DNA of 64,000 bases from Thelephora terrestris (Eukaryota > Basidiomycota > Agaricomycetes > Thelephorales > Thelephoraceae): NCBI GenBank assembly GCA_015956445.1, contig WIUZ02000020.1, forward strand, positions 124,001-188,000, in the 5' to 3' direction. Positions 1 to 64,000 of the stretch are shown one piece after another. The notes under the pieces were generated by a model. It was not told the origin of the DNA and did not search any database. It saw nothing but the letters and a program-made list of their open reading frames with translations. The translations under genes were made by a program, and so were the position numbers. Within the stretch, counting starts at the first letter, position 1, and each line of letters opens with the position of its first letter.

Positions 1-540
1 GACGATAAGATCCGGAAGTATCTGCAAGCAATCCTCGTCGTCGGTGGAACGGCTTTGATGCCAGGGTTGGAGGATGCTTTGAAAAGCAGGTACGTGCGCC
101 TTTTATCATATGGTTATCCATATCTTTTCTTTGTCACGAGTTTCTGTTGGGCGGAGTGTGCAGGGACGATATCGTCTTTCTCCATTTGTCATTTTTCTTT
201 GCTCTGCGAGATTCTGTCTTCGATTACTTGGAATTCTGATGATCTAGTGTGTATGGGGGCACTGATTTTGCGGTTAGGTTACAAGCTATTGCTACGCCGT
301 TGGTGCAAGACATGGGCGCTGTTGGAATAATTCCATCGCAGAAAGACGTCGACGAGCGGGTTCTGACCTGGAAAGGCGCGTCGGTGTTGGGGCGCATGGA
401 AGGCGTGACCGACATGTGGGTGACTGGCGCTGATTGGGTAAGTGGAGAGGCAGGGTCATCTCTTCCCGCTCACGTTCCTTCTCCCCATCTAGAACACTTT
501 CGGGATGCGGGCGGTGAAAGAACGATGCTTCTTATTGTGA
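1..540 (+). CDS. ARP8: Actin-related protein Arp8, C-terminal part (5' end outside window)
   Basis: This is the last part of an Arp8-type actin-related protein, a nuclear subunit of the INO80 chromatin remodeller that binds nucleosomes. Exons 1-89, 278-437 and 493-540 join in frame through GT..AG introns of 188 and 55 bases. The first exon carries the actin-fold stretch ILVVGGTALMPGLEDAL. The second carries VLTWKGASVLGRMEG and ends in ADW. The third finishes with FGMRAVKERCFLL before a TGA at 538-540. The pattern of WKG, then a W, then FGxR followed by a short hydrophobic end is what Arp8 shows and conventional actin does not. The N-terminal two thirds, including most of the nucleotide site, lie upstream of the window. 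Family assignment is by motif recognition only. Confidence 0.85.
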
Positions 541-667
541 GTGCCAAAATTCGTAAAAAAAAACCGTCCTTTGCGAACTACCATGCTGATACAATCGACA
601 AAACAACAACAGCACATCCTACATCAAGAGTTCGGGGAACTAGAGAAGATGGATGTACACAGTGGTG

Positions 668-1867
668 TTAGACTCCCAACCTGTCCTTCGTCTTGACAAA
701 TTCCTGCGAAGTGATCGTGGACCAGTTTCGACTGAGATAATCCACTTCCTCTGGAAAAAGAGATCAGCAAGTATGAGCGAGCGTGTCGTGGTGCACATAT
801 ACATACGTCTGCCTCTTCTGAATACGCCGCGATGTGAAGGATGTGTGAAGCGGGGTGAGAAGGTGAATAATTGGAAAACGCACTCTAGCCGTTCCAGCCA
901 CTCCATCCGAGAGCTCCCACCCGTTCGCCAAACGCCTAGCGGACTCTCACGATCGGTTTTGAAGCCTCCCTTGATGCCCTCCAAGTCTTCGCATGGGTTT
1001 GGGATACCTGTGCCCGTGCTCTCGATTTGCGCGGTGAGCTGGTCGATCATCGCCACAACGGCGGCGTCGGCCATTCGATTCTTGGCGAAAGGGAAAGTCA
1101 AAAGGCTACGAGGGAGCTGATTAGGGGTGTATATGAGTATGCTCCGGCACATTGGACATTCGACGTGTTCGTGCCATCCCCCACAGGTCCGATGGAATCG
1201 GGAGAAGAAATGTTTGACCATGCAGATCGCACAGAAGGTGTGGCCACAGCTCGGGTGAGGGACCGTGACGGGATGCGCTCTGAACGAGGCGGGTTTGTGA
1301 GTGAGAAAGGATGTGTGAATAGACAACTGTATGGAACCCACATTATCTCCAAACATCTGTGAAGGTCAAGCGAAGGACAGGACGTTGAGTGATCGGATGT
1401 TTGGGAGCGTAATTGAATGACTCACAAAGCACACGTGAAGTGTTCCTCGAGGAAGCGAAGCGTATCGCGTGGCTGAGCCTCGTCAAGGTCGTGCTGGATG
1501 CCTCGAGTGACGTCGTCGAGGTGTCGTTGATCTTGCTGGAGAGCGGACAGATCTTCCTGAACCTGTTGTAACGTCTTCCTCAGAGCTACAAGTTCCGATT
1601 CCTCGTCGAAAGGTGCCGAAGGGTCGGATGACGATTGAGGTGCCTCCGCTTCCGAACTGACAGGGCGGGACCTTTTGTGAGCTGTCCTGCGACGCTTTGT
1701 CTCGAGCGTGTCCTCTTGCGGATCCAGAGAACGCTTTGAGCCTACAGAGTGCGAGATGTCAGTTACATGATGAGTGCAGCAATACGGGAGATTGGATGAG
1801 AGAGAGAGAGAGACGTGCCTCGGGTGGATTGGCGAGTGACTCTCTTTACGGATGACCTGGTCTGCAT
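668..1867 (-). CDS. RING-finger protein with coiled-coil N-terminus, probable E3 ubiquitin ligase
   Basis: The predicted protein starts at the ATG at 1865-1867. It has a basic, Ser-rich N-terminus (KRSLDPQEDTLETKRRR), then a helical region with heptad-like Leu and Gln (LRKTLQQVQEDLSALQQD), then a RING finger. The RING reads FTCALCLEIIAHPVTVPHPS, continues with CGHTFCAIC, and ends in ECPMCR, so the Cys/His ligands are all present. An insert (FFSRFHRTCGGWHEH) inside the RING is characteristic of a group of basidiomycete RING proteins. Removing introns restores the RING frame and gives a C-terminus EFVKTKDRVGV ending at TAA 668-670. One of them runs from a GTGGGT donor to an acceptor just before the codons for HPVTVPHP. 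The first intron appears to need a GC donor and contains a GA run near 1800-1813. Substrate and pathway are unknown. Confidence 0.7.
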
Positions 1868-3514
1868 GCTCGATGCCTCTGCCTAAGTGCCCAACAAAGG
1901 TCGCGTGCGGGTGTTGAGGAAGGAAAAGAGAGGAGGAGAGACGGTGGGTGCGTCCGTATCGGAGAGGAATGACCCTCTCGGTCTCCCAGCTGACGTCCCT
2001 TTCTTTAGAGCCACCCCACTTCCGACCACGTGGCTGATGGGCCGGTATTTGCCGGGTTGTGAAATGGACGAAATGACGAGTTGACGAACTTCCTCGCTAT
2101 TTTCCTGGCCTTATCGCCCGAGGGAGGAGCTGGTTCGACTTCCAAGGTGCTCGTACCCATGACTCACGAATGTTGGAGAATACAGGAACGTTGGGATACA
2201 TTAGTACAGCCCAGCAGGGTTGTTGGTTCTTCCGGATCCAAACTCCCACCAAGCACGTCGACACAACCTTGACCGTTATGGCTTTCTGGAGTGTAGGCCG
2301 TGCTCCCAGTTCTGGTCTAGGCACGGATGCGGGCCCTTTGGACGACTCGAATGACCGTACCTCCGGTCCACACCCTGCGAAAATTCTGGGGGGCCCATGG
2401 ATAAAAGCTCCCCTTATTAATTGCCGTCCTATCTCTGATGGGCCCGGTCTCAACGTGTACCTAGGGATTGAGGTGAAACGGTAAAGATATATACCTTCAG
2501 AATCTAGCTGACATAAAGCCCGCTTCGTAGGATGTCCAACCCAAATACCGAAGAATGTCCTTCAAGAAACCAGGATAAACACGGAAGCAATTAATGAGTG
2601 GCCCACCGCCTCGAGTATCAGTGGGGCGCTCGCCACAGCCTGTGTCTTTGAGGTTCTCTTCCTCAACTAAACGCTCCTCGTTACTAAGAAATGGGAACCG
2701 GGAGCTAACCGGATTACTCAAACGGAAGGAGGCCGAGGCTGTCGTGACCAACCTATACACACGCGTGTGTATCGTGGATGTCGACATCCGTGAATGTCAC
2801 CGAGCCACGATCTGCGCAAACACACACACACACACACACAGGATCCTCGTTCCCGCTTGCGACGATCAGGTTCTTTGGGACGGCCAACGATGATCCCCGA
2901 AATAAGAAGTAGATCAAGCTTCATTCCGGATGTCAAACTCTACAGCGTTCGTTGGTGAATATGGTCAGTTTGGAGGGGTCGTCCGTGGGCTGGGATCGCG
3001 GTGTGTCAACTTATTTGCTGTTTTGTGTTTCATTTGACCTTGTCTCCCCCATTTTCCGCGGTTGAACCTTCGGCTTTCCCCTGCTACGTCCACATCTGTC
3101 GCCAGTCCCAATATTGACGACAATGGGAGGATAGAAGGTTTTCCATCACAAACACGAGAATCCTGTAACTTCGGCCATAGGATCCAGGTAATGTTTCAGA
3201 ATAGCCTCATCGCCCAAGTAAGCGATCCGCGTCGAGGCCGTCATGTGTTCCGACAATGCGGTACCCGTTTGCGCGCCAGAGGAAATTATGATGAGCGCGG
3301 TCGTTTCTTTTGTAGGTAACGCAACCCTGAGTTCGTTTCTGTTTCTCTTAATGTGACTACTGATAAAATGCTGGTAACTCTACAGGCGAGCACAAATTCC
3401 TCACGGAACTAGTCACAAGTTTATGAAACTACGTAGGATCATGCCGTATGAAGCACCAGGAGATTATTCGTAAATTCGGGTTACAAATGAATGGAGACCA
3501 AACAATTACATGGA
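1868..3514. other. Stretch without a recognisable gene (includes a CA microsatellite)
   Basis: No reading frame here resembles a known family. Open frames such as 2097-2453 (-) and 2594-2893 (+) overlap one another on opposite strands and lack splice-supported extensions. A (CA)10 microsatellite lies at 2821-2840. The stretch separates the 5' end of the RING gene from the 3' end of the tyrosinase gene and may include the promoter of the former. Confidence 0.5.
2821..2840. repeat. (CA)10 microsatellite
   Basis: Twenty bases of perfect CA dinucleotide repeat are seen directly. The flanks carry short GTGT/ACAC stretches. It is probably neutral and likely to vary in length between strains. Confidence 0.95.
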
Positions 3515-5003
3515 TCAAGCATAGGTGTAACAAAGTCTTCCACCAACCGCGTCCATAACGTCGCCAATCGTAACGTCCTCCCAAAAGCCATCGCCGGGGA
3601 TCACGGAACTTAACTGTTGAACGTTAGTGCCTTTGCCACAAACCTGCATTTATTTAAGGGTCACCACGCACGTTGAGCCAAGGGGGGCCTCCGGTTGGAT
3701 ACTGGAGGTACGTTATGTTGGGATCAGTTTGCCAACTATTGGCACCTCCTTCAAACGCGTTCGCGTTGCTCGAGTTTTGGTGTTGCCAATCGTACCAAAC
3801 CTTATCAATCATCTACACGATGGGTACGTCAGACTCTTCCCCGATGAAACTTTGCTGGAGACAAACTGCATGGTGAAGGAAGAACATGGGATCTATGCGG
3901 GGGGTGGTATGTGTCAACCGTCGAACGCACACAACCGACTAGAGCTTTATTCACCATTCGGAGACCACTTCATTCCGATCCCAAGGTTGCACTCGGGAGG
4001 TTCCAACCCGAACGGGCATCTTCCCCCCATATCCCCTCCCAGGATGAGATGCGGTCCAGGATGAGGCCCAAAGATGCCCTCCGTATACGCTTGGAAGCTG
4101 AAATAATCTCCTCCGAATGAGTTGATGATGAAATCGACATTTGCCTTCGTGAACGTCGTGTTGAGCATCAACGTGGGGTCCGGGCTCGTACCAGGGGGGC
4201 TACCGGTCCATCCCCCAATGAAGGGCTCGAGAGTGTAATTCCGGCGGATGTTGTGTGGAACGGGGTAAGCGACCGTGATGTCTTTGAGGCCACCAGTTGA
4301 GATCTGGAAGTCGTTGTTGGGGTCCCCCCAAGATCCAAGACCGTCGAAAGTGGAATCGGAGAAGATTGTCGCATGGTAGAAGTCCGCGGTATCTAGATCT
4401 GGTCAGGACTGAAATCCTGTACATTCGGCGAGAAGCGTTACCCTCTGTCCAACCCCAATAAGGCTGAACACCGTCGTATCCGCACTTCGACCTCAATTCA
4501 TCTTCAAAAGCCTGGACGTACTGCCTGTGCCAGGGAAGGAAAAGGCCCGTCATGTGGATCTGTAGAAGGTTGAGCATATGGAACGGTGGAGATAGACGAG
4601 GCAATTCATATTCACCCAAACATTGAGGTCCATGTGAACGTATACGAAATCTGCTCCATCTCTGTCAGCAAATGGAGGATCTGTGTGAGGAACACCCTAC
4701 CGTCATAGTGAGAACTGTTCAGAGCCAGAGGTGGGATTAACGATAGCGCGGGGTCGACGGTGGCAGCAATCTTGGGATCGTGCGGTAAATTTGCAAGGCA
4801 CTGGAGGTGTCGGGTTCAGCAAGTTTCGATAGCAATCAGGCAAGCGGGAGGAAGACCTTGACGGCGTTGATCCAAGAAGCGCGTTCATCCGAGCTGATGG
4901 CCCTCCATTCCCTTCTTACCCTAGGTTTGCGACAGTGTCCACTAACGGATGTGAACAAAAGGGCAGAGGCCAGCGCGATAGGGAGGATGTGAAGAGAAAT
5001 CAT
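3515..5003 (-). CDS. Small secreted tyrosinase-like type-3 copper enzyme
   Basis: The predicted protein belongs to the short fungal tyrosinases, di-copper enzymes that oxidise monophenols or catechols with oxygen. It starts at ATG 5001-5003 with a hydrophobic leader (MISLHILPIALASALLFTSV) that reads as a signal peptide, so it is probably secreted. The CuA site is spread over exons: YVHMD, then HMTGLFLPWHRQY. The CuB site has GPHPGPHLILGGDMGG, then DPMFFLHHAMIDKVW. Typical subfamily marks follow: YPTGGPPWLN and a C-terminal DVMDAVGGRLCYTYA ending at TGA 3515-3517. All histidines expected for both coppers can be seen. The coding sequence needs about seven short introns; with them no stop or frameshift remains. 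It lacks the long C-terminal lid domain of large mushroom tyrosinases such as PPO/MelC. The true substrate is unknown, and o-methoxyphenolase or catechol-oxidase activity are alternatives. Confidence 0.85.
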
Positions 5004-7380
5004 CCTGGTTCAAGAAACCTGGAGGACAGATGCGCAGCTTTCATTGCGTCGCAGTGCTCTTATAGTTTGAAGAAGAGTCATGCTCCAGCGTTTCATTTCG
5101 GTTGAGAAGCATAAGCAGGGGCTGCCGAGTATTAAGAGAACGGCAGTGGGGGCACAGGATGATGAGAGGGTACCGATCATCAAGGGATCCACATGTTTTT
5201 GGTGTGTCGATTACACACTTCCGGCTGCCGATGGATGTCTCAGGTCTCATTGTAAGGATATCAATCGCAGAGGCATAAACAAACAGGGAAAGGAACCGCG
5301 TGTACTAAGTGACTGAAGAGTAATCTAGTGAACTTTCGGATCGAAGCATAGCGGGAGCCCAGTACCGTGTGCCCACCCATCTATAGTAGCTGACGTTTGG
5401 GTTCTCTTACATTATCTTCCCTGGTCTCGAGGGCTCCCACCGAAGCAAGATCTTGGCAACCACCCTTTAACGTGCTGCCTGACCACACCATCAGCCTTCC
5501 TTTGATGGACGTCTGGAAACCAGAAATCATAGCTGTGCTCATTTTACCAAAGAACCGGTAATCGCTAACGACTCGGATGTAAGTTACTCCTCGGAGGATT
5601 GCAAGAGATCGCGAAGTGTCTGCGCCAGCGGAATCGATGCTAAGAGAGGATATGAAGGTGGTATTCGCACACTTGCTCCCGCGGAGTTCCTGCACTAGGC
5701 CTCAACCGTCTCGCCTTCTGCGTCGTTGACCCTCCCCTCTCTCAGCAGCTCTGGGAGGACTTTACCTCATCAGCGCCCAATTTGCAAAGCGAGCTGATCG
5801 TAGGCTTCTATGAAGGTCAAAACTGTAAGTAGTAGTCAATGGATGGTATGAGAATACTACGGTTCCCACGATAATACCCTTTCGAAGTTTGGAAGATGCC
5901 AAGAGGTGCTGGGTCCCGGAGTGGCTGACTCAATCGTTCTGTGCGCGAGCGATGATCGCTCGAGCCCAAGGTCTATTCCTCAGATCTCAGAGTTCGTCCC
6001 GGAGGGAGATTCAATGCCGACCGCCTTCATCATAGCGTAGGCCAGCAGACCATCTGTGGATGTAAGAGTCAATTTTTTTCCCTGACAAGCACCCAACCAT
6101 TTCCTTCGGGCGCGTTGGGCGTTTGGGAACGGGGTCCAGCAGGTGTATTCTGGTGCGCAGTCCTCACGGAGCAGAGAGGTAACCAAACAGGGGGCTGTAC
6201 CTCTTCACAGTAGCTCGTGGGAAGACCAGCCTATAGAGGATGATCCTGTTGTCTGATCGGGGCTTTGGATGGCGAACCTCGAGGCCGAGGCGTTTGGTTG
6301 TGCAAACGAGAGAAAGATTGGGGTCACTGTTCCACAGAAGAAGAAGGCCTTGGCGACTCGAATTAATGAGAATCGTGGGGCCTCACGCGCCCGGCCGCAG
6401 CTTCGGCATTCCTTTCGGTTAAACCACATCCATTCACTCATCCCTGTTTATTATAATGTGGACAGCGAACACTGCAAGAAAAAATCGATGGCGACCTCCT
6501 ACTCTCTCCGAGGGCTGCGCACATGTTTGGACGCCAATCCGGGACAATTGTTCATCTCATTTGGCTGTTTCCATCATCCTGACAACACGTTCGACGTAGG
6601 TTCCGGACACACAAGTGTTTTCAGGGATGCAGGATTGAGTAGGCTGAAATTTTCCTCCGTCCGAGCTGCCTCCGTAAAAGTCTTGAAGGATACAGCCTCA
6701 CCTTTGCTATCGGCGGTCAGATTTCCTTCGATGTCTTCCCACTGTATGGCATAAGACGTACTGCCTGCCACACGGTGAGGTGACACAATTCTTTGGCGAC
6801 GAGACGTCCCCTATACTCTGTTTTCTCAAGAGTTGGTTTATGTTTCTTCAACGGAACACTTAGTGGTAACGATTACGAAACCTTCACCGACAAGAGGACT
6901 ATCGAACACACGTTTGCTTACTCCGAAGACACCCAGCGAATACTGAAGGAGCTCTTCTGGCAGTGAATGATGTCCACTTCTTTCAGGGGTTTATCAGGCT
7001 TTAGCGTGTGCATTGCCAGGGCGGTGGATACGTCCTCTGAATACTTCATTCGCAAGGGCGAATCCAAAAATCCGACTGACATTCTGTGTAGAAATCCCAC
7101 AGGCCATCACGGTGAATCTTACCGAACGCGAACGGTCGTTGCAAGAGCAAATTGGGTTGAAATAAGCATCGTTAAGGTCACAAATACAGTGGGGTAAATA
7201 ATATCTGCAATGAATCGAAAACCACGAGAACATGAAAGCGAGACAAGTGTTCGAAAAATATCGAAAATGTAGATCAGACCTTCAATGAAAGAGGGTCTTC
7301 CAGTCATTTCAAGCACGTGAACAGGTCAGTAGGTGGTTCGTAACCGGACTTTCCGATCATTTGAATGTAAGAGGCGTGTT
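5004..7380. other. Unassigned region between tyrosinase and Ppo genes, possible exon remnants
   Basis: I could not build a complete gene here. Three stretches look protein-like. At about 5707-5826 (+) the frame reads FCVVDPPLSQQLWEDF and continues to GFYEGQN before a donor-like GTAAGT. At about 6840-6966 (+) a frame reads FFNGTLSGNDYETFTDK and runs to a stop after ELFWQ. At 6574-6786 (-) there is an open frame containing SYAIQWEDIEGN. They do not join into one product on one strand. They may be parts of a decayed or very intron-rich gene, or chance open frames. Confidence 0.3.
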
Positions 7381-10300
7381 TCAGTTCTTGTACTACAGAG
7401 GCCGTCAGCAACCTGGCGTAGCGTTTGCCGAGTTTGAACATACCGTGACGACCATTGAAGTGGCCCAGGGGCTCAACTGTTGAGCCTTGTCGAGGTATCT
7501 ACGCAATTTGATACCATCGACCTCGGCAATAATTCTAAGAGAAAAAATGTTTCAGGGAAATTGTTGCGAACCATCGAAAGCAGGCTTGGTTTACCGTTTG
7601 AGATCGCCAGATTGACCGGGTCCTCGGGTCAAATCCTTCAGCTCGAAGACGGCTTGCAGGGTCTTGATGACAATCTTGGACACCAGCTCCGTACCAAGGG
7701 TTCTGGTCAAGACATCACCGCGGATGTAATGCTCTTTCGGGCGAGAGTGATCGATCTTAGTGGGTTGTGCAAACGCACGCTCCTAAAGTACCATGAGAAT
7801 TGTTGCGAGACGAGAAATCGAAACGGCAGAAATTCACATTGAAGTTCGCGGTTGTGATATCGAGATAGACCAAGTCACCGGCATTGACGGAAGTCGTTCC
7901 TACGACTTCGTTTGCCTTGGCTTCACGGTAGATGCCCTGGAGGGGTGGATCAATTCTCAACATCTCTGTGACATAACCTTCCAAAATCTCCGTCTTGTCG
8001 TTGTTCGCGAAGGCCTGGGCGACATCGGTTTGTTCAAGGAGGATGTTGAGCATGAGGGTGAAGGCTGTGAGGTTGAGGGAATGACTTTAGCTTTGGGAGA
8101 CAGGTGAGATTTGACAAGGATGTCCTCACCTTGAGCAAGTTCAACAGAGGCACCGACCATGACGGCCAGGACCGAATTAACGTTTTGAGCACTGGGAGTC
8201 CCGGCTTGTTGGAGTTTATCCGCGAGATCTTGTTTGTTACCAAACATCCTTGACAGTGTGCCCACTACTCCGTTAACAGAAAACTATCGAGGTAAAGTCA
8301 GCTTTCGAGGCCCAGAAAATGCTGATGATAGGACATACGCGCTTGAGAATGCTTCCGCCAATGTTCGCCTCTATGTGTTCCATGAGTTGCTGGATCTGCT
8401 TCTCGACCCTGCCCTTGGTCTTCAAAATCTGACCGCCTTCGATGTCCAAGAAACAGAAGGAGTAAATATCGCCAAGAGCGTCGAAGAGCTCCGTCTCCGT
8501 GAAGGTGTTCTCGGTGTCATTCTCGGGCTTCTTGAGTGTCATGCCAGCCTGCGCGAGAAGGAGAATCAGGTCAGTCGCAAAGGCCGCTCGCCAAGAACGC
8601 TCGGCGTACCACTTGGGTAGCAACCCATTGAACCGGTACAACCCTGAAAACATCCCGAACGATATCAATCCCACACTTCTGTCCACCAACAAGCTTGAAC
8701 GACTCCTTGGCGATAAGGGCCTTGGTATTCTCGTAGAAAAAGTTGGTGATGGCTTCAACTTGCTCAGGGGTCTCCGCCAGGGCTTTGAATATCTGCCTTT
8801 GTTCCCTATCACCTCTCTCGGGTGAGTTGGTGGCAAGGAAGAACCCTGGGCCGTGGATGACGGTGGAGATCCTGGACAGGAAGGGATACCTGAACTTGTC
8901 CTTGTTTTGGAGAATTCCGGCCACCTCTCCGTACTCCTTGAACTCGCGCACTCGATCCGCAGTCTGGGGTCGCACAAAGTCGTACTTTTCCTTCCCACCC
9001 AGCTTGGTCAAAACCTGGTCCATGGCTTGAGGGGTCATGAGCGGGAACCAGGCGTAGGTACTATTGTCTGTGAACTCATCCGGGAGAGTACGAAGGAAAA
9101 GTCGGCCGAGCATGGATCCGAATCCAGGGTTGTCTGGAGACCTCACGCAATCAGCAATACCCCAAGCGGTGAGGTTGTGTGGGGTGAAATCGGCGGTGAA
9201 GAGACGATCTCCACGGATGAGAGCGATGGCATCCGCAAGAATTGCACGAGAGATAGTGTAGCCAGGGCACAAACCAGCACCCTTGACGACCGGCTTGGTT
9301 GCTTCGGCCTGAAGACCAGTGTACAGCTCGAGGTTGTCGATTTCCCCGTAAAGTTTCTCTGCGGCATCGGCGATTTCCTTGTCTGGGTTCCATTCCAAGA
9401 AGGTCTTGTAACGTCTCAAGCCAAGGAACTACGGAAACGTGAGAACCTCGATATCGGGACATCGATCGTAAGCGCTTACCTGCCTGAAATCGTTCAGAGA
9501 ACAGCAGCCCCATCTTCTAGCGGATTCGATGCCCATGACTTCCATCCATCTCATGTTCGCGGGAGTTCCCCGAGCTCCGAAGGAAGCAGCTGGGTGCTCG
9601 GTTCTAAATCGGCCAGTGAGCAGAGGTTAGCAACCAAGAAACACGAGGGGCGGCTCACTGTGTCTTCAAGATGTTTGCCAGATCCGCGTTTTTGAACCTT
9701 CCGTCTGAACCTCGCTGCATTCTAAACGGAAAAGTCTAATGATTGGGTCATTGCGAACAAGAAAGGCAAAAACTCACCCTCCAAAAGTCCAAGTTGTGCA
9801 GTCAGTTTCACCCTGCTGGATCTCTTTCAACTTGTTCTTGAAGTCTGATACAGAAATCTATATGGTGAGTGGAGATAATTGAGTTTCTGGGGAGCAGGAT
9901 GGTGAGCTGTTGTTGACCTCATCAGATTTCATTCCAGGGAAGGTGTGGGATGTCAATTGCTCGACCCATTGCTCGTCCGCCTGGGAAGTAGTCGCGTGCC
10001 AGCGATACAGACAGTTGAACTGCACAGAGATTTTAGAACCAAGACGTTTGGGAAAACATCCATGCGTACCTCGACGCTGCAAACGTTTCCACGACCTCGC
10101 TCAAAAATGGCGTGATCTTCCTTCCTAAACTCGCTGAATGGGTCCAAACTCCAACTGTTCCCTTGCCTGACCAAGCCAAGGATGGAAGAGAAGTAGTCAG
10201 AGAAAACGACGAAACCAAACCAGCCGCAGTTGATGGATCTTGCGATCTGGAAGATTTCTTCTTCTTGCTGGATGATGACATCGCTGCGATTCGGAGTGTT

Positions 10301-11537
10301 GGCTGGGATAGTGGCTGGGTCCTGCCACGTTCCACGCTCGTTGATCTCCAAGAGCTTCTGGGCAATGTACTGGATGGGAGATGAATAGTGGATTAGACGA
10401 GAAACAACGAGAGGAATGAGCAGCATACGTTGTGGTTACGGTTGAACAGCACCAAGAGAACACAGACGGCAGGAGGGAGCAGAAGCAACCTATCCTCCGA
10501 GAACACGTCGGGGTGCAACAAACCGCGACCGTCGCGAACTCGGACCTCGTTCTGCTTCTGTTGATTGACGCCATAGAGAGGGGCAAGGTCTACATAGGAG
10601 GAGGTCTCGTTGATGTTGACGTTGTCGTGGCTAGTTCGGAAGACGCTAGGAACCGAGGGAGTTAATATGGGCGTAAGCTTGACCTGATGACCAGGAAAGG
10701 AGCGATCATGACGTACGAATGAATAACAAGGGCGGCAAACGAGAACATCAGGGACGAAAGCCCAGCCGGGTGGGGTGTGAACTAAACATTGATGGAAATT
10801 TGTTAGCGTGATCTCCAAAAGATGAATATTGAATGAGATACAGACTTTCTCGCGTCGAAGGAGAGTGTCAAAGGCGAGACCGGGATCCGGCAATTGATGG
10901 CGGGGAAGGGGATTAGTTTGAGAAACGCTACGAGCGTATGGGTTCCCAGCCTGGCCGAGGGCAGGGTTTACGACATTGTTGCCGTAGCCGTCAGCAGAGC
11001 GCCAGGCGTACTCGTCGCCCACGTTGGTGAGCGGTGGGTGGGGCAGGTCATTCTGTTCACATGAGGTTTAATGGGACGAGAAGGAGATGAATGAAGTTGA
11101 CGTACATATACTGCAAAGTGGATGTCAGGAGGCGGTAAATGTCATTGACTAGGAATGGAAGGACGCACACAATTCGACGGTTACCTGCTCCAGTCTTTTC
11201 TCGATACTTCCCTTGGGAAACTCGGAAAGTTTTGAAAGGATGGCTTCCAGCTAGTGGGCGTTGCCTGTCAGTTTGTGGGGACAGTTCCAAACCAGGTGAA
11301 ATACTGACGAGCATCTTCCTATCGTCGATGGCATTGGGGTCCTTGAGGAAGTCAAGGGCAGCGGAGAAGCCTGAGTACTCCATGTTGAAAGGGAGACCAG
11401 TGTCACCATCCTTCAGCTCCTTGATGGGCTTTGAGTTCTCGGCGGGATCGTTCTTGGTAGGCGTGTTAGGGCTGATGACAAGGGGCATTCTGGGATGTAC
11501 CGCTCACCTTTTGGGACCTAGTGAAGAACCTGGACAT
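7381..11537 (-). CDS. ppo: Psi-factor producing oxygenase (fatty-acid heme dioxygenase with P450-like domain)
   Basis: Ppo enzymes oxygenate linoleic or oleic acid to hydroperoxides and pass them to a fused cytochrome P450 isomerase; their products are signalling oxylipins. The chosen start (ATG 11535-11537, MSRFFTRSQK) is joined by a 59-base intron to NDPAENSKPIKEL; ATG 11486-11488 is an alternative. The peroxidase-like domain shows DPGLAFDTLLRR, the distal His in FAALVIHSVFRTS, SSYVDLAPLYG and NRNHNYIAQ. It also has YRWHATTS, which holds the catalytic Tyr and proximal His. The middle domain (ERWPEF, FTPHNLTAWG) follows. The C-terminal P450 part has NFLLEQTDVAQAF, ExxR-like EMLRIDPP and GPGQSGDLKR, and ends at TGA 7381-7383 after TSMVVTYKN. 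The place expected for the heme-thiolate Cys reads YIRGDVLTRTLGTEL, with no Cys. The dioxygenase half therefore looks active and the P450 half does not. Many introns are needed, and long opposite-strand frames are shadows. Confidence 0.88.
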
Positions 11538-12221
11538 GATGGAGGGAGGAGGGGGAGGATGAGAAGGGAGTCGGTTGAATGTGTGTTTATAAGTACGGAA
11601 AGAAGTGACATGATGAATTTTGGTACTTATTACCGAGTTGGATCTGGCAGAGAAGAACTTGAAGTTGGACCTCATCCAGTCCGGGTTCGGCGATTTGTTA
11701 TCGCCTGGCGGAAGAAGAAGTTTCCCTCGTTTTTCCCCGAAACCAGCAATTCAAATCGCGTATTCAGAGCACGTGTTCACCTCCTCGCGTGACCGGGTTC
11801 AATTCCCCGATTCGCACTGCCCTGTATCGCACAAACCCCGTCAGATTCAGTGTCGAGATTCTTAGCATACAGTTGATTCTGCATAGATCTCATTGGCGGA
11901 GTTTGTTGGGGAGCAGAAAAAGCCTACATTATGTCAGCAAGCAGATTGCCTTTTTCGGCGACTCGGTCACAATTCGCTTACCGAACTTTCGCACACCCGT
12001 TGGCTTCAGTCGAGCGTGTACTGTAACGGAAGGGGTTGGATTAGCGTGAGAACAAGTGAGCTCGACACCGTAGATCGTTGTTTCCGGTATTCGATCGTCC
12101 CCACTGCCGGTAAGCATCCGGCAATCTTCAACCCATAGAAGCGACCACCACTCGAACATGGCACAGGACCCGGGATGTCTCAACATCTCTTGGATAGCGC
12201 TTTCACTCTCTGTCCGCGAGA
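11538..12221. promoter_or_regulatory. Divergent intergenic region between ppo (-) and the Prm10-like gene (+)
   Basis: About 680 bases separate two start codons that point away from each other, so promoters for both genes should lie here. No clear TATA box or repeat was picked out. A T-arm-like stretch near 11785-11810 was examined and rejected as a tRNA. Confidence 0.45.
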
Positions 12222-14612
12222 ATGCAACCCGAATCTGACGACCTGCGCCCTGGCTCATCCCTGGGCTCCGCGATGGGCCACACCACCGCGACCCACAAGC
12301 ACAAGTCCCCGATGCGCAGGCTCATCCACGGACTCAAGAGGCTCAACAGCTACTCCAATGAAAATTCAGATAGCTCCGACGAGGATGAACGTTCCAACGC
12401 ACCTGGCGATGGTAGAGACGGAACCGAAGAATTCGTAGAGAGGCATCGCGTTCAGGAGATTCGCTTCAACTACGAAAGTCAGTCCCCTTGTTTCCTCCAT
12501 TTTTCAGTCTTCTGATCAAAGCGCCAGGTTTACGAGCTCGAAAGATGTTTTTCCTCACCCTCGCCAAATGCCTCCTTAAATTCGGTGCACCCTCACATCG
12601 AGTTGGTTCGCAGCTCAACGATATCGCGGAGACGCTTCTCTTAAATTACACCCTCTTGCATCTTCCGGGAGTCATGGTCATCTCTTTCCGTGACTCCACC
12701 ACCGGCACAAATGAGGTCCACATCGTCCGTGCTGCTGGCAGGGTCGCCCTATCTGTTCTCGAAAAGGTCTACATTATCTTCCACTACGTTAACGAGGACG
12801 AGATGCTTCCTTCCGAGGCCACGACACAACTGGAGGAACTTTTGGCCGCCCCACCGATTTACCCACTCTGGCTCAGATGCGTATTGAGTTTCATGAGCGC
12901 AACTTTGATCTGTTCCTTGGCGTTCGCAGGCAGCATCTTGGACTGTGTCGTGGGCGGAACGTTTGCCTGTGGCTTACAATTCTTGGGCCTCAAAGGAGCG
13001 AGTAGCAGTGCTATCTATGCCAACGTCTATGAGTGCGTGGGCTTGACTCTTTCGGACTGTGCGATCCCCATACCCAACCTAGGGTAACCGGATGCGTCTT
13101 GGTCTCGTTCATCGCGCGCCTACTTGCCTCCCTTCATGGAAGACTTTTCTGTTACAATGCTGTGGCGTCGGCCGCCATCACCGTCATTCTCCCTGGATTT
13201 ACCATTCGTGAGTAAACGCTGTCATTAGACAACCGCTCGCCATATTGAGCGTCTGTGCAGTAACCGCTGCCTTAGAAACTTCCTCCAAGAACATCACATG
13301 TGGCGCCGTGCGTCTCGTCTACGCCATCATTTACACCTTTATCCTCGTAAATCCTTGCTCTTCCCATCCTGTACCTCGGCTGACCGTTATCGGACAGGGT
13401 TTTGGACTGACCGTCGGCTCCGAGTTTTATCTTCTCTTCAACGAATCGGCCGCAACTGACACGGACGGGCTTGCCGTCACCCGCACGATCGAGTACCTCA
13501 CCGGCTTCTTTACCCCCCTGAATGTTAGTATGACAGGCGCTGAGCCGAACCAAAGAGGTTTTGGGGTCAGCTTGGAGATCGCATTGCCTCCGCCTGAGGC
13601 TATGCATATGGTCAAAGGCGGGTGCTATTTCAGGTGCCTCACTCGCCGACCATTAACGTTTGTGTTTGTTCTACGTTTTCAGGATGCTATAGGGACCCTT
13701 CTTGGACCTGGTGGCGTAAACCTCTCCCCCCTTACACGCTGTTTTTCCTCGTTCCCATTTACTCCTTTCTCGGCACGATGGCAAACTTACAGTCGTACCA
13801 CAGCCGCCATACCCCCGTGATGGTGAGTGCTCACATGCCCATCTCAGTTATGCTTCCCCGCTCCATTCCGTCCGTCGTTCTCCATTCATCATTTCACTTT
13901 TTCGTGATTGAACGGTCGTGAATGTTGGACGTCCATCGGCTCCAGGTCAGCTCCAGGTCCTTTCCGAATGCGCCACCCGCTTGGATCTGATCGATGCTAT
14001 TGGTCGAGAGCATCTGTTTTTATTGTTTCCTTATCTGGCTGTTCCTTAATGCTCACGCTTCGACCGTTTACCCACCGGCCGTTGGGTGGCTGTGGGTTTC
14101 CAGATCGTGTTTTCGTGCCTTGCGTATACCGCGAACAAAGGGGCGTCGGTGATCTCTGATAGGGTATACGTGTCGTCATCGGTCGGGGCGTTGGTCGTCG
14201 GAATTTGTGGGAACGTTTATGGAAGGTTCTCAAGGGGCGGGTCGTATACCAGTGCCGTGCCGGGCTTGATGTTTTTGGTTCCGGTGAGCGCTCTTCCCAT
14301 CCATCAGCCTTCCCCGCCCACAACTCGGTTAACCCACACCCGCTACATCCGCCTCGGTACACTCGTGTGTTACATGCCGACTGACGATGATCTCATCCGG
14401 TTTTGCAATGTTAGTCGGCGTTAGGTCTCGATGGTGGGCTGCTCTCACCGTACGCTTCGAACGCGACGGCGGAATCCGCGTACATGGGATCTTTTTCGTT
14501 GGGGTTGAGGATGATCCAGGTCTCGGTCGGGATAACCATCGGGTTGTTCATCAGCCAGATCGCGGTGTTTTCGGTTAAGAGGGAGGATAAGGTCATCGCT
14601 GTTGCCGCTTGA
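12222..14612 (+). CDS. PRM10: Prm10/ThrE-like multi-pass membrane protein (DUF1212 and ThrE-2 family)
   Basis: The predicted product matches fungal pheromone-regulated membrane protein 10, related to bacterial threonine/serine exporters. It starts MQPESDDLRPG, with a charged cytosolic region (SNENSDSSDEDERS) and then the conserved core: CLLKFGAPSHRVGSQL, LPGVMVISF, then VHIVRAAGRVALSVLEKVY. Hydrophobic segments follow at roughly CVLSFMSATLICSLAF, VTGCVLVSFIARLLASL and AASAAITVILPGFTI-like stretches. A further block has GFGLTVGSEFYLLF, then WWRKPLPPYTLFFLVPIYSF. The C-terminal half has FSCLAYTANKGASVIS, GALVVGICGNVYGRFSRG and SAVPGLMFLVP. It ends with GITIGLFISQIAVFSVKRED and a TGA at 14610-14612. 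Introns of about 50 bases join the exons. The substrate is not known, and regulation by pheromone is known only for the yeast member. Confidence 0.8.
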
Positions 14613-16357
14613 TGTTTCGCGGGGTGAATTACCTTTTTTGCGGCGCGGGTCCCGTGGCGAGCCGTGGGATTGTCGAATTGTATGTACTGTATGTATCGCC
14701 TTCATTGGTAATGTTGATAGCTGTTGAGGGTGAACTTCACCGGCTCGGCTTCTTTGAACTCTTCGACAAACCGGGTTGTATATAGGCCAATCTGAATACG
14801 GTGGATACAAGGATAGAGCAGGCATGTAGAAATTGGTGCCCAATGAGAAGCGGACGGGCACTGTAATCGTAAACCACGCCCAGAAGGGCTGTGATCCATT
14901 GAATAACAGGGGTGTAAACCTGTCCGTCAAACCCATCTCAAGGTCTGAACGGGAGTCGAGTTGTAGCACGTTGACAAATCAGCAATCCGGGGGGCCAGGA
15001 GCCCCTTGCCGCTAGCGCGGCGAGAAACTCAGGGCTTCGTGGGCTTCACTAAGCATTGCGAGCAAATAGCGGCCGCCGTTTCCTGCAGGTTAGTCCTCAG
15101 TGCCAGTGCGCAAACGAAACAGAGCCGGAATTCCGACAAACCCACCCACGTGGCGCGGGCAAAGTTGCGCTGTTGCACACGTTAGGGTATTTTGTGGCCA
15201 CGTTTTTTGCACGATTCCGGTCGGAGATCTGACAAGGAGAGGTACTGAAGATCCTAAGATGAGGGCGGTCCTTGCTAGTTGGCGCAGGCGGACACGCGGT
15301 GGAGGATTCACCGATCGCGGCAAAGATTCCAGGATGCCGCGGGCCGCTGGGCGCTTCGTCCCAGGGCGTAACTTCCAGTTGTACTTCTCCGTTCGTGGTG
15401 AGTTATCCCTCCCCTCCTTACAAACTCGCCTCTTACCGACATGGGCAAAGGGATTAGTACGGCGTGGTCGGGCATGCGTAAGCGCGCGACGTCGCGCAGG
15501 AGACAGAAGTACGTACAACCGCACGCGAGCAGGAATTTCATGAATTGGGTGGCGCGTGTCGTGAGTTCGGGAATCTGAACGCCAGGGTCTTATCGTCCAG
15601 TGTCCAACGGCAAGGGGGATATTCCCGACCGCTCAAGGAGATTGCTGTGGTTTTTGAAGCATGGGCTAGATGGCAGTTTTGTTCGGGAGATGGAATCGTT
15701 CAGACGGTTTGCGGGGGAGCTAGCTTGGCGTACCGGTGAGACTCCCAACGTGTCCCATGATATGGGAGGTATTGCGGGTTACGACGTCGGATTAATGATC
15801 ATCTCAGTGCGGATAAACGGCAGAGTGTGAACTAGTATTGCTCTCTCCAGTCTTCATCCGTACACGCAGCTAAAACATTTCGAAGGGTTATTTCAAAAGT
15901 TACGGGTATGAGGTTAGATCAACTATTGTCCGTTCCGTGGGATCTGTATTGGTAATAAACACCGCGAAATGGGTCGCTGATGCTCCAAGTAGCGTGCACT
16001 AGAATTACGGCGGAAGGAAAAGGGGTGCAGGAAGAGGGATTGAACGTGGTGATGGGAAGAAGCTTATGCCCAGGGTTTCCAACAATGGGATATGCTGAGA
16101 AATGGCTGAGAAGCCGATGGGCGAAAGATGCGATGAATGTGTTTTGCTTGGTAAGAGGAGTTTGCGGGGACGTGGGGTCGCCACTCCTGTGCGTTTGTGT
16201 ATGGCAGGGAGAAGGTGGTAATTATTGGTCGAGTAGAGAGCGTACTCCACCTGGTGAATCCGTTGTACGAAGGAAAACACCAAGGAAAGAAGTGAATATA
16301 GCCAGGGGAGAAGTCCTGAGCTACCCCCACCAATGACATCGGTGTTTTGGGCCAGGT
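14613..16357. other. Stretch without a recognisable gene
   Basis: The 1.7 kb between two convergent gene ends (Prm10-like + and HRT3 -) holds overlapping open frames on both strands near 15090-15543 and 15980-16339. None shows a known domain or splice-supported extension. The longest, about 145 residues on either strand, are Arg-rich mirror frames, as expected of GC-rich non-coding DNA. I see no inverted repeats marking a mobile element. Confidence 0.45.
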
Positions 16358-17580
16358 TTAATACCCGTACGATCTGACCTTGCTGAACGTGAACTGGGTC
16401 TTTTCCTGATTAATCGAAACCGGAACCATCTCTCCACTCTCCACGTGCACAGAATCGTACGCAAGGATGGTCAACCGATTCCACCTCCCCAACGGGCGCG
16501 AGGCCAACTGAAGCGTCATCTGGAACACGTAAGGCATAGTTGAGAATCCGGTCGGGTCCGCAAGAGAGGTGATGTACACGACGGAATCGTGGAGTTCCCA
16601 GAATCCCAGGTATAGGCCTTTCATTTTGAGAGACGGACTGAGGGCTGGGATGATTTCGCGGGGAGGAGTTTGGTCAGAGGTGAGGAGGGAAACCACGGTT
16701 CCGTCTGGGAAGAAACGGAGGTAGCGATGGTAGATTATTTCGTGAGTGACGGTTATCCAGGCGTTCTCTGAGAGACCTGGTCGGAGGTACCTGCAGACTG
16801 CAATGTAAACGCCGTCGAGCCGGACGCGGGGGGTTTCAATGTACAGACGACGGAAGTCTACTCCGTAGGTCTTGACGAGATCGAGGATAGCCTCGGGGTA
16901 TGGGATCTGGGGTGGTTTGTAACCGAGCACGACGAAATCCCTGATAGAAACAAACAACGAAGCGGACATGGTTGAGAATTGAGCGGACAATAAAATTATG
17001 AAAAAGATTGTGATTACCTCCATATCGTGGAATCTAGAGTAAGAATACGAGCCTTTCGACTGATAGAAGCGAACCGCTCGATGGTTCCGTGGTCAAGGAA
17101 CCTGAGGATGTAAACGAGGAGTTCGTCCGGGATGCTAGTTATGTGTATGGGTTCCGTTTCTTCCTCGCGCTCGAATGTTAGGGATTGCGGGAAGCCCTGG
17201 ACGATCTTAGATATGAAGCTCTCTGGGATGGCGCTCAGTCCATGTGTATCCTGCGAGATGTGTAGACGAAAGAGCAGGTCGACGATGGTCGTCTACGCAG
17301 AACTTCGTTAGCATCATAAAGCCAGCAACGTTTATTCGACCAGGCTCACAAAACTGTCCTGAGCCCTAGGTAATTCCTCGGCCGTGTAATGTTCACCGGC
17401 TGGTGCTCCATCCTTTGAGTCGAGTAGGACGGAGGAACTGTTTGTCGCTTCGGCGCGGTTGTGGAGTGCAACTGCCTGTCTCCAGTCATTTCTAAACCTA
17501 GTGAGCTCGTCTGGCTCCTGGGAGTCGTTCTGGAGTGGGGCGGGCACAGAGGAGGAGGATGAGGGTTGAGGATAAGTCAT
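16358..17580 (-). CDS. HRT3: F-box protein Hrt3/Pof7 (FBXO9-like) of SCF ubiquitin ligases
   Basis: The protein should act as a substrate adaptor in an SCF ubiquitin ligase. The start is taken at ATG 17578-17580 (MTYPQPSSSSSVP), because the upstream in-frame extension is poor. A helical N-terminal block (FRNDWRQAVALHNRAE) is followed by the F-box IPDELLVYILRFLDHGTIE. The family's hallmark C-terminal region follows: YGVDFRRLYIETPRVRLDGV, YHRYLRFFPDGTVVSLLTSD and PLGRWNRLTI. It ends FSKVRSYGY before the stop. At least two introns are needed; one has donor GTAATC just after the codon pair for TIWR and rejoins at DFVVLGYKPP. The YHRYLRFFPDGT motif is diagnostic of Hrt3/FBXO9. Its start lies 157 bases from the divergent DnaJ gene, so the two share a promoter region. 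Confidence 0.85.
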
Positions 17581-17737
17581 GACTTGACCGGTCCCGAGCC
17601 CTGCGTGCGGCTGCCCTTCGATCAATCGACAGTAACGCCTAGAAACGCTCAAAGGGACCATCAAATCCCACAGCACATACCGACACCACCTCCTCCACGT
17701 AAGCTCCCTCGCCGCTCTCTACCGCGAGTGACGCAGA

Positions 17738-19208
17738 ATGGAAGGAAACAAAGACGAAGCTTTACGTTGCCTTTCGATTGCTCAGAAACACAGGATTTCC
17801 GGGAACTACACCTCAGCCAGGAAGTTCATTCAAAAATCGCTGGCTCTGTTCGCCACGCCTGAAGCAGAGAAGTTGGCGCAAATCATAGAATCTGAAGCTT
17901 CTGCATCTACTTCTACTTCTACCTCCAAGGGTACGGAGGGAGCTACCAAGGCAACTGGGACGGAACAACATCCTTCCGCAGGCGGCACGCACCATCGGCA
18001 TCCGAATGGGAACGCTTCTACGAGTGGTTCAGCCAAAAGCTCGTCATCAAGTAATGAGAAGAAGAGGGATTATACCCCCGACCAGCTGGCGGTGGTCAAA
18101 CGAGTTAGGGCGTGTGAGCTGACGGAGTACTACGGGATCTTGGAGCTGAAGAAGGATTGCGAGGAAGCGGAGGTCAAGAAGGCTTACCGGAAGGTTCGTG
18201 ATTAAGAGTTAATTGGGTGTTTTGTGTTTATTTGGGATGTCTGGGTAGCTCGCGCTGGCTCTGCATCCCGATAAGAACGGTGCCCCGGGCGCTGACGAGG
18301 CTTTCAAGAGTATGTTTCCTGGGAATTTTCGCCGAGTTTCGCGGACTGACGTCCACGGGTTATTTAGTGGTATCCAAGGCATTTCAAGTGCTGTCGGATT
18401 CGAACATGAGAGCGGCATACGACAGACATGGTGCAGATCCGGAATCGCGGTTCAGTGGAATGTCGTCATCTTCTGCTCGTGGTCCCAGCTTCCACCCGCA
18501 TTCGTTCGGGGGTAACGGTTTCGAGACGGAGATCAGCCCAGAGGAACTCTTCAACATGTTCTTCGGCGGCGGAAGTATGGGTGGTGGAGGATTCGGTGGA
18601 CCAGGTGCGTAATGGCTCATCTCGTCTTTCACCATTGCAGATCCTCACTTTTTCCAGTTTTCACGGCCTCATTTGGTGGCCCAGGTATGACATTTACGAC
18701 CGGTCAAACCCGGAGGCGTCAAGGGCAGCAACAACAACAGCGGGCTGGTGGCACACGTGGACTCCTGCTGCAGCTCGCTCCCATACTAATTTTGTTCCTA
18801 TTTTCGATCCTTTCCGCATTACCCAACATCTTCACCACGCCACCGACACCAGAACCGCGATTCGCGTTTACCCCTTCGGCACGATACAACACCGAAAGGG
18901 CAACGATACCCCTCGGGGTAAAATACCACGTTAACAGCCAGGAGTTCATGTCTCACCCCATTGCGGCGGAAATTGCTCGAGATGATACAAAAAGGGGACC
19001 ACAACTTTCAAGATTTGAAGAGAATATTGAGAAGGCGTTCACCCGAGATCTCATCACGAAGTGTCATTTTGCGATCGACCGAAAACACCGGCGAAAGGAG
19101 GAGCTAATTGGTATGTTCGGGTTTGGGACTGACTGGGAGAAGGTCAGGGAGATTGACAAGGAACCGTTGGAGGCGTGTGACCGGCTAAAGCAACTGGGCA
19201 TATCCTGA
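17738..19208 (+). CDS. ER-membrane J-domain co-chaperone (DNAJB12/Hlj1-like, with DUF1977)
   Basis: This is a type of Hsp40 anchored in the endoplasmic reticulum membrane that recruits Hsp70 for protein quality control. The N-terminus has a helical repeat (DEALRCLSIAQKHRISGNYT), then a Ser/Thr-rich linker. The J domain runs from TEYYGILELKKDCEEAEVK across an intron to LALALHPDKNGAPG, with the HPD motif intact, and on to AFQVLSDSNMRAAYDRHG. A Gly/Phe-rich segment (NMFFGGGSMGGGGFGGPG) follows. One membrane span, LLLQLAPILILFLFSIL, is followed by the DUF1977-type tail (GVKYHVNSQEF, CHFAIDRKHRRKEEL, ACDRLKQLGIS). The order of these parts is exactly that of DNAJB12/14 proteins. The stop is at 19206-19208. 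Confidence 0.88.
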
Positions 19209-19322
19209 TTTTTTGTTACTTGTCTTCCTTCGGCTGCGTTTGCTTATCCTATAATGATGGTCGGGTGGGCAGCGCGTGTATAGAAACTATTGACTGGATT
19301 CTAAACAGGAGAGACAGTGCAA

Positions 19323-19616
19323 TCACGATTGCTCAGCCTTCTTGGCTTGTTCGAGCCTGTAGTAGAATTCTTCATGTTTCTGGACTGGAAGGGAGTCAGA
19401 TGGTTTTTCGGGGGGAAAGAAAGAGACGGTGTTGCTTACAGCTCTTGAGGTGAACACCGTACCTGTGCGTTGTGTCAGAATGTTTCGACTCGGTGGAAGA
19501 CGGGTCGAAAACACAAACCAGTAAGCGTATCCAGCACCGATTCCGAGGCCGAGGGCAGTGGTGAGGTCGACCCAGAAGCGTTTTCTGAGTTTTCCGGTGA
19601 TGGGAGCAATGGCCAT
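19323..19616 (-). CDS. COX9: Cytochrome c oxidase subunit 9 (Cox7a family), 62 residues
   Basis: This is a small nuclear-encoded subunit of mitochondrial complex IV. Exons 19616-19490 and 19384-19323 join through a 105-base intron to a 62-residue protein. It begins MAIAPITGKLRKRFWVDLTT, has one membrane helix (ALGLGIGAGYAYWFVF) and ends RLPPIQKHEEFYYRLEQAKK plus AEQS. The family's usual features are all seen: the MAIAPITG start, the single span and the xRxxYYxxLE tail. Length fits the 55-65 residues usual in fungi. Its start lies 286 bases from that of the divergent PP2A subunit gene. Confidence 0.88.
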   Translation of the reverse strand: MAIAPITGKLRKRFWVDLTTALGLGIGAGYAYWFVFSTRLPPSRNILTQRTGTVFTSRAVSNTVSFFPPEKPSDSLPVQKHEEFYYRLEQAKKAEQS

Positions 19617-19902
19617 TTAGTGAGCGAGGGAGGAGAGGATGACGGAGGCGGTTCTGTTCGAATGGAGTGTTCTGCGAGGTGTTGCGTCGAGGTCGGTCCG
19701 GGCGGGTTTGTGAGGTTCAGCCACTGAAGACAAATAAGAGCACATAGGACCTGCCTAATCGGGAATTGCCCTTCAGTCAGGGTGACATAGTTAGGGATCG
19801 CATACCTCACCTCACTTGGTATCTTACCTCCACGTCCTTGCACCTCGCGCGAGCCTTGCCTTTTCTTTCCGAATATTCACCAATTTTAACCTGCGATAAA
19901 TC

Positions 19903-21714
19903 ATGGATTCCGACTCGTCAGGCGGCTGGAGATTCGCTCAGTGTTTCGGAGACAAGGGTGAGGTCGAGGACATCACCGAAGGTCGGGTTGTCTGCTTTCT
20001 TTACCCCCTCAACGACGCTCATTGCATAGGCGCGGAGTACAGCCGATGTTATCTCGACTGTTGAATTTGATTCAACGGGTAACTACCTTGCGACCGGAGA
20101 TAAAGGTGGTCGAGTCGTTCTGTTTGAGCGTAACGAGCAGGTCCGCCCCCCTTCCTCACTCTGTCCGTCCGCATCGCAAAGAGCGGGCTGGATCCCATCG
20201 CTCAATCAACCCTCTCCATCTCTCTTGTAGAAGAAGAACTGCGAATACAAGTTTTACACAGAGTTCCAATCACATGAGCCTGAGTTCGATTATCTCAAGT
20301 CGCTCGAGATCGAGGAGAAGATTAACAAGATCAAGTGGTGCAAACGGCAGAATTCTGCCCACTTCTTGCTGTCCACTAACGGTGCGTGCCCGCCAGCATG
20401 TTGCGCCACTTCTCCGGAAGAGATCGACCGGAATGCTTATCTTGGAACCTCCCCCAGACAAGACCATCAAACTATGGAAAGTTTTCGAAAAATCCCTCCG
20501 TGTTGTGTCTGAATCCAACCATTGGGATGGTCAAAGAAACTTACCAACACCGCTATCTCCCATGCATCTCCGGCTTCCAAAGATGACACAGCAAGACAAT
20601 ATAATCGCCGCCGTGCCTCGCAAGGTTTATGCCAACGCTCACGCATACCACATCCATTCAATCTCTATCAATTCTGATCAAGAGACGTACATCTCTGCCG
20701 ATGATCTTCGGATAAACCTCTGGAACCTTAACATTAGTGACCAGAGCTTCAGTAAGTGGAGCCATGTCGTTGACCCGCAATTTCCTCTTATGGTGTGTTC
20801 ATAGACATCGTCGATATCAAACCTGTGAATATGGAGGAGCTGACCGAAGTCATCACTTCTTCCGAGTTCCACCCCACCCATTGCAACCTTTTTATGTACT
20901 CGAGTTCGAAGAGCAACATCAAACTCGCCGACATGCGTGACGCAGCGCTTTGCGACCGGCACGCCAAGAGTGAGCTCTTCTACTCAATTTACCCAAGCCA
21001 GGGTTGCGATCCCTTGGTGTCGAACGTCTAATTATCATCTACGTCTGTCTAGGCTTTGAGGAGGAAGAAGACCCGACCAATAGATCATTCTTTTCCGAGA
21101 TTATCTCTTCGATCTCGGACGTCAAGTTCAGTCACGACGGGCGGTACATCCTCTCGCGAGATTATCTGTCGCTCAAGATTTGGGACATCAACATGGACTC
21201 GAGGCCGGTGAAGACGATCCCTATTCATGATCATCTAAGGGGGAAGCTGTGTGATCTTTATGAGAACGATTGCATCTTCGACAAGTTCGAGTGCACTTGG
21301 TCCGGCACAGATTCGTACGTACATCTCCCGAAGGAAATTTTCACCTTGTAACGCGAAATATGTCTAGGCACGTGCTTACGGGCTCTTACCACAACTACTT
21401 CCGAATATTCGACGTGGAATCGCTGAGCGATGTTGTGTTGCAAGCGGACAAGTCGGCGTTCAAGCAGAAGAAGATTGGCGGGCCGCTCCCGGGAAATAAA
21501 GTGGGAACTAAGAATGGGACGAGGGGGCTGAGGGACGCGATGCAGATGGAGACTTTGGACTTCCACAAGAAGATTCTGCACGCGAGCTGGCACCCGAGGG
21601 AGAACACCATTGCGGTACGTTCCGTGCTGCCGTTTTATGTGCGGATTGTAGACGCTGACTTTACTCTTCCAGATTGCTGCAACGAACAACTTGTTCCTAT
21701 ACAGCGCTGCGTAA
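19903..21714 (+). CDS. CDC55: PP2A regulatory B subunit, PR55/Cdc55 family WD-repeat protein
   Basis: The protein directs protein phosphatase 2A to substrates in mitosis and morphogenesis. The ATG at 19903-19905 begins [19 protein letters not shown]. After introns the family sequence continues [33 protein letters not shown] and [22 protein letters not shown]-type repeats follow: [60 protein letters not shown] and [14 protein letters not shown]. An insert with [17 protein letters not shown] is also present. The C-terminus is [12 protein letters not shown] before TAA 21712-21714, the family's usual end. Eight or so introns are needed and no break was seen. PR55 is highly conserved, so the call is firm. 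Confidence 0.93.
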
Positions 21715-22950
21715 GGTTCGTTATGGTCTCGGTCGAGGCTGATTTTCCAGTTGTGTCGTCGTCGTCACCTGTTCTTTTCCATTCTTCGATACATCCTTCG
21801 GTTCCTGGTCGAGCATACTTTTACATCACTGCCATTTCCCACCGTCCGTACTCTTTCGCTCGTTCCAGATTAAGTCCTCGCCTACCCCATATTTATGCGT
21901 CGCACACATGACACTTCTGAACCCTCGTCCTCCCCATTTTCTTGTTCTAGACCACTCCCCTTCACTCACTTCGTCTCACCCCTCACCCTCCCTGTCCCCA
22001 TCCTCATCACCACGCGTTCATAATCCCCAGTGCAGAGTCCTTCGGTTGACTTGACGAGAAGTTAGAAAAGAAGAATTAAAATAAGAAGTCACAATCCCTT
22101 GGAGCACTTTCTGGAAGATTACAAGGGCTGCTAGAGCCGCAGAAGCGTCCAAGAGGTTGCAACCGTGGGAGTTTTCATGACCACTTAAAAAAATTTGCCC
22201 GATCATCGACCTGTCTCGTCCGCCTTTTCCCAATCCACGCCGTTACTGTACGACAATTGATTCCCGTGGCCTTCCCCTATGAACTTTGACCACGGACATG
22301 AACTCTGCGCTTGCGGACTTGGGTCCCAATCGCGACGGCACTCCACGCTTCGTTATCAACTTTTCCTTTCTCTTTCTTTCTCTCCGCGCTCAATTTCTTT
22401 GGCCTCTTTCTGCCCGGACAGCCTCGAATATACCCCCACGCTGTTAACCGGTTCTGGTGAATGGCCTATAGTGAAAACCATAGGTGATTGAGAAGTGAGG
22501 TACTCTCCAGGAGGGTTTCCCTTTCCTGGAAATGAGGATTAATCATGGTTTTTTTTCACCTAACATGCTACATACTGGACATTTTTGTGATGTGGTTACT
22601 TTTGACTATGGATGTTTATTAATTTATTGCTGATTCTGGTGGTTATTTGGTTATCTCCTTCTCCAAGCGAGGATTGAGGTTTTTTATTTGCGGAGTGAAC
22701 CAGGCCAACATGCCCATCCCCCCCCCCATTAAATATTCAATCATCACAGGACATCCTGTAGGTGATCTATATGCACATCGAGCGTAATGGTGAGAACAAT
22801 ATTGGAAAGTTGCTTAACCATAGCTCGTTTATCCAACTGATGACTTTGGATTAAGTACTATCCCTAAGCACAGGTATACCTCAGTATATTCCCAAGTGCC
22901 ATAAAAGGCCCACGGTCCAGCAATTATCTGTGCAGCGCACATCATCTACA
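21715..22950. other. Intergenic region between convergent CDC55 and NUP53
   Basis: The 1.2 kb holds pyrimidine-rich stretches (near 22360-22385) and AT-rich DNA (22540-22700), fitting 3' untranslated regions of two convergent genes. No gene, repeat pair or RNA gene was recognised. Confidence 0.5.
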
Positions 22951-24347
22951 CTACCAACCGAATAAGATCTCTGACACCTGTCCAAACATACCCTTGTTCG
23001 TGGGCAGTGGGGGGCCCTGTGGCTGGGTTTTGGTAGGATCTGTCGGTGTGTTGCGTACGCTTGAAGCGCCAGCCCGCCTGAAGGCTGCACCAGATGGCGC
23101 TAGCTTCATCGGCGTGCCAAAGGCAGGAGCGTTCGAGAACCCACCCGGCGATGGCGAGTTGATGGGGGCTGGGAACCCATCGTCCACAGACATGGAGGTA
23201 TCTACTTGAAGGTCGCTTGGAGCTTGGCTTTGGTTATCGAAAATTCCACCACGAATCAGTGGTTGCCCAAGGACAGACTCTGCGAGTTGGGGGTCCTGAT
23301 AGCACGTCAGTACATAGAACGTGATCCGTAGTACTGGTACAACTTACCGCCCACTTGACCCCAATCATCCAAGTGCCCCCGATGACTTCGCCGTTCTTTC
23401 TTACAGCCCTAAGGGCGTCCCCCGGGTTCTTGAATCCCAACTTGAAACAGTTGGTTATTTGCGAATGAGGCGTGGCGTCAGTCGTCTCGTTTGCGAGTGA
23501 CTTGAAGTACTCTAGTGTAGCGGTATGCTTGTCCGGCGGATAGCCGAACACAACGACGTACAGCGGTTGGGAGTCTGGCCCTTGGGACCTTGGAGTCTGT
23601 GGAGACAAGGCAGAATCTTGCAACGGTACAGACTGTGGTCTGGACGGCGCTGATGAACGATGGAGGTGGGACGCGAACATGTTCTAAGAGGCATCAGCTT
23701 ACCCCGCAAGAGGCAACGTGGTTTTGAAACATACCCTTGCTTGGAATCGCGACTGAGATGAGTCTGGCGGAATCTCATTCATCAGGTCATTAACGGTGGT
23801 GACAGGCGGCGCATCTTCATCAGGTCGAGAGGTCCTGGACCAAGTTCAATCAATCACTCGAGGAAACTCAAGTACGACTAATGTGATTCGTACCTCGACT
23901 TCTCGAACATCGAGTCCGTCCCAAAATCCGAGGTCGTGCTCCGCGCCAGCGCATAGTTCATCTTGGCTTTCGTAGGGATAATCGGCGCGTCGTCGTATCT
24001 TTGCCCACTTTGAGGAACATTCTATTAAGGCGTATGGGTGAGCTTTCGGCTGGGTGACAAAGGTGGCGACTTCATATACATTCGAAGTGCTCGCAGACTG
24101 CACCAGAGTGTCAGTTTCTCGACGGCTGGCTACCACAGAGTCCGAGACATACCATCAGGTAACCAGCTTGATACTGAGGCCTTGCCTGGTTCAGAGACTG
24201 GTTTAATGAGTCAGAAAGAGAGCCATAGGCGTTACTGCTTGTGCTGTGGCTCCACGGGCTAGGATTAGAGCCGCTCGTGGAAGTTGACATCCCTGGCGTG
24301 CCGAACGTAGAGCTATGCATATCTCGCTGCGAAGTCGAGTGGTTCAT
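22951..24347 (-). CDS. NUP53: Nucleoporin Nup53/Nup35-type with RRM fold
   Basis: This is a scaffold nucleoporin of the nuclear pore inner ring. The start is ATG 24345-24347 (NHSTSQRDMHSSTFGTPG), giving a Ser/Gly-rich disordered N-terminus. The middle has VTTVNDLMNEIPPDSSQSRF and the MPPN-type RRM: PLYVVVFGYPPDKHTATLEY, then CFKLGFKNPGDALRAVRKNG and GGTWMIGVKWA. After an intron come DPQLAESVLGQPLIRGG and a Pro/Ser-rich tail. The last residues, GMFGQVSEILFGW, form the amphipathic membrane-binding helix expected at the end of Nup53. Introns of about 50-60 bases separate the parts. No frameshift is needed. Confidence 0.9.
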
Positions 24348-25047
24348 CACAGGAACTGAGGAAGGAACGCGAAGCGTTTGTGGGCGGCACGTGACTTGAA
24401 AGTGCTTGATTGACCGTTGACGGTCTTGCGCAACCGGCCGACCGACTGAGTCAATAACGACAGCCTATGGCATGCGCTCCAGGACCATGCTGTTCAACGC
24501 ATACAGCAGGTCCATTTCGTTTCCGAAGATCCGGAGCCTTTTATTCCACGATCTCCACATTAAATTACCGAGGGGATCCGACCTAGCAGTCTGAGGTCAG
24601 TCTCTGTTAGCAGTTTTTAACCGGTCCATATCTTGGATCTAACAGACAGAGCATTCGGTGGACCCGGGCCATCATCGGTTTCACCGCATCCGGTCTTCTC
24701 TTCTACTTGCCCAACGGTTCCGTTCTATCACGGCTGCCCAATCCGTATCCCCCTCACCATTCACGATCCGCCCTGACTTGAACACAGAAAGCACCCCGTG
24801 AAATCAGGGGAGCGATTCTGGCGTACGTCTGCCATACGATCTACACTGGCTTCTCCCCGCGGCGCCAAGATTGCGACTCGTTGCCAATGCCGAGGGTTTC
24901 TCGGATTCTGTGAAGCGCAGAAACTTTCACAGTTTGGTCGCCGAGGCCCTGGTTGATAAGGCGGCGTAGCTCGGCAGGGTATGTGTGTTGAACTTAAGCT
25001 GGGCGTTGGAGTGGTCGATGTAACGCAATGCAACAATTCTATCAGTT
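24348..25047. other. Intergenic stretch upstream of NUP53, one weak small-protein candidate
   Basis: The NUP53 promoter should lie here. At about 24652-24780 (+) a frame reads SIRWTRAIIGFTASGLLFYL and continues to a stop after a Pro-rich end. It could be the last exon of a small one-span membrane protein starting near MLFNAYSRS (about 24489). The join is not convincing and no family was recognised. Confidence 0.25.
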
Positions 25048-25449
25048 TCAAAAATGGGTGTGGCGTGCCTCTGGTTCTCGTTTACATGACTTCAACCGAA
25101 ATGTGCGCATATCAGAAGTGAGTTTCCCCTTTCCATCCGGCAGCCGGCAACTCGAAGAATGGGTCCTCGTCTCTACGACCACTCCGAGTTCGTGGTTCTG
25201 GGATGCGGTGGATATACAGTACTTTGAAGCCTCGCCTCTCGCCTGGAGGTTGACGTGGTACTCCGCTGAGCTTTCTGATTCTCCACGAGCACCATAACCC
25301 CACTTTGTCTTCCCCTGATCAGATGAATGCAATGCCAGCCCAGCAGATTGGGGATAGTCCGAATCGAGAAGCATGAGGTAAAAGCCGCGCTTGCAAACTG
25401 CCGTCCCACGGTGTGTAGTGGATCCCCTCTGCCTGAGCGCTTGAGCCAT
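25048..25449 (-). CDS. Hypothetical protein, about 130 residues, present in the duplicated segment
   Basis: The open frame reads from MAQALRQRGSTTHRG through CKRGFYLMLLDSDYPQSAGL and KTKWGYGARGESESS to a Cys-rich basic end (CKREPEARHTHF). No family was recognised. Support for coding comes from the related stretch at about 27730-28020 (-), where VCEYQRDRGVYLILF and EEWGFDEG keep the same order of hydrophobic and aromatic residues in different frames. The true limits may differ and introns are possible. It may be the remaining exon of a larger gene. Confidence 0.35.
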   Translation of the reverse strand: MAQALRQRGSTTHRGTAVCKRGFYLMLLDSDYPQSAGLALHSSDQGKTKWGYGARGESESSAEYHVNLQARGEASKYCISTASQNHELGVVVETRTHSSSCRLPDGKGKLTSDMRTFRLKSCKREPEARHTHF

Positions 25450-27260
25450 TCACTTGCTTTTCTATGTCCAACATTTGTCTGTCAGCTGTCCCGCTCGCAT
25501 GCTAGCACGTACGTATGGCTCAATCAGTTTCCGACTGGCGTGACCAGCTAAAACCCTTGTTGTCACCGTACATGCCTAGGTGCCAAGGTTTCAGGTGAGT
25601 AGTCCGCCCGGCCATCCTCAGCTCCAACATTCTACGTGACAGTGACCCACAGTGAACCCCTCTCAAAGAATTCCTACGGTTGCAACATCTCCCGGAGCAG
25701 ACCCAGGTGCATGATGTGTTGTGAACAATCGGCGGCTTTCAATAGGCACATGTCGATTGACCTTCACTAATAGTACACCAGGTGACCTCAACGACGCAAA
25801 CCCTAGGGTGGTATCGTACGTCGCTGATAGGTTCTAGAGCATCAGGAAAGTTCTTCATTCTTTGGGGTTCGGAGTTCGGTCGATTTCATCAAACCCAACA
25901 CCCCAGTAGGCACTAACTGGATGTGGTTACAGGGCCGTATGGGTTATTTTCAACTCTCTCCTCGAGAGTTGATCAGGCTAGAGTCTTTGGGGTCTTTCAC
26001 ACACATTGGGACATAGCAGACCGCGATTTGGGTTCAGCCATGACTTGGATTCCTCCATGAGCAACCACCGCGGGGCGCCTGAGTAACCACTTTCTACCAC
26101 CCACAACCACCCATCCCACGCATTTGTCCAGAATGCTCAACGAGGTCGACACCACAACTCCTCAACTGAAGGCAGCTAAGAAATTCGCTGACACCCACCG
26201 CACTTTCGATATAGAAAATGTCAAACCGCCCATTTCAAAGGATTTCAGCTTTCAAACATTCCCCAAGATCGCCGAGCTCCCCAATGAGGCACAGGGGCCA
26301 CATATCGAGAAGTATGGACCGTTGTTATCCTTGATGACCAAAATTGAAGTAGGCCAACAACGCTGATTGCTTGTCCCCAAGGTCGCTGGCTGACATCTGC
26401 CCAGCTAGGTGACTTATCACGAAGTGATTGAGGAAAGTTGTCCTCCAAGTTCGCCGCTTCGTATGCTCCACCATCTCAGACTATAACGCGTGGCAATAAT
26501 GCACGTTTTAGTCGCGTCCTCGACCATTGATGGCACCGAGCTCGACCATGGTTCACTCTCCGTCCTCACCTTCGTTAACGAGGATGAGGAACTCAATGTC
26601 ACCGATTATAAGGATTTCTCGAACCCTGAGAAGCGTAGAAACTTCACGGTTGGGCCGCTCGAGCTCTGGCTAAGGGGGTGGCGTAGATCGGCAGAGTACA
26701 TGTGGATGAAACCAAGTTGCGCATTGAAGTGGCCGGCGGAAATGAATGTAACAGTTCAACAAGTCTTCCACAGAATGGGGAGGCGTTCCTGCGCTTCTCG
26801 TTCACGAGTGACCTCCATTCAAGGTCAAAGGTGTTTGATTGACAAACGGGGTCGACAATGACCTTGCTAACTGTCGCCGCGGTAAGTAGGCATTCTAGTG
26901 AGCTACTGGTAGTGAGGATTTCGGACACAGATCTGTGAGTACAAGTAGGCACATTGGGCTTACGAGTCCTAAAGAAAGAGACATAATGAAAGTGTGTTCT
27001 TCACCGTGATCAGGAACGCCATCAGTAGGAGACGCCAATTCAAGAGTCTCTTGATCTACCACCACCACGATGAATTCGCCACCAGAACCTGGTTCCCCAT
27101 CACCAACAACGCCATCATCAGGCTCTCCCCCTCCAGATGAACTCCAACTTCCGTCGGCTGGGAACACACAGGAACTCGAAGATACATCACGATTCTTCGC
27201 ATCTCAATCGAAGAAGCCTAGTCGTACCGGCTTCCTACGTGGCCTTAAGTTGCGGAAGAA
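25140..27260. repeat. Tandem segmental duplication, copy 1
   Basis: This block and the one at about 27735-29850 share three landmarks in the same order at a near-constant offset of 2.59-2.62 kb. These are the minus-strand hypothetical frame (25182 against 27783), the SnoaL-like gene start (26133 against 28752) and a stretch encoding GLKLRK (27241 against 29829). Non-coding DNA between them is also related, for example the promoter stretch GGGTGGTATCGTACGTCGCT at 25805 against the similar one at 28409. Edges are approximate. Confidence 0.7.
26133..26686 (+). pseudogene. Broken NTF2/SnoaL-like gene, copy 1
   Basis: The first exon is open and clearly homologous to the intact genes at 28752 and 34271: TTTPQLKAAKKFADTHRTFD, then FSFQTFPKIAELPNEAQ. 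In the second exon the sequence after GTGATTGAGG lacks eight bases (CTCCAGGG in the sister copy), shifting the frame. Near 26637-26650 another single base is missing relative to the copy at 28752. The last codons then return to a family-like end (GWAARALAKGVA, TAG 26684-26686). The promoter is also damaged: where the intact copy has TTTATAAGC this copy has CTCCATGAGC. The gene is judged dead. Confidence 0.75.
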
Positions 27261-27477
27261 GGAGGACACCGCTGCTTCCGGTAGCGGGAAGCAGGAAAGG
27301 GGAGCTCCGTTGAGTGCAACTTCGAGCTGGGTCGAAGGCACGCAACGAGCAATGAAGGAAGAACTTGTTGACCAAGCTTTGGTTGATCATCTCAAACGCA
27401 GTGAGCAACAACCCTCTCTGATCTGTCGCGTCGTTAACCATGGTCGGCCTTCTAGAATTTGGAGATCCATTCGATGA
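27070..27477 (+). CDS. Hypothetical protein, Pro/Ser-rich then basic, 135 residues
   Basis: The frame begins MNSPPEPGSPSPTTPSSGSP, a low-complexity Pro/Ser region. A basic segment GFLRGLKLRKKEDTAASGSG and a helical, charged part (TQRAMKEELVDQALVDHLKR) follow. It ends near RIWRSIR. No family was recognised. A fragment of the same sequence (TAGFPGGLKLRKDP) occurs at about 29805-29865 in the second copy of the duplicated segment, which shows that the stretch is old enough to have duplicated. It could be a real intronless gene or the first exon of a longer one. Confidence 0.4.
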   Translation: MNSPPEPGSPSPTTPSSGSPPPDELQLPSAGNTQELEDTSRFFASQSKKPSRTGFLRGLKLRKKEDTAASGSGKQERGAPLSATSSWVEGTQRAMKEELVDQALVDHLKRSEQQPSLICRVVNHGRPSRIWRSIR

Positions 27478-27730
27478 CAGCTTGTTGAAGAAGCATGCGT
27501 GAGTGGGATGGGCGTTTTAGTCTATGAGTCTGCAAATCTCTAGTGTTGTGTCGTGCGTTCTCTCAAATCCTTCCCTAAGTCAAGGCATGCTTACTTGAGA
27601 GGTTCAATAAGATATGTCACCCCCTGTACATCATCCATCACAAAGTCTCGAATTCCTTAAATCACCTCGCACCTCGGTTATGACTCGCAGCGTCCTGTGA
27701 CGTATTGTTGACGCATTCCAGGTCACCCAG

Positions 27731-28020
27731 GACAGGGTATCCGTTCTTTGCAGCCAGTGGCCGGCACCAGCTCCTGCGCCCCCTCCGAGTCCGAAGTTCT
27801 CGGGTGTGGTAGATATGCAGTACCTCGAAGCCTCGGCAATCGTTTGAAGGGTTCAGACCGCGTGCTACGTGCTATGCCTCATGATTGGGGAAAGTAATAT
27901 CCTTCATCGAAGCCCCACTCCTCCTTCCTCCTGATCAGAGGGACGTAATGACCTGGCTCATTGAGATGATTAGATTGAAGAGGATGAGGTAAACGCCGCG
28001 ATCACGTTGATACTCGCAAA
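27731..28020 (-). pseudogene. Decayed copy of the hypothetical gene at 25048-25449
   Basis: The reverse strand shows pieces related to the intact frame at 25048-25449, such as DRGVYLIL and EEWGFDEG. They lie in different frames, and in-frame stops interrupt any continuous reading. It lies at the offset expected from the segmental duplication. Confidence 0.45.
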
Positions 28021-28655
28021 CCAGCGTACCACGGAACATGGTGAATTCTCTATTAAGTTGCATCTAGGCGTTCAACACACATTCGTCAGTTGTTCAGTTT
28101 GCATGCTAGCCTACATAATGTCCGGCTGATCTGGTTAGCTAAGACCTTGCCGTCACCCGATAACATTCATGTCCAGACGCCGCCATTTTTAGGGCAGTTT
28201 TCAGAGGTGAGCAGCCCCCACTGTAACTCTCAGCTCTCCATTCCACCCGCTCTACGTGACCCTCAGTGAACCTCGTGTGTCACCAAACGCCCGGAGCCAC
28301 CGATCATCAACACTGCAAGATTGGGCCCGATCTCCAGTAGGAGTTGCAACCGTGGGAATTCTTTAACACGTTTGTGGGAGGGGGGGGGGCACATGTTCTC
28401 GATCCCAGGGTGGGATCCCACGTCGCTGACGTGCTCTGGAGAATCCAGGAACTCCATCGATTTTGGGGTGCGGTTTGGTCAACCTCAATAGACTTCCGCA
28501 GGAAGCACTAGCTGGATGTGGCTACGGGAGCGTCTGGCTTATTTTTAACTGGGCCCGAACATCGAAGAGAGCTCCAATCAGGCTGGAGCGCCTGGGGTCT
28601 TTCACATCCACGCACAGAAAACTGTGATTCGGGCCCAGCCGAGACTCGGATTCCT

Positions 28656-28662
28656 TTATAAG
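28656..28662 (+). promoter_or_regulatory. TATA-like box of the SnoaL-like gene at 28752
   Basis: TTTATAAG lies about 90 bases before the ATG. A TATA-type box (TATAAAAA at 34186-34193) lies about 80 bases before the ATG of the other intact paralogue. In the broken copy the same place reads CTCCATGAGC. Confidence 0.55.
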
Positions 28663-28751
28663 CTACTGCCACAGGACAACTGAGCGACCCCAACCCATAC
28701 CACACCCCACACCCACTAACACTCAACCACCACAAAGCCCTCGCATCCAGA

Positions 28752-29319
28752 ATGTCCGGCGGCATCAACCCTACAACCCCCCAGCTGAAGGCTGTGAAGA
28801 GTTTGATGGATGCCTACCTCACTCTCGATGTTAAAAACGTCAAACCGTTCGTCTCAAAGGATTTCAAGTTCCAGACGTTCCCAAAGATCGATCAGCACCC
28901 GGTTGAGGCGAGGGACGCACACTTTGAGAGGTATGGAGCGTTGTTTTCTTCTTTGAGAAAAATTGAGGTACGACTACAACGCCGGGAAACCGCCATCAAG
29001 GTCGCTGCCTGAAATATGCCCCTACTAGATTACTTATCATGAAGTGATTGAAGCCCCAGGGAGAGTTATATTCCACGTTCGTCCCTCTACGCACCTGTCG
29101 CGTCATCTCAGAACATAGCGAGTAACAACGACGCAGGCAACAGCCGACATAGTGACCGCCGACGGCACCGAGCTCGACTACGATACACTCGCCATCCTCG
29201 ATCTCGTCGAGGAAGATGGGGGACTCAAGATTTCCAAGTTCAGGGATTTCTCGGACCCTGAAAAGCGCCACAGACTACACGGTTGGGCCGCTGAAACTCT
29301 GGCTAAGGGGGAAGCGTAG
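28752..29319 (+). CDS. Small NTF2/SnoaL-like protein, intact paralogue, 148 residues
   Basis: Exons 28752-28967, 29029-29076 and 29137-29319 give 148 residues. The protein begins MSGGINPTTPQLKAVKSLMD and continues YLTLDVKNVKPFVSKDFKFQ, then TYHEVIEAPGRVIFH. It ends with the conserved DGTELDYDTLAILDLVEEDG, FRDFSDPEKRHRLHGWAAET and LAKGEA. The helix-rich start, the FxSKDFKFQTFP strand and the final beta strands look like the cone-shaped NTF2/SnoaL fold, common as expanded small-protein families in Agaricomycetes. Exon lengths match those of the paralogue at 34271 (216/48/183 against 213/48/189), which supports the gene model. No signal peptide is seen and the ligand or substrate is unknown. The fold assignment is by resemblance only. 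Confidence 0.75.
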
Positions 29320-29782
29320 ATCAACGGTGTGTCCGTGGGTTAAAAAAAGCTACGCATTGGAGTGGTCGACGTAAAAGAATGTAAAAATACTACAAGTTCT
29401 CCATGGAATGAGGGAGGCGTTCGTCTGATTCCTGTCTACAAACTGCCTCGATTTGAATTTCCAAAGCGCATAAACTGGAGGTGGGGAACAGTGGTTTGGG
29501 GTCGTTTCAAAGAAATTCCCACGCTTGCCGTTCCCTCTCGGACTCCGACCCAATGTGCGACCTTGAGGTTCTATGCCCATTGAATAGTACTGATGAACTA
29601 CGCAGCATTAGGGAAGTCTGCTGATTTCTTGTATGCCATCTTACTAACCTCAACGGGCGTGAGGTCATAGGGAGTGAGTGCTAACCGAATAGCGTTACAG
29701 TAGCGTATCGTTTGCACCTCTGACACTAACAAAATCACCCCACGGTGGGCTTGCTACTACCAAATGACCTATACATCAGAAG
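29320..29782. other. Intergenic stretch
   Basis: Nothing convincing is seen apart from the second duplication copy running through it. Short open frames at 29350-29583 overlap on opposite strands. Confidence 0.4.
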
Positions 29783-30616
29783 TTACTTTAGATACTTCAG
29801 CGAGTGGAACACCGCAGGTTTTCCTGGCGGCCTCAAGCTGCGTAAGGATCCAATTGAAAAAGTCGTTTGATTCTTCACGACCACGAGACTTTGGAGAGAA
29901 GGGCAAATAGTGCGTTGTTCCAGCCGGGGCCAAAGTCTAAGCACCTCGTGCGCGTGTTTACCTCTGATCTCCAAACATTTTAACTGCTCCACCGCTCCCA
30001 ACAACGGCACATTCGTCAACACATCCAGCAATCCATCGATTTTGAACCTTGTAGCACTGCGGGCCTGTAAGTCGAACCGGCTGAGTCGATGGAGATGATG
30101 CCGCGTCTTTAGAGCCGAAAATCCCATGAGCCGCAAAGTTCTTAGCGCAGCAAGCTCTCCGCCAAAAAGAGCGGGGAGAAGTAATAAAGTCCCTTGAGCC
30201 ATAGAGGCGGCGGCGGATATAGTAAGCTGTTGTTGCAACGGGGCAGGCTGGGAGGAGTACGGTGCCGCGAGCTTCTCAAGTTGTTCTCGCACGGCCAATT
30301 GAATATCCAGCGAAGCAAACCGAGGGAGGTGGGGTGCGATGTTGGGGAGGTGCCTGACTGATGTTAATCTGACGTTGAGTGGGACCGACCGAGACCGTTC
30401 AAGGCACTCTCGAAACACATGCTCGCGAAGGGGGGTATAAGCCCCGGGGCAATCCACGGCAACCCCAGATCTGGAGTTGACAGCAGGGCGTTGCGCCAAT
30501 GTCGACAGACCGCGGTTGCATTTATCATTATCAGATCGCGTTTTGGGTGGAAGGAGGAGGGGATAAGACCGAGGACTTCTGGAGGGAGACGGTTGACGGG
30601 GCGAAGCTGTTTCTAA
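29783..30616 (-). pseudogene. F-box/LRR-type gene broken by a frameshift
   Basis: On the minus strand an F-box-like start, LPPEVLGLIPSSFHPKRDL, runs to ATAVCRHWRNALLSTPDL, as in many Agaricomycete F-box proteins. The expected continuation, VDCPGAYTPLREHVFRECLE, followed by RSRSVPLNVRLTSVRHL, is present but in another frame. Compared with the usual family spacing, one base seems to be missing between about 30453 and 30470. The downstream frame is open to 29783 and shows LRR-like content (LLPALFGGELAALRTLRLMG, LKCLEIRGK). A sequencing error could mimic this, so the pseudogene call is provisional. Confidence 0.6.
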
Positions 30617-30936
30617 AATATCCCACGGACATCCAAATCGCCCATGTTCTAAACGCCATCTCGTTCACCTGGAAGTAACAAAGGTTGAATTTCCTGTTTT
30701 TGGTGACAAGGCGGCTCGCGATACCTCATTCTCTCTCCAACAAAGGTTCTCGGGGCTAGATGAGAGTTCAACAAGATGGGCTAGTCAGTTTTTTCATGAA
30801 GAACACAAGGCGAATTCACGACAATTTTATTTCTCTTCGTGAGTTATACATTCGTACTGCGATAAGATCGTATGGTCTCTTGATGCCGACGGCGGTCAGC
30901 GATGACGATGGAGGATGCTAGAGGATGCTCCGCCGT

Positions 30937-32727
30937 TTAGTGGCCCAAAACAGGGAGGGGCAGGTACGGTTCTTCCAAGTACTTGGCCTCTTCCTCCGTA
31001 AGTTCGATGTCGAGAGCCTCTGCAGTCCTGGTCAGTATTTCGAAGAATAAATCCTTCACAGATTATCTAACTCACCAATAATCTCTATCAAGTTCTGAAG
31101 CTTTGTCATCCCAACGATCGGAGCTGTGACACGCTTGAGACTCCAAGCGGTGGCGATCTGAGCCATCTTCACGCCCTTCTTTTTGGCCAACTCCTCAACG
31201 CTGAGGGCAGATAAGCACTCTTTCAAAAAATGAGGGTATCGAGTAACGTCACAAACCGTTGAACGACTGCTTCGGACCCATTTTTGCCCATGTAAACTTT
31301 ACCCCAACTGCGGAGGATTGGGTTCTGGGGTTCTTCTAGGGGACTTTACAAACTTACCTATCGGTCTCAGAGCGCGCGGTGGCCTCGTCCCATGGGCGAG
31401 TTAGCATGCCTTTCGCTAAGGGACTCCACGGGATGCATCCGACGCCAAGGTGCTAATGATCCAGGATGAGCACCAGTTGATCGAGGGCGCCTGCGTGGAG
31501 AGGGACCCGGACGTACCTTGAGAAGCGGGAGCATCTCGCGCTCTTCTTCCCTGTACAACAAATTGTGGTGGTTCTGCATGGAGATGAACGGGGCGAGGTT
31601 GTGCGCTATCGCATAGCCTGTCGAAGATGGTCAATCACTGAATCGTGTAGCATTGCGCGCTGCTCACTCTGCATTGCAAAGACTTTGACGTGGATCATTA
31701 GTCCTTGGCTGGTGAGAAAGATGGGGGTTGGGACACACATTGCCATGCGTAGCAGCTGTTCATGCCGATATACCGAGCATATCCCGCCTTGACGACGTCA
31801 TGGAGAGCTTGCATCTAGGTCAACACCATCAGAGCTAGGAACGGGGGGAGGGACGGTGAAGAGGGACACACGGTCTCCTCGATCGGTGTTTCTGGGTCGA
31901 ATCTTTCGTACTAGAGGTCACTAAGGGTCTTCGAAAGCAACGCGGATAAATCATACCTGTGACATTGCAAGACGTCGACGTACTCAAGGTCAAGTCTTTC
32001 CAAGCTGTCTTTAACCGCCGCGAAAATGTGCTAGGGCGGCGTTCAGCGAACCCGTCGATTCACGAGTAGATGGTAGGTTCACCTTGCGGGAGAGACCATG
32101 GCGGTTGACGTATCCAAGATCGTCCGCCGCCAGGGGAGCCATGCCCTCATCGTCTGAAACGGGGAAGAATACCTTGCGTTGCCCTCTGTGAGCGAGGGAT
32201 AGAGGCACAATGTGTCAGAGGAAGCCATACCTTAGTCATGATGACAACCTTTTCCCTGGGGATTTTGTATTCCTTGAGCGCCTTCCCCAGAATACGCTCC
32301 GATTCTCCGTTAGAGTATGCGTTGGCCGTGTCAAAAGTGTTGATACCGTTTTCGTACCTGATCGTGATGGAGGTGTATGTGAATAGACGCAGGACTGAGC
32401 GAGCAGGAACAGAGAACTCACGCGAACTTGATATGCTCCATTCCTTCTTTCTCACTCAACAGCCATTCTTGCCATTTAGTAGAGCCATAGGTCATGCAAC
32501 CTGGAATCGTATATCGTACACCGCCGATCAGTACCGAAAGATTCACCTAAACATGCGATAACGAACCCAAGATGATTCGGCTAACTTTCAGCCCAGAATT
32601 TCCAAGCCGCACTGTAAAGTTCAGACATGGGTTCAGCAGAGGTGACAAGGGATCGAGTGTTTTTGTGGCTACCGTATTTTCCGGCCTTCGGGGTGACTGC
32701 GTTGGTGTCGTTGGTAGCAGTAGACAT
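30937..32727 (-). CDS. Aldo-keto reductase, fungal YakC/versiconal-reductase-like group
   Basis: The NAD(P)H-dependent reductase starts at ATG 32725-32727 (MSTATNDTNAVTP). An intron then leads to YVRLGNSGLKVSRIILG, CMTYGSTKWQEWLL and KFAYENGINTFDTANAYSNG. The family's active-site set is visible: Asp and Tyr in FDTANAYS, Lys in VVIMTKV, His in VDVLQCHR. Later exons give YERFDPETPIEETMQ, VKAGYARYIGMNS and APFISMQNHHNLLYREEERE. These are followed by LGVGCIPWSPLAKGMLTRPW and GVKMAQIATAWSLKRVTAPI. It ends EPYLPLPVLGH at TAA 30937-30939. Up to nine introns are needed, each with GT..AG borders. Substrate is unknown; members of this group reduce small aldehydes and ketones. It is not part of an evident metabolic cluster. 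Confidence 0.85.
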
Positions 32728-33159
32728 CCTTCAAGCTGTGTGATGAGTTGGGTGGCGAATTTGTTGAATTGCCCCAGCCGTTCGCGCTGGTTTTATGGGG
32801 TTCCCGAGACTGGAGACCCACTCCTGATCCTGGTGCTGACCCACATCTTGACTCGCGTACACTTGGCAGACATAGAGAAAGTCGAACCCCTAGGAAGATA
32901 TGGGCGGCGGCTGGGCGGCGGCATTCCGCCTCCGCCACAGGGTTTGAGAGCTTTCCCCACTCAGGTTCCCTGAGCGGAATCGAGGTAGGTCAGAGTGGGT
33001 CAGATCGCAGCTGATCCTTGGTCGGCGAAACAGTACTCATCGAAATTGGAGAGGACTAGGTTTGTTAGGAGGCCTGATGCAGCTGCAATCGGGCGATCGT
33101 GCCCTCTCGCGGCTACGCTCCAGACCACCCAAACACGCAAGCCACGCGCCCATGACGGG

Positions 33160-33545
33160 GATTCTAGACACTATTACTCCCCGACCAAAGAATCTTGCTG
33201 ACGCTCATGAATCCCCAGACATCCGCAATGCCGAGCCGCTCATCTCATAGGGCTTTAGGACCCACGCGTTTCCTAAAGCTGCTGACTTGTGGCACGATGA
33301 GACAAAGCTGGGCACTCCGAGAGGCATAGAACATCTTCCTTTTGAGGTGCGTAAGGTCCAGCACTTGGGAACCGACTTCGAGTTCGCAAGCTGTCTCTCA
33401 CGCCTGACCAGGCCCATTTATCACGAGGTGATTGAAGCACCGGGCAAGTCGTTTTCCACGTTCATCTCTCTGCCGTGCAAGACCATCTTGTCATCTCAGA
33501 CCATCTGTGAGCCAAGTGTCACGAGACATTTCACACTGTTCTGAC
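33160..33545 (+). pseudogene. Broken NTF2/SnoaL-like gene, copy 3
   Basis: Pieces of the family are recognisable: an N-terminal stretch ending NAEPLIS before a stop at 33247-33249, then FRTHAFPKAADLWHDE, and later IYHEVIEAPGKSFSTF. Stops and shifts separate them, and no family-like third exon was found. It lies 0.7 kb before the intact paralogue at 34271 in the same orientation. Confidence 0.6.
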
Positions 33546-34170
33546 AGAAGCCCTGAAAGGCACGGGAAATGTATCACGAGAGTGACCATGCCTCAGATCT
33601 TGGCGTGGCCCAGTGACAAAGGAGTGCCAATACCCTGTCGGATTTTACGCGAGGAGGGGTGGCGATCTCCAAGACCCAGGGTACATGTGCTAGGGCCTAC
33701 ACCGAATTCCGTGATTGCAAGGTGGGAATCCCGGAGACGCTGGCTGCGCCTAGCCGCCTCAATCGTCCGACGAACTTCAAAGATTCCCAGGTTTGCATCA
33801 GCTCCGACCGTTGAAAAGCGACCTCGAGCGTTTATGATGTGAGTCTTACCGATGAATCTGGTTAGCGAGTCTGTCATAGCCGCGGGAAGAACATATGACC
33901 CAGGCCTTATCAGCTCTGTTATCGGTCCGTGTGCCCAGTTGAAGGCCTACAGGGCGTCAGGTATGGCTGTTCGATGCTTTATCTTGTGTCTGTTGTCTAG
34001 TCTGGCTAGCCCCCAGCAGGCGGAATGCCGCAACTAACTAGATGCAGCTCCAGTGGCGTACCGGCGCTCACAGGTGCACTTGAATCTCAACCGGATGGTG
34101 CTCTTCGTGGATTTTTTGCACGGACAAAGATAAAATCAGAATAGGCCGAGGACTGTTCAGGCTCAGTGGC
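33546..34170. other. Intergenic stretch
   Basis: No gene was recognised. A minus-strand frame at 33593-33877 has no family resemblance and mirrors a plus-strand one. The promoter of the SnoaL-like gene at 34271 lies at the right end. Confidence 0.4.
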
Positions 34171-34185
34171 TTGTGTGTTCTGTCA

Positions 34186-34193
34186 TATAAAAA
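34186..34193 (+). promoter_or_regulatory. TATA box (TATAAAAA) of the SnoaL-like gene at 34271
   Basis: The octamer lies about 80 bases before the ATG and is followed by a CT-rich leader (CTCAACTCTCTCGTGGCC), as in well-expressed basidiomycete genes. Confidence 0.6.
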
Positions 34194-34270
34194 GGCACCA
34201 CAGAGCGTCCTCAACTCTCTCGTGGCCTCTCTCCTAACCACTACACGAACCCAAATCCCACACAATCAGA

Positions 34271-34840
34271 ATGCCAAACATCAACGCTACCACTCCCCAG
34301 CTGAAGCTCGTCAGCGACCTCGTCGACGCCTATTTCACTCTCGACATCAAAAATATATTGCCGTTTGTCTCGAAGAACTACACATACCAGACTTCTCCCA
34401 AGGTCCCTGACCTGCCCGATGCAGCGAAGGGGGATCACCTTGAGAATTTTGGGAGGTTGCTGTCCTTGATGACAGGGATGGACGTACGTACCCGACACCG
34501 TGCCCCCCTTCGAAGTTCGCCGGCTGATACCCACCTCCTAGGCTACCTTCGACGAAGTGATTGAGGCTCCAGGGAAAGTCGTCCTTCAAGTGCGTCCATC
34601 TACATCGCGCACTCACTTCGTCCCAACTCACACCACGTGGCTATGACACAGGGCTCCGGTTGGTTCCAGATCCCCGACGGCAATAAACTCGACTATGATA
34701 CTGTTGTCATCCTCACCATCGTCGAGGAGGATGGGGAACTCAAGGTCTCTGAGTTCAAGGACTTCTCGGACCCTGAGAAGCGTGCCAAGCTCTACGGTTG
34801 GGTTGCCAAAACTTTGGCCACGGGGGGACATGCTGCGTAA
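34271..34840 (+). CDS. Small NTF2/SnoaL-like protein, intact paralogue, 149 residues
   Basis: Exons 34271-34483, 34542-34589 and 34652-34840 join to 149 residues with no stop. The start MPNINATTPQLKLVSDLVDA is followed by FTLDIKNILPFVSKNYTYQT and a second exon DATFDEVIEAPGKVVLQ. The third exon has DGNKLDYDTVVILTIVEEDG and FKDFSDPEKRAKLYGWVAKT, ending GGHAA. Exon sizes and sequence match the gene at 28752. Its TATA box and CT-rich leader suggest active transcription. The likely fold is NTF2/SnoaL; the function is unknown, and such proteins can be hydratases, isomerases or plain binding proteins. Confidence 0.78.
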
Positions 34841-35046
34841 ATCCTCGAAGTACTGTGTAACAAGTGTAAACATATGTTTCTCGTTTGAGCAGCCAGTGTA
34901 ACAGCCTTACGTTTTGTGTTTGGATTTTTTTACAAATTGAATGAGCGAGCTCTAGTTTTGCCATTTCAAGGCACACATCCATGAAATGATACCACCAGTG
35001 ATGGCATCATAAACACAAAACATTCCAGGAGCAGGGCCAGCCGCCA

Positions 35047-35811
35047 GGAGGACCCCCGATAATTGGCGGGAGAGGTCCGACACAAAATCACCCGGTTTTT
35101 GAAAAATTTGGTCCGGACACATTCGGGCTCATTTGGTCCGGATTGGACATTGAGTTATGGCCGGACAGAAATTTGGTCCGGAATGGTGACATGGATAGCA
35201 AAAAAATCGAAATTTCGTTGGTTTTTGGTCTACAGGCTCATCAACATATTTTTTGCTTCGCGGCTGTTGGCCCTCTCCCAAAGTTGGGCGACCTGATTTT
35301 GGAGAATCATTCCACAAACACATACGGATCTGCCACCAGTGAGCTCAGTTTGGATGCATTCAACAACCAAATCAAGAACTGTGCCGTGGTCAGGATACCG
35401 ATCCATCCGATGAACACGGCGAAGGACAGTTGGGACGAAGACGCCAATGAATTTAAATGCGTGCATCTTCCAGTGTTCAGTGTTTGCAAAGTTGCGAACT
35501 GACAATTGTGTTGCGTTCCGCAGGGAGTTGGGGCAAGGTCAACGTTTTTGCACGTTGAGTGTACAGGATACTACGTGGCAGAAAAGGCGCGAAATGTAGC
35601 GCTGGGAAGGATGCTGCCGAGACCAAGGCTTGGTCCGGATCGCATACATGGCAGCCTGGGAAGGTTGGCGATTGGTCCTGACATTAGAACATACATTTTT
35701 TGCGTCCGAACGGCCTTTGGTCCGGAAAAAGCCAGACCTCTGCGCATTTTTGCCTCGAATTTGGTCCGGACTCGGTGTCGGACCTCTCCCACCAATTATC
35801 GGGGGTCCTCC
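35047..35811. mobile_element. Non-autonomous DNA transposon with 37-bp terminal inverted repeats
   Basis: The left end begins GGAGGACCCCCGATAATTGG and the right end is its reverse complement. The two 37-base arms differ at one position (left GGCGGG, right RC GGTGGG). The element is 765 bases long. The same GCCA lies on both sides (35043-35046 and 35812-35815), a possible 4-base target duplication. The subterminal parts repeat TTGGTCCGGA several times, a layout typical of transposase-binding sites. The longest frame inside (35143-35502 +, 119 residues) has no transposase feature. It is probably moved by an enzyme encoded elsewhere. The superfamily is not clear. Confidence 0.8.
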
Positions 35812-36568
35812 GCCAGGCCACAAAGGTTGGGGCCCGGAACCGAGAGCAACACGGGACATTCGTGCCTGATCTGTAACCATCAAACTTCAAGCTTCAAGAG
35901 CACGTATCCATGACGATGGAGAAAAGGCCGTCTCCAAGAGTCTAAAAGGGACCTATGGCAGAGGACAGGATTAGGAATTGCATGTTATTGCCCGCTACAA
36001 AAAAAAACCTCTCGAACGCGAGCAGAATTCCTAGCTCCAGAACCCCCCTCAGGTCATCCGCTAGGTCAAAGTACTCTAGATTTACACCATTAAACAAATC
36101 CACAACCTCCACAGAGACCACAACAATCGTGGCTACCCTAATGAAACGCCAGGGCACTGCCGTCCACCCCAGCCAGGTCCAAGGGGAGGAAGAAGCGCCG
36201 TTCACAGAGAGAAGCTACCGCTGTATTATGAAGCATATAACGTGCACCACCTCGCGTCCTGCTAAAGCACAGAAATCACGAAGCGTACGAAAGGAACCAG
36301 AACCAGAAGTCAACACCAAAAGAACAATATCCAAGAAGCAGGGGGATCTACAAGCGCCACGAAACATTAACGATCCACAGGGGAAAAGCAAAAGTGAACC
36401 ATAGCCCAAACGACAGAAGGTGAGAGAAAGTGAGCGTGGGTTAAGGTGGGAGTGGCGCGATGGGAATCAAAGTAAATCAGGTATTAGGTCGGAATGCACA
36501 GATAGGTCCAACATGGAAGCCGCAGAAATAGACGGGCAGCTAGGCGGAAGCCCTCAGCTACGTGGTTG
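35812..36568. other. Unassigned stretch with one long open frame (35955-36404 +)
   Basis: The frame would encode 149 residues, basic and Ser/Thr-rich (NLSNASRIPSSRTPLRSSAR), without a recognised domain. Its mirror frames on the other strand are also open. Base composition is A-rich on the plus strand, unlike the neighbouring genes. It may be part of a decayed element or untranslated sequence of the kinase gene to its right. Confidence 0.3.
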
Positions 36569-38413
36569 CTAGGATACACCAACCGCTGATTCAAAGAATG
36601 GGAGTGTCAGCATTTGGTCGGCGAAGGGGATTACCTTCGACTTACAGGGTGGGGCGTCTGCCGGAGCTGAGGTACCAGTGGGGAGGGGGGGCAAAGGACT
36701 CATTTGGTGGGATTCTTCCGAATCATTATCATCCAGGCGCCTTCCCAATGGTGTGTCTATTCTCTGGTTGATGATACTCTTGTGGTCGATCATACTCTCG
36801 AACCCTCGGTCGATGACAGGGGTACCTGGCGTTATGGACCGCTGTGGCGCCGCGGTAATTTCAGAAGAAGAGCTCTGGCTGTGCTCAGCCACTGTTTGCC
36901 TGAAGTTGTATGGCAGGAATCTAATGGGTGATCAACCAACCGACGGCAACAGAGAGGGACATCAAAACACACTGTTCTTCCATTCGCTTCATTTCTGGGG
37001 ACATCGTATCAAATTCCTTTGTCCTCCGCTTGGCTCGCAGTGGATTATCCTCTAGGAGGATCTCTTCGAGCTCGTGAGCGGGGTCAAAGTTTCCCTTCCC
37101 CTTTCGGGATAAAAAGGCTTAGTACTGTGTGGGGAAGTGAAGGCGTGTAGACCCACATCTGGCCGCATCGGTGGTGACATCTTCTTCTCTTCAAGCAATT
37201 TCCAATCCAAGCCATTAAACCAAGCCATAGACTTGATCTCGGAAAGGCCAGCGATGCCGTCCGTACAACATAACCGCGCGTCCTTATTCTTCTCAACCAG
37301 CTTGAACACCAGGCATGAGTGAGCGCTTCGAATGGAAGAAACACAAAAATGCTCAAGTACCCCTCTCAAAACATCGATGCCCATGGGGCTGCACTTTCCC
37401 TTCGGATCACGGAAGAACTCCGGGAGGTCGCCCTTTTCGATATTTGCCATCAGTTCCTGACCGTTCCGTCCGTTATATGGTCGGATTCCGAATAAAACCT
37501 CGTATAATGTAACACCGAGCGACCACCAGTCAGGGGTAAATGTGTACCCTTGGCGAGATATTACTTCGGGCGCTATGTAGGCCATTGAACCGGCGACTGA
37601 CGTCAGAGGCTTCGTAACAGAGTAGTGAGAAGCTACATTGAAATCCGTTAGATGAGCATGGCCCTCAGCATCGAGGAGAATGTTGTCCGGCTTTATGTCC
37701 CTAGGGAGCAAGACCATATCAGCACATCAGGAGGGAATGATGAATGCGGGGTTAAGTGGCCGAGAGGGCGGGAAACTGTGTCTAAATTTACCTGTGGATG
37801 ATGCGGTGTTGGTGTAAGTAGATAAGGGCAGATGAGAGTTGCGCAGCGTAGAAACGGACTGTTTCTTCGCGGAAAGGGGATTCCGAGTCTCGCTGCATAT
37901 GGACTGGACACGTGATCGAAAGATAGCGGGGGTAAATGCATGACGATGTCTGGGATCTGGGGCTGGGACGTGACGTACAGCGAAGGTCGCCACCGAGCAT
38001 AAGGTCGAGGACGAAGAAACAATTCTCGTCATCTTGGAACGCGTACCGAAGGTTAACGACGAACGGGTGGTCGATCTGCCATGGACGAATCAACACTTTC
38101 GGAAGCGAAGTTGGTGGGACACTGACCTTCTCAAGTAGCCTCCGCTCCTGGATGATGTTTCCGACCGCCTTCATCCTTACCGCCCTCATTTTGTTTATAT
38201 ACTTGAGCGCGTATGATGCTCGGGTCTGTTTGTGTTCAACCATTCGGACCTGGCGACATGGTTGGTTACCAATGAGGACGAGAAGTCTTGAGAGAGCACG
38301 GGGCACACCTTCCCGAATGCGCCTTTGCCGACGACCTTGAGCAGCTTGAAGTGAAAGAGGGTGACTTCGCCGTCAAAATCGATAGGCTGCGAGCCACAGC
38401 AAACAGCCCCCAT
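36569..38413 (-). CDS. Ser/Thr protein kinase of the YANK (STK32) AGC-related group
   Basis: The protein starts MGAVCCGSQPIDFDGEVTLF. Gly at position 2 and Cys at 5-6 suggest myristoylation and palmitoylation, so it is probably membrane-attached. The kinase domain has GKGAFGK, YALKYINK with the ATP-binding Lys, and IDHPFVVNLRYAFQDDENCF. It also has the catalytic HRDIKPDNILL and HAHLTDFNVASHYS. The metal-binding triad is DFN instead of DFG, as known for YANK kinases. MAYIAPEVISRQGYTFTPDW and the C-terminal NFDPAHELEEILLEDNPLRA complete it. A last intron leads to FLPYNFRQTVAEHSQSSSSE and a Pro/Ser-rich tail, ending at 36569. Several introns lie in the N-terminal half. Targets are unknown. Confidence 0.88.
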
Positions 38414-38682
38414 GGTGTGGTGGAGGGAGAGGAGGAGGATGGACCCGGACAGCAGCCGTGGTCAAGAAAAGATCACTAGTGGACTCTAAGCGAACATACC
38501 GTTCAGGCATTCCCCGCCACCACCACTTTTATCCTTAACGTTGTCCCAATTTCTCCCTAAAGCTTCCGCAATCTCATCAAGTTCCAACTTCCCAGAAACG
38601 ACTCACGCGCCATTACGTCCACCCGACGCACACGACCTAAGCAGGGCATGTTGTCGCCGATTGCCGGACACGCACCCAGACC

Positions 38683-39914
38683 ATGGACTACTCAACTTCT
38701 CTCGCTCTTATTTTCGGTGGTTGTTGCTCGTCCGTCGACCCCCTTCTACAAGCCCTCTCTCTCCTAACGCTGACTCTTCAGGAATGTCTGGACATACGAG
38801 CAAATTCTTCGGCAGAGCCCAAAAATAGGTTCCGCCCTCACTTTCTCACAAATGCTCTTCATCACCCTCCAATCCTTACCCTCCTTCGTCGAATGGCGCA
38901 AATCTCGCTGGGGTATCATCTTTCCGGCCTTGAAGCAACGCCAGGCACCGATTTCGCATTGGGCGGCGCAAGTCTCGCTGCTCACGACCGGCTCTCTCCT
39001 CAATAACTGGGTATATGCTTTCCACGTGCCTCTTACCGTGCAGATCGTGTTCCGTTCCGCGGGTGCGTTACTATAGTTTCCACCCAAAACTTGGCGGACT
39101 GATTTGGATTCATCCAGGCGTCGTGATTGCCATGATCCTCGGCCGCTATCTTCTTCATCGCAGGTATACCTCTAGACAAATCGTGAGCATCCGCTTATCC
39201 CGACTGCCACAAATTACCAATGCCTTTGCCGAATAGTTGGCAGTGCTTTTAGTTTCCATCGGGGTCTCCATCGCATCGATATCCACAGCTTCGTCTAATA
39301 CTTCAATGACCGATCTTTCAAGGACGTACGTGTACGGCATATTGATGCTAATCGCATCGCTATTCGCGACTGCAATCCTCGGGATACTCCAAGAACGGAC
39401 GTACAGAACCTATGGGCCTTGTTGGAGGGAAGGCGTTTTCTACACAGTATGTCGATCCAACCGCAGTCTCTATAGTTTGGCGACTCACTTGGGCGGCAGC
39501 ATCTCCTCTCACTACCCATCTTCTTGTTCCTCCGTGAAGACGTAATTCAAGGCTTTGAAAGCCTTTCAAATAATTCAAAGGAGTCTCCGATCTCGCTTCC
39601 ATATATCTTTATGGCCTTGAACCTACTAACACAAGTTGTATGCGTCTCGGGCGTCAACAAACTTACATCAGTGCGTGGCAAACACGCTCTTGATCGCCCA
39701 GTTTGGTTCCTGATCATCAACATCTCTCCAGGCGACTTCCTCGGTTTCTACTAGTGTGGTTCTTACAGTTAGAAAGGCTATCAGTCTGTGCCTGAGCATA
39801 TGGTACTTTGGGAGCGATTGGAACTACTCCCTCGTCTTTGGGGCTGGGATGGTGTTCGTGGGTTCTTTGACCTACTCGACTGCGGGGCGCTCTGTGGTAA
39901 ATAAGAAGGAATAG
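38683..39914 (+). CDS. YEA4: UDP-N-acetylglucosamine transporter, Yea4/SLC35B family
   Basis: This is an ER or Golgi nucleotide-sugar transporter that supplies UDP-GlcNAc, in yeast for chitin synthesis. The start MDYSTSLALIFGGCCS joins through an intron to NVWTYEQILRQSPKIGSALT. Conserved stretches follow: MLFITLQSLPSFVEWRKSRW, LTTGSLLNNWVYAFHVPLTV plus QIVFRSAG, then GRYLLHRRYTSRQI. Next come ERTYRTYGPCWREGVFYT and PYIFMALNLLTQVVCVSGVN, and finally STSVVLTVRKAISLCLSIWY with FVGSLTYSTAG. It ends VVNKKE at TAG 39912-39914; the lysines near the end resemble a KKXX-type ER signal (KKE), though not the exact consensus. About ten hydrophobic spans are expected. Its start lies 270 bases from the divergent kinase gene. 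Confidence 0.87.
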
Positions 39915-41150
39915 ATCCTCCTCCCTCAGCTTAGAGGAGTTGCCGTGGCCGCCGCCGCCGCCGCCGTTTGTCAAGCTTGTTGGATTCCGACACTCGCTAT
40001 CGCGAACCCGTCTCCGAAGCGCGTTTGATTCTCGTTCAAATCCAGGACAGTCACTGGTCTGAGAAGCAAGCATGCCGTAACGAAGCTGGGATAGCAGGAA
40101 AGCGGGATCATTGTGGAATCAAGGTAATGGTCGCGCGAGGGGATACCTCAGCACGCATTGTCCCTGACATTAGCAGCCACTGCCTCGCCATCAATGGACT
40201 CCTACAGAAAGCGCCCTCTGATGTTGTACCCATGCTGGTTTGGTTGGGAGAACAGCTGGTCTTTGAATGTTCCCTTGCATTAGCGATGGGATGGTTGATC
40301 ACCCGACTGGAACTGGACCAGTGATCTAAGGTAGTCCTATCATCAACCGAGGGACCCACCCTTCACAGAAAACGACATGTATGGGAAAGATGCACAATCT
40401 TATATTCCTTTAACATTGAATGCTCCAACGCGCAACTCACCTTCCACTCATACTCTCTGGGATTATACATCAAGTCCACCCCTAGCCGAAAGTTTGGCAA
40501 TCAGATCGTGGAGCTTGCCAAGCCTCTCGGAGTTCGGGGAGTCCTCGACTTCGAGGATCATCAATTCCCCCTCCTCCTTCGACGGCGGAGAACGAGGCCG
40601 TGAGCTGTGTGGAAAAAGTTATGTGATTCGTCTGGGACAACGTGATAGTTGAACGACAGCGCACTTCCAGCAAACGGCAGCGGTTCCATGCGCGATATTT
40701 TCGTCACAAACCATCCGCAAGACAGTATATGTGGCGAAAGCCTTGCGAGGATGCTACAAACACCGACAGAAAGTGAATTCGGACCTTCTCCAAGCCCACG
40801 CAATTGAAAGTATTGCTAAAGGCAATCTTATGTTCAACATGGGTGTGGCTCCACCTGCGGTATATTGTTTCACCAATCGACAGACGCTACTTCTGGTCCC
40901 CAGCCCTTTGCATGATGTTCCGCAAATCGATTCGTGTGTGAATTGAGATTCCCTCAGACACTTTCCAAACAGCGCCTGATTGTCGATCATAAACATCCTC
41001 AGCCTCCGCCGTGGACTGTAAACGTGTCGGAAGAGCCAGTTCGGGTAACGGTGTCTTTCTTCGGTCCGGGCTTGCCGGCCAAAGCGGCTTCTGCCTCTTT
41101 CCGATTTCGAACAGCTTTCGGATTCCGCCCGAGAGCTGTCCCGATTGATG
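39915..41150. other. Stretch without a recognisable gene; GCC repeat
   Basis: A GCC triplet run lies at about 39950-39966. Open frames (39968-40324 +, 40754-41431 -) lack known motifs. The Arg-rich minus frame of 225 residues crosses the left end of the TIR element at 41151, which argues against a real gene. Confidence 0.4.
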
Positions 41151-42566
41151 CCCAGTAAAAAGTTCTCACGACGTGGGTTGACTTCCGGTGATCCCCGTCG
41201 ATGGTAAAGCGCCCGTCGACCGGGGTCTATGGGAGTCCAAAAATCGAATATTTCATTTACCTCCGTAGATTTTTTGTGCATCCTGCGTAACGCATATTTT
41301 TTTACGCCTATTTTCGTGCAATGTAAACGACTCTGGTCGACTTCGGGTGACCTGGGGCGACCATTATCGACTACTGTCGACTTGTTTTTATTGTTGCAAT
41401 GCGCGCCGCCACTTGCTTCCGTCGGTTGCAATCGATTGGGAATGACTTGGATTTATGGTGTATATATACAGAGACTCGTATGTAAATAGACCAAAATGTA
41501 ATAATTAATACAAATCCTCTCTGAGTTGCATCCCAGTTGCATCCTTGCACGGCGCGTGGCGGCTCCCGACTTCCCGTTCTCTGAGGAAGGCACGTGATTA
41601 ACTTCACTCGAGAGAGAGGACTTCGTAAAATGACATACCTTCGCGTCCAGCTGGGCCTCCATACGAAGTAAATCAGGGTAAGGTACCAATCAGAGGAGAT
41701 ATCTTGTCGAGTGATGCTTTTACACACCTTAGCCTCGTCTCTTCCGAGCTTCCCTCGCACTCACTTGCTTACACAGGCAGGCAGCATCTCGGCATGCATA
41801 TCGTTGCCTGGAGGTCGTGCCTGTTGGAGCTAGTTATCAGGAGAAACTCAGTTGATTGAAATCATAGGGATGGGAGGGGGGAAGAGGGGGCACAGACATA
41901 GCGGCTGACGACGTCGAAGTGGTTGGGGCGCAAAAGGAGTTCGGGGGGGTCAGTCGGGTTTCGTTTGTTTTGATTTATGTTGGAAAATCGATCGCGATGA
42001 CGTAGAGATGTCCTCGAGGATCGTATTGTGGCCGGAAATCAACTTTACGAGAAGTCGCACGCAAATGGAATTATTGCCGGTATCCCCAGGTGTAAAACGT
42101 TCTTTCAATCTTCTTACGAGGAGCGTTTCGGACCCTCGCACCATTCGTTGTCTGCGGGAGCGCACTCCATCAAAGATATGTCCGTGAAATTATTTATCAT
42201 TATTGTGCGCCAGGGCCCGTGGAAATAGCAATACTCTGATCAGGATCGCCAGGGTCAGTATAATCAACTGCTGCCGATTTTTGTTCTGCAGAACAGAGGC
42301 TGATAAGGGGATCATATCGAGAGGAGTTGGACTTAGAAGTTTTTCTTGATGTGATTTTTTTTCGGTCGTATTGCCTCAAAAATATATTAGAAATATATTA
42401 TAATTATTTGTGGCGGCGCGCACACGTCGTTGAAGTGCAAAGACGCATGTTGAAGCTCGTTGAAAACGGCGGCCAAATCGATGGACCTCGTTCGGGGTCG
42501 CCTGGGGTCTACGCGATCAACCAGGATCCATCCCGATCCGTGCCGGTCAACGAACTTTTTACTGGG
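41151..42566. mobile_element. Non-autonomous hAT-like DNA transposon, 15-bp TIRs and 7-bp target duplication
   Basis: The left end CCCAGTAAAAAGTTC is repeated exactly as the reverse complement at 42552-42566. ATTGATG stands directly outside both ends (41144-41150 and 42567-42573); counting a shared G the duplication would be 8 bases, as in hAT elements. Further inverted similarity lies inward, for example GCGCGCCGCCAC near 41400 against its complement near 42411. About 1.4 kb long, it has no frame resembling a transposase, so it is likely a deletion derivative. The inner DNA is AT-rich near 42370-42410. Confidence 0.82.
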
Positions 42567-42975
42567 ATTGATGTCTCACGAGAGCAGTGAAAATGTCCTC
42601 GGATTTCTGTCAGCCGTGTGAAGTACCCTGCCCCTGGACCGAGGAACCGCCTTGTTCATCGTCCGGGCGGTTGTAGTGCAGGTCAAAAGTGCCTGGGCCT
42701 CGAGTCTCGTGTATCTCACCCCAGGGGTGAGAACATTGGTCGTGATGGCCAGGCGGCAGGCTGTCTCGTACGTAGCCAAACGTGCCGCCTATTTACAGGA
42801 GACACCTCCGCGGAGATAGCGCCTTGGCGCTAGATGAATGAAGCTTAGGTGGCATATCTGGCCAGATGTTGACCGACTGCTTGAACTATAACACGCGAGA
42901 ACATGTGCTTTGCTCGTTGCAAATACCTCACCCTACTACTAGCAGACACCTCGCCCAAAGCTCTCAAAACAATCA

Positions 42976-45280
42976 CTAGGGTTCGCCAGCGTCCTCAGCA
43001 GCTCGCTTCCGTTTTCCCGACACCGCTTTCGAGGCTGGCCCCCAGTTCGGTGCAGGGTTCTGCTGATACCTCACCAGCTTCACTCGCGAAGACGCGGTCA
43101 CAGAATCCGGGTGCCTCGTGAAGTCCGTCTCCGCGCCAGCCTCCTTAGACAAGAGCACCAGAGCGGGAGAGCCCTGGGACAGCTTGTCCGTCCTCACGGG
43201 GTGAATTTTGATCCAATTCCGGAACAGATCGTGAACTTCTTTCCTCGTTGCCGTCGTCTTGAGAGAGCCGGGGCAAGCGTGCGATCGTGAGACTTTGAAA
43301 CCAGAATTGAGCAGCCCGGATCTAGAAGGGGATTGAATTGGTCGTGTGAACCAGACGTAACGGGAGGGGGGGTGTGCGTACGCGACATCACCGAGCGGAG
43401 GGCACTCGCAGTGGAACGTTCCCGCAATCTTGGAGGGCGTGAAGTAGAATGGGTCTTCAAGCTCCTCTTTGGCAACCGTCAGCATCCCTTTCATCCTCGC
43501 CACGGTGCCATATTTATCAGGAGTCTCTTCCAGGTGTTCGAGAACCTTGCCGATGAACTCCGGGTTTTGGATAGACGCGGACCACATCGGGCCAGCAAGC
43601 TACATGCAAGCGATTGAGACTAGGGACAACGAAAAATGTCTATAAAATCGGAACGTCCGACGTACATGAAGGGTCGAGTCACACTCCGGACACCTCTCGG
43701 AAACTGGAGGTCCACCGTGCGTTTTGAACTGCAAGATGGGTTGCCCACTTCCTTCGTGCGACTTGTCGATGACCCGTCCTAATGGTTGCCCGTAGAAAGA
43801 TTGACAACCTGAACAGACGTAGTATGTTGAAATTTTGCTACGCGAGGGGGTGAATACAGCGGGATCACAATGGAGTGGCAAAAGTGTGCGCACCTCGAGA
43901 CTTTTTTCACTTCAGCTGGTGAGGAGCCCACACGAACGAACAGTCGAACGTAGAAGTCGATCGAGAGGGAGAGGAGCGGTTCAATATACCGTCCGTATCG
44001 TGCGGCAGAGGTGGAGAGCGAGTGGAGAACTAGTCGCAGAGCCTGCGAAATAAGAGTTAATAGGGGAAGAAGCCAAAAATTGAGACAAACAATACAGCTT
44101 CGTGGCAGTACTCGGCCTTCAATGACACACCGCCATAGTTGGCGAAGCTAGCTGAACCTTAGAACTGTAGACGTGTGGAATGGCATGTAGACCCACCTTT
44201 TTTCAGGGTAATTAGTGGTCGCGAGGACGGAGAGATCTGTGCAGGTTACACAAAGCAAACCCGAGTCGTTCACTGACTGAACGGCAGCGTCGATGAATGG
44301 AGCTGCCGTTCCATAAGGATCCAGGTCTACGACGTCAACTCGTGAACCATCCGCTCTGTGGTTATACATCAGTGCGCTGCACAATTCCTCGATCAGCTTG
44401 GACGCGGAGGTTATTTCCAGGAAAGCAGTACCATGCATCGCCTTCGTTGACCACCACTTTTGCTGGGGTAGGTTTTGACCCTGGAACGTCAGGGTCCGCC
44501 GGTTTCTCAGAAAACCCGTTTATGTCGACGTTCTTCCTCATGACCTCCGTGGCGGCATTGGAAAGGTCATTCGCAATCACATATCTACGCAAACATGTCA
44601 AACCTTCAGCAACGGCAAGTCAGAAGACTGAGCTGACTTTACCAGAGGAATCTCTTTAGCATAGCGAATCGCCCTAAGCCCAGTAGCCGATAGGGCCTCC
44701 AACAACACGAATTTTTGCATGCGAAACTGTTCGGTAGGTGAATGGTCAAGCTCAACACGGCGAAAGTATAACCGGGACGTACTTCTTTATCCTTTGCTTC
44801 GGTCGACCTTTCTGCGACCTTGGAATCTACCACGATGACCACAAACATGGTCATCGGATGTGGCTCAGGGTTTTCATGATTAGACATACCTTTTAACCTC
44901 TTCTCTGGCTTCTTCGCCTTCTTCTCCTGGGCCGCCCTCCATCTCGCTTCCTTCACTCTATTCCACTCCTCACTCCAGACCCGAATGCAAGCAACGCTCA
45001 AATCTCGATTAAACTCCTGAACTGGGTTCAAAAACGCGCCATTGTCGCTCGGCAGGAGGATATGCGTCGTATTTTCCGAGTGAAGGGTGAAACCAGGGGG
45101 TACCTCGATGTTAGGTTGTTGTTGGGGGATTTGCTCCGGCATGGCGAGGGTTGAGTTTTGTCGTGTGTGCAAGCGATATTTACAGGATACAGCAATTGAG
45201 AGACGAGTGCGTCGGAGGAGAGTCTGGTGGAGCGTTGTGACGGACGCGGGAAAGGCTCTCATGAGTCGATCGTCGATCAC
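42976..45280 (-). CDS. TRM1: tRNA (guanine26-N2)-dimethyltransferase Trm1
   Basis: Trm1 makes N2,N2-dimethylguanosine at position 26 of nuclear and mitochondrial tRNAs. The first ATG (45278-45280) opens an Arg/Ser/Thr-rich, acid-free stretch ([20 protein letters not shown]) typical of a mitochondrial targeting peptide. A second in-frame ATG (45139-45141, [11 protein letters not shown]) would give a shorter form. The core shows [20 protein letters not shown] and the SAM-site [15 protein letters not shown]. It continues with [38 protein letters not shown] and [13 protein letters not shown]. Zinc-type Cys pairs lie in [15 protein letters not shown] and [12 protein letters not shown]. The C-terminal part has [20 protein letters not shown] and ends [13 protein letters not shown] at 42976, a likely nuclear signal. 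Its promoter region has been split by a transposon whose end lies 65 bases upstream of the first ATG. Confidence 0.92.
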
Positions 45281-45344
45281 GGAGGGCGGAAGATCCCCAC
45301 GCCGGACGGATTCCCCTTGGAAAAAGATGGATATATGCTACAAA

Positions 45345-45380
45345 CACTGTAGGAAAAGATTAGGTCGATTTTCAACCAAA
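45345..45380. repeat. Left terminal inverted repeat of the outer element
   Basis: It starts CACTGTAGG and pairs with 54514-54549 with about two mismatches. The subterminal part repeats the sequence GGTCGATTTTC/GAAAATCGACC. Confidence 0.85.
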
Positions 45381-45385
45381 TAATA

Positions 45386-46106
45386 TTGACCAAATATCGG
45401 TCGAAAATCGACCTAACCATTTGGTCGAAAGATGACACATGCGAGCTCATATCTCTCTGTAATCCCACACCCCCAGTAGGGCCTGAGTTCTGGAAGAAGA
45501 TTATCTCCCACTTTCGTATCCGCTTCTCTGAACTCCACCCCACTGGCAAGCAGGTTGAACAACACCTCAAGCAGGAAGCAGAGATCCATGGATGGGAGAA
45601 GGTTAAGCGAACTGACTCTGAAGCAGGTGACACAATGAAGGCTGCTGCTTTTGCTGGGCAGCAAGCAGACTCACGAAGCACATCTTACATCAGAGTATGT
45701 CTGCACCGTCATTCTTTTTTTTTCATTCTCATGTCAGTTCTAGTATGAAATTCTTGAGCACGTTGGAGGTGGATACCGACCTAAGACTTTTTATGGTCGA
45801 CTGGAGCACATCTACACCATCACCTTCCCAAATGGATGTCAAGGTCTTCAATTATTTCACCCAACAACATACATCCTTGCCTGCATTCGCCGGTGCAAGA
45901 TTATAAGAGATGATCCACAGCTCACCCGCCTCGACATCCACCTCTACAAGGAGCGAGATGAAATCCACCTTGATGTCACTGACATTACCAGTGTCCAGTG
46001 TTTAGTTGGTCGTGTCAGGGATGGGTCTGACGGCTGGGCAATCATAGATCGCAGTGGAACCCTTGCACGGGCAGTCTACCTGGGTGAAGAGTCATTTGGG
46101 GGCTAA
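45386..46106 (+). pseudogene. 3' part of a DNA-transposase gene (C-terminal domain only)
   Basis: Two open pieces join through an intron (donor GTATGTCTGC near 45691, acceptor near 45744) with no stop. They read CELISLCNPTPPVGPEFWKK, HPTGKQVEQHLKQEAEIHGW, then YEILEHVGGGYRPKTFYGRL. The end has TSVQCLVGRVRDGSDGWAII plus DRSGTLARAVYLGEE and a TAA at 46104-46106. The Phe/Tyr-Tyr-Gly-Arg-Leu and the CxxGRV...WxIIDRSGxLA motifs recur at the C-terminus of transposases in large Agaricomycete DNA elements. The frame begins inside the terminal repeat, so the catalytic part is missing, apparently by internal deletion. The exact transposase family is uncertain. Confidence 0.6.
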
Positions 46107-46194
46107 ACAGTTTATCATAGGGGCTACACAACAGGTTTTAAGTATACAACATATGCTTCAAAACAATAATTGACAAGGTCAGCCTAAATACCAC

Positions 46195-46232
46195 CATCAG
46201 CAAAACCGATCGCGCGCTGTCACGGCTGTGGC
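46195..46232. repeat. Left terminal inverted repeat of the nested Plavaka element
   Basis: It begins CATCAGCAAAACCGATCG. The first 18 bases are matched perfectly by the right end. A related arm occurs at 59097-59193. Confidence 0.7.
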
Positions 46233-46461
46233 GCTGCGCGTGATTTCCAGCATCTGGCCACGGTCCCCGAAACTGCTGAGGGGCTGTGATACTGGGGTCA
46301 TATTCTGAGGTGCTGGAGCGCTGGGTTGCTGGATGGAAATTTTATATTTACTGTGGTTCTGTAGAGTCTTTGAAAAATTAAAGTTAAATGCGGCAAGAGT
46401 GACACGAAAACAGATTTATTGTGGGATTTCAAGCAGTTACAGGCTAAATGATGATTGGCGA

Positions 46462-49400
46462 CTACGGACGAGAGCTTCGTAAATACTGAAATATGTCTTT
46501 ATCGAAATACGCGTTTAGAAAGAACTCCTTACTCCACTCCATGCTGTTGCTACTGGTAAGTCGGGCATCCGCCTCTGTGCCGAACCGGGGAACGAGCTGG
46601 ATGGGCATGCGGCAATGAGTGAGGGGAAGGATGTCACCGATGCGTGACCTGTCCGCGCGAAGCGCTCGTTTGACGATGTAGAGGCCGGTGATGGGATCAG
46701 GGATTGCGGAACGAGTAGGAGGGGCGGCGGTGGGTTGAGGGATGATATCAAACCTTTGAGCGTACACCAAGTATGACGGCGCGTTGGAAATCTCCCAGTT
46801 CCAGATCGGGTGGAGGATGAGTCGGATCTGGGCAATGTCATATCCTGGACAGGAAATCAACGGTTGCGGTGGGTAGGTAATACATATGAGCTTACCAGCA
46901 AACCCGACGTCCGGCGAAAGTGCAGGACTTGCTTCGTCGTGAACAAATAGCGCGGTGTCATATCGTCCAAGGGCCCACGAGTCACAGGGAGGTATCGCAT
47001 TGAGGCGTCGAGGAAGCGTGACCGAGTCGTCGTCCACCGAAAATGTCTGCATGCGAAGTGAGTACCACACCATTACGTCGGTGAAAGGAAGCTGTGTATC
47101 GGTGTGAGTCCCTCGTCGTCCACCGATGTGATGAGATGAGGGATTGCCGAGACGCTGGGAGAAGTCGAGGAGGGCTGGGCGAAGATCCGGCAGTCTGTAG
47201 ATTTCGGCGAGAGCGTTGATAGAGATCCGGGGGATGTCCGGCTTTCGGTTGACGTTGAACGCGGCCCAGGGAGTCGAGAAGGTGCGCAGTGGTCGTGGGA
47301 TGCTTGTGAATCCTTCCAACATAACGCGCGTGACCAAGGCGTCAGCGATTGCGAACAGGTTAACTTGCTTGCGAGATGGGCCACAGGCAGTGGCAACGGT
47401 TTCGAGCTCCTCGATCCAACCCACATTTAACTCGTCATCCAATTCCACATTTCCATCATCGGCTTGGTTGCCAGCTGAGCCATATAGAATGGATTCCAAA
47501 TCACCTCCAGCGTCGCAGATGGCCGTCGCGAGGTCGAAGAGGCGTCCCTTCTCTTCGCGATCAAGGTATTGACAGATTTGAGGGCCATACTGGCCGTTAT
47601 TGGTATTCTCGGAGGGGATCTTGATGACATCGATATGGGCGCGCTCTGTTGGGTCAGCAGACCACTGGATGGGGGCTCCGGACCACTTGATGCTCATGAC
47701 AACACTGTGGAAGAATTCAAGCTTGGGAATGAAGAAGTTCTCGATCGGTTTGTTTCCCTTTCCAACCCTTGCTCCGGCGTCGAGAATGGATTGTTTTTTT
47801 TGATGGAAGATGTGGAGTGCGTCGGATATTTCTGCAATGGTGCGACTGTCGATCGATCGTGACTGAGCGAGGTAGCGAAAATCAGCGAGCGCTCTGATGC
47901 AGCGAACAAAATCCTTTGGGGCGGCGTCGGCAATAATCGGAATGAGGTAACGTTGGACGTTGCGGTGGTCGCGGCCAGTGACCTGTTTGAGTGAGGAGAT
48001 GCCGACTTTGAAGTGTCGAAAGCCGACACAAGGTTGCAACAGAGAGAAACGGAAGTCGATTTCTTCGCTTCCAACAGCACGGATGGACCACTTGGCGTCA
48101 TGATCCCAAAACTGCTTGTGCCAATGGTGGAGAGGTTCGGGAGTCAGGAACTGACTCGGTTCGGCGATCGTACCGTCGGGCAGGGACCAATTTCGCCAGA
48201 AGGGAAGATGGACGCCGTTGAGCCTGAAACGTTGCTGGGCCTCCTTGGCATACAACTCGAGGTCCCAGGGATCAACGTCGTTTGAGATGGAACCGATTTG
48301 GGAAAGGGTGACAGATCCTAAGCGAGTCGGGTGACGGAAATGATCCCCAAACGTTTTGTATGATGCGAGGGTTAGGTGAGAAGTTTTCCCCCCGACGCCA
48401 GCAATGACCGCTGCTTCGGGCGTGTCAACGATGTACGCGATGATTGGGGTGAAACAGCAACGAATGCGGCCGAGCGAATCAGACATGAGAGCACCGTTCG
48501 CGGATGCCTGCTTCAATGGTTCGGAGACGAGATCAAGGCAGTGATGAACAAGTCGATTTTCCATAACGCCGTGGAGTGACTTTTTGAGACCGATGAATCT
48601 GGGACAGGGGAGTAGAGCGATCAGGGGGAGGGCGTGATGTGTCGACTTCATTCGAACGCCCATAGAGAGGTTCGCAAGCGTGAGGAGGAGGGGGTGCGCG
48701 ACCCGGTCGCCAGTTGCAATCGAAATGTTGGTTTTGTCAGAAGAGAGGGTTATGCCGAGGAGGGTTCCACCTTCTGGGAGAGCGGACTAGCGAGTATGGT
48801 TAGCTCGTTTTCATGAGAAGAGGGACAAAGAGATTACTTACTTGTGCCGACCACGCCCCATCGCTTGTCATCCAATCGCCGTAGAGGCGGTTCTGTCGGT
48901 CGGAATCCTGATAGACTCGTCGAGAGGTAAATGCCCACTTCCCTTCGAAAATCGGGTTCCGAAGGAGGGTTTGAATGATCTCGAGCGGATCACGATAGAA
49001 GAGAACAACCGGTTTTGCCGTTTTATATCCGTTCAGAGAGACCGGCTGCATCTTCCAGGTGGGCGCCTTCGGGAGGTCTTCCATGCGGCTGCGGAGCGTT
49101 TTCGCAGCTGTGAAGGAAAGCGAAAGTTGCTGGATCTTGACGTTTCATCAGTAAGGGGCCAGCTGCACTATTCGTAGTACGTACAATTGGTAATGCTAAA
49201 AAGTCATCAATGGCTCTCATCGAGAGGCCAGAGCGTGACAACCATGAGGCAAGGCCCCATTCCATCTTGGAGGAGAACGGGTGGTATAGATTTTGCTTCC
49301 TCTTCTCTGCGTGGCGGTCGGAGTTGAAGATGTCGATGAACCCTGCACCGGTCCCGAGAACTTGAGGGATGTTAGGATGGACGTCTTCGTAACGCGCGAC

Positions 49401-49667
49401 GGTTGGATTGCTGATGGCCTCATCGTCATCCATGAGCTCGTCAGAACCAGAAGAATTGTCGTTGCGTGAGGTGTGATTGGGTCCAGTGTCAGAAGAGACA
49501 CGCTGAATGGGGGGGGGGATGGATTCCATGAAGTCAAACCACGACATACACGAAGTCCTCTGGCTATTCATGTGGCGCAGGACGGAATTGTCGTTTTCGA
49601 ACCGCTTGAGGCACGAAGGGCATTGGCCATCGAGGGTGAAAGATGTGCTGGCTGTTGAGCCAGCCAT
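46462..49667 (-). CDS. Plavaka transposase
   Basis: The start is taken at ATG 49665-49667 (MAGSTASTSFTLDGQ). A zinc-finger-like motif, CPSCLKRFENDNSVLRHMNS with a following Cys, is the family's usual N-terminus. Then come TGAGFIDIFNSDRHAEKRKQ, the conserved NLYHPFSSKMEWGLASWLSR, FTAAKTLRSRMEDLPKAPTW and LFYRDPLEIIQTLLRNPIFE. After a second intron the core reads LPEGGTLLGITLSSDKTNIS, then TGDRVAHPLLLTLANLSMGV and TPIIAYIVDTPEAAVIAG. It goes on with FRHFKVGISSLKQVTGRDHR and WSADPTERAHIDVIKIPSEN. The Asp in SSDKTN and in VDTPE are likely catalytic acids of the RNase-H fold (inference). The 3' ORF of over 700 codons is uninterrupted, so the enzyme may be functional. Plavaka is a basidiomycete-rich cut-and-paste family allied to CACTA elements. 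Confidence 0.87.
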
Positions 49668-49808
49668 TGAGGTAAGTTGAGCGATGAGCGTTGAGACCTT
49701 GAGGCTGGGGACTGATGGAGACGTGGAGGGGATGTGGAAGATCACGATCATGAAATGTCTGGTCCCAGCGTGGGACCGATGCAAGACCACAACTCAACTT
49801 CCGCCCCA

Positions 49809-50386
49809 ATGTCACACCCAACATCACTCACCCTATCTCACATTATTGAGCAACTGCGTCTCCTTGATGCTCAAATTCCGGTATGGCTATTTTTTTAGCG
49901 TTCAGACTTTTGCTAACTCGGACTCGGCAGCCTTCAGGAAATTTGATTTTGTCACCCACCTCAACCGAGCAAGTCGCAGCTGCAAAACAGATTCTCACCA
50001 ACGCAAGGCGCCTTCGCGAAAAAGTAGCTCTCGAGTCTACCGAGGCCAGCCAACTACTTTCCCAGGCGCTATTAGATATTGTAGTATATTCAGAGCGGGT
50101 AGAGAATGCGGGCCGCCTGCTCTCGTTGGCGGACTCCTGCATTGGCCAAATCAGGTCCCGGATGCGCGCGCACGGTATTCCCATCCACGCCCTTTCCACG
50201 CCTTCCGACACGCCTTCCAACACGTCTTCCAACATGCCTTCCAACACGTCTTCCAACACCATTGTCCCTTCGAACACTATCACAGCACCCGATACCGGAG
50301 CTGCCAGTGACGGTGCGTGTTTGGTTTGCCGTACGAATGACCAAATTTTTACCAGATCATCAGATGGGCCCGCCGAATCAGTGTGA
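49809..50386 (+). CDS. Transposon companion protein A, 175 residues, helical with a Pro/Ser/Asn/Thr repeat
   Basis: Exon 49809-49880 joins 49931-50386. The protein starts MSHPTSLTLSHIIEQLRLLD, then has a helical part: EQVAAAKQILTNARRLREKV, SQLLSQALLDIVVYSERVEN and AGRLLSLADSCIGQIRSRM. A tandem repeat of TPSNTSSNMPSNTSSN type, encoded by a minisatellite at about 50208-50280, follows. The end has CLVCRT and a stop at 50384-50386. No known domain was recognised. It starts only about 140 bases from the divergent transposase start, so both probably share one promoter. A role in transposition, such as a partner protein or regulator, is inferred from position only. Confidence 0.65.
50208..50280. repeat. 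Short minisatellite (CCTTCCAACACG-type units)
   Basis: Units of 12 bases such as CCTTCCAACACG and TCTTCCAACATG are repeated about six times inside companion gene A, encoding a PSNT/SSNM run. Confidence 0.75.
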
Positions 50387-50513
50387 AGTATTACATTACA
50401 ATATGTAACCGGCCGAATCATGTCTACCTCATGTTCGTTGCACCAATCCGTATATAAGCTTGATTCCCCTCCTTTCAAACCCTAGGTCTCTCCCACCAGG
50501 GTACTCGTTCATT

Positions 50514-52671
50514 ATGGCTCAACCAGACGCCCCTGGCGGCCCCATGCCTCCCCCACCAGCTGGGTTCCTGGAGTACCTCGCACTCTTTTCTTCTCAGAAT
50601 GGCTCTCTCCCTCCCCCACCTGTACCCCAGCCCGTATCTCAGCGTGCTAACGTCGTTCCTGCCTTGCCAGAAACACCTACGCCGGCGCCAACCGCAGGTC
50701 GTGAATTCAACCGGCCTGGCCGTGGGACAGGGGGCGCACTCACACAGAAGGTGAAGGTCTCAAAGCAAATCACGGCGTCTGCTACGAAGCGGAAGTCGTT
50801 TCTCGACGCCGATGTCGTCGGCCAACTCCCAGCAAGTCCTGAGATCGTCGAGGCCCCCAACCCGAAGAAAGTGAAACGGCCCAAGACGGCGGCAGCAAAG
50901 GTCAGTGTTATCTCGATTTGCTTAGATTGCCGCTGACAACGCATCGGCCCAGGCGCAAGCTAAGCGCAACAAGGCGCAGGCCTCCAAGAAATCGGCCAAG
51001 TCAGCAACAACCCCTGTTCCTGCCGGACCGATCCCAAGCCCGGTACGACCCTTCCTTCCCTTCTTCAACCCTGCTAACGCCCTTTCTCAATAGATCTCGA
51101 CCCCTGCTCCCCCAACGCCTATACGCCCCACACCGCGCTTAACCAAACCGACTGTCAAGGTCCCAAAACCGGAACCGGTAGTCGATTCACTGATGGATGA
51201 CGTCTTCACCTCAGGGCTCCAGGATATCGAAAGCAATCAAAGCAGCGAAAGCGACGATGAGACCGAGGTTCCTGCCCCAACGAACAGCAGCCATCCATCG
51301 ACGTCCATTCAGAACCAAAGTACCACGGTTCGTGCATTGTGCTTTATGGCACATCAAAATTTATTGATTCATTTCTAGCTCCCGGTGATCGACCTCATTC
51401 ACGCGGCTCTCGCTCAGTACAGAGGAGTCTCTCTTCCACTGCGTCCGGTCAAGCCCACTCCTGTTCCGCCGTCTCAGGACGACAATGCGAAGCAATCGAA
51501 GGGCATGGGATGTTACCCAAGCGGATGGCGGAAAGTCCTGATCAAATCCAAGGACCTCTGCCGCTCTTCAATCTTACTCTACAACCCCTTCCCTGGTCCC
51601 AATGACGTCCGCGTCATGGCCACTGAGAGTTTCCATGAAATATACACAACCCTATGCAGTGAGGGCCTCGTTCTTGAGCCCGGTACGTCCACTTAGCAGA
51701 GAGACATTTTTAATTGCTCACGTGTGCTACCGAACAGAATTCTCGTGGAACAACCATATGCTGTTAATCGTGAGTGACCTTGATCATCAAGGTGTCAAGT
51801 CGGCTAACGTGTTGAATGGAACTGCCACAGTTACTGAACGAGATCTCAACCTGCCGAAGTGAATTGAAGAAGCTCGCGAAGATTCTTGTAGGGGTGGATA
51901 CTGAGCTCTTCCCGTTGACTTCAGATAAAGACAAGGCTATGCTCCACCTGCCCGTATCGGACATCCGTTCAATGGCCTCGAGAACAGAAAAGAAGAACGC
52001 CAAGGCTCCACCACAACCTACCCATGATCCCAGGCACGTTCGCGCCATTGTCGCCAATCGCCTTTTCCGCTTTGCATACCTCAACAATCCTCCGACACTA
52101 GAGGTAGGCGTCTTCTCCCTTTCATCATCAGTTGACTGAAGGATTTACAGGGCAGCCGCCTTGCTCACCCAATCCTTGAGAAGCTCTGTAAGAGCTTCTA
52201 TGAGGAAGACAAATGGCAACGCGCCCTCAAGTGCCAGGCATTTGGGGACAAGGAATGGAAATCTTCGGTCACTCCCAGTATGGTTTCGTTGGCCGCAACT
52301 GCAGTAAGTGGCATCATTTGATAAGAAGGGGAGCAGATTCTAACTCTCGCCCACAGTATCTCTGTGCCCTCGAAGAATGGCAAACTGGCCACTTTGTCCA
52401 GAAGGCATTTGAATGCGCCAAGTACATTGATGGCTATGGCAACACTCGAGGATGGATCGACCGCTGCATTGAAGATGAAGATGACGACCTCGTGGTCGAT
52501 CGCCTCAGTTCCTGGGCAACTGACAGGTATTTCCGGCTCCCCTTCTTCCGAGCTGAAGAACATTGGCTGATTGCATTCACCAGCTCGTTTGTTCAAAGTC
52601 TCCCAGAGTCCGAGGACGACGAGGAGGACGAGGAGGACGAGGATGATGAGGACGATCCCGCGGACCAGTGA
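50514..52671 (+). CDS. Transposon companion protein B, about 550 residues (possible DUF6532-like)
   Basis: The ATG at 50514-50516 begins MAQPDAPGGPMPPPPAGFLE, a Pro-rich region. A Lys/Ala-rich basic part (NPKKVKRPKTAAAK, AQAKRNKAQASKKSAKSATT) resembles a nuclear signal. A Ser/Glu-rich linker (SNQSSESDDETEVPAPTNSS) leads to the folded core: LPVIDLIHAALAQYRGVSLP, GWRKVLIKSKDLCRSSILLY, EFSWNNHMLLI and SELKKLAKILVGVDTELFPL. The core goes on with HVRAIVANRLFRFAYLNNPP and LCALEEWQTGHFVQKAFECA. The tail is strongly acidic (DDEEDEEDEDDEDDPADQ) before TGA 52669-52671. Seven or so introns are needed. The core recalls DUF6532-type proteins found across Agaricomycetes, but this is uncertain. It is probably nuclear; its role in the element is unknown. 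Confidence 0.6.
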
Positions 52672-53042
52672 AGATGACACCCGCCAATTTGCCGATAACG
52701 ACTCTTGCCTTTTCGCCTCTCGTTTTGCTCCATTCCGCATTTGATTTTAATGACATTACTGAAACATAGCACACTCGTTTATGGTACTCTATATACACCT
52801 CTGAATACAGATAATGTTTTTTCATTAATGTGCGAGCCTGATATGTTCCGCCTCATCCCACCCCCCCTGGAAAAAGCACCTGACACCCGACACAGCACCT
52901 GACACCCGACACGTCACCCAGAGTCACAGACGTCACATTGGCCCAGAATCCCAGCGCGGACCTATCTAGCCGAGTCGTTGTGGTGCTGTGACCTTCCTGT
53001 GGAAGCGGGGGGTAAGTCTGTGACGATCGGTCGTCACAGAAT

Positions 53043-53080
53043 CCACAGAGCCTCACAGCGACCGATCGGTTTTGCTGATG
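53043..53080. repeat. Right terminal inverted repeat of the nested Plavaka element
   Basis: It ends CGATCGGTTTTGCTGATG, the exact reverse complement of the left end over 18 bases. Confidence 0.7.
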
Positions 53081-53166
53081 ACCATTCCATGCTGTCGCTG
53101 GAAATGTCAGCCTCAATGCCATTGCCACCACCATCATTTTCAGTGTCGTCGTCAACCGACACCTCA

Positions 53167-54230
53167 TCATTCAACCATACGGCTCATAACCTCCACAGAT
53201 GGAACCCCGCCAACACCTTGATCACCATGGTCACCTCGTTGCTGGACAGGTGCGGTAGGCAATGGAGGGAATCCCCGGGTGCTTATCAGCGATATCGGAG
53301 AGGGCGTTGAGATCGTTCTTTGTTGATTCAACTGTGCATGCGCCAACGCCTGCGGGAGGCCCGCATCGGATTTACGTGCATGAAGCTGGTGCAGACCGCT
53401 CGAATATCTCGTTTGCGTCTGTTGTTGCCCGCTCGAGCCGAACCCTTCGCCGAAATGGTCGTCCGCCTCACGTTCCACTTTCGCCCTCAACGGACTAGAT
53501 CCCGCGGGCAGAATGTTGTTGTCCACCGGTGATCCGATACCGTGACGCAAGGCCACGTTGCTCATGTTGAGCTGCTGGTACGCGAAACGGTCCGTGGCCG
53601 GGCGCGTGGGAGATTGGAGTGCGAACCGGGAGCGAGGAAGGTTGGCTTGTCGTCCCTCTCGAGAGGCTGCTGTTCAGGTGGTCATTTCCGAGGCTCAACG
53701 AACCGAGGTCACTCGCGAGATCGTCGTCTGTCAGCAACAGGCCAGAACGACCGTACGATTGACCGAAGCTACCATGCGACGGCTCATCCAGGTCGTTCCC
53801 TGGTGCGTTGAACCCGATAATGGTCGGACGTCGGCCTTGGACCACGCTGACGCTATGCCGTCGACTGGTAGTCCCTCTACCTCCACCATGCTCGTCCTTG
53901 GGATGGCTCATCCCCACCCAAATCTCGCGGAACGCAGAACTGTCTTCCAACAGGTTCTGACTGAGAGACGAACGGACTGATGTTTGAGGTATCCATCAGA
54001 CGCTACCCGTTCGAGTACATCGTAGTGGGCTGGGAGGAGTTGTAAATGTTCTGAGGAGATCTTGCGACACCGTACGAGCCATACCGAGCGGTTCCCGGAG
54101 CTTGCATCCCGTTATACCTGTTATTTGATGCTGTCGTCGTCGTCAGCCTTGATGCTGTCATCCATATTACCAGTATTGATGGCCCACTCACACAAACGGG
54201 GTACGCAAACCCATGCCAGAATTGGCTCAT
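53167..54230 (-). pseudogene. Decayed host-like gene fragment inside the outer element (Gln/Ser/Asn-rich protein)
   Basis: The minus strand carries long but overlapping open pieces. They read NNRYNGMQAPGTARYGSYGV with SPQNIYNSSQPTTMYSNG, then RRPTIIGFNAPGNDLDEPSH, then MSNVALRHGIGSPVDNNILP with QTQTRYSSGLHQLHARKSDA. The content is that of a disordered C-terminal region of a regulatory or RNA-binding host protein rather than a transposon protein. In-frame stops and overlaps of frames (for example at 53495-53565) show that no single product is made. A Cys/His-bearing stretch near 54230-54300 could be left from a CCCH zinc finger, but this is weak. It looks like a captured gene fragment. Confidence 0.4.
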
Positions 54231-54513
54231 CCAAATCGCCTCCCGGATCCCTTTCCAACACTTGTTGGCCTCGTACTTGCATTCCCCGTATTGATTGCAA
54301 ATGGTGGCGGAGACAGCGGGTCAAAGTGTTCCCGAACTCCGAGCCCAAATCGACCAAATGTTGAACGGTTCGGCAACCGGAAAAATTCAAATCACTCCAG
54401 TCGACCAAAGTTTGGTCGGAATTGGTCGGAACGAAAGTGGCAGGTGTAATTACAAATCACGAACTACCCGAAAACGACCGAAGTTTGGTCGAACTATAGC
54501 CAAGTGACCAAAC

Positions 54514-54549
54514 TTTGGTCGAAAACCGACCTAATCTTTTCCTACAGTG
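54514..54549. repeat. Right terminal inverted repeat of the outer element
   Basis: It ends CTAATCTTTTCCTACAGTG, the reverse complement of the left end. Next to it lie TTTGGTCGG/CCGACC subterminal repeats from about 54340 on. Confidence 0.85.
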
Positions 54550-54741
54550 AAATTTTGAGGCGACAAGAAATACACGACACATGACAGCGAGTACAGCAAC
54601 AAATATTTCCCCCAACAAGAGCCAGAGGGGAAACAGCGACCTAGAGAATCACTTCGACGTCGAGGGTCGGAGGAGTGCATTGTAGTGCCGAATGAGTTCC
54701 GAAGCATCTGTTGCAATCTGTTTAACGATTCAGTCCAAGGT

Positions 54742-55560
54742 TTAGCATACGGAGTTTATGGAGAACTCTACCCGCTGTCGTTCGATGCCTTCTTCCACAT
54801 ACGTTTTAGCTCCGCCAACTATCTTCCTTCGAGACTCTTCGTAGAAATCTTGTTGTTCTTGAACTGAAAAAAAAGTAGGTAATTCAGCGCATGTATGGGC
54901 AAGTGATCAGTCCATCAAGGACTCACGCGTACTGCTCGCTGAATTAATTACGGTGGATCTTATCGGCGAGACCTCAGCTGGCATGGTGCCAAATTCTTCA
55001 ATGAGAGACGCCATAGCATCCTTCCTCCCAAATCAATTTTGGGAAACATCTGGCTGAATAGGAGCACGTACATCTCTCCTTGAGAGCATGGTGATCAAAT
55101 CTTCCATACTACGGTTCTGTGCCTTCTCTGCCGTTATCCCCTCGAGCAGCGCGCGTGCCTCGTGCCTATAAAATATCAATGAACAACACGACACATCGCG
55201 AAGACGAACGACATACACAGAAGCCAATATCTCTCGAGACAATTGACCGTTGTGCTCCCGTGCTCGTTTGAAAATCGCGTTCTTCTTTGCTTGGAAATCG
55301 GACTTTCCCTTCCTCCCTTGATCAAAGGTTAGATGCCAAAATAAAACGTCATCACACGACTAGGATGTACTTGTTGAGGCGACAATCTCGTTCATCTTGG
55401 TGATGAAATTGCTGTGAAGGGCCATCAATGGTGGTCGGAGGGTGTGTGCAGGGAGGACTTACTCTTCCCTGTCGACGTCCATATCGTCGCCACCACCTCT
55501 CTCTGCGTCGTTGCGTCGGTCAGCTTTTGTCGTGGTTCGCACTTGCTTTCCGTTTCTCAT
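54742..55560 (-). CDS. Hypothetical helical protein, about 190 residues
   Basis: The start ATG 55558-55560 gives MRNGKQVRTTTKADRRND and an acidic patch (GGGDDMDVDRED). Further exons read NFITKMNEIVAST, RRKGKSDFQAKKNAIFKRAR, EHNGQLSREILASVHEARAL and LEGITAEKAQNRSMEDLITM. They continue AMASLIEEFGTMPAEVSPIR, then LQEQQDFYEESRRKIVGGAK and TYVEEGIERQRVEFSINSVC, ending at TAA 54742-54744. Six exons with short introns keep one frame. The composition predicts long helices, perhaps coiled coils. No family was recognised. Before the transposon arrived it lay about 260 bases upstream of TRM1 in the same orientation. Confidence 0.55.
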
Positions 55561-56226
55561 GGCTTGCGTCTGGCTGGGGAAAGGATACGGATCAATTTCT
55601 AAATTCTAATCTCGGAGATGTGAGGGTCACGTGCCCTCGATATGTCAATTTCAGCCCTCCCTCCTTGAATATTTCTCAGATCTCTTGGGTGGTACATTTG
55701 GTCTTGGAGAGAGCGGTGTCGGCCAGGATTACGCATCCCGAGTGAAGCCCATACGCGCATTCGACGTGCTCACCGGTGATCCACTCCAAAATCCCGATCG
55801 TTCGTTTGAGGCCGCCGAGGCGCGAAGAACGGAGCAACCTGCGGAACGGGGTAGGGACCGTCAAGCGGGCCTCCCCGACACACATTCGTGACGGGTCAAA
55901 CGCCTTCGGGTTCACCTCGAACGTTCCCCAACCTCTTGCAAGCACGTGCGTTCGGTGTGATCAACCAACCTAGCTTCCCCTCCCAACATTCTAAAAAAGG
56001 GACAACAAATTCTACGGGGAGAATCGGAGAGCAGGGAGGTAAAATGTGCGGTAAAGAAGGTACGGGGTGAGATCTATGGAGAAGCCAAGCGCGAACATTA
56101 TTACTTTATGTGCTAGTACTCGTCAACGTTGTTAAGAGTCCATACGAGAATTTACTGCCTCCACTCCACCTCATGGTCCCCCTCCAACTGTCAGGGTGAC
56201 GAGAGGCGTACCATCCGACAAATGGT
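55561..56226. other. Intergenic stretch with one unrecognised frame (55676-55945 -)
   Basis: The 89-residue frame (GLKRTIGILEWITGEHVECA) has no recognised family. It may be a small gene, an exon, or chance. Otherwise the stretch should hold the promoter of the small helical protein gene and the 3' region of MIR1. Confidence 0.35.
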
Positions 56227-57365
56227 TTATTTGCCACCAGTTGTGCCCAAGCCCATGGCTGACTTGAACGAATCGTAGATCCACCACTGGAAGCCAGTCA
56301 AAGTACCGATCATGACAACACGAGCACCGAGACCCTTTGTAGCAAGAGTAACGAAACCGGTTTCAGAGGCGATGGTGCCAACGGTCTTGCCCTTGTTCCC
56401 GGGCTTGCCCAACAAGGAGACCAAAGTGTCGGCGGGGTGGGAGACAATGGCGCAAACAACACCCGAGAGGTAACCAGAAGCAAAGGTGATTCCGAGCTGA
56501 GTGGGTTTGTTGTATGTTTCCTTAGGGGCGGTGAAGACGCGGGTGTAGAAAGTTTGGACGATCTTCTCGAAGAAGTAGAACTTGGCCATGGTGTATGGGA
56601 TCTGTGACGTACGATAGCCTAAATTAGCAAATCGCCGAGGATGACGTATGCATCGAGCTTACTTGACGAGACCAAAGCGGCACGAGGGAACCGAAGGGGA
56701 ACCTGGTTTCCACAGCAGATGCCCTCATCTGCGAGAGAGCAGCACCCATAGGGACAGGGAAGCTACCGGGAACGCTCGTTTGGATCTTGACCTTGGTCAT
56801 CTCCCAAGGGCAAAGAGCGATATCGGCGAAGAACTCTGCAGACGCGGAGCCAGCCAACCAGATGAGGCCTTTGTATTGTTCGCTGGCCTCTTCACCGGCA
56901 AGGTTCATGTAGGTATCTTTAAAGATCTCATAAAGACCGTACTTGAAGGCACCCTGGAACGAGTAGCCAATCAACGTAGGGCCGAAACCTTTCCAAGTAC
57001 CCGCAACACCCTCCTCAGCGATGATGGTTCGGAGACCGGAGACAAGGCCCCTATACTTCGCTGGGTTGACCTGCAACGCGCGAAAAACGTTTCAGTTGAG
57101 GGTAAAGACGCGTGTCCAATTAGCGGGGCGCCCCGCACCTGCATGTTACACTTGGTGACATCGAGGGGGGTGATTCCGGCGTGGGTAGTACCGCAAGCCA
57201 AGACACCACCGAGCAAACACTTGGAATAGTAAGAGGCGTCATGAGGCACTGGGCCGAGATACCTGGTCAAGGAGAACACCGTCAATCCAACAGGACACGA
57301 CAGAGCCAAAGAGGTTACTCTACATACCTTGCGTCCCATTTTTTTGTAGGAGCCAAGTGGGCCAT
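56227..57365 (-). CDS. MIR1: Mitochondrial phosphate carrier
   Basis: This is an inner-membrane carrier that imports phosphate for ATP synthesis. ATG 57363-57365 begins MAHLAPTKKWDAR, which an intron joins to YLGPVPHDASYYSKCLLGGV. The three carrier repeats are visible. Repeat one has GITPLDVTKCNMQ, with PxDxxK. Repeat two has CPWEMTKVKIQTS, preceded by SAEFFADIAL. Repeat three has SHPADTLVSLLGKPGNKGKT. Other family marks are GWGPTxxGYS-like GFGPTLIGYSFQGAFKYGLY, then IPYTMAKFYFFEKIVQTFYT and GARVVMIGTLTGFQWWIYDS. The last residues are GLGTTGGK. Three or more introns are needed and no break is seen. Phosphate carriers rather than other SLC25 members have the FFADIALCPWE stretch. Confidence 0.92.
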
Positions 57366-57876
57366 TGCGTCTAGACAGAAGACGGGACGGGGGGAGGTGG
57401 AGGTTGGGGGGGTATGACCGTTGTTTCGCTGTCAATTGAAAAAAGATGGCTTATAACGGAATCGGGATTCGCGTCCCGGTCCATGCCGACGGGCAATCTC
57501 TGCGACCCCGCGCCCCACGGACTCCTCTTGAGGCCGTGGTGACGCGACGTTGTGGGGTCTCCTCTCGGAAATAAGAAAGCTCAGAAGTACCACATACATT
57601 ATCGCAAGGTCATGGGGGAAATCGTGGCATACATGCAAGCCGATGGGAACCAAAACCCAATCCCAGTCATCGGTTAGTCAAGAATCAATTACCGACTTGT
57701 AAGCAGGCCGCTACCTGTAAGCGTCCTTACTTTATGCCAAAGGCCGCATATAAAATCTCGGAGGTGGCTCTCTGCGCTTCAAGTTTGTCGCCTCCCAACT
57801 TGACTTTTTTCGCCCTCTCTTGCTCCCTCTCTTCCCTCTCCAGGCCCGACCGAAGCTTACAGTTGACTTTGTAATC
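57366..57876. promoter_or_regulatory. Divergent promoter region of MIR1 and RIB3
   Basis: About 510 bases separate the two starts, which point away from each other. A pyrimidine-rich run (CTCTCTTGCTCCCTCTCTTCC region, 57810-57840) precedes the RIB3 ATG, a common feature of fungal core promoters. No riboswitch-like structure was noticed. Confidence 0.45.
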
Positions 57877-58758
57877 ATGGCTCCCGTCGCCGATTTTAAG
57901 CAGAGGCTGGTCATGTCAAGCCCACGATCATCATCGGTTTTAAAATCCACAAACGGTAGTGACCCCTCGGCGAACACCAATGGTCATACAAACAAATTCC
58001 ACTTTAATTCAATGGAAGACGCCTTAAATGCTTTTGCCCGCGGCGAATTTTTGGTCGTTATGGATGATGAGGGCAGAGAGAACGAAGGGGATCTTATTAT
58101 TGCCGCTTCCCATTGCACAACAGAGAAAATGGCTTGGATGATAAAACACACTAGGTTCGTCTCGTTTTGCCTGATCTGCGATGTTCTGTTTCTAAGCGCG
58201 GAGAATCCAAAGTGGTTATATATGTATCGCACTTCCTGAAGAGCGGCTAAAGGAACTGGAAATACCAATGATGGTGGCCCACAACGAAGATCCCAACCGC
58301 ACCGCTTACACCATCACAGTTGATTACAGACACGGTGCGTAAATCACTTCCCAGAGATCATAATGAGACTCACATATCTTGTATCAGGCACGACGACAGG
58401 GATATCTGCGCACGACCGAGCATTGACAGCACGCTCTCTGGCTTCACCCCTATCCAAACCTTCAGATTTCACCAGACCGGGTCACATGGTCCCACTCCGT
58501 GCTCGAGAGGGTGGCGTTCTCACTCGTCGAGGCCACACAGAAACCGCGATTGATCTTTGCGAGCTCACTGGCCTCCAACCCGCAGGACTTCTCTGCGAGC
58601 TCGTGAACGATGATGAGCAGGGTACCATGGCTCGGCGGGATGACTGTCGCGCTTTTGCGAACCGGTGGGGGATCAAGATGATCAGCGTCGATATGCTCGT
58701 TGAGTGGCGACGAAAAGTGGAGGCAGAGGAGGCTCTGAAGGGACTGAGGCTTCTTTAA
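57877..58758 (+). CDS. RIB3: 3,4-dihydroxy-2-butanone 4-phosphate synthase
   Basis: The enzyme turns ribulose 5-phosphate into dihydroxybutanone phosphate and formate in riboflavin synthesis. The ATG at 57877-57879 begins [20 protein letters not shown]. The domain starts [20 protein letters not shown] and carries the acidic active-site loop [15 protein letters not shown]. Across two introns it continues [40 protein letters not shown] with the catalytic HDR, and [20 protein letters not shown] plus [14 protein letters not shown]. It ends [20 protein letters not shown]. There is no fused GTP cyclohydrolase II part, as usual in fungi. Length, about 240 residues, fits the single-domain form. Confidence 0.93.
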
Positions 58759-59096
58759 GCGGAAGTCGCCAACTCACAAAACCAGTCTGTAATCTCTTCA
58801 TCACGGGGACGGATGAAGGTTATATATGCTCGTGACTATTCTCTTGGTGTAGACGTCATCTTGAACCCTGGATTTTCAATATTTGTGTATATATCAGGAT
58901 ATTTATGGTTTCCCTAGCCGACCTTGTTATCTTAGTTTCAGGGCCATTTGTCCCGTTCGGACACAGGTTCTCTTACCTTGTTTGCCGGAAGACGTAGTCA
59001 TGATATTTTGTAGCAGCGACAGCCCGTCGTGCTGAAGGTGCACCAGGTCCATTCGAGCGAGCGAAATCCTTTGGCGCGCGCTTTGACTGAAACCAA

Positions 59097-59193
59097 TCAT
59101 CAACAAAACCGTCCGGCTGTTGTGGTGACGGGCCCGTTCGTTTGAGGGTGCCAGTGTGCGATCGCTCAGCGACTCACGGTTTTGCTGGTGATG
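59097..59193. mobile_element. Short MITE-like inverted repeat related to the Plavaka ends
   Basis: A stretch of about 97 bases begins TCATCAACAAAACCGTCCGG and ends CACGGTTTTGCTGGTGATG. The arms pair at 12 of 14 core positions and share CAACAAAACCG/CAGCAAAACCG with the ends of the nested element at 46195-53080 (CATCAGCAAAACCGATCG). It lies in the promoter region of the first F-box gene. It may be a miniature derivative of that transposon family. Confidence 0.55.
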
Positions 59194-59296
59194 TGGTGTT
59201 TCTTTCCCTGCCATCACGACCCCCGACCCCGCAATGAATCCCGTCGGTAAGTGGGCGTATTTCGAAGCATTAGTGATACCTATCTAACGTCAGAAG

Positions 59297-60832
59297 TTGG
59301 TCATCAGAACGAAGGGCGAAGTCAACAACGACCCCATCCTTGCCCCGGCAAGAAAACATCTGGCTGAAACGCTTCAAAATCGCCCCCCGGAAACAGCATT
59401 TATACCTCCGGAGATCCTCGGGTACATCTTTCAAATGGCCGTCAAACCCCGGATTCCGTGGGATAATGACATCCGCTTTGCTGGCGTAGAGAAAGGCTCG
59501 TATAATTTCCTCCTCGTCTGTCACTACTGGTACGAAGTCGCCGATTGTACCCCAGGACTATGGAGTTCTTGGGGTAACGATTTGACGGAATGGAGGAGCC
59601 ACTACCTTAACCATGGAACCTGTCCCCTCGATCTTGTATTGGATGGCGTATATGGGACTTTCGACGAACCGCTGAGCAAAGCCCTCAAGGGTCGTTCCGA
59701 GCGTGACCTTATACGCAGAGTGCACCTCAGAGGCCGGGACATGGGCCTCTTAACCTCCATCGTATCGTCGTTAACCCTCAGGGAAGAAGGCACCTGGCAC
59801 CACAGCAGCATAGAATCAATCATTCTACCCCACCTGGACTCATCCGATTTCTTCGCCCGACGCCATTTCTCGAAATTACAGGATCTCATCCTGTACAAGT
59901 GCTCGGATTCCGACTTGGACCATCTGAAATCACACACCACGACCCTGACCAACCTATCGCTCAGCAGTGGGTCGACTCCACTCGCACGCACTCCTACCAC
60001 AGCACAGATACTTTCGCTCCTCGCCTCGAATCCCGGTCTTCACACCCTTTCACTGTGGTTCCCCATCGGTGACAGCGGGAGCGACTGCAAGTTTCGAGTG
60101 CCTCTGCGCCACTTGAAGCGGTTCTCCTTAAAAATGAACCCTCTTTGCGCCTTCACCCTCCTACAGCGGTTGGATCTCCCTGGTGGGATAGATGAGGTGG
60201 ACCTGGTCTGGGTGGGGTGCACATTGTGGGAGGTTAGGCGGGTTATTGGACCATATATCTGTGATTGGCTCCATGGTTGTGGGGGACCCGAAGCCAAGCT
60301 CTTCGTCCTCGTTGATGCCACCATCAATTACACTTTGCTCAAGGTTAGCGTCGTGGGGACTGGAGTCCAATTGAGCCCCCCATGTGCACAGTTCACAGCG
60401 ACCCTATCTCACCGAATCTCCGAACATGAAAGGGCCGAACTACGTAGTGACGTCCTTGCGCTCTCTCCCAGGGAACGCATAACGCACCTCGTAACCGAGC
60501 TCTCTGCAAGTGTGGCGGAGGAACTCGTCACCATGCCCAACATCGAAGTGTTGCATCTTCGTGACGCGGCGATCTCCAACCGGTTCTTGCTATCGGACCC
60601 GAGCGGACCAAATGCGCACAGGAAACTTCTCCCTTCGCTTCGAGAGCTGCATTTGGAGTACAGGACGACGGTGGTTAGCAATAATTGGGAACCTCTCGTT
60701 CGATACCTAGTCCACCAAACTCATGGTGATCATTCCCTCACAAAAATACGCGTTTACGGGCAAGGGGTCAATATCTGTCCGGAGGTGCAGGGGCGGATAA
60801 GAAGTTTGGTTGAGCAGTTTGAGTATGTTTAG
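59297..60832 (+). CDS. F-box-like protein, tandem paralogue 1
   Basis: One uninterrupted frame of about 510 codons runs to TAG 60830-60832. Near its start it has IPPEILGYIFQMAVKPRIPW, then LLVCHYWYEVADCTPGLWSS, the F-box form usual in Agaricomycetes. LRR-like stretches follow: SSFDLDHLKSHTTTL-type LDHLKSHTTTLTNLSLSSGS, ILSLLASNPGLHTLSLWFPI and VPLRHLKRFSLKM. The aligned start codon of paralogue 2 is ATG (62238), but here the same place reads ACG (59309-59311), and no other in-frame ATG precedes the F-box in this exon. A short upstream exon could supply one (ATG at 59189 or 59234 with donor GTAAGT at 59247). The start given is only the left edge of the open frame. Confidence 0.65.
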   Translation: MVIRTKGEVNNDPILAPARKHLAETLQNRPPETAFIPPEILGYIFQMAVKPRIPWDNDIRFAGVEKGSYNFLLVCHYWYEVADCTPGLWSSWGNDLTEWRSHYLNHGTCPLDLVLDGVYGTFDEPLSKALKGRSERDLIRRVHLRGRDMGLLTSIVSSLTLREEGTWHHSSIESIILPHLDSSDFFARRHFSKLQDLILYKCSDSDLDHLKSHTTTLTNLSLSSGSTPLARTPTTAQILSLLASNPGLHTLSLWFPIGDSGSDCKFRVPLRHLKRFSLKMNPLCAFTLLQRLDLPGGIDEVDLVWVGCTLWEVRRVIGPYICDWLHGCGGPEAKLFVLVDATINYTLLKVSVVGTGVQLSPPCAQFTATLSHRISEHERAELRSDVLALSPRERITHLVTELSASVAEELVTMPNIEVLHLRDAAISNRFLLSDPSGPNAHRKLLPSLRELHLEYRTTVVSNNWEPLVRYLVHQTHGDHSLTKIRVYGQGVNICPEVQGRIRSLVEQFEYV

Positions 60833-61235
60833 AAGCTCTGCGGGGCATTCAAGCGTTTGTTATCTCTTAATTCTTCTTTTTTTTTCATGGACCGTAACAC
60901 AGGTGATGGAGGTCAACTCGAACTCTTGTTCTTGAGAGGTTGGGAAGTGTCCCGATGGCTATCTGTGCACGGCCCACTTCCGGCAAATAACCGAACGGAA
61001 TTCGAAGGCTACGTGGACTTATCCTTGACTTATCCACAAGAAAACGTCTTCCAAAGTTCGCCCCATAGTATCCCCTTCGGATGGCCATCGTCGATACATG
61101 AGTGCATTCTAAGTATGTAGTTTGATATAGTTATCATACAACGCAACTTCCAGCTGTCTAACGCTGCAAGCCGCCCGAAGCCAGATTCCACGTTCAACGA
61201 GCATCTCGACAAGGAGGCCGGAGCATAAGATGGAG
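60833..61235. other. Intergenic stretch downstream of F-box gene 1
   Basis: The first bases (GGGGCATTCAAGCG) match those after the stop of paralogue 2 (AGGGCATTCAAGCG, 63851), showing that the duplication includes the 3' flank. Nothing else was recognised. Confidence 0.45.
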
Positions 61236-62045
61236 CTAGTCGCTACTGGCATATACAGTCCCCCCCGGACCTACTGTTGAGAGTTCCACATAATTCTCTG
61301 CACCCGACAGAGCCTCAGTACGTAGTTACAACGGAATGGTGGGTGGAGACATACCAGGGAATAGTCCTACACTTCCATCAGCCGTCCTACCTTGCCACCA
61401 ATGGTCTGAAACGTGCTCGATCTCAACAATGAGTTCTCCCTCGCGGAAGGAGACCTCGTTGTCCTCATCTGCATTGTAACTATGATTGTGCGCCGTTAGT
61501 CTTATCGGGTTTTCAGAATCACTGGATGGAGGGTACGTACTCATACAGCGCAATCGCCGTCATTACCTGGTCTTGGGGTTCCGGGCTTGAGCCAGAACCA
61601 GACCCGAGGCTGGAGCCTGAACCAGAATCAGCGGCTTCACTCGTTTCTTCCACACTGTTTGCTAGTGGGGAAAGTGTCAAACCAGTCACAGGGAGCTCAC
61701 CCCCCCTCCAAACTCACATGGGAACAATCCTCTCTTCGCCCCGTTGTCTCCCACACCGGACCACCAGTTCTCGTCTACTTTTTCAATTTCTTCAATCAAT
61801 TCACCCTCGACCAAGTGAATTTCGTTTTCCTCAAGGGCCTGTAGGGAGTTATTTCCAGTACTGAAGCAGGGTAAGAATCGAAGGAGAGGCTGATACCTCG
61901 TACTCGTTTACGACGATCGCGCACACTCCCTTGCCTTTCCTCGAGACATTTGTTGCCATTTCAGTAACAGGGACCGGTGGAGGTGGTGGTGGGGGTGGTA
62001 GTGCCTCGAGTTCCGGTTCTAGTGCATTTTGACTCACTGATCCTT
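61236..62045 (-). pseudogene. ABP1: C-terminal fragment of an Abp1/drebrin-like actin-binding protein (two SH3 domains)
   Basis: Only the last part of Abp1 is present. It runs from a Pro-rich stretch (ALPPPPPPPPVPVTEMATN) through SH3-1 (GVCAIVVNEYE, ENEIHLVEGELIEEIEKVDE, NWWSGVGDNGAKRGLFP). A Ser/Gly linker and SH3-2 (MTAIALYE, DEDNEVSFREGELIVEIEHV, HWWQGRTADGSVGLFP) follow. It ends ENYVELSTVG and a TAG at 61236-61238. Four introns still splice cleanly and no stop interrupts the domains. The N-terminal ADF-H domain of Abp1 is absent: F-box gene 2 starts 190 bases upstream. It is thus a truncated duplicate, possibly made as a small SH3-only protein if transcribed. Confidence 0.7.
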
Positions 62046-62237
62046 TGTTGGTGGTCTGACGTCTTGGACAATAATCCACGTGGGATTTTTGAGACACATA
62101 TCTTCGGCCGCTGCCACAGGCTGCCACCTGCTGCCACACACGGTTGATCAGCCCAAACTTCGCGATAAGTCTCATCGGTGAGCAAACACGGCTTGAAATA
62201 TTTGTGATACGTATCTGACATTGGCTCGGCTATCAGA

Positions 62238-63836
62238 ATGGGCAACGAAACCGATATCGACTCCACCATTGCCTCGGAACAAAAAACTGCAGAACAGGGA
62301 ACGGAAATTATCCAGCCGAAATATATCCAGCACGACCCCTCGACCATCGCATGTATACCTCCAGAAATCCTTGGCTACATCTTCCAACTGGCCGTCGAGC
62401 CCCAGATCCCGCAGGACGGCGACATCCGCTTCGCTGGGATAAAGAAGGGCTCATACAAGTTCCTCCTTGTTTGCCTCTACTGGTATCAAGTCGCCAATCG
62501 TACCCCGGAATTGTGGAGTTCTTGGGGCACTAGTCTGCAGGTCTGGACGAGACGCTACCTCCACCACAAAAACTCTCCCCTCGATCTTGTCTTGGACGGC
62601 AACCAGGCGCAATTTAGGCGTTTCGACGAAATGCTGAGCAACGCCCTCAAGAGTCGCGCCGCCGAAGATCTTATACGCAAAGTTCACATCAGAGTCCCGT
62701 ACAAGCCTAGCTTCGCAACTTCTGTCTTATCCTCGTTGACCCCCACAAACGAGCGTATCCGAGATAGCAGCATAGAATCCATCGCTTTGGCCAACGTGGG
62801 CGTCCCAGACTCCTTCTTCCGAAGCCGTTTCCCAAAGTTGCGAGATCTCTCCCTGTCTTGGTGCTGGGGTTTCGACTTCGACCATCTGAAATCGCACACT
62901 ACCACCTTAATCACCCTATCGCTCCGCGAAGAGACGACCCCACCCATATCCACAGCCCAGATACTTTCACTTCTCGCCTCGAATCCCAATCTTCAGGACG
63001 TTACGCTGTGGTTCCCGAAAGTCAATTTTGACAGTACCACCAAGTCTCAAGTACCTCTACGTCACTTGAAGCGATTCTCACTGAGAACGACTCCTCGTGC
63101 TTCCTTCGCCCTCCTACATCAGCTAGAGTTTCCTGTTGAGATGGACCGGTTGGAACTCACATGGACACGTTGCACTGTGGAGGAGATTAGAGAGGTTATT
63201 GGGCCTTACATTCGGGGTCGGCTCCGAGGTCACGGGGGATCTGAAGCCGGGCTTTCTGTCCATGTCAATGCCATCAAGAAATCCATTTTGCTATCGGTCG
63301 GCGTTGCGGGGTCAGGGGTCGAATTGAGCCCTCCATGCGCGAAGTTCGAAGCGACCCTATTACAACGAATCTCTTCGGAGGAAAAGGCCGGACTGCGTAG
63401 CGAATTCCTTGCTTTCACTCCCAAGGAGCGTATAACATGCTTTGGAACAAAACTTCCGGCAAATGAGGCGGAAGAGTTCGTCACCATGCCCAATATCGAA
63501 GTGTTAGGCCTTTGCGAAGCAGCAATCTCTGATTCGTTCCTGCTACCGGACCCAGCTGGGCCACCCCCACACAGAATACTTCTTCCTTCCCTTCGAGAAC
63601 TATATTTGCGGTATACGGTACCAGTGGCCAACTATAACTGGGATCCTCTCGTCCGATTCCTGATTCACCGAACCCGCGTTGGTCACCCCCTCTCCAGAGT
63701 ATATGTTTTTGGACAAGGGGCTCGTGTCTGTTCGGAGGTGCAGAAGCAGATAAGAGATTTAGTCGAGCAGTTTGATTATTTCGCAGGTTCTCACGTGGAA
63801 TATCCCTTCTTCAGCTTCAATCGTTGTTCGGATTGA
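62238..63836 (+). CDS. F-box-like protein, tandem paralogue 2, 532 residues
   Basis: The intronless gene starts MGNETDIDSTIASEQKTAEQ and has the F-box IPPEILGYIFQLAVEPQIPQ, then LLVCLYWYQVANRTPELWSS. LRR-like blocks FDFDHLKSHTTTLITLSL, ILSLLASNPNLQDVTLWFPK and VPLRHLKRFSLRTTPRASFA follow. The end is EVQKQIRDLVEQFDYFAGSH and a Cys-Ser-Asp finish at 63836. It aligns with the gene at 59297-60832 over its whole length, with conserved landmarks such as MPNIEVL, LLPSLREL and GVELSPPCA. It is probably a substrate adaptor of an SCF ubiquitin ligase. Such genes are amplified in Agaricomycetes and targets are unknown. Confidence 0.8.
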   Translation: MGNETDIDSTIASEQKTAEQGTEIIQPKYIQHDPSTIACIPPEILGYIFQLAVEPQIPQDGDIRFAGIKKGSYKFLLVCLYWYQVANRTPELWSSWGTSLQVWTRRYLHHKNSPLDLVLDGNQAQFRRFDEMLSNALKSRAAEDLIRKVHIRVPYKPSFATSVLSSLTPTNERIRDSSIESIALANVGVPDSFFRSRFPKLRDLSLSWCWGFDFDHLKSHTTTLITLSLREETTPPISTAQILSLLASNPNLQDVTLWFPKVNFDSTTKSQVPLRHLKRFSLRTTPRASFALLHQLEFPVEMDRLELTWTRCTVEEIREVIGPYIRGRLRGHGGSEAGLSVHVNAIKKSILLSVGVAGSGVELSPPCAKFEATLLQRISSEEKAGLRSEFLAFTPKERITCFGTKLPANEAEEFVTMPNIEVLGLCEAAISDSFLLPDPAGPPPHRILLPSLRELYLRYTVPVANYNWDPLVRFLIHRTRVGHPLSRVYVFGQGARVCSEVQKQIRDLVEQFDYFAGSHVEYPFFSFNRCSD

Positions 63837-64000
63837 ATGGGTTCTGCAGGGCATTCAAGCGCTTTTTGTCTGTTCTTTATCTCACCTTATCTTCACGGTT
63901 GTTGGCGGAGTTGACTCGGACTATTATCCCCGTTTTGCATCGCGGTTAATGTACGTTTTTCCAAAGGCGTGGAGAATTGACTGTGCGTAACCTACTTCCT
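63837..64000. other. Window end, 3' flank of F-box gene 2
   Basis: The start of this stretch matches the 3' flank of paralogue 1. No gene is seen before the window ends. Confidence 0.4.

Follow-up and report, generated by a model that had tools for sequence, protein, structure and literature searches.

The plant CACTA element En/Spm encodes a transposase, TnpD, together with a second, fast-diverging protein, TnpA, and carries arrays of subterminal repeats (PMC2613891, PMC8195511). Passages of these papers describe TnpA as recognising the subterminal repeats and as required for transposition (PMC2613891, PMC8195511), and also as a regulator of its own element (PMC2613891). In Harbinger/Nuwa elements the transposase is likewise joined by an element-encoded partner, there a Myb/SANT protein, according to a passage of PMC12730594. 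Other passages of the same paper report that Plavaka shares the C(2)C and H(3-4)H motifs with CACTA, Transib and RAG1, and that some Plavaka families carry TET/JBP. Elsewhere, the PF18759 transposase domain is stated as the criterion for Plavaka (part of PMC8290104). The main text of PMC12730594 contains “DUF6532” and “accessory” 0 times, and its passages on Plavaka describe no partner resembling the two proteins presented below. DUF6532 is named beside Plavaka among the domains of some Ganoderma species in one sentence of PMC8955403, a passage that states neither a function nor a link to mobile elements. In titles and the beginnings of abstracts, mostly outside subscription journals, no DUF6532 or A-like protein tied to Plavaka was found.

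The element described here has a Plavaka transposase and two further genes, companions A and B. As in En/Spm, an element-encoded second protein is found together with subterminal repeats, weak at the right end; this likeness to TnpA is one of anatomy and subterminal repeats. Two differences are apparent from the parts of PMC2613891 and PMC8195511 concerned. TnpA and TnpD are made by alternative splicing of one transcript, whereas here the transposase is encoded on one strand and A and B on the other, so that they are not splice forms of one gene with it; and the repeat motif is 12 bp (En-1) or longer there, in contrast to the 8-bp spacing here. Unlike the Harbinger/Nuwa partner, neither A nor B matches Myb/SANT.

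The element, its ends and its transposase

The window (the whole stretch of DNA analysed, 64 kb, contig C13) contains at 46195-53080 a Plavaka-type DNA transposon of 6886 bp, with the following features.

46193-46194, no strand: target-site duplication AC, left copy, from the C44 empty site
46195-46220, plus: left terminal inverted repeat, beginning CATCAGCAAAACCGATCG
46217-46361, plus: left subterminal CTG array with 8-bp spacing (7 pairs, reached by 0 of 1000 shuffles)
46462-48786, minus: transposase exon 3, bulk of the Plavaka domain and DUF6830 (gene model, Pfam)
48842-49135, minus: transposase exon 2 (gene model)
49185-49667, minus: transposase exon 1, encoding a weak, sub-threshold C2H2-like finger (E 0.064)
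49809-49880, plus: companion A exon 1; the intron after it is common to C23 and C18 and lies near that of C2
49931-50312, plus: companion A exon 2; a helical part containing SRMRAHGIPIH precedes a low-complexity tail
50364-50386, plus: companion A exon 3, DGPAESV and stop (by eye, C23 and C2 have a similar tail)
50514-50900, plus: companion B exon 1, PPxGFxEYL and GRGTGGAL...KVSKxITA segments
50953-51042, plus: companion B exon 2, basic
51094-51327, plus: companion B exon 3, Pro-rich, with an acidic patch
51379-51682, plus: companion B exon 4, where DUF6532 begins
51738-51769, plus: companion B exon 5, DUF6532
51831-52103, plus: companion B exon 6, DUF6532
52151-52303, plus: companion B exon 7, DUF6532
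52357-52671, plus: companion B exon 8, where DUF6532 ends, with the acidic tail (tail missing in the C23 relative)
52893-53058, minus: CTGTG repeats of the right subterminal region, whose 8-bp spacing is weak (attained in 15 of 1000 shuffles)
53055-53080, minus: right terminal inverted repeat, pairing with 46195-46220
53081-53082, no strand: target-site duplication AC, right copy, from the C44 empty site

The terminal inverted repeats are 26 nt long and 92% identical, and their outermost 18 bases, counted from 46195 and 53080, match exactly, as the earlier note had claimed. Within the 64-kb window the exact 14-base end sequence is found in two places, the element's own ends, and the degenerate CATC[AT]G[CG]AAAA is also confined to these two ends.

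Three near-identical copies are present in the genome, that of the window and those on contigs C59 and C9, which differ from it by 3 bases and 1 base, respectively. All three have identical 6886-bp borders and different flanks. Contig C44 (1-3457) carries the flanks of the window element without the element itself, with an identity of 98.4% on the left and 99.8% on the right. The left flank aligns up to base 1359 of C44 and the right flank starts at 1358; given this overlap at 1358-1359, AC occurs once in the empty site and twice in the filled one. C44 could represent an allelic or a duplicated version of the window site; as it carries the flanks without the element, the insertion is polymorphic within the assembly. 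Flanking duplications are also seen at the C59 copy (CTC, 3 bp) and at the C23 relative (TA, 2 bp), and comparison of the flanks showed no match at the C9 copy, the C2 relative or the C18 relative. Near-identical copies at different sites, together with an empty site and its 2-bp duplication, show that the element has moved recently in this genome. The three same-border copies, the empty site on C44 and a coding pattern kept in four diverged relatives make the feature more than a product of chance.

The transposase has 1033 aa and is encoded on the minus strand. Its frame is open, as had been described, but the gene is not strictly uninterrupted, since it contains two introns, both at positions common to the C23 and C2 relatives in spliced alignments. 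The protein matches the Pfam Plavaka domain (PF18759) over profile positions 1-324 of 325 (E 9e-79, 265.4 bits, cut-off 26.3), so that the domain used to define Plavaka is present, and it also matches DUF6830 (E 2e-33). It resembles PlavakaB, as presented in part of PMC12730594, in this domain, in its CATCA...TGATG termini and in its target duplications of 2 bp (AC at the window, TA at C23) or 3 bp (CTC at C59). Two candidate catalytic D residues lie in SDKT and DTPE. What sets the window transposase apart is that it reads VDTPEAAVIAGVGGKTSHLTLASY where, according to that paper, the clade as a whole (CMCT: CACTA, Transib, Plavaka, RAG1) has a C(2)C motif following its second catalytic D. The element is therefore filed as Plavaka by its domain and ends, and C(2)C is not claimed. 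Its earlier description as an apparently intact Plavaka transposon is supported.

The companion genes

Two spliced genes had been placed on the opposite strand close to the transposase start, and this arrangement is borne out. Companion A (158 aa, plus strand) is divergent from the transposase, with 142 bp between the start codons, and companion B (595 aa, eight exons, 50514-52671) starts 847 bp from the transposase start and is open throughout.

For A, no convincing match was found in Pfam, and profiles of solved structures gave only weak ones (best E 0.59). Pfam matches of single A members (G-gamma, E 0.025, among them) were set aside as probable chance likenesses between helical proteins. 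A structure model of exon 2, of low confidence (pLDDT 55), has three helices and an unstructured tail. The third exon, at one stage modelled at 50356-50386, was replaced by 50364-50386 after comparison of the tails, where DGPxE is conserved. A distant A copy on C12 has the same plan of exon 1, intron and exon 2 (exon 1 by eye) and the motif SRFRARGIPIH; companion A is older than the family of the window element. The A of the C5 relative has an in-frame stop after the first intron.

Companion B had been described as belonging to no recognised family. That no longer holds, since it matches Pfam DUF6532 (PF20149) with an E of 4e-18 and 66.4 bits, against a gathering cut-off of 24. Its parts follow in the order N-terminal PPxGFxEYL, GRGTGGAL...KxKVSKxITA segment, Lys-rich stretch and DUF6532. 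Profiles of solved structures yielded no convincing relative of B (best E 0.04). A last intron at 52527-52583 was rejected because the C23 relative reads through it; in that relative, CTG stands in place of the start ATG of B. In the N-terminal part of the B protein on C8, RRGRGSNGRDVQLDKLGDLL resembles by eye the GRGTGG segment of the window B, a hint of a short motif that distant B proteins may share. Pfam gave no match to a Myb/SANT, dioxygenase or chromatin domain in A or B, and TET/JBP cargo was discarded for the element as none of its three proteins has such a Pfam match. No relatives were found in viral contigs, where 69 and 106 pattern matches were obtained and none was confirmed.

Selection was estimated by the Nei-Gojobori method on tblastn codon pairs, leaving out codons adjacent to gaps, against four diverged elements of the same genome (C23, C18, C2 and C5). 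The dN/dS values, rough because synonymous change is near saturation (dS 0.93-1.85), were 0.10-0.13 for the transposase, 0.13-0.17 for A (79-110 codons, computed with an earlier A model that differs only in the tail) and 0.27-0.36 for B. The matches contain 0-4 stops per gene, at least part of which are introns read through. Two shorter relatives gave 0.34 for B and 0.14 for the transposase (C12), and 0.43 for B and 0.50 for A, the latter on 40 codons (C23b). In spliced alignments guided by the window protein, seven B intron positions are common to all four modelled elements (window, C23, C18, C2) within two codons, with one extra predicted B intron each in C18 and C2. The first A intron is common to the same four within one codon, and the position of the second is matched only in C23 among the C23, C18 and C2 models. 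A and B are thus under purifying selection and keep their intron positions. With dN/dS far below 1 in each of the three genes, and with the recurrence described below, the view of A and B as conserved companions stands.

Recurrence beside Plavaka transposases

Profile searches of the contigs of this one genome returned at least 132 matches to PF18759, merged to at least 70 loci, and at least 20 matches to PF20149 in at least 19 loci. At fifteen of the 19 detected DUF6532 loci a Plavaka transposase lies no more than 12 kb away, always divergent and with the gene order unchanged; at most 5.3% of the genome is within 15 kb of such a transposase. The reverse association is weaker, with a detected DUF6532 neighbour at 15 of the 70 merged transposase loci. 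CATC[AT]G[CG]AAAA follows in the correct orientation 535-816 bp past DUF6532 in 14 of the 20 matches (13 of the 19 merged loci). The window copies of B are missing from the PF20149 matches, as single exons probably score too low. Four detected DUF6532 loci have no Plavaka domain nearby. One (C12:3407896) is a damaged relative of the window element and another (C58:738120) has a transposon-type end downstream; for the remaining two (C1:1345647 and C4:926272), neither a Plavaka transposase up to 150 kb away nor a transposon end in the region examined was detected, and relics or host-adopted copies are candidate readings for them.

Companion A was searched with two queries. The C18-type query gave seven strong matches, all in the family of the window element, and three weak ones (E 0.17-0.73), each with a Plavaka transposase next to it; the C12-type query gave 19. 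When the 20 loci from both queries combined were compared with all 132 transposase matches, 18 were head-to-head with a transposase within 15 kb (16 at a spacing of 0.65-1.17 kb, one at 2.3 kb and one at 13.8 kb). Two stand alone, C56:2465467 (E 0.0016) and C1:2280745 (E 0.09). Many of the loci are near-copies, and the locus counts, 18 of 20 for A and 15 of 19 for DUF6532, are therefore not counts of independent events. A and B thus turn up repeatedly next to Plavaka transposases, divergent from them and in a constant order, and the earlier note's alternative, in which their homologues would be mainly stand-alone genes, does not describe this genome. By selection, introns and association, A and B are genes of the element.

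Is A a constant part of such elements? No A was found in the interval between transposase and B on C60 and C45, which rules out its presence in every Plavaka element, nor was one found beside C18:155916 by genome searches with C18- and C12-type queries. The transposases of C18:155916 and C60, where B is present and A was not found, keep CPKC. All seven distinct transposase sequences read beside an A (window, C23, C2, C15, C10, C23:1306010 and C12:991048) are without C(2)C. A possible exception to this link is C8, whose transposase is without C(2)C and yet has no A detected in the part of the interval read.

Among the subterminal repeats, CTG at 8-bp spacing occurs within 170 bp of the left end in five of five elements, with 7, 5, 8, 6 and 7 pairs, as against no more than four in 1000 shuffles of each element; in the 64-kb window the only array of at least four CTG pairs is the element's left end. 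The right ends of four elements have 2, 4, 1 and 3 pairs; of 1000 shuffles each, 15, 0, 197 and 3 attain these numbers, so that the spacing is weak in the window element (15) and in C2 (197). The right end of the window element also holds five CTGTG repeats read inward, a number reached by 0 of 500 shuffles. The distantly related element on C60, the only B-only one whose ends were examined, spans 211733-217848 with B inside, a perfect 25-bp terminal inverted repeat and CA flanking on both sides, and has no CTG array at its ends. An 8-bp CTG array was also observed in the damaged C12 relative, with 6 and 7 pairs in two places near the ends.

Possible roles of the companion proteins

Preserved by selection and repeatedly found next to transposases of one kind, A and B probably belong to the jumping machinery and are unlikely to be passengers. 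We put at about 0.6 the probability of a Plavaka-type cut-and-paste transposon whose transposase works with two partners that have no recognised enzyme domain, in the following manner. The transposase would cut at the CATCA...TGATG ends. B, which runs from basic to acidic, is probably nuclear and contains DUF6532, would serve as a general second transposition protein that, at the ends, binds either DNA or the transposase. A, small, helical and so far found in the branch without C(2)C, would work with the 8-bp-spaced CTG array, and the two together could bring the ends into a pair or control the divergent promoter, a part played by TnpA in plant CACTA elements. On this reading A is a small helical partner specific to its branch, and A and B, with the subterminal array, likely act in the manner of TnpA; A or B may bind the array.

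It is possible, and in our view unlikely, that A and B instead serve anti-silencing or interaction with the host, with chromatin or methylation as their target, like the TET/JBP genes of other fungal DNA transposons, and are dispensable for cutting and joining. The TET/JBP carried by some Plavaka families (part of PMC12730594) and the basic and acidic tracts of B, typical of nuclear proteins, would fit such a role. However, B accompanies both of the transposase types encountered, whereas TET cargo is sporadic, neither protein matches a dioxygenase or chromatin domain, and A tracks one transposase type and the terminal array, with C60 representing the B-only ends. A narrower division of labour, in which B is the only transposition cofactor and A is a repressor or activator of the divergent promoter that its gene shares with the transposase, draws on the head-to-head starts of A and the transposase, 142 bp apart, and on the regulation of En/Spm by its own TnpA (part of PMC2613891). 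No DNA-binding motif was recognised in A, whose low-confidence model has three helices and an unstructured tail, and this self-regulator is quite improbable. The two DUF6532 loci without a nearby transposase or end would suit genes captured from the host, or passengers that do nothing for the element, but selection on the genes in four diverged elements, introns shared between elements, the same gene order in distant branches and a transposon-type end after 14 of the 20 DUF6532 matches contradict that reading within the genome examined and leave it hardly any probability.

The preferred reading of A and B as partners in transposition has a bolder and rather doubtful extension, a three-protein machine. 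C(2)C would have been lost in one Plavaka branch, A and the 8-bp CTG array would have taken over end recognition or pairing, B would be the common second subunit, and DUF6532 would be at heart a transposon family. For DUF6532, with at least 19 loci in this genome, the element provides a concrete home and a role that can be tested, and A adds a conserved protein family for which no Pfam entry was found. Recognition of such genes as belonging to an element would help to keep them out of host-gene counts. Being recently mobile and insertion-polymorphic, the element also offers a direct test bed for the need of a transposase for its partners.

The relative at C5:27920-48759 measures about 20.8 kb between its ends, as against 6.9 kb here, the extra length presumably being inserted DNA. 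In the window, one-mismatch versions of the 14-base end lie at 59098 and 59177; they bound on both sides a stretch of 93 bp (59098-59190), flanked by AT on both, which is perhaps a tiny non-autonomous derivative of the same transposon type.
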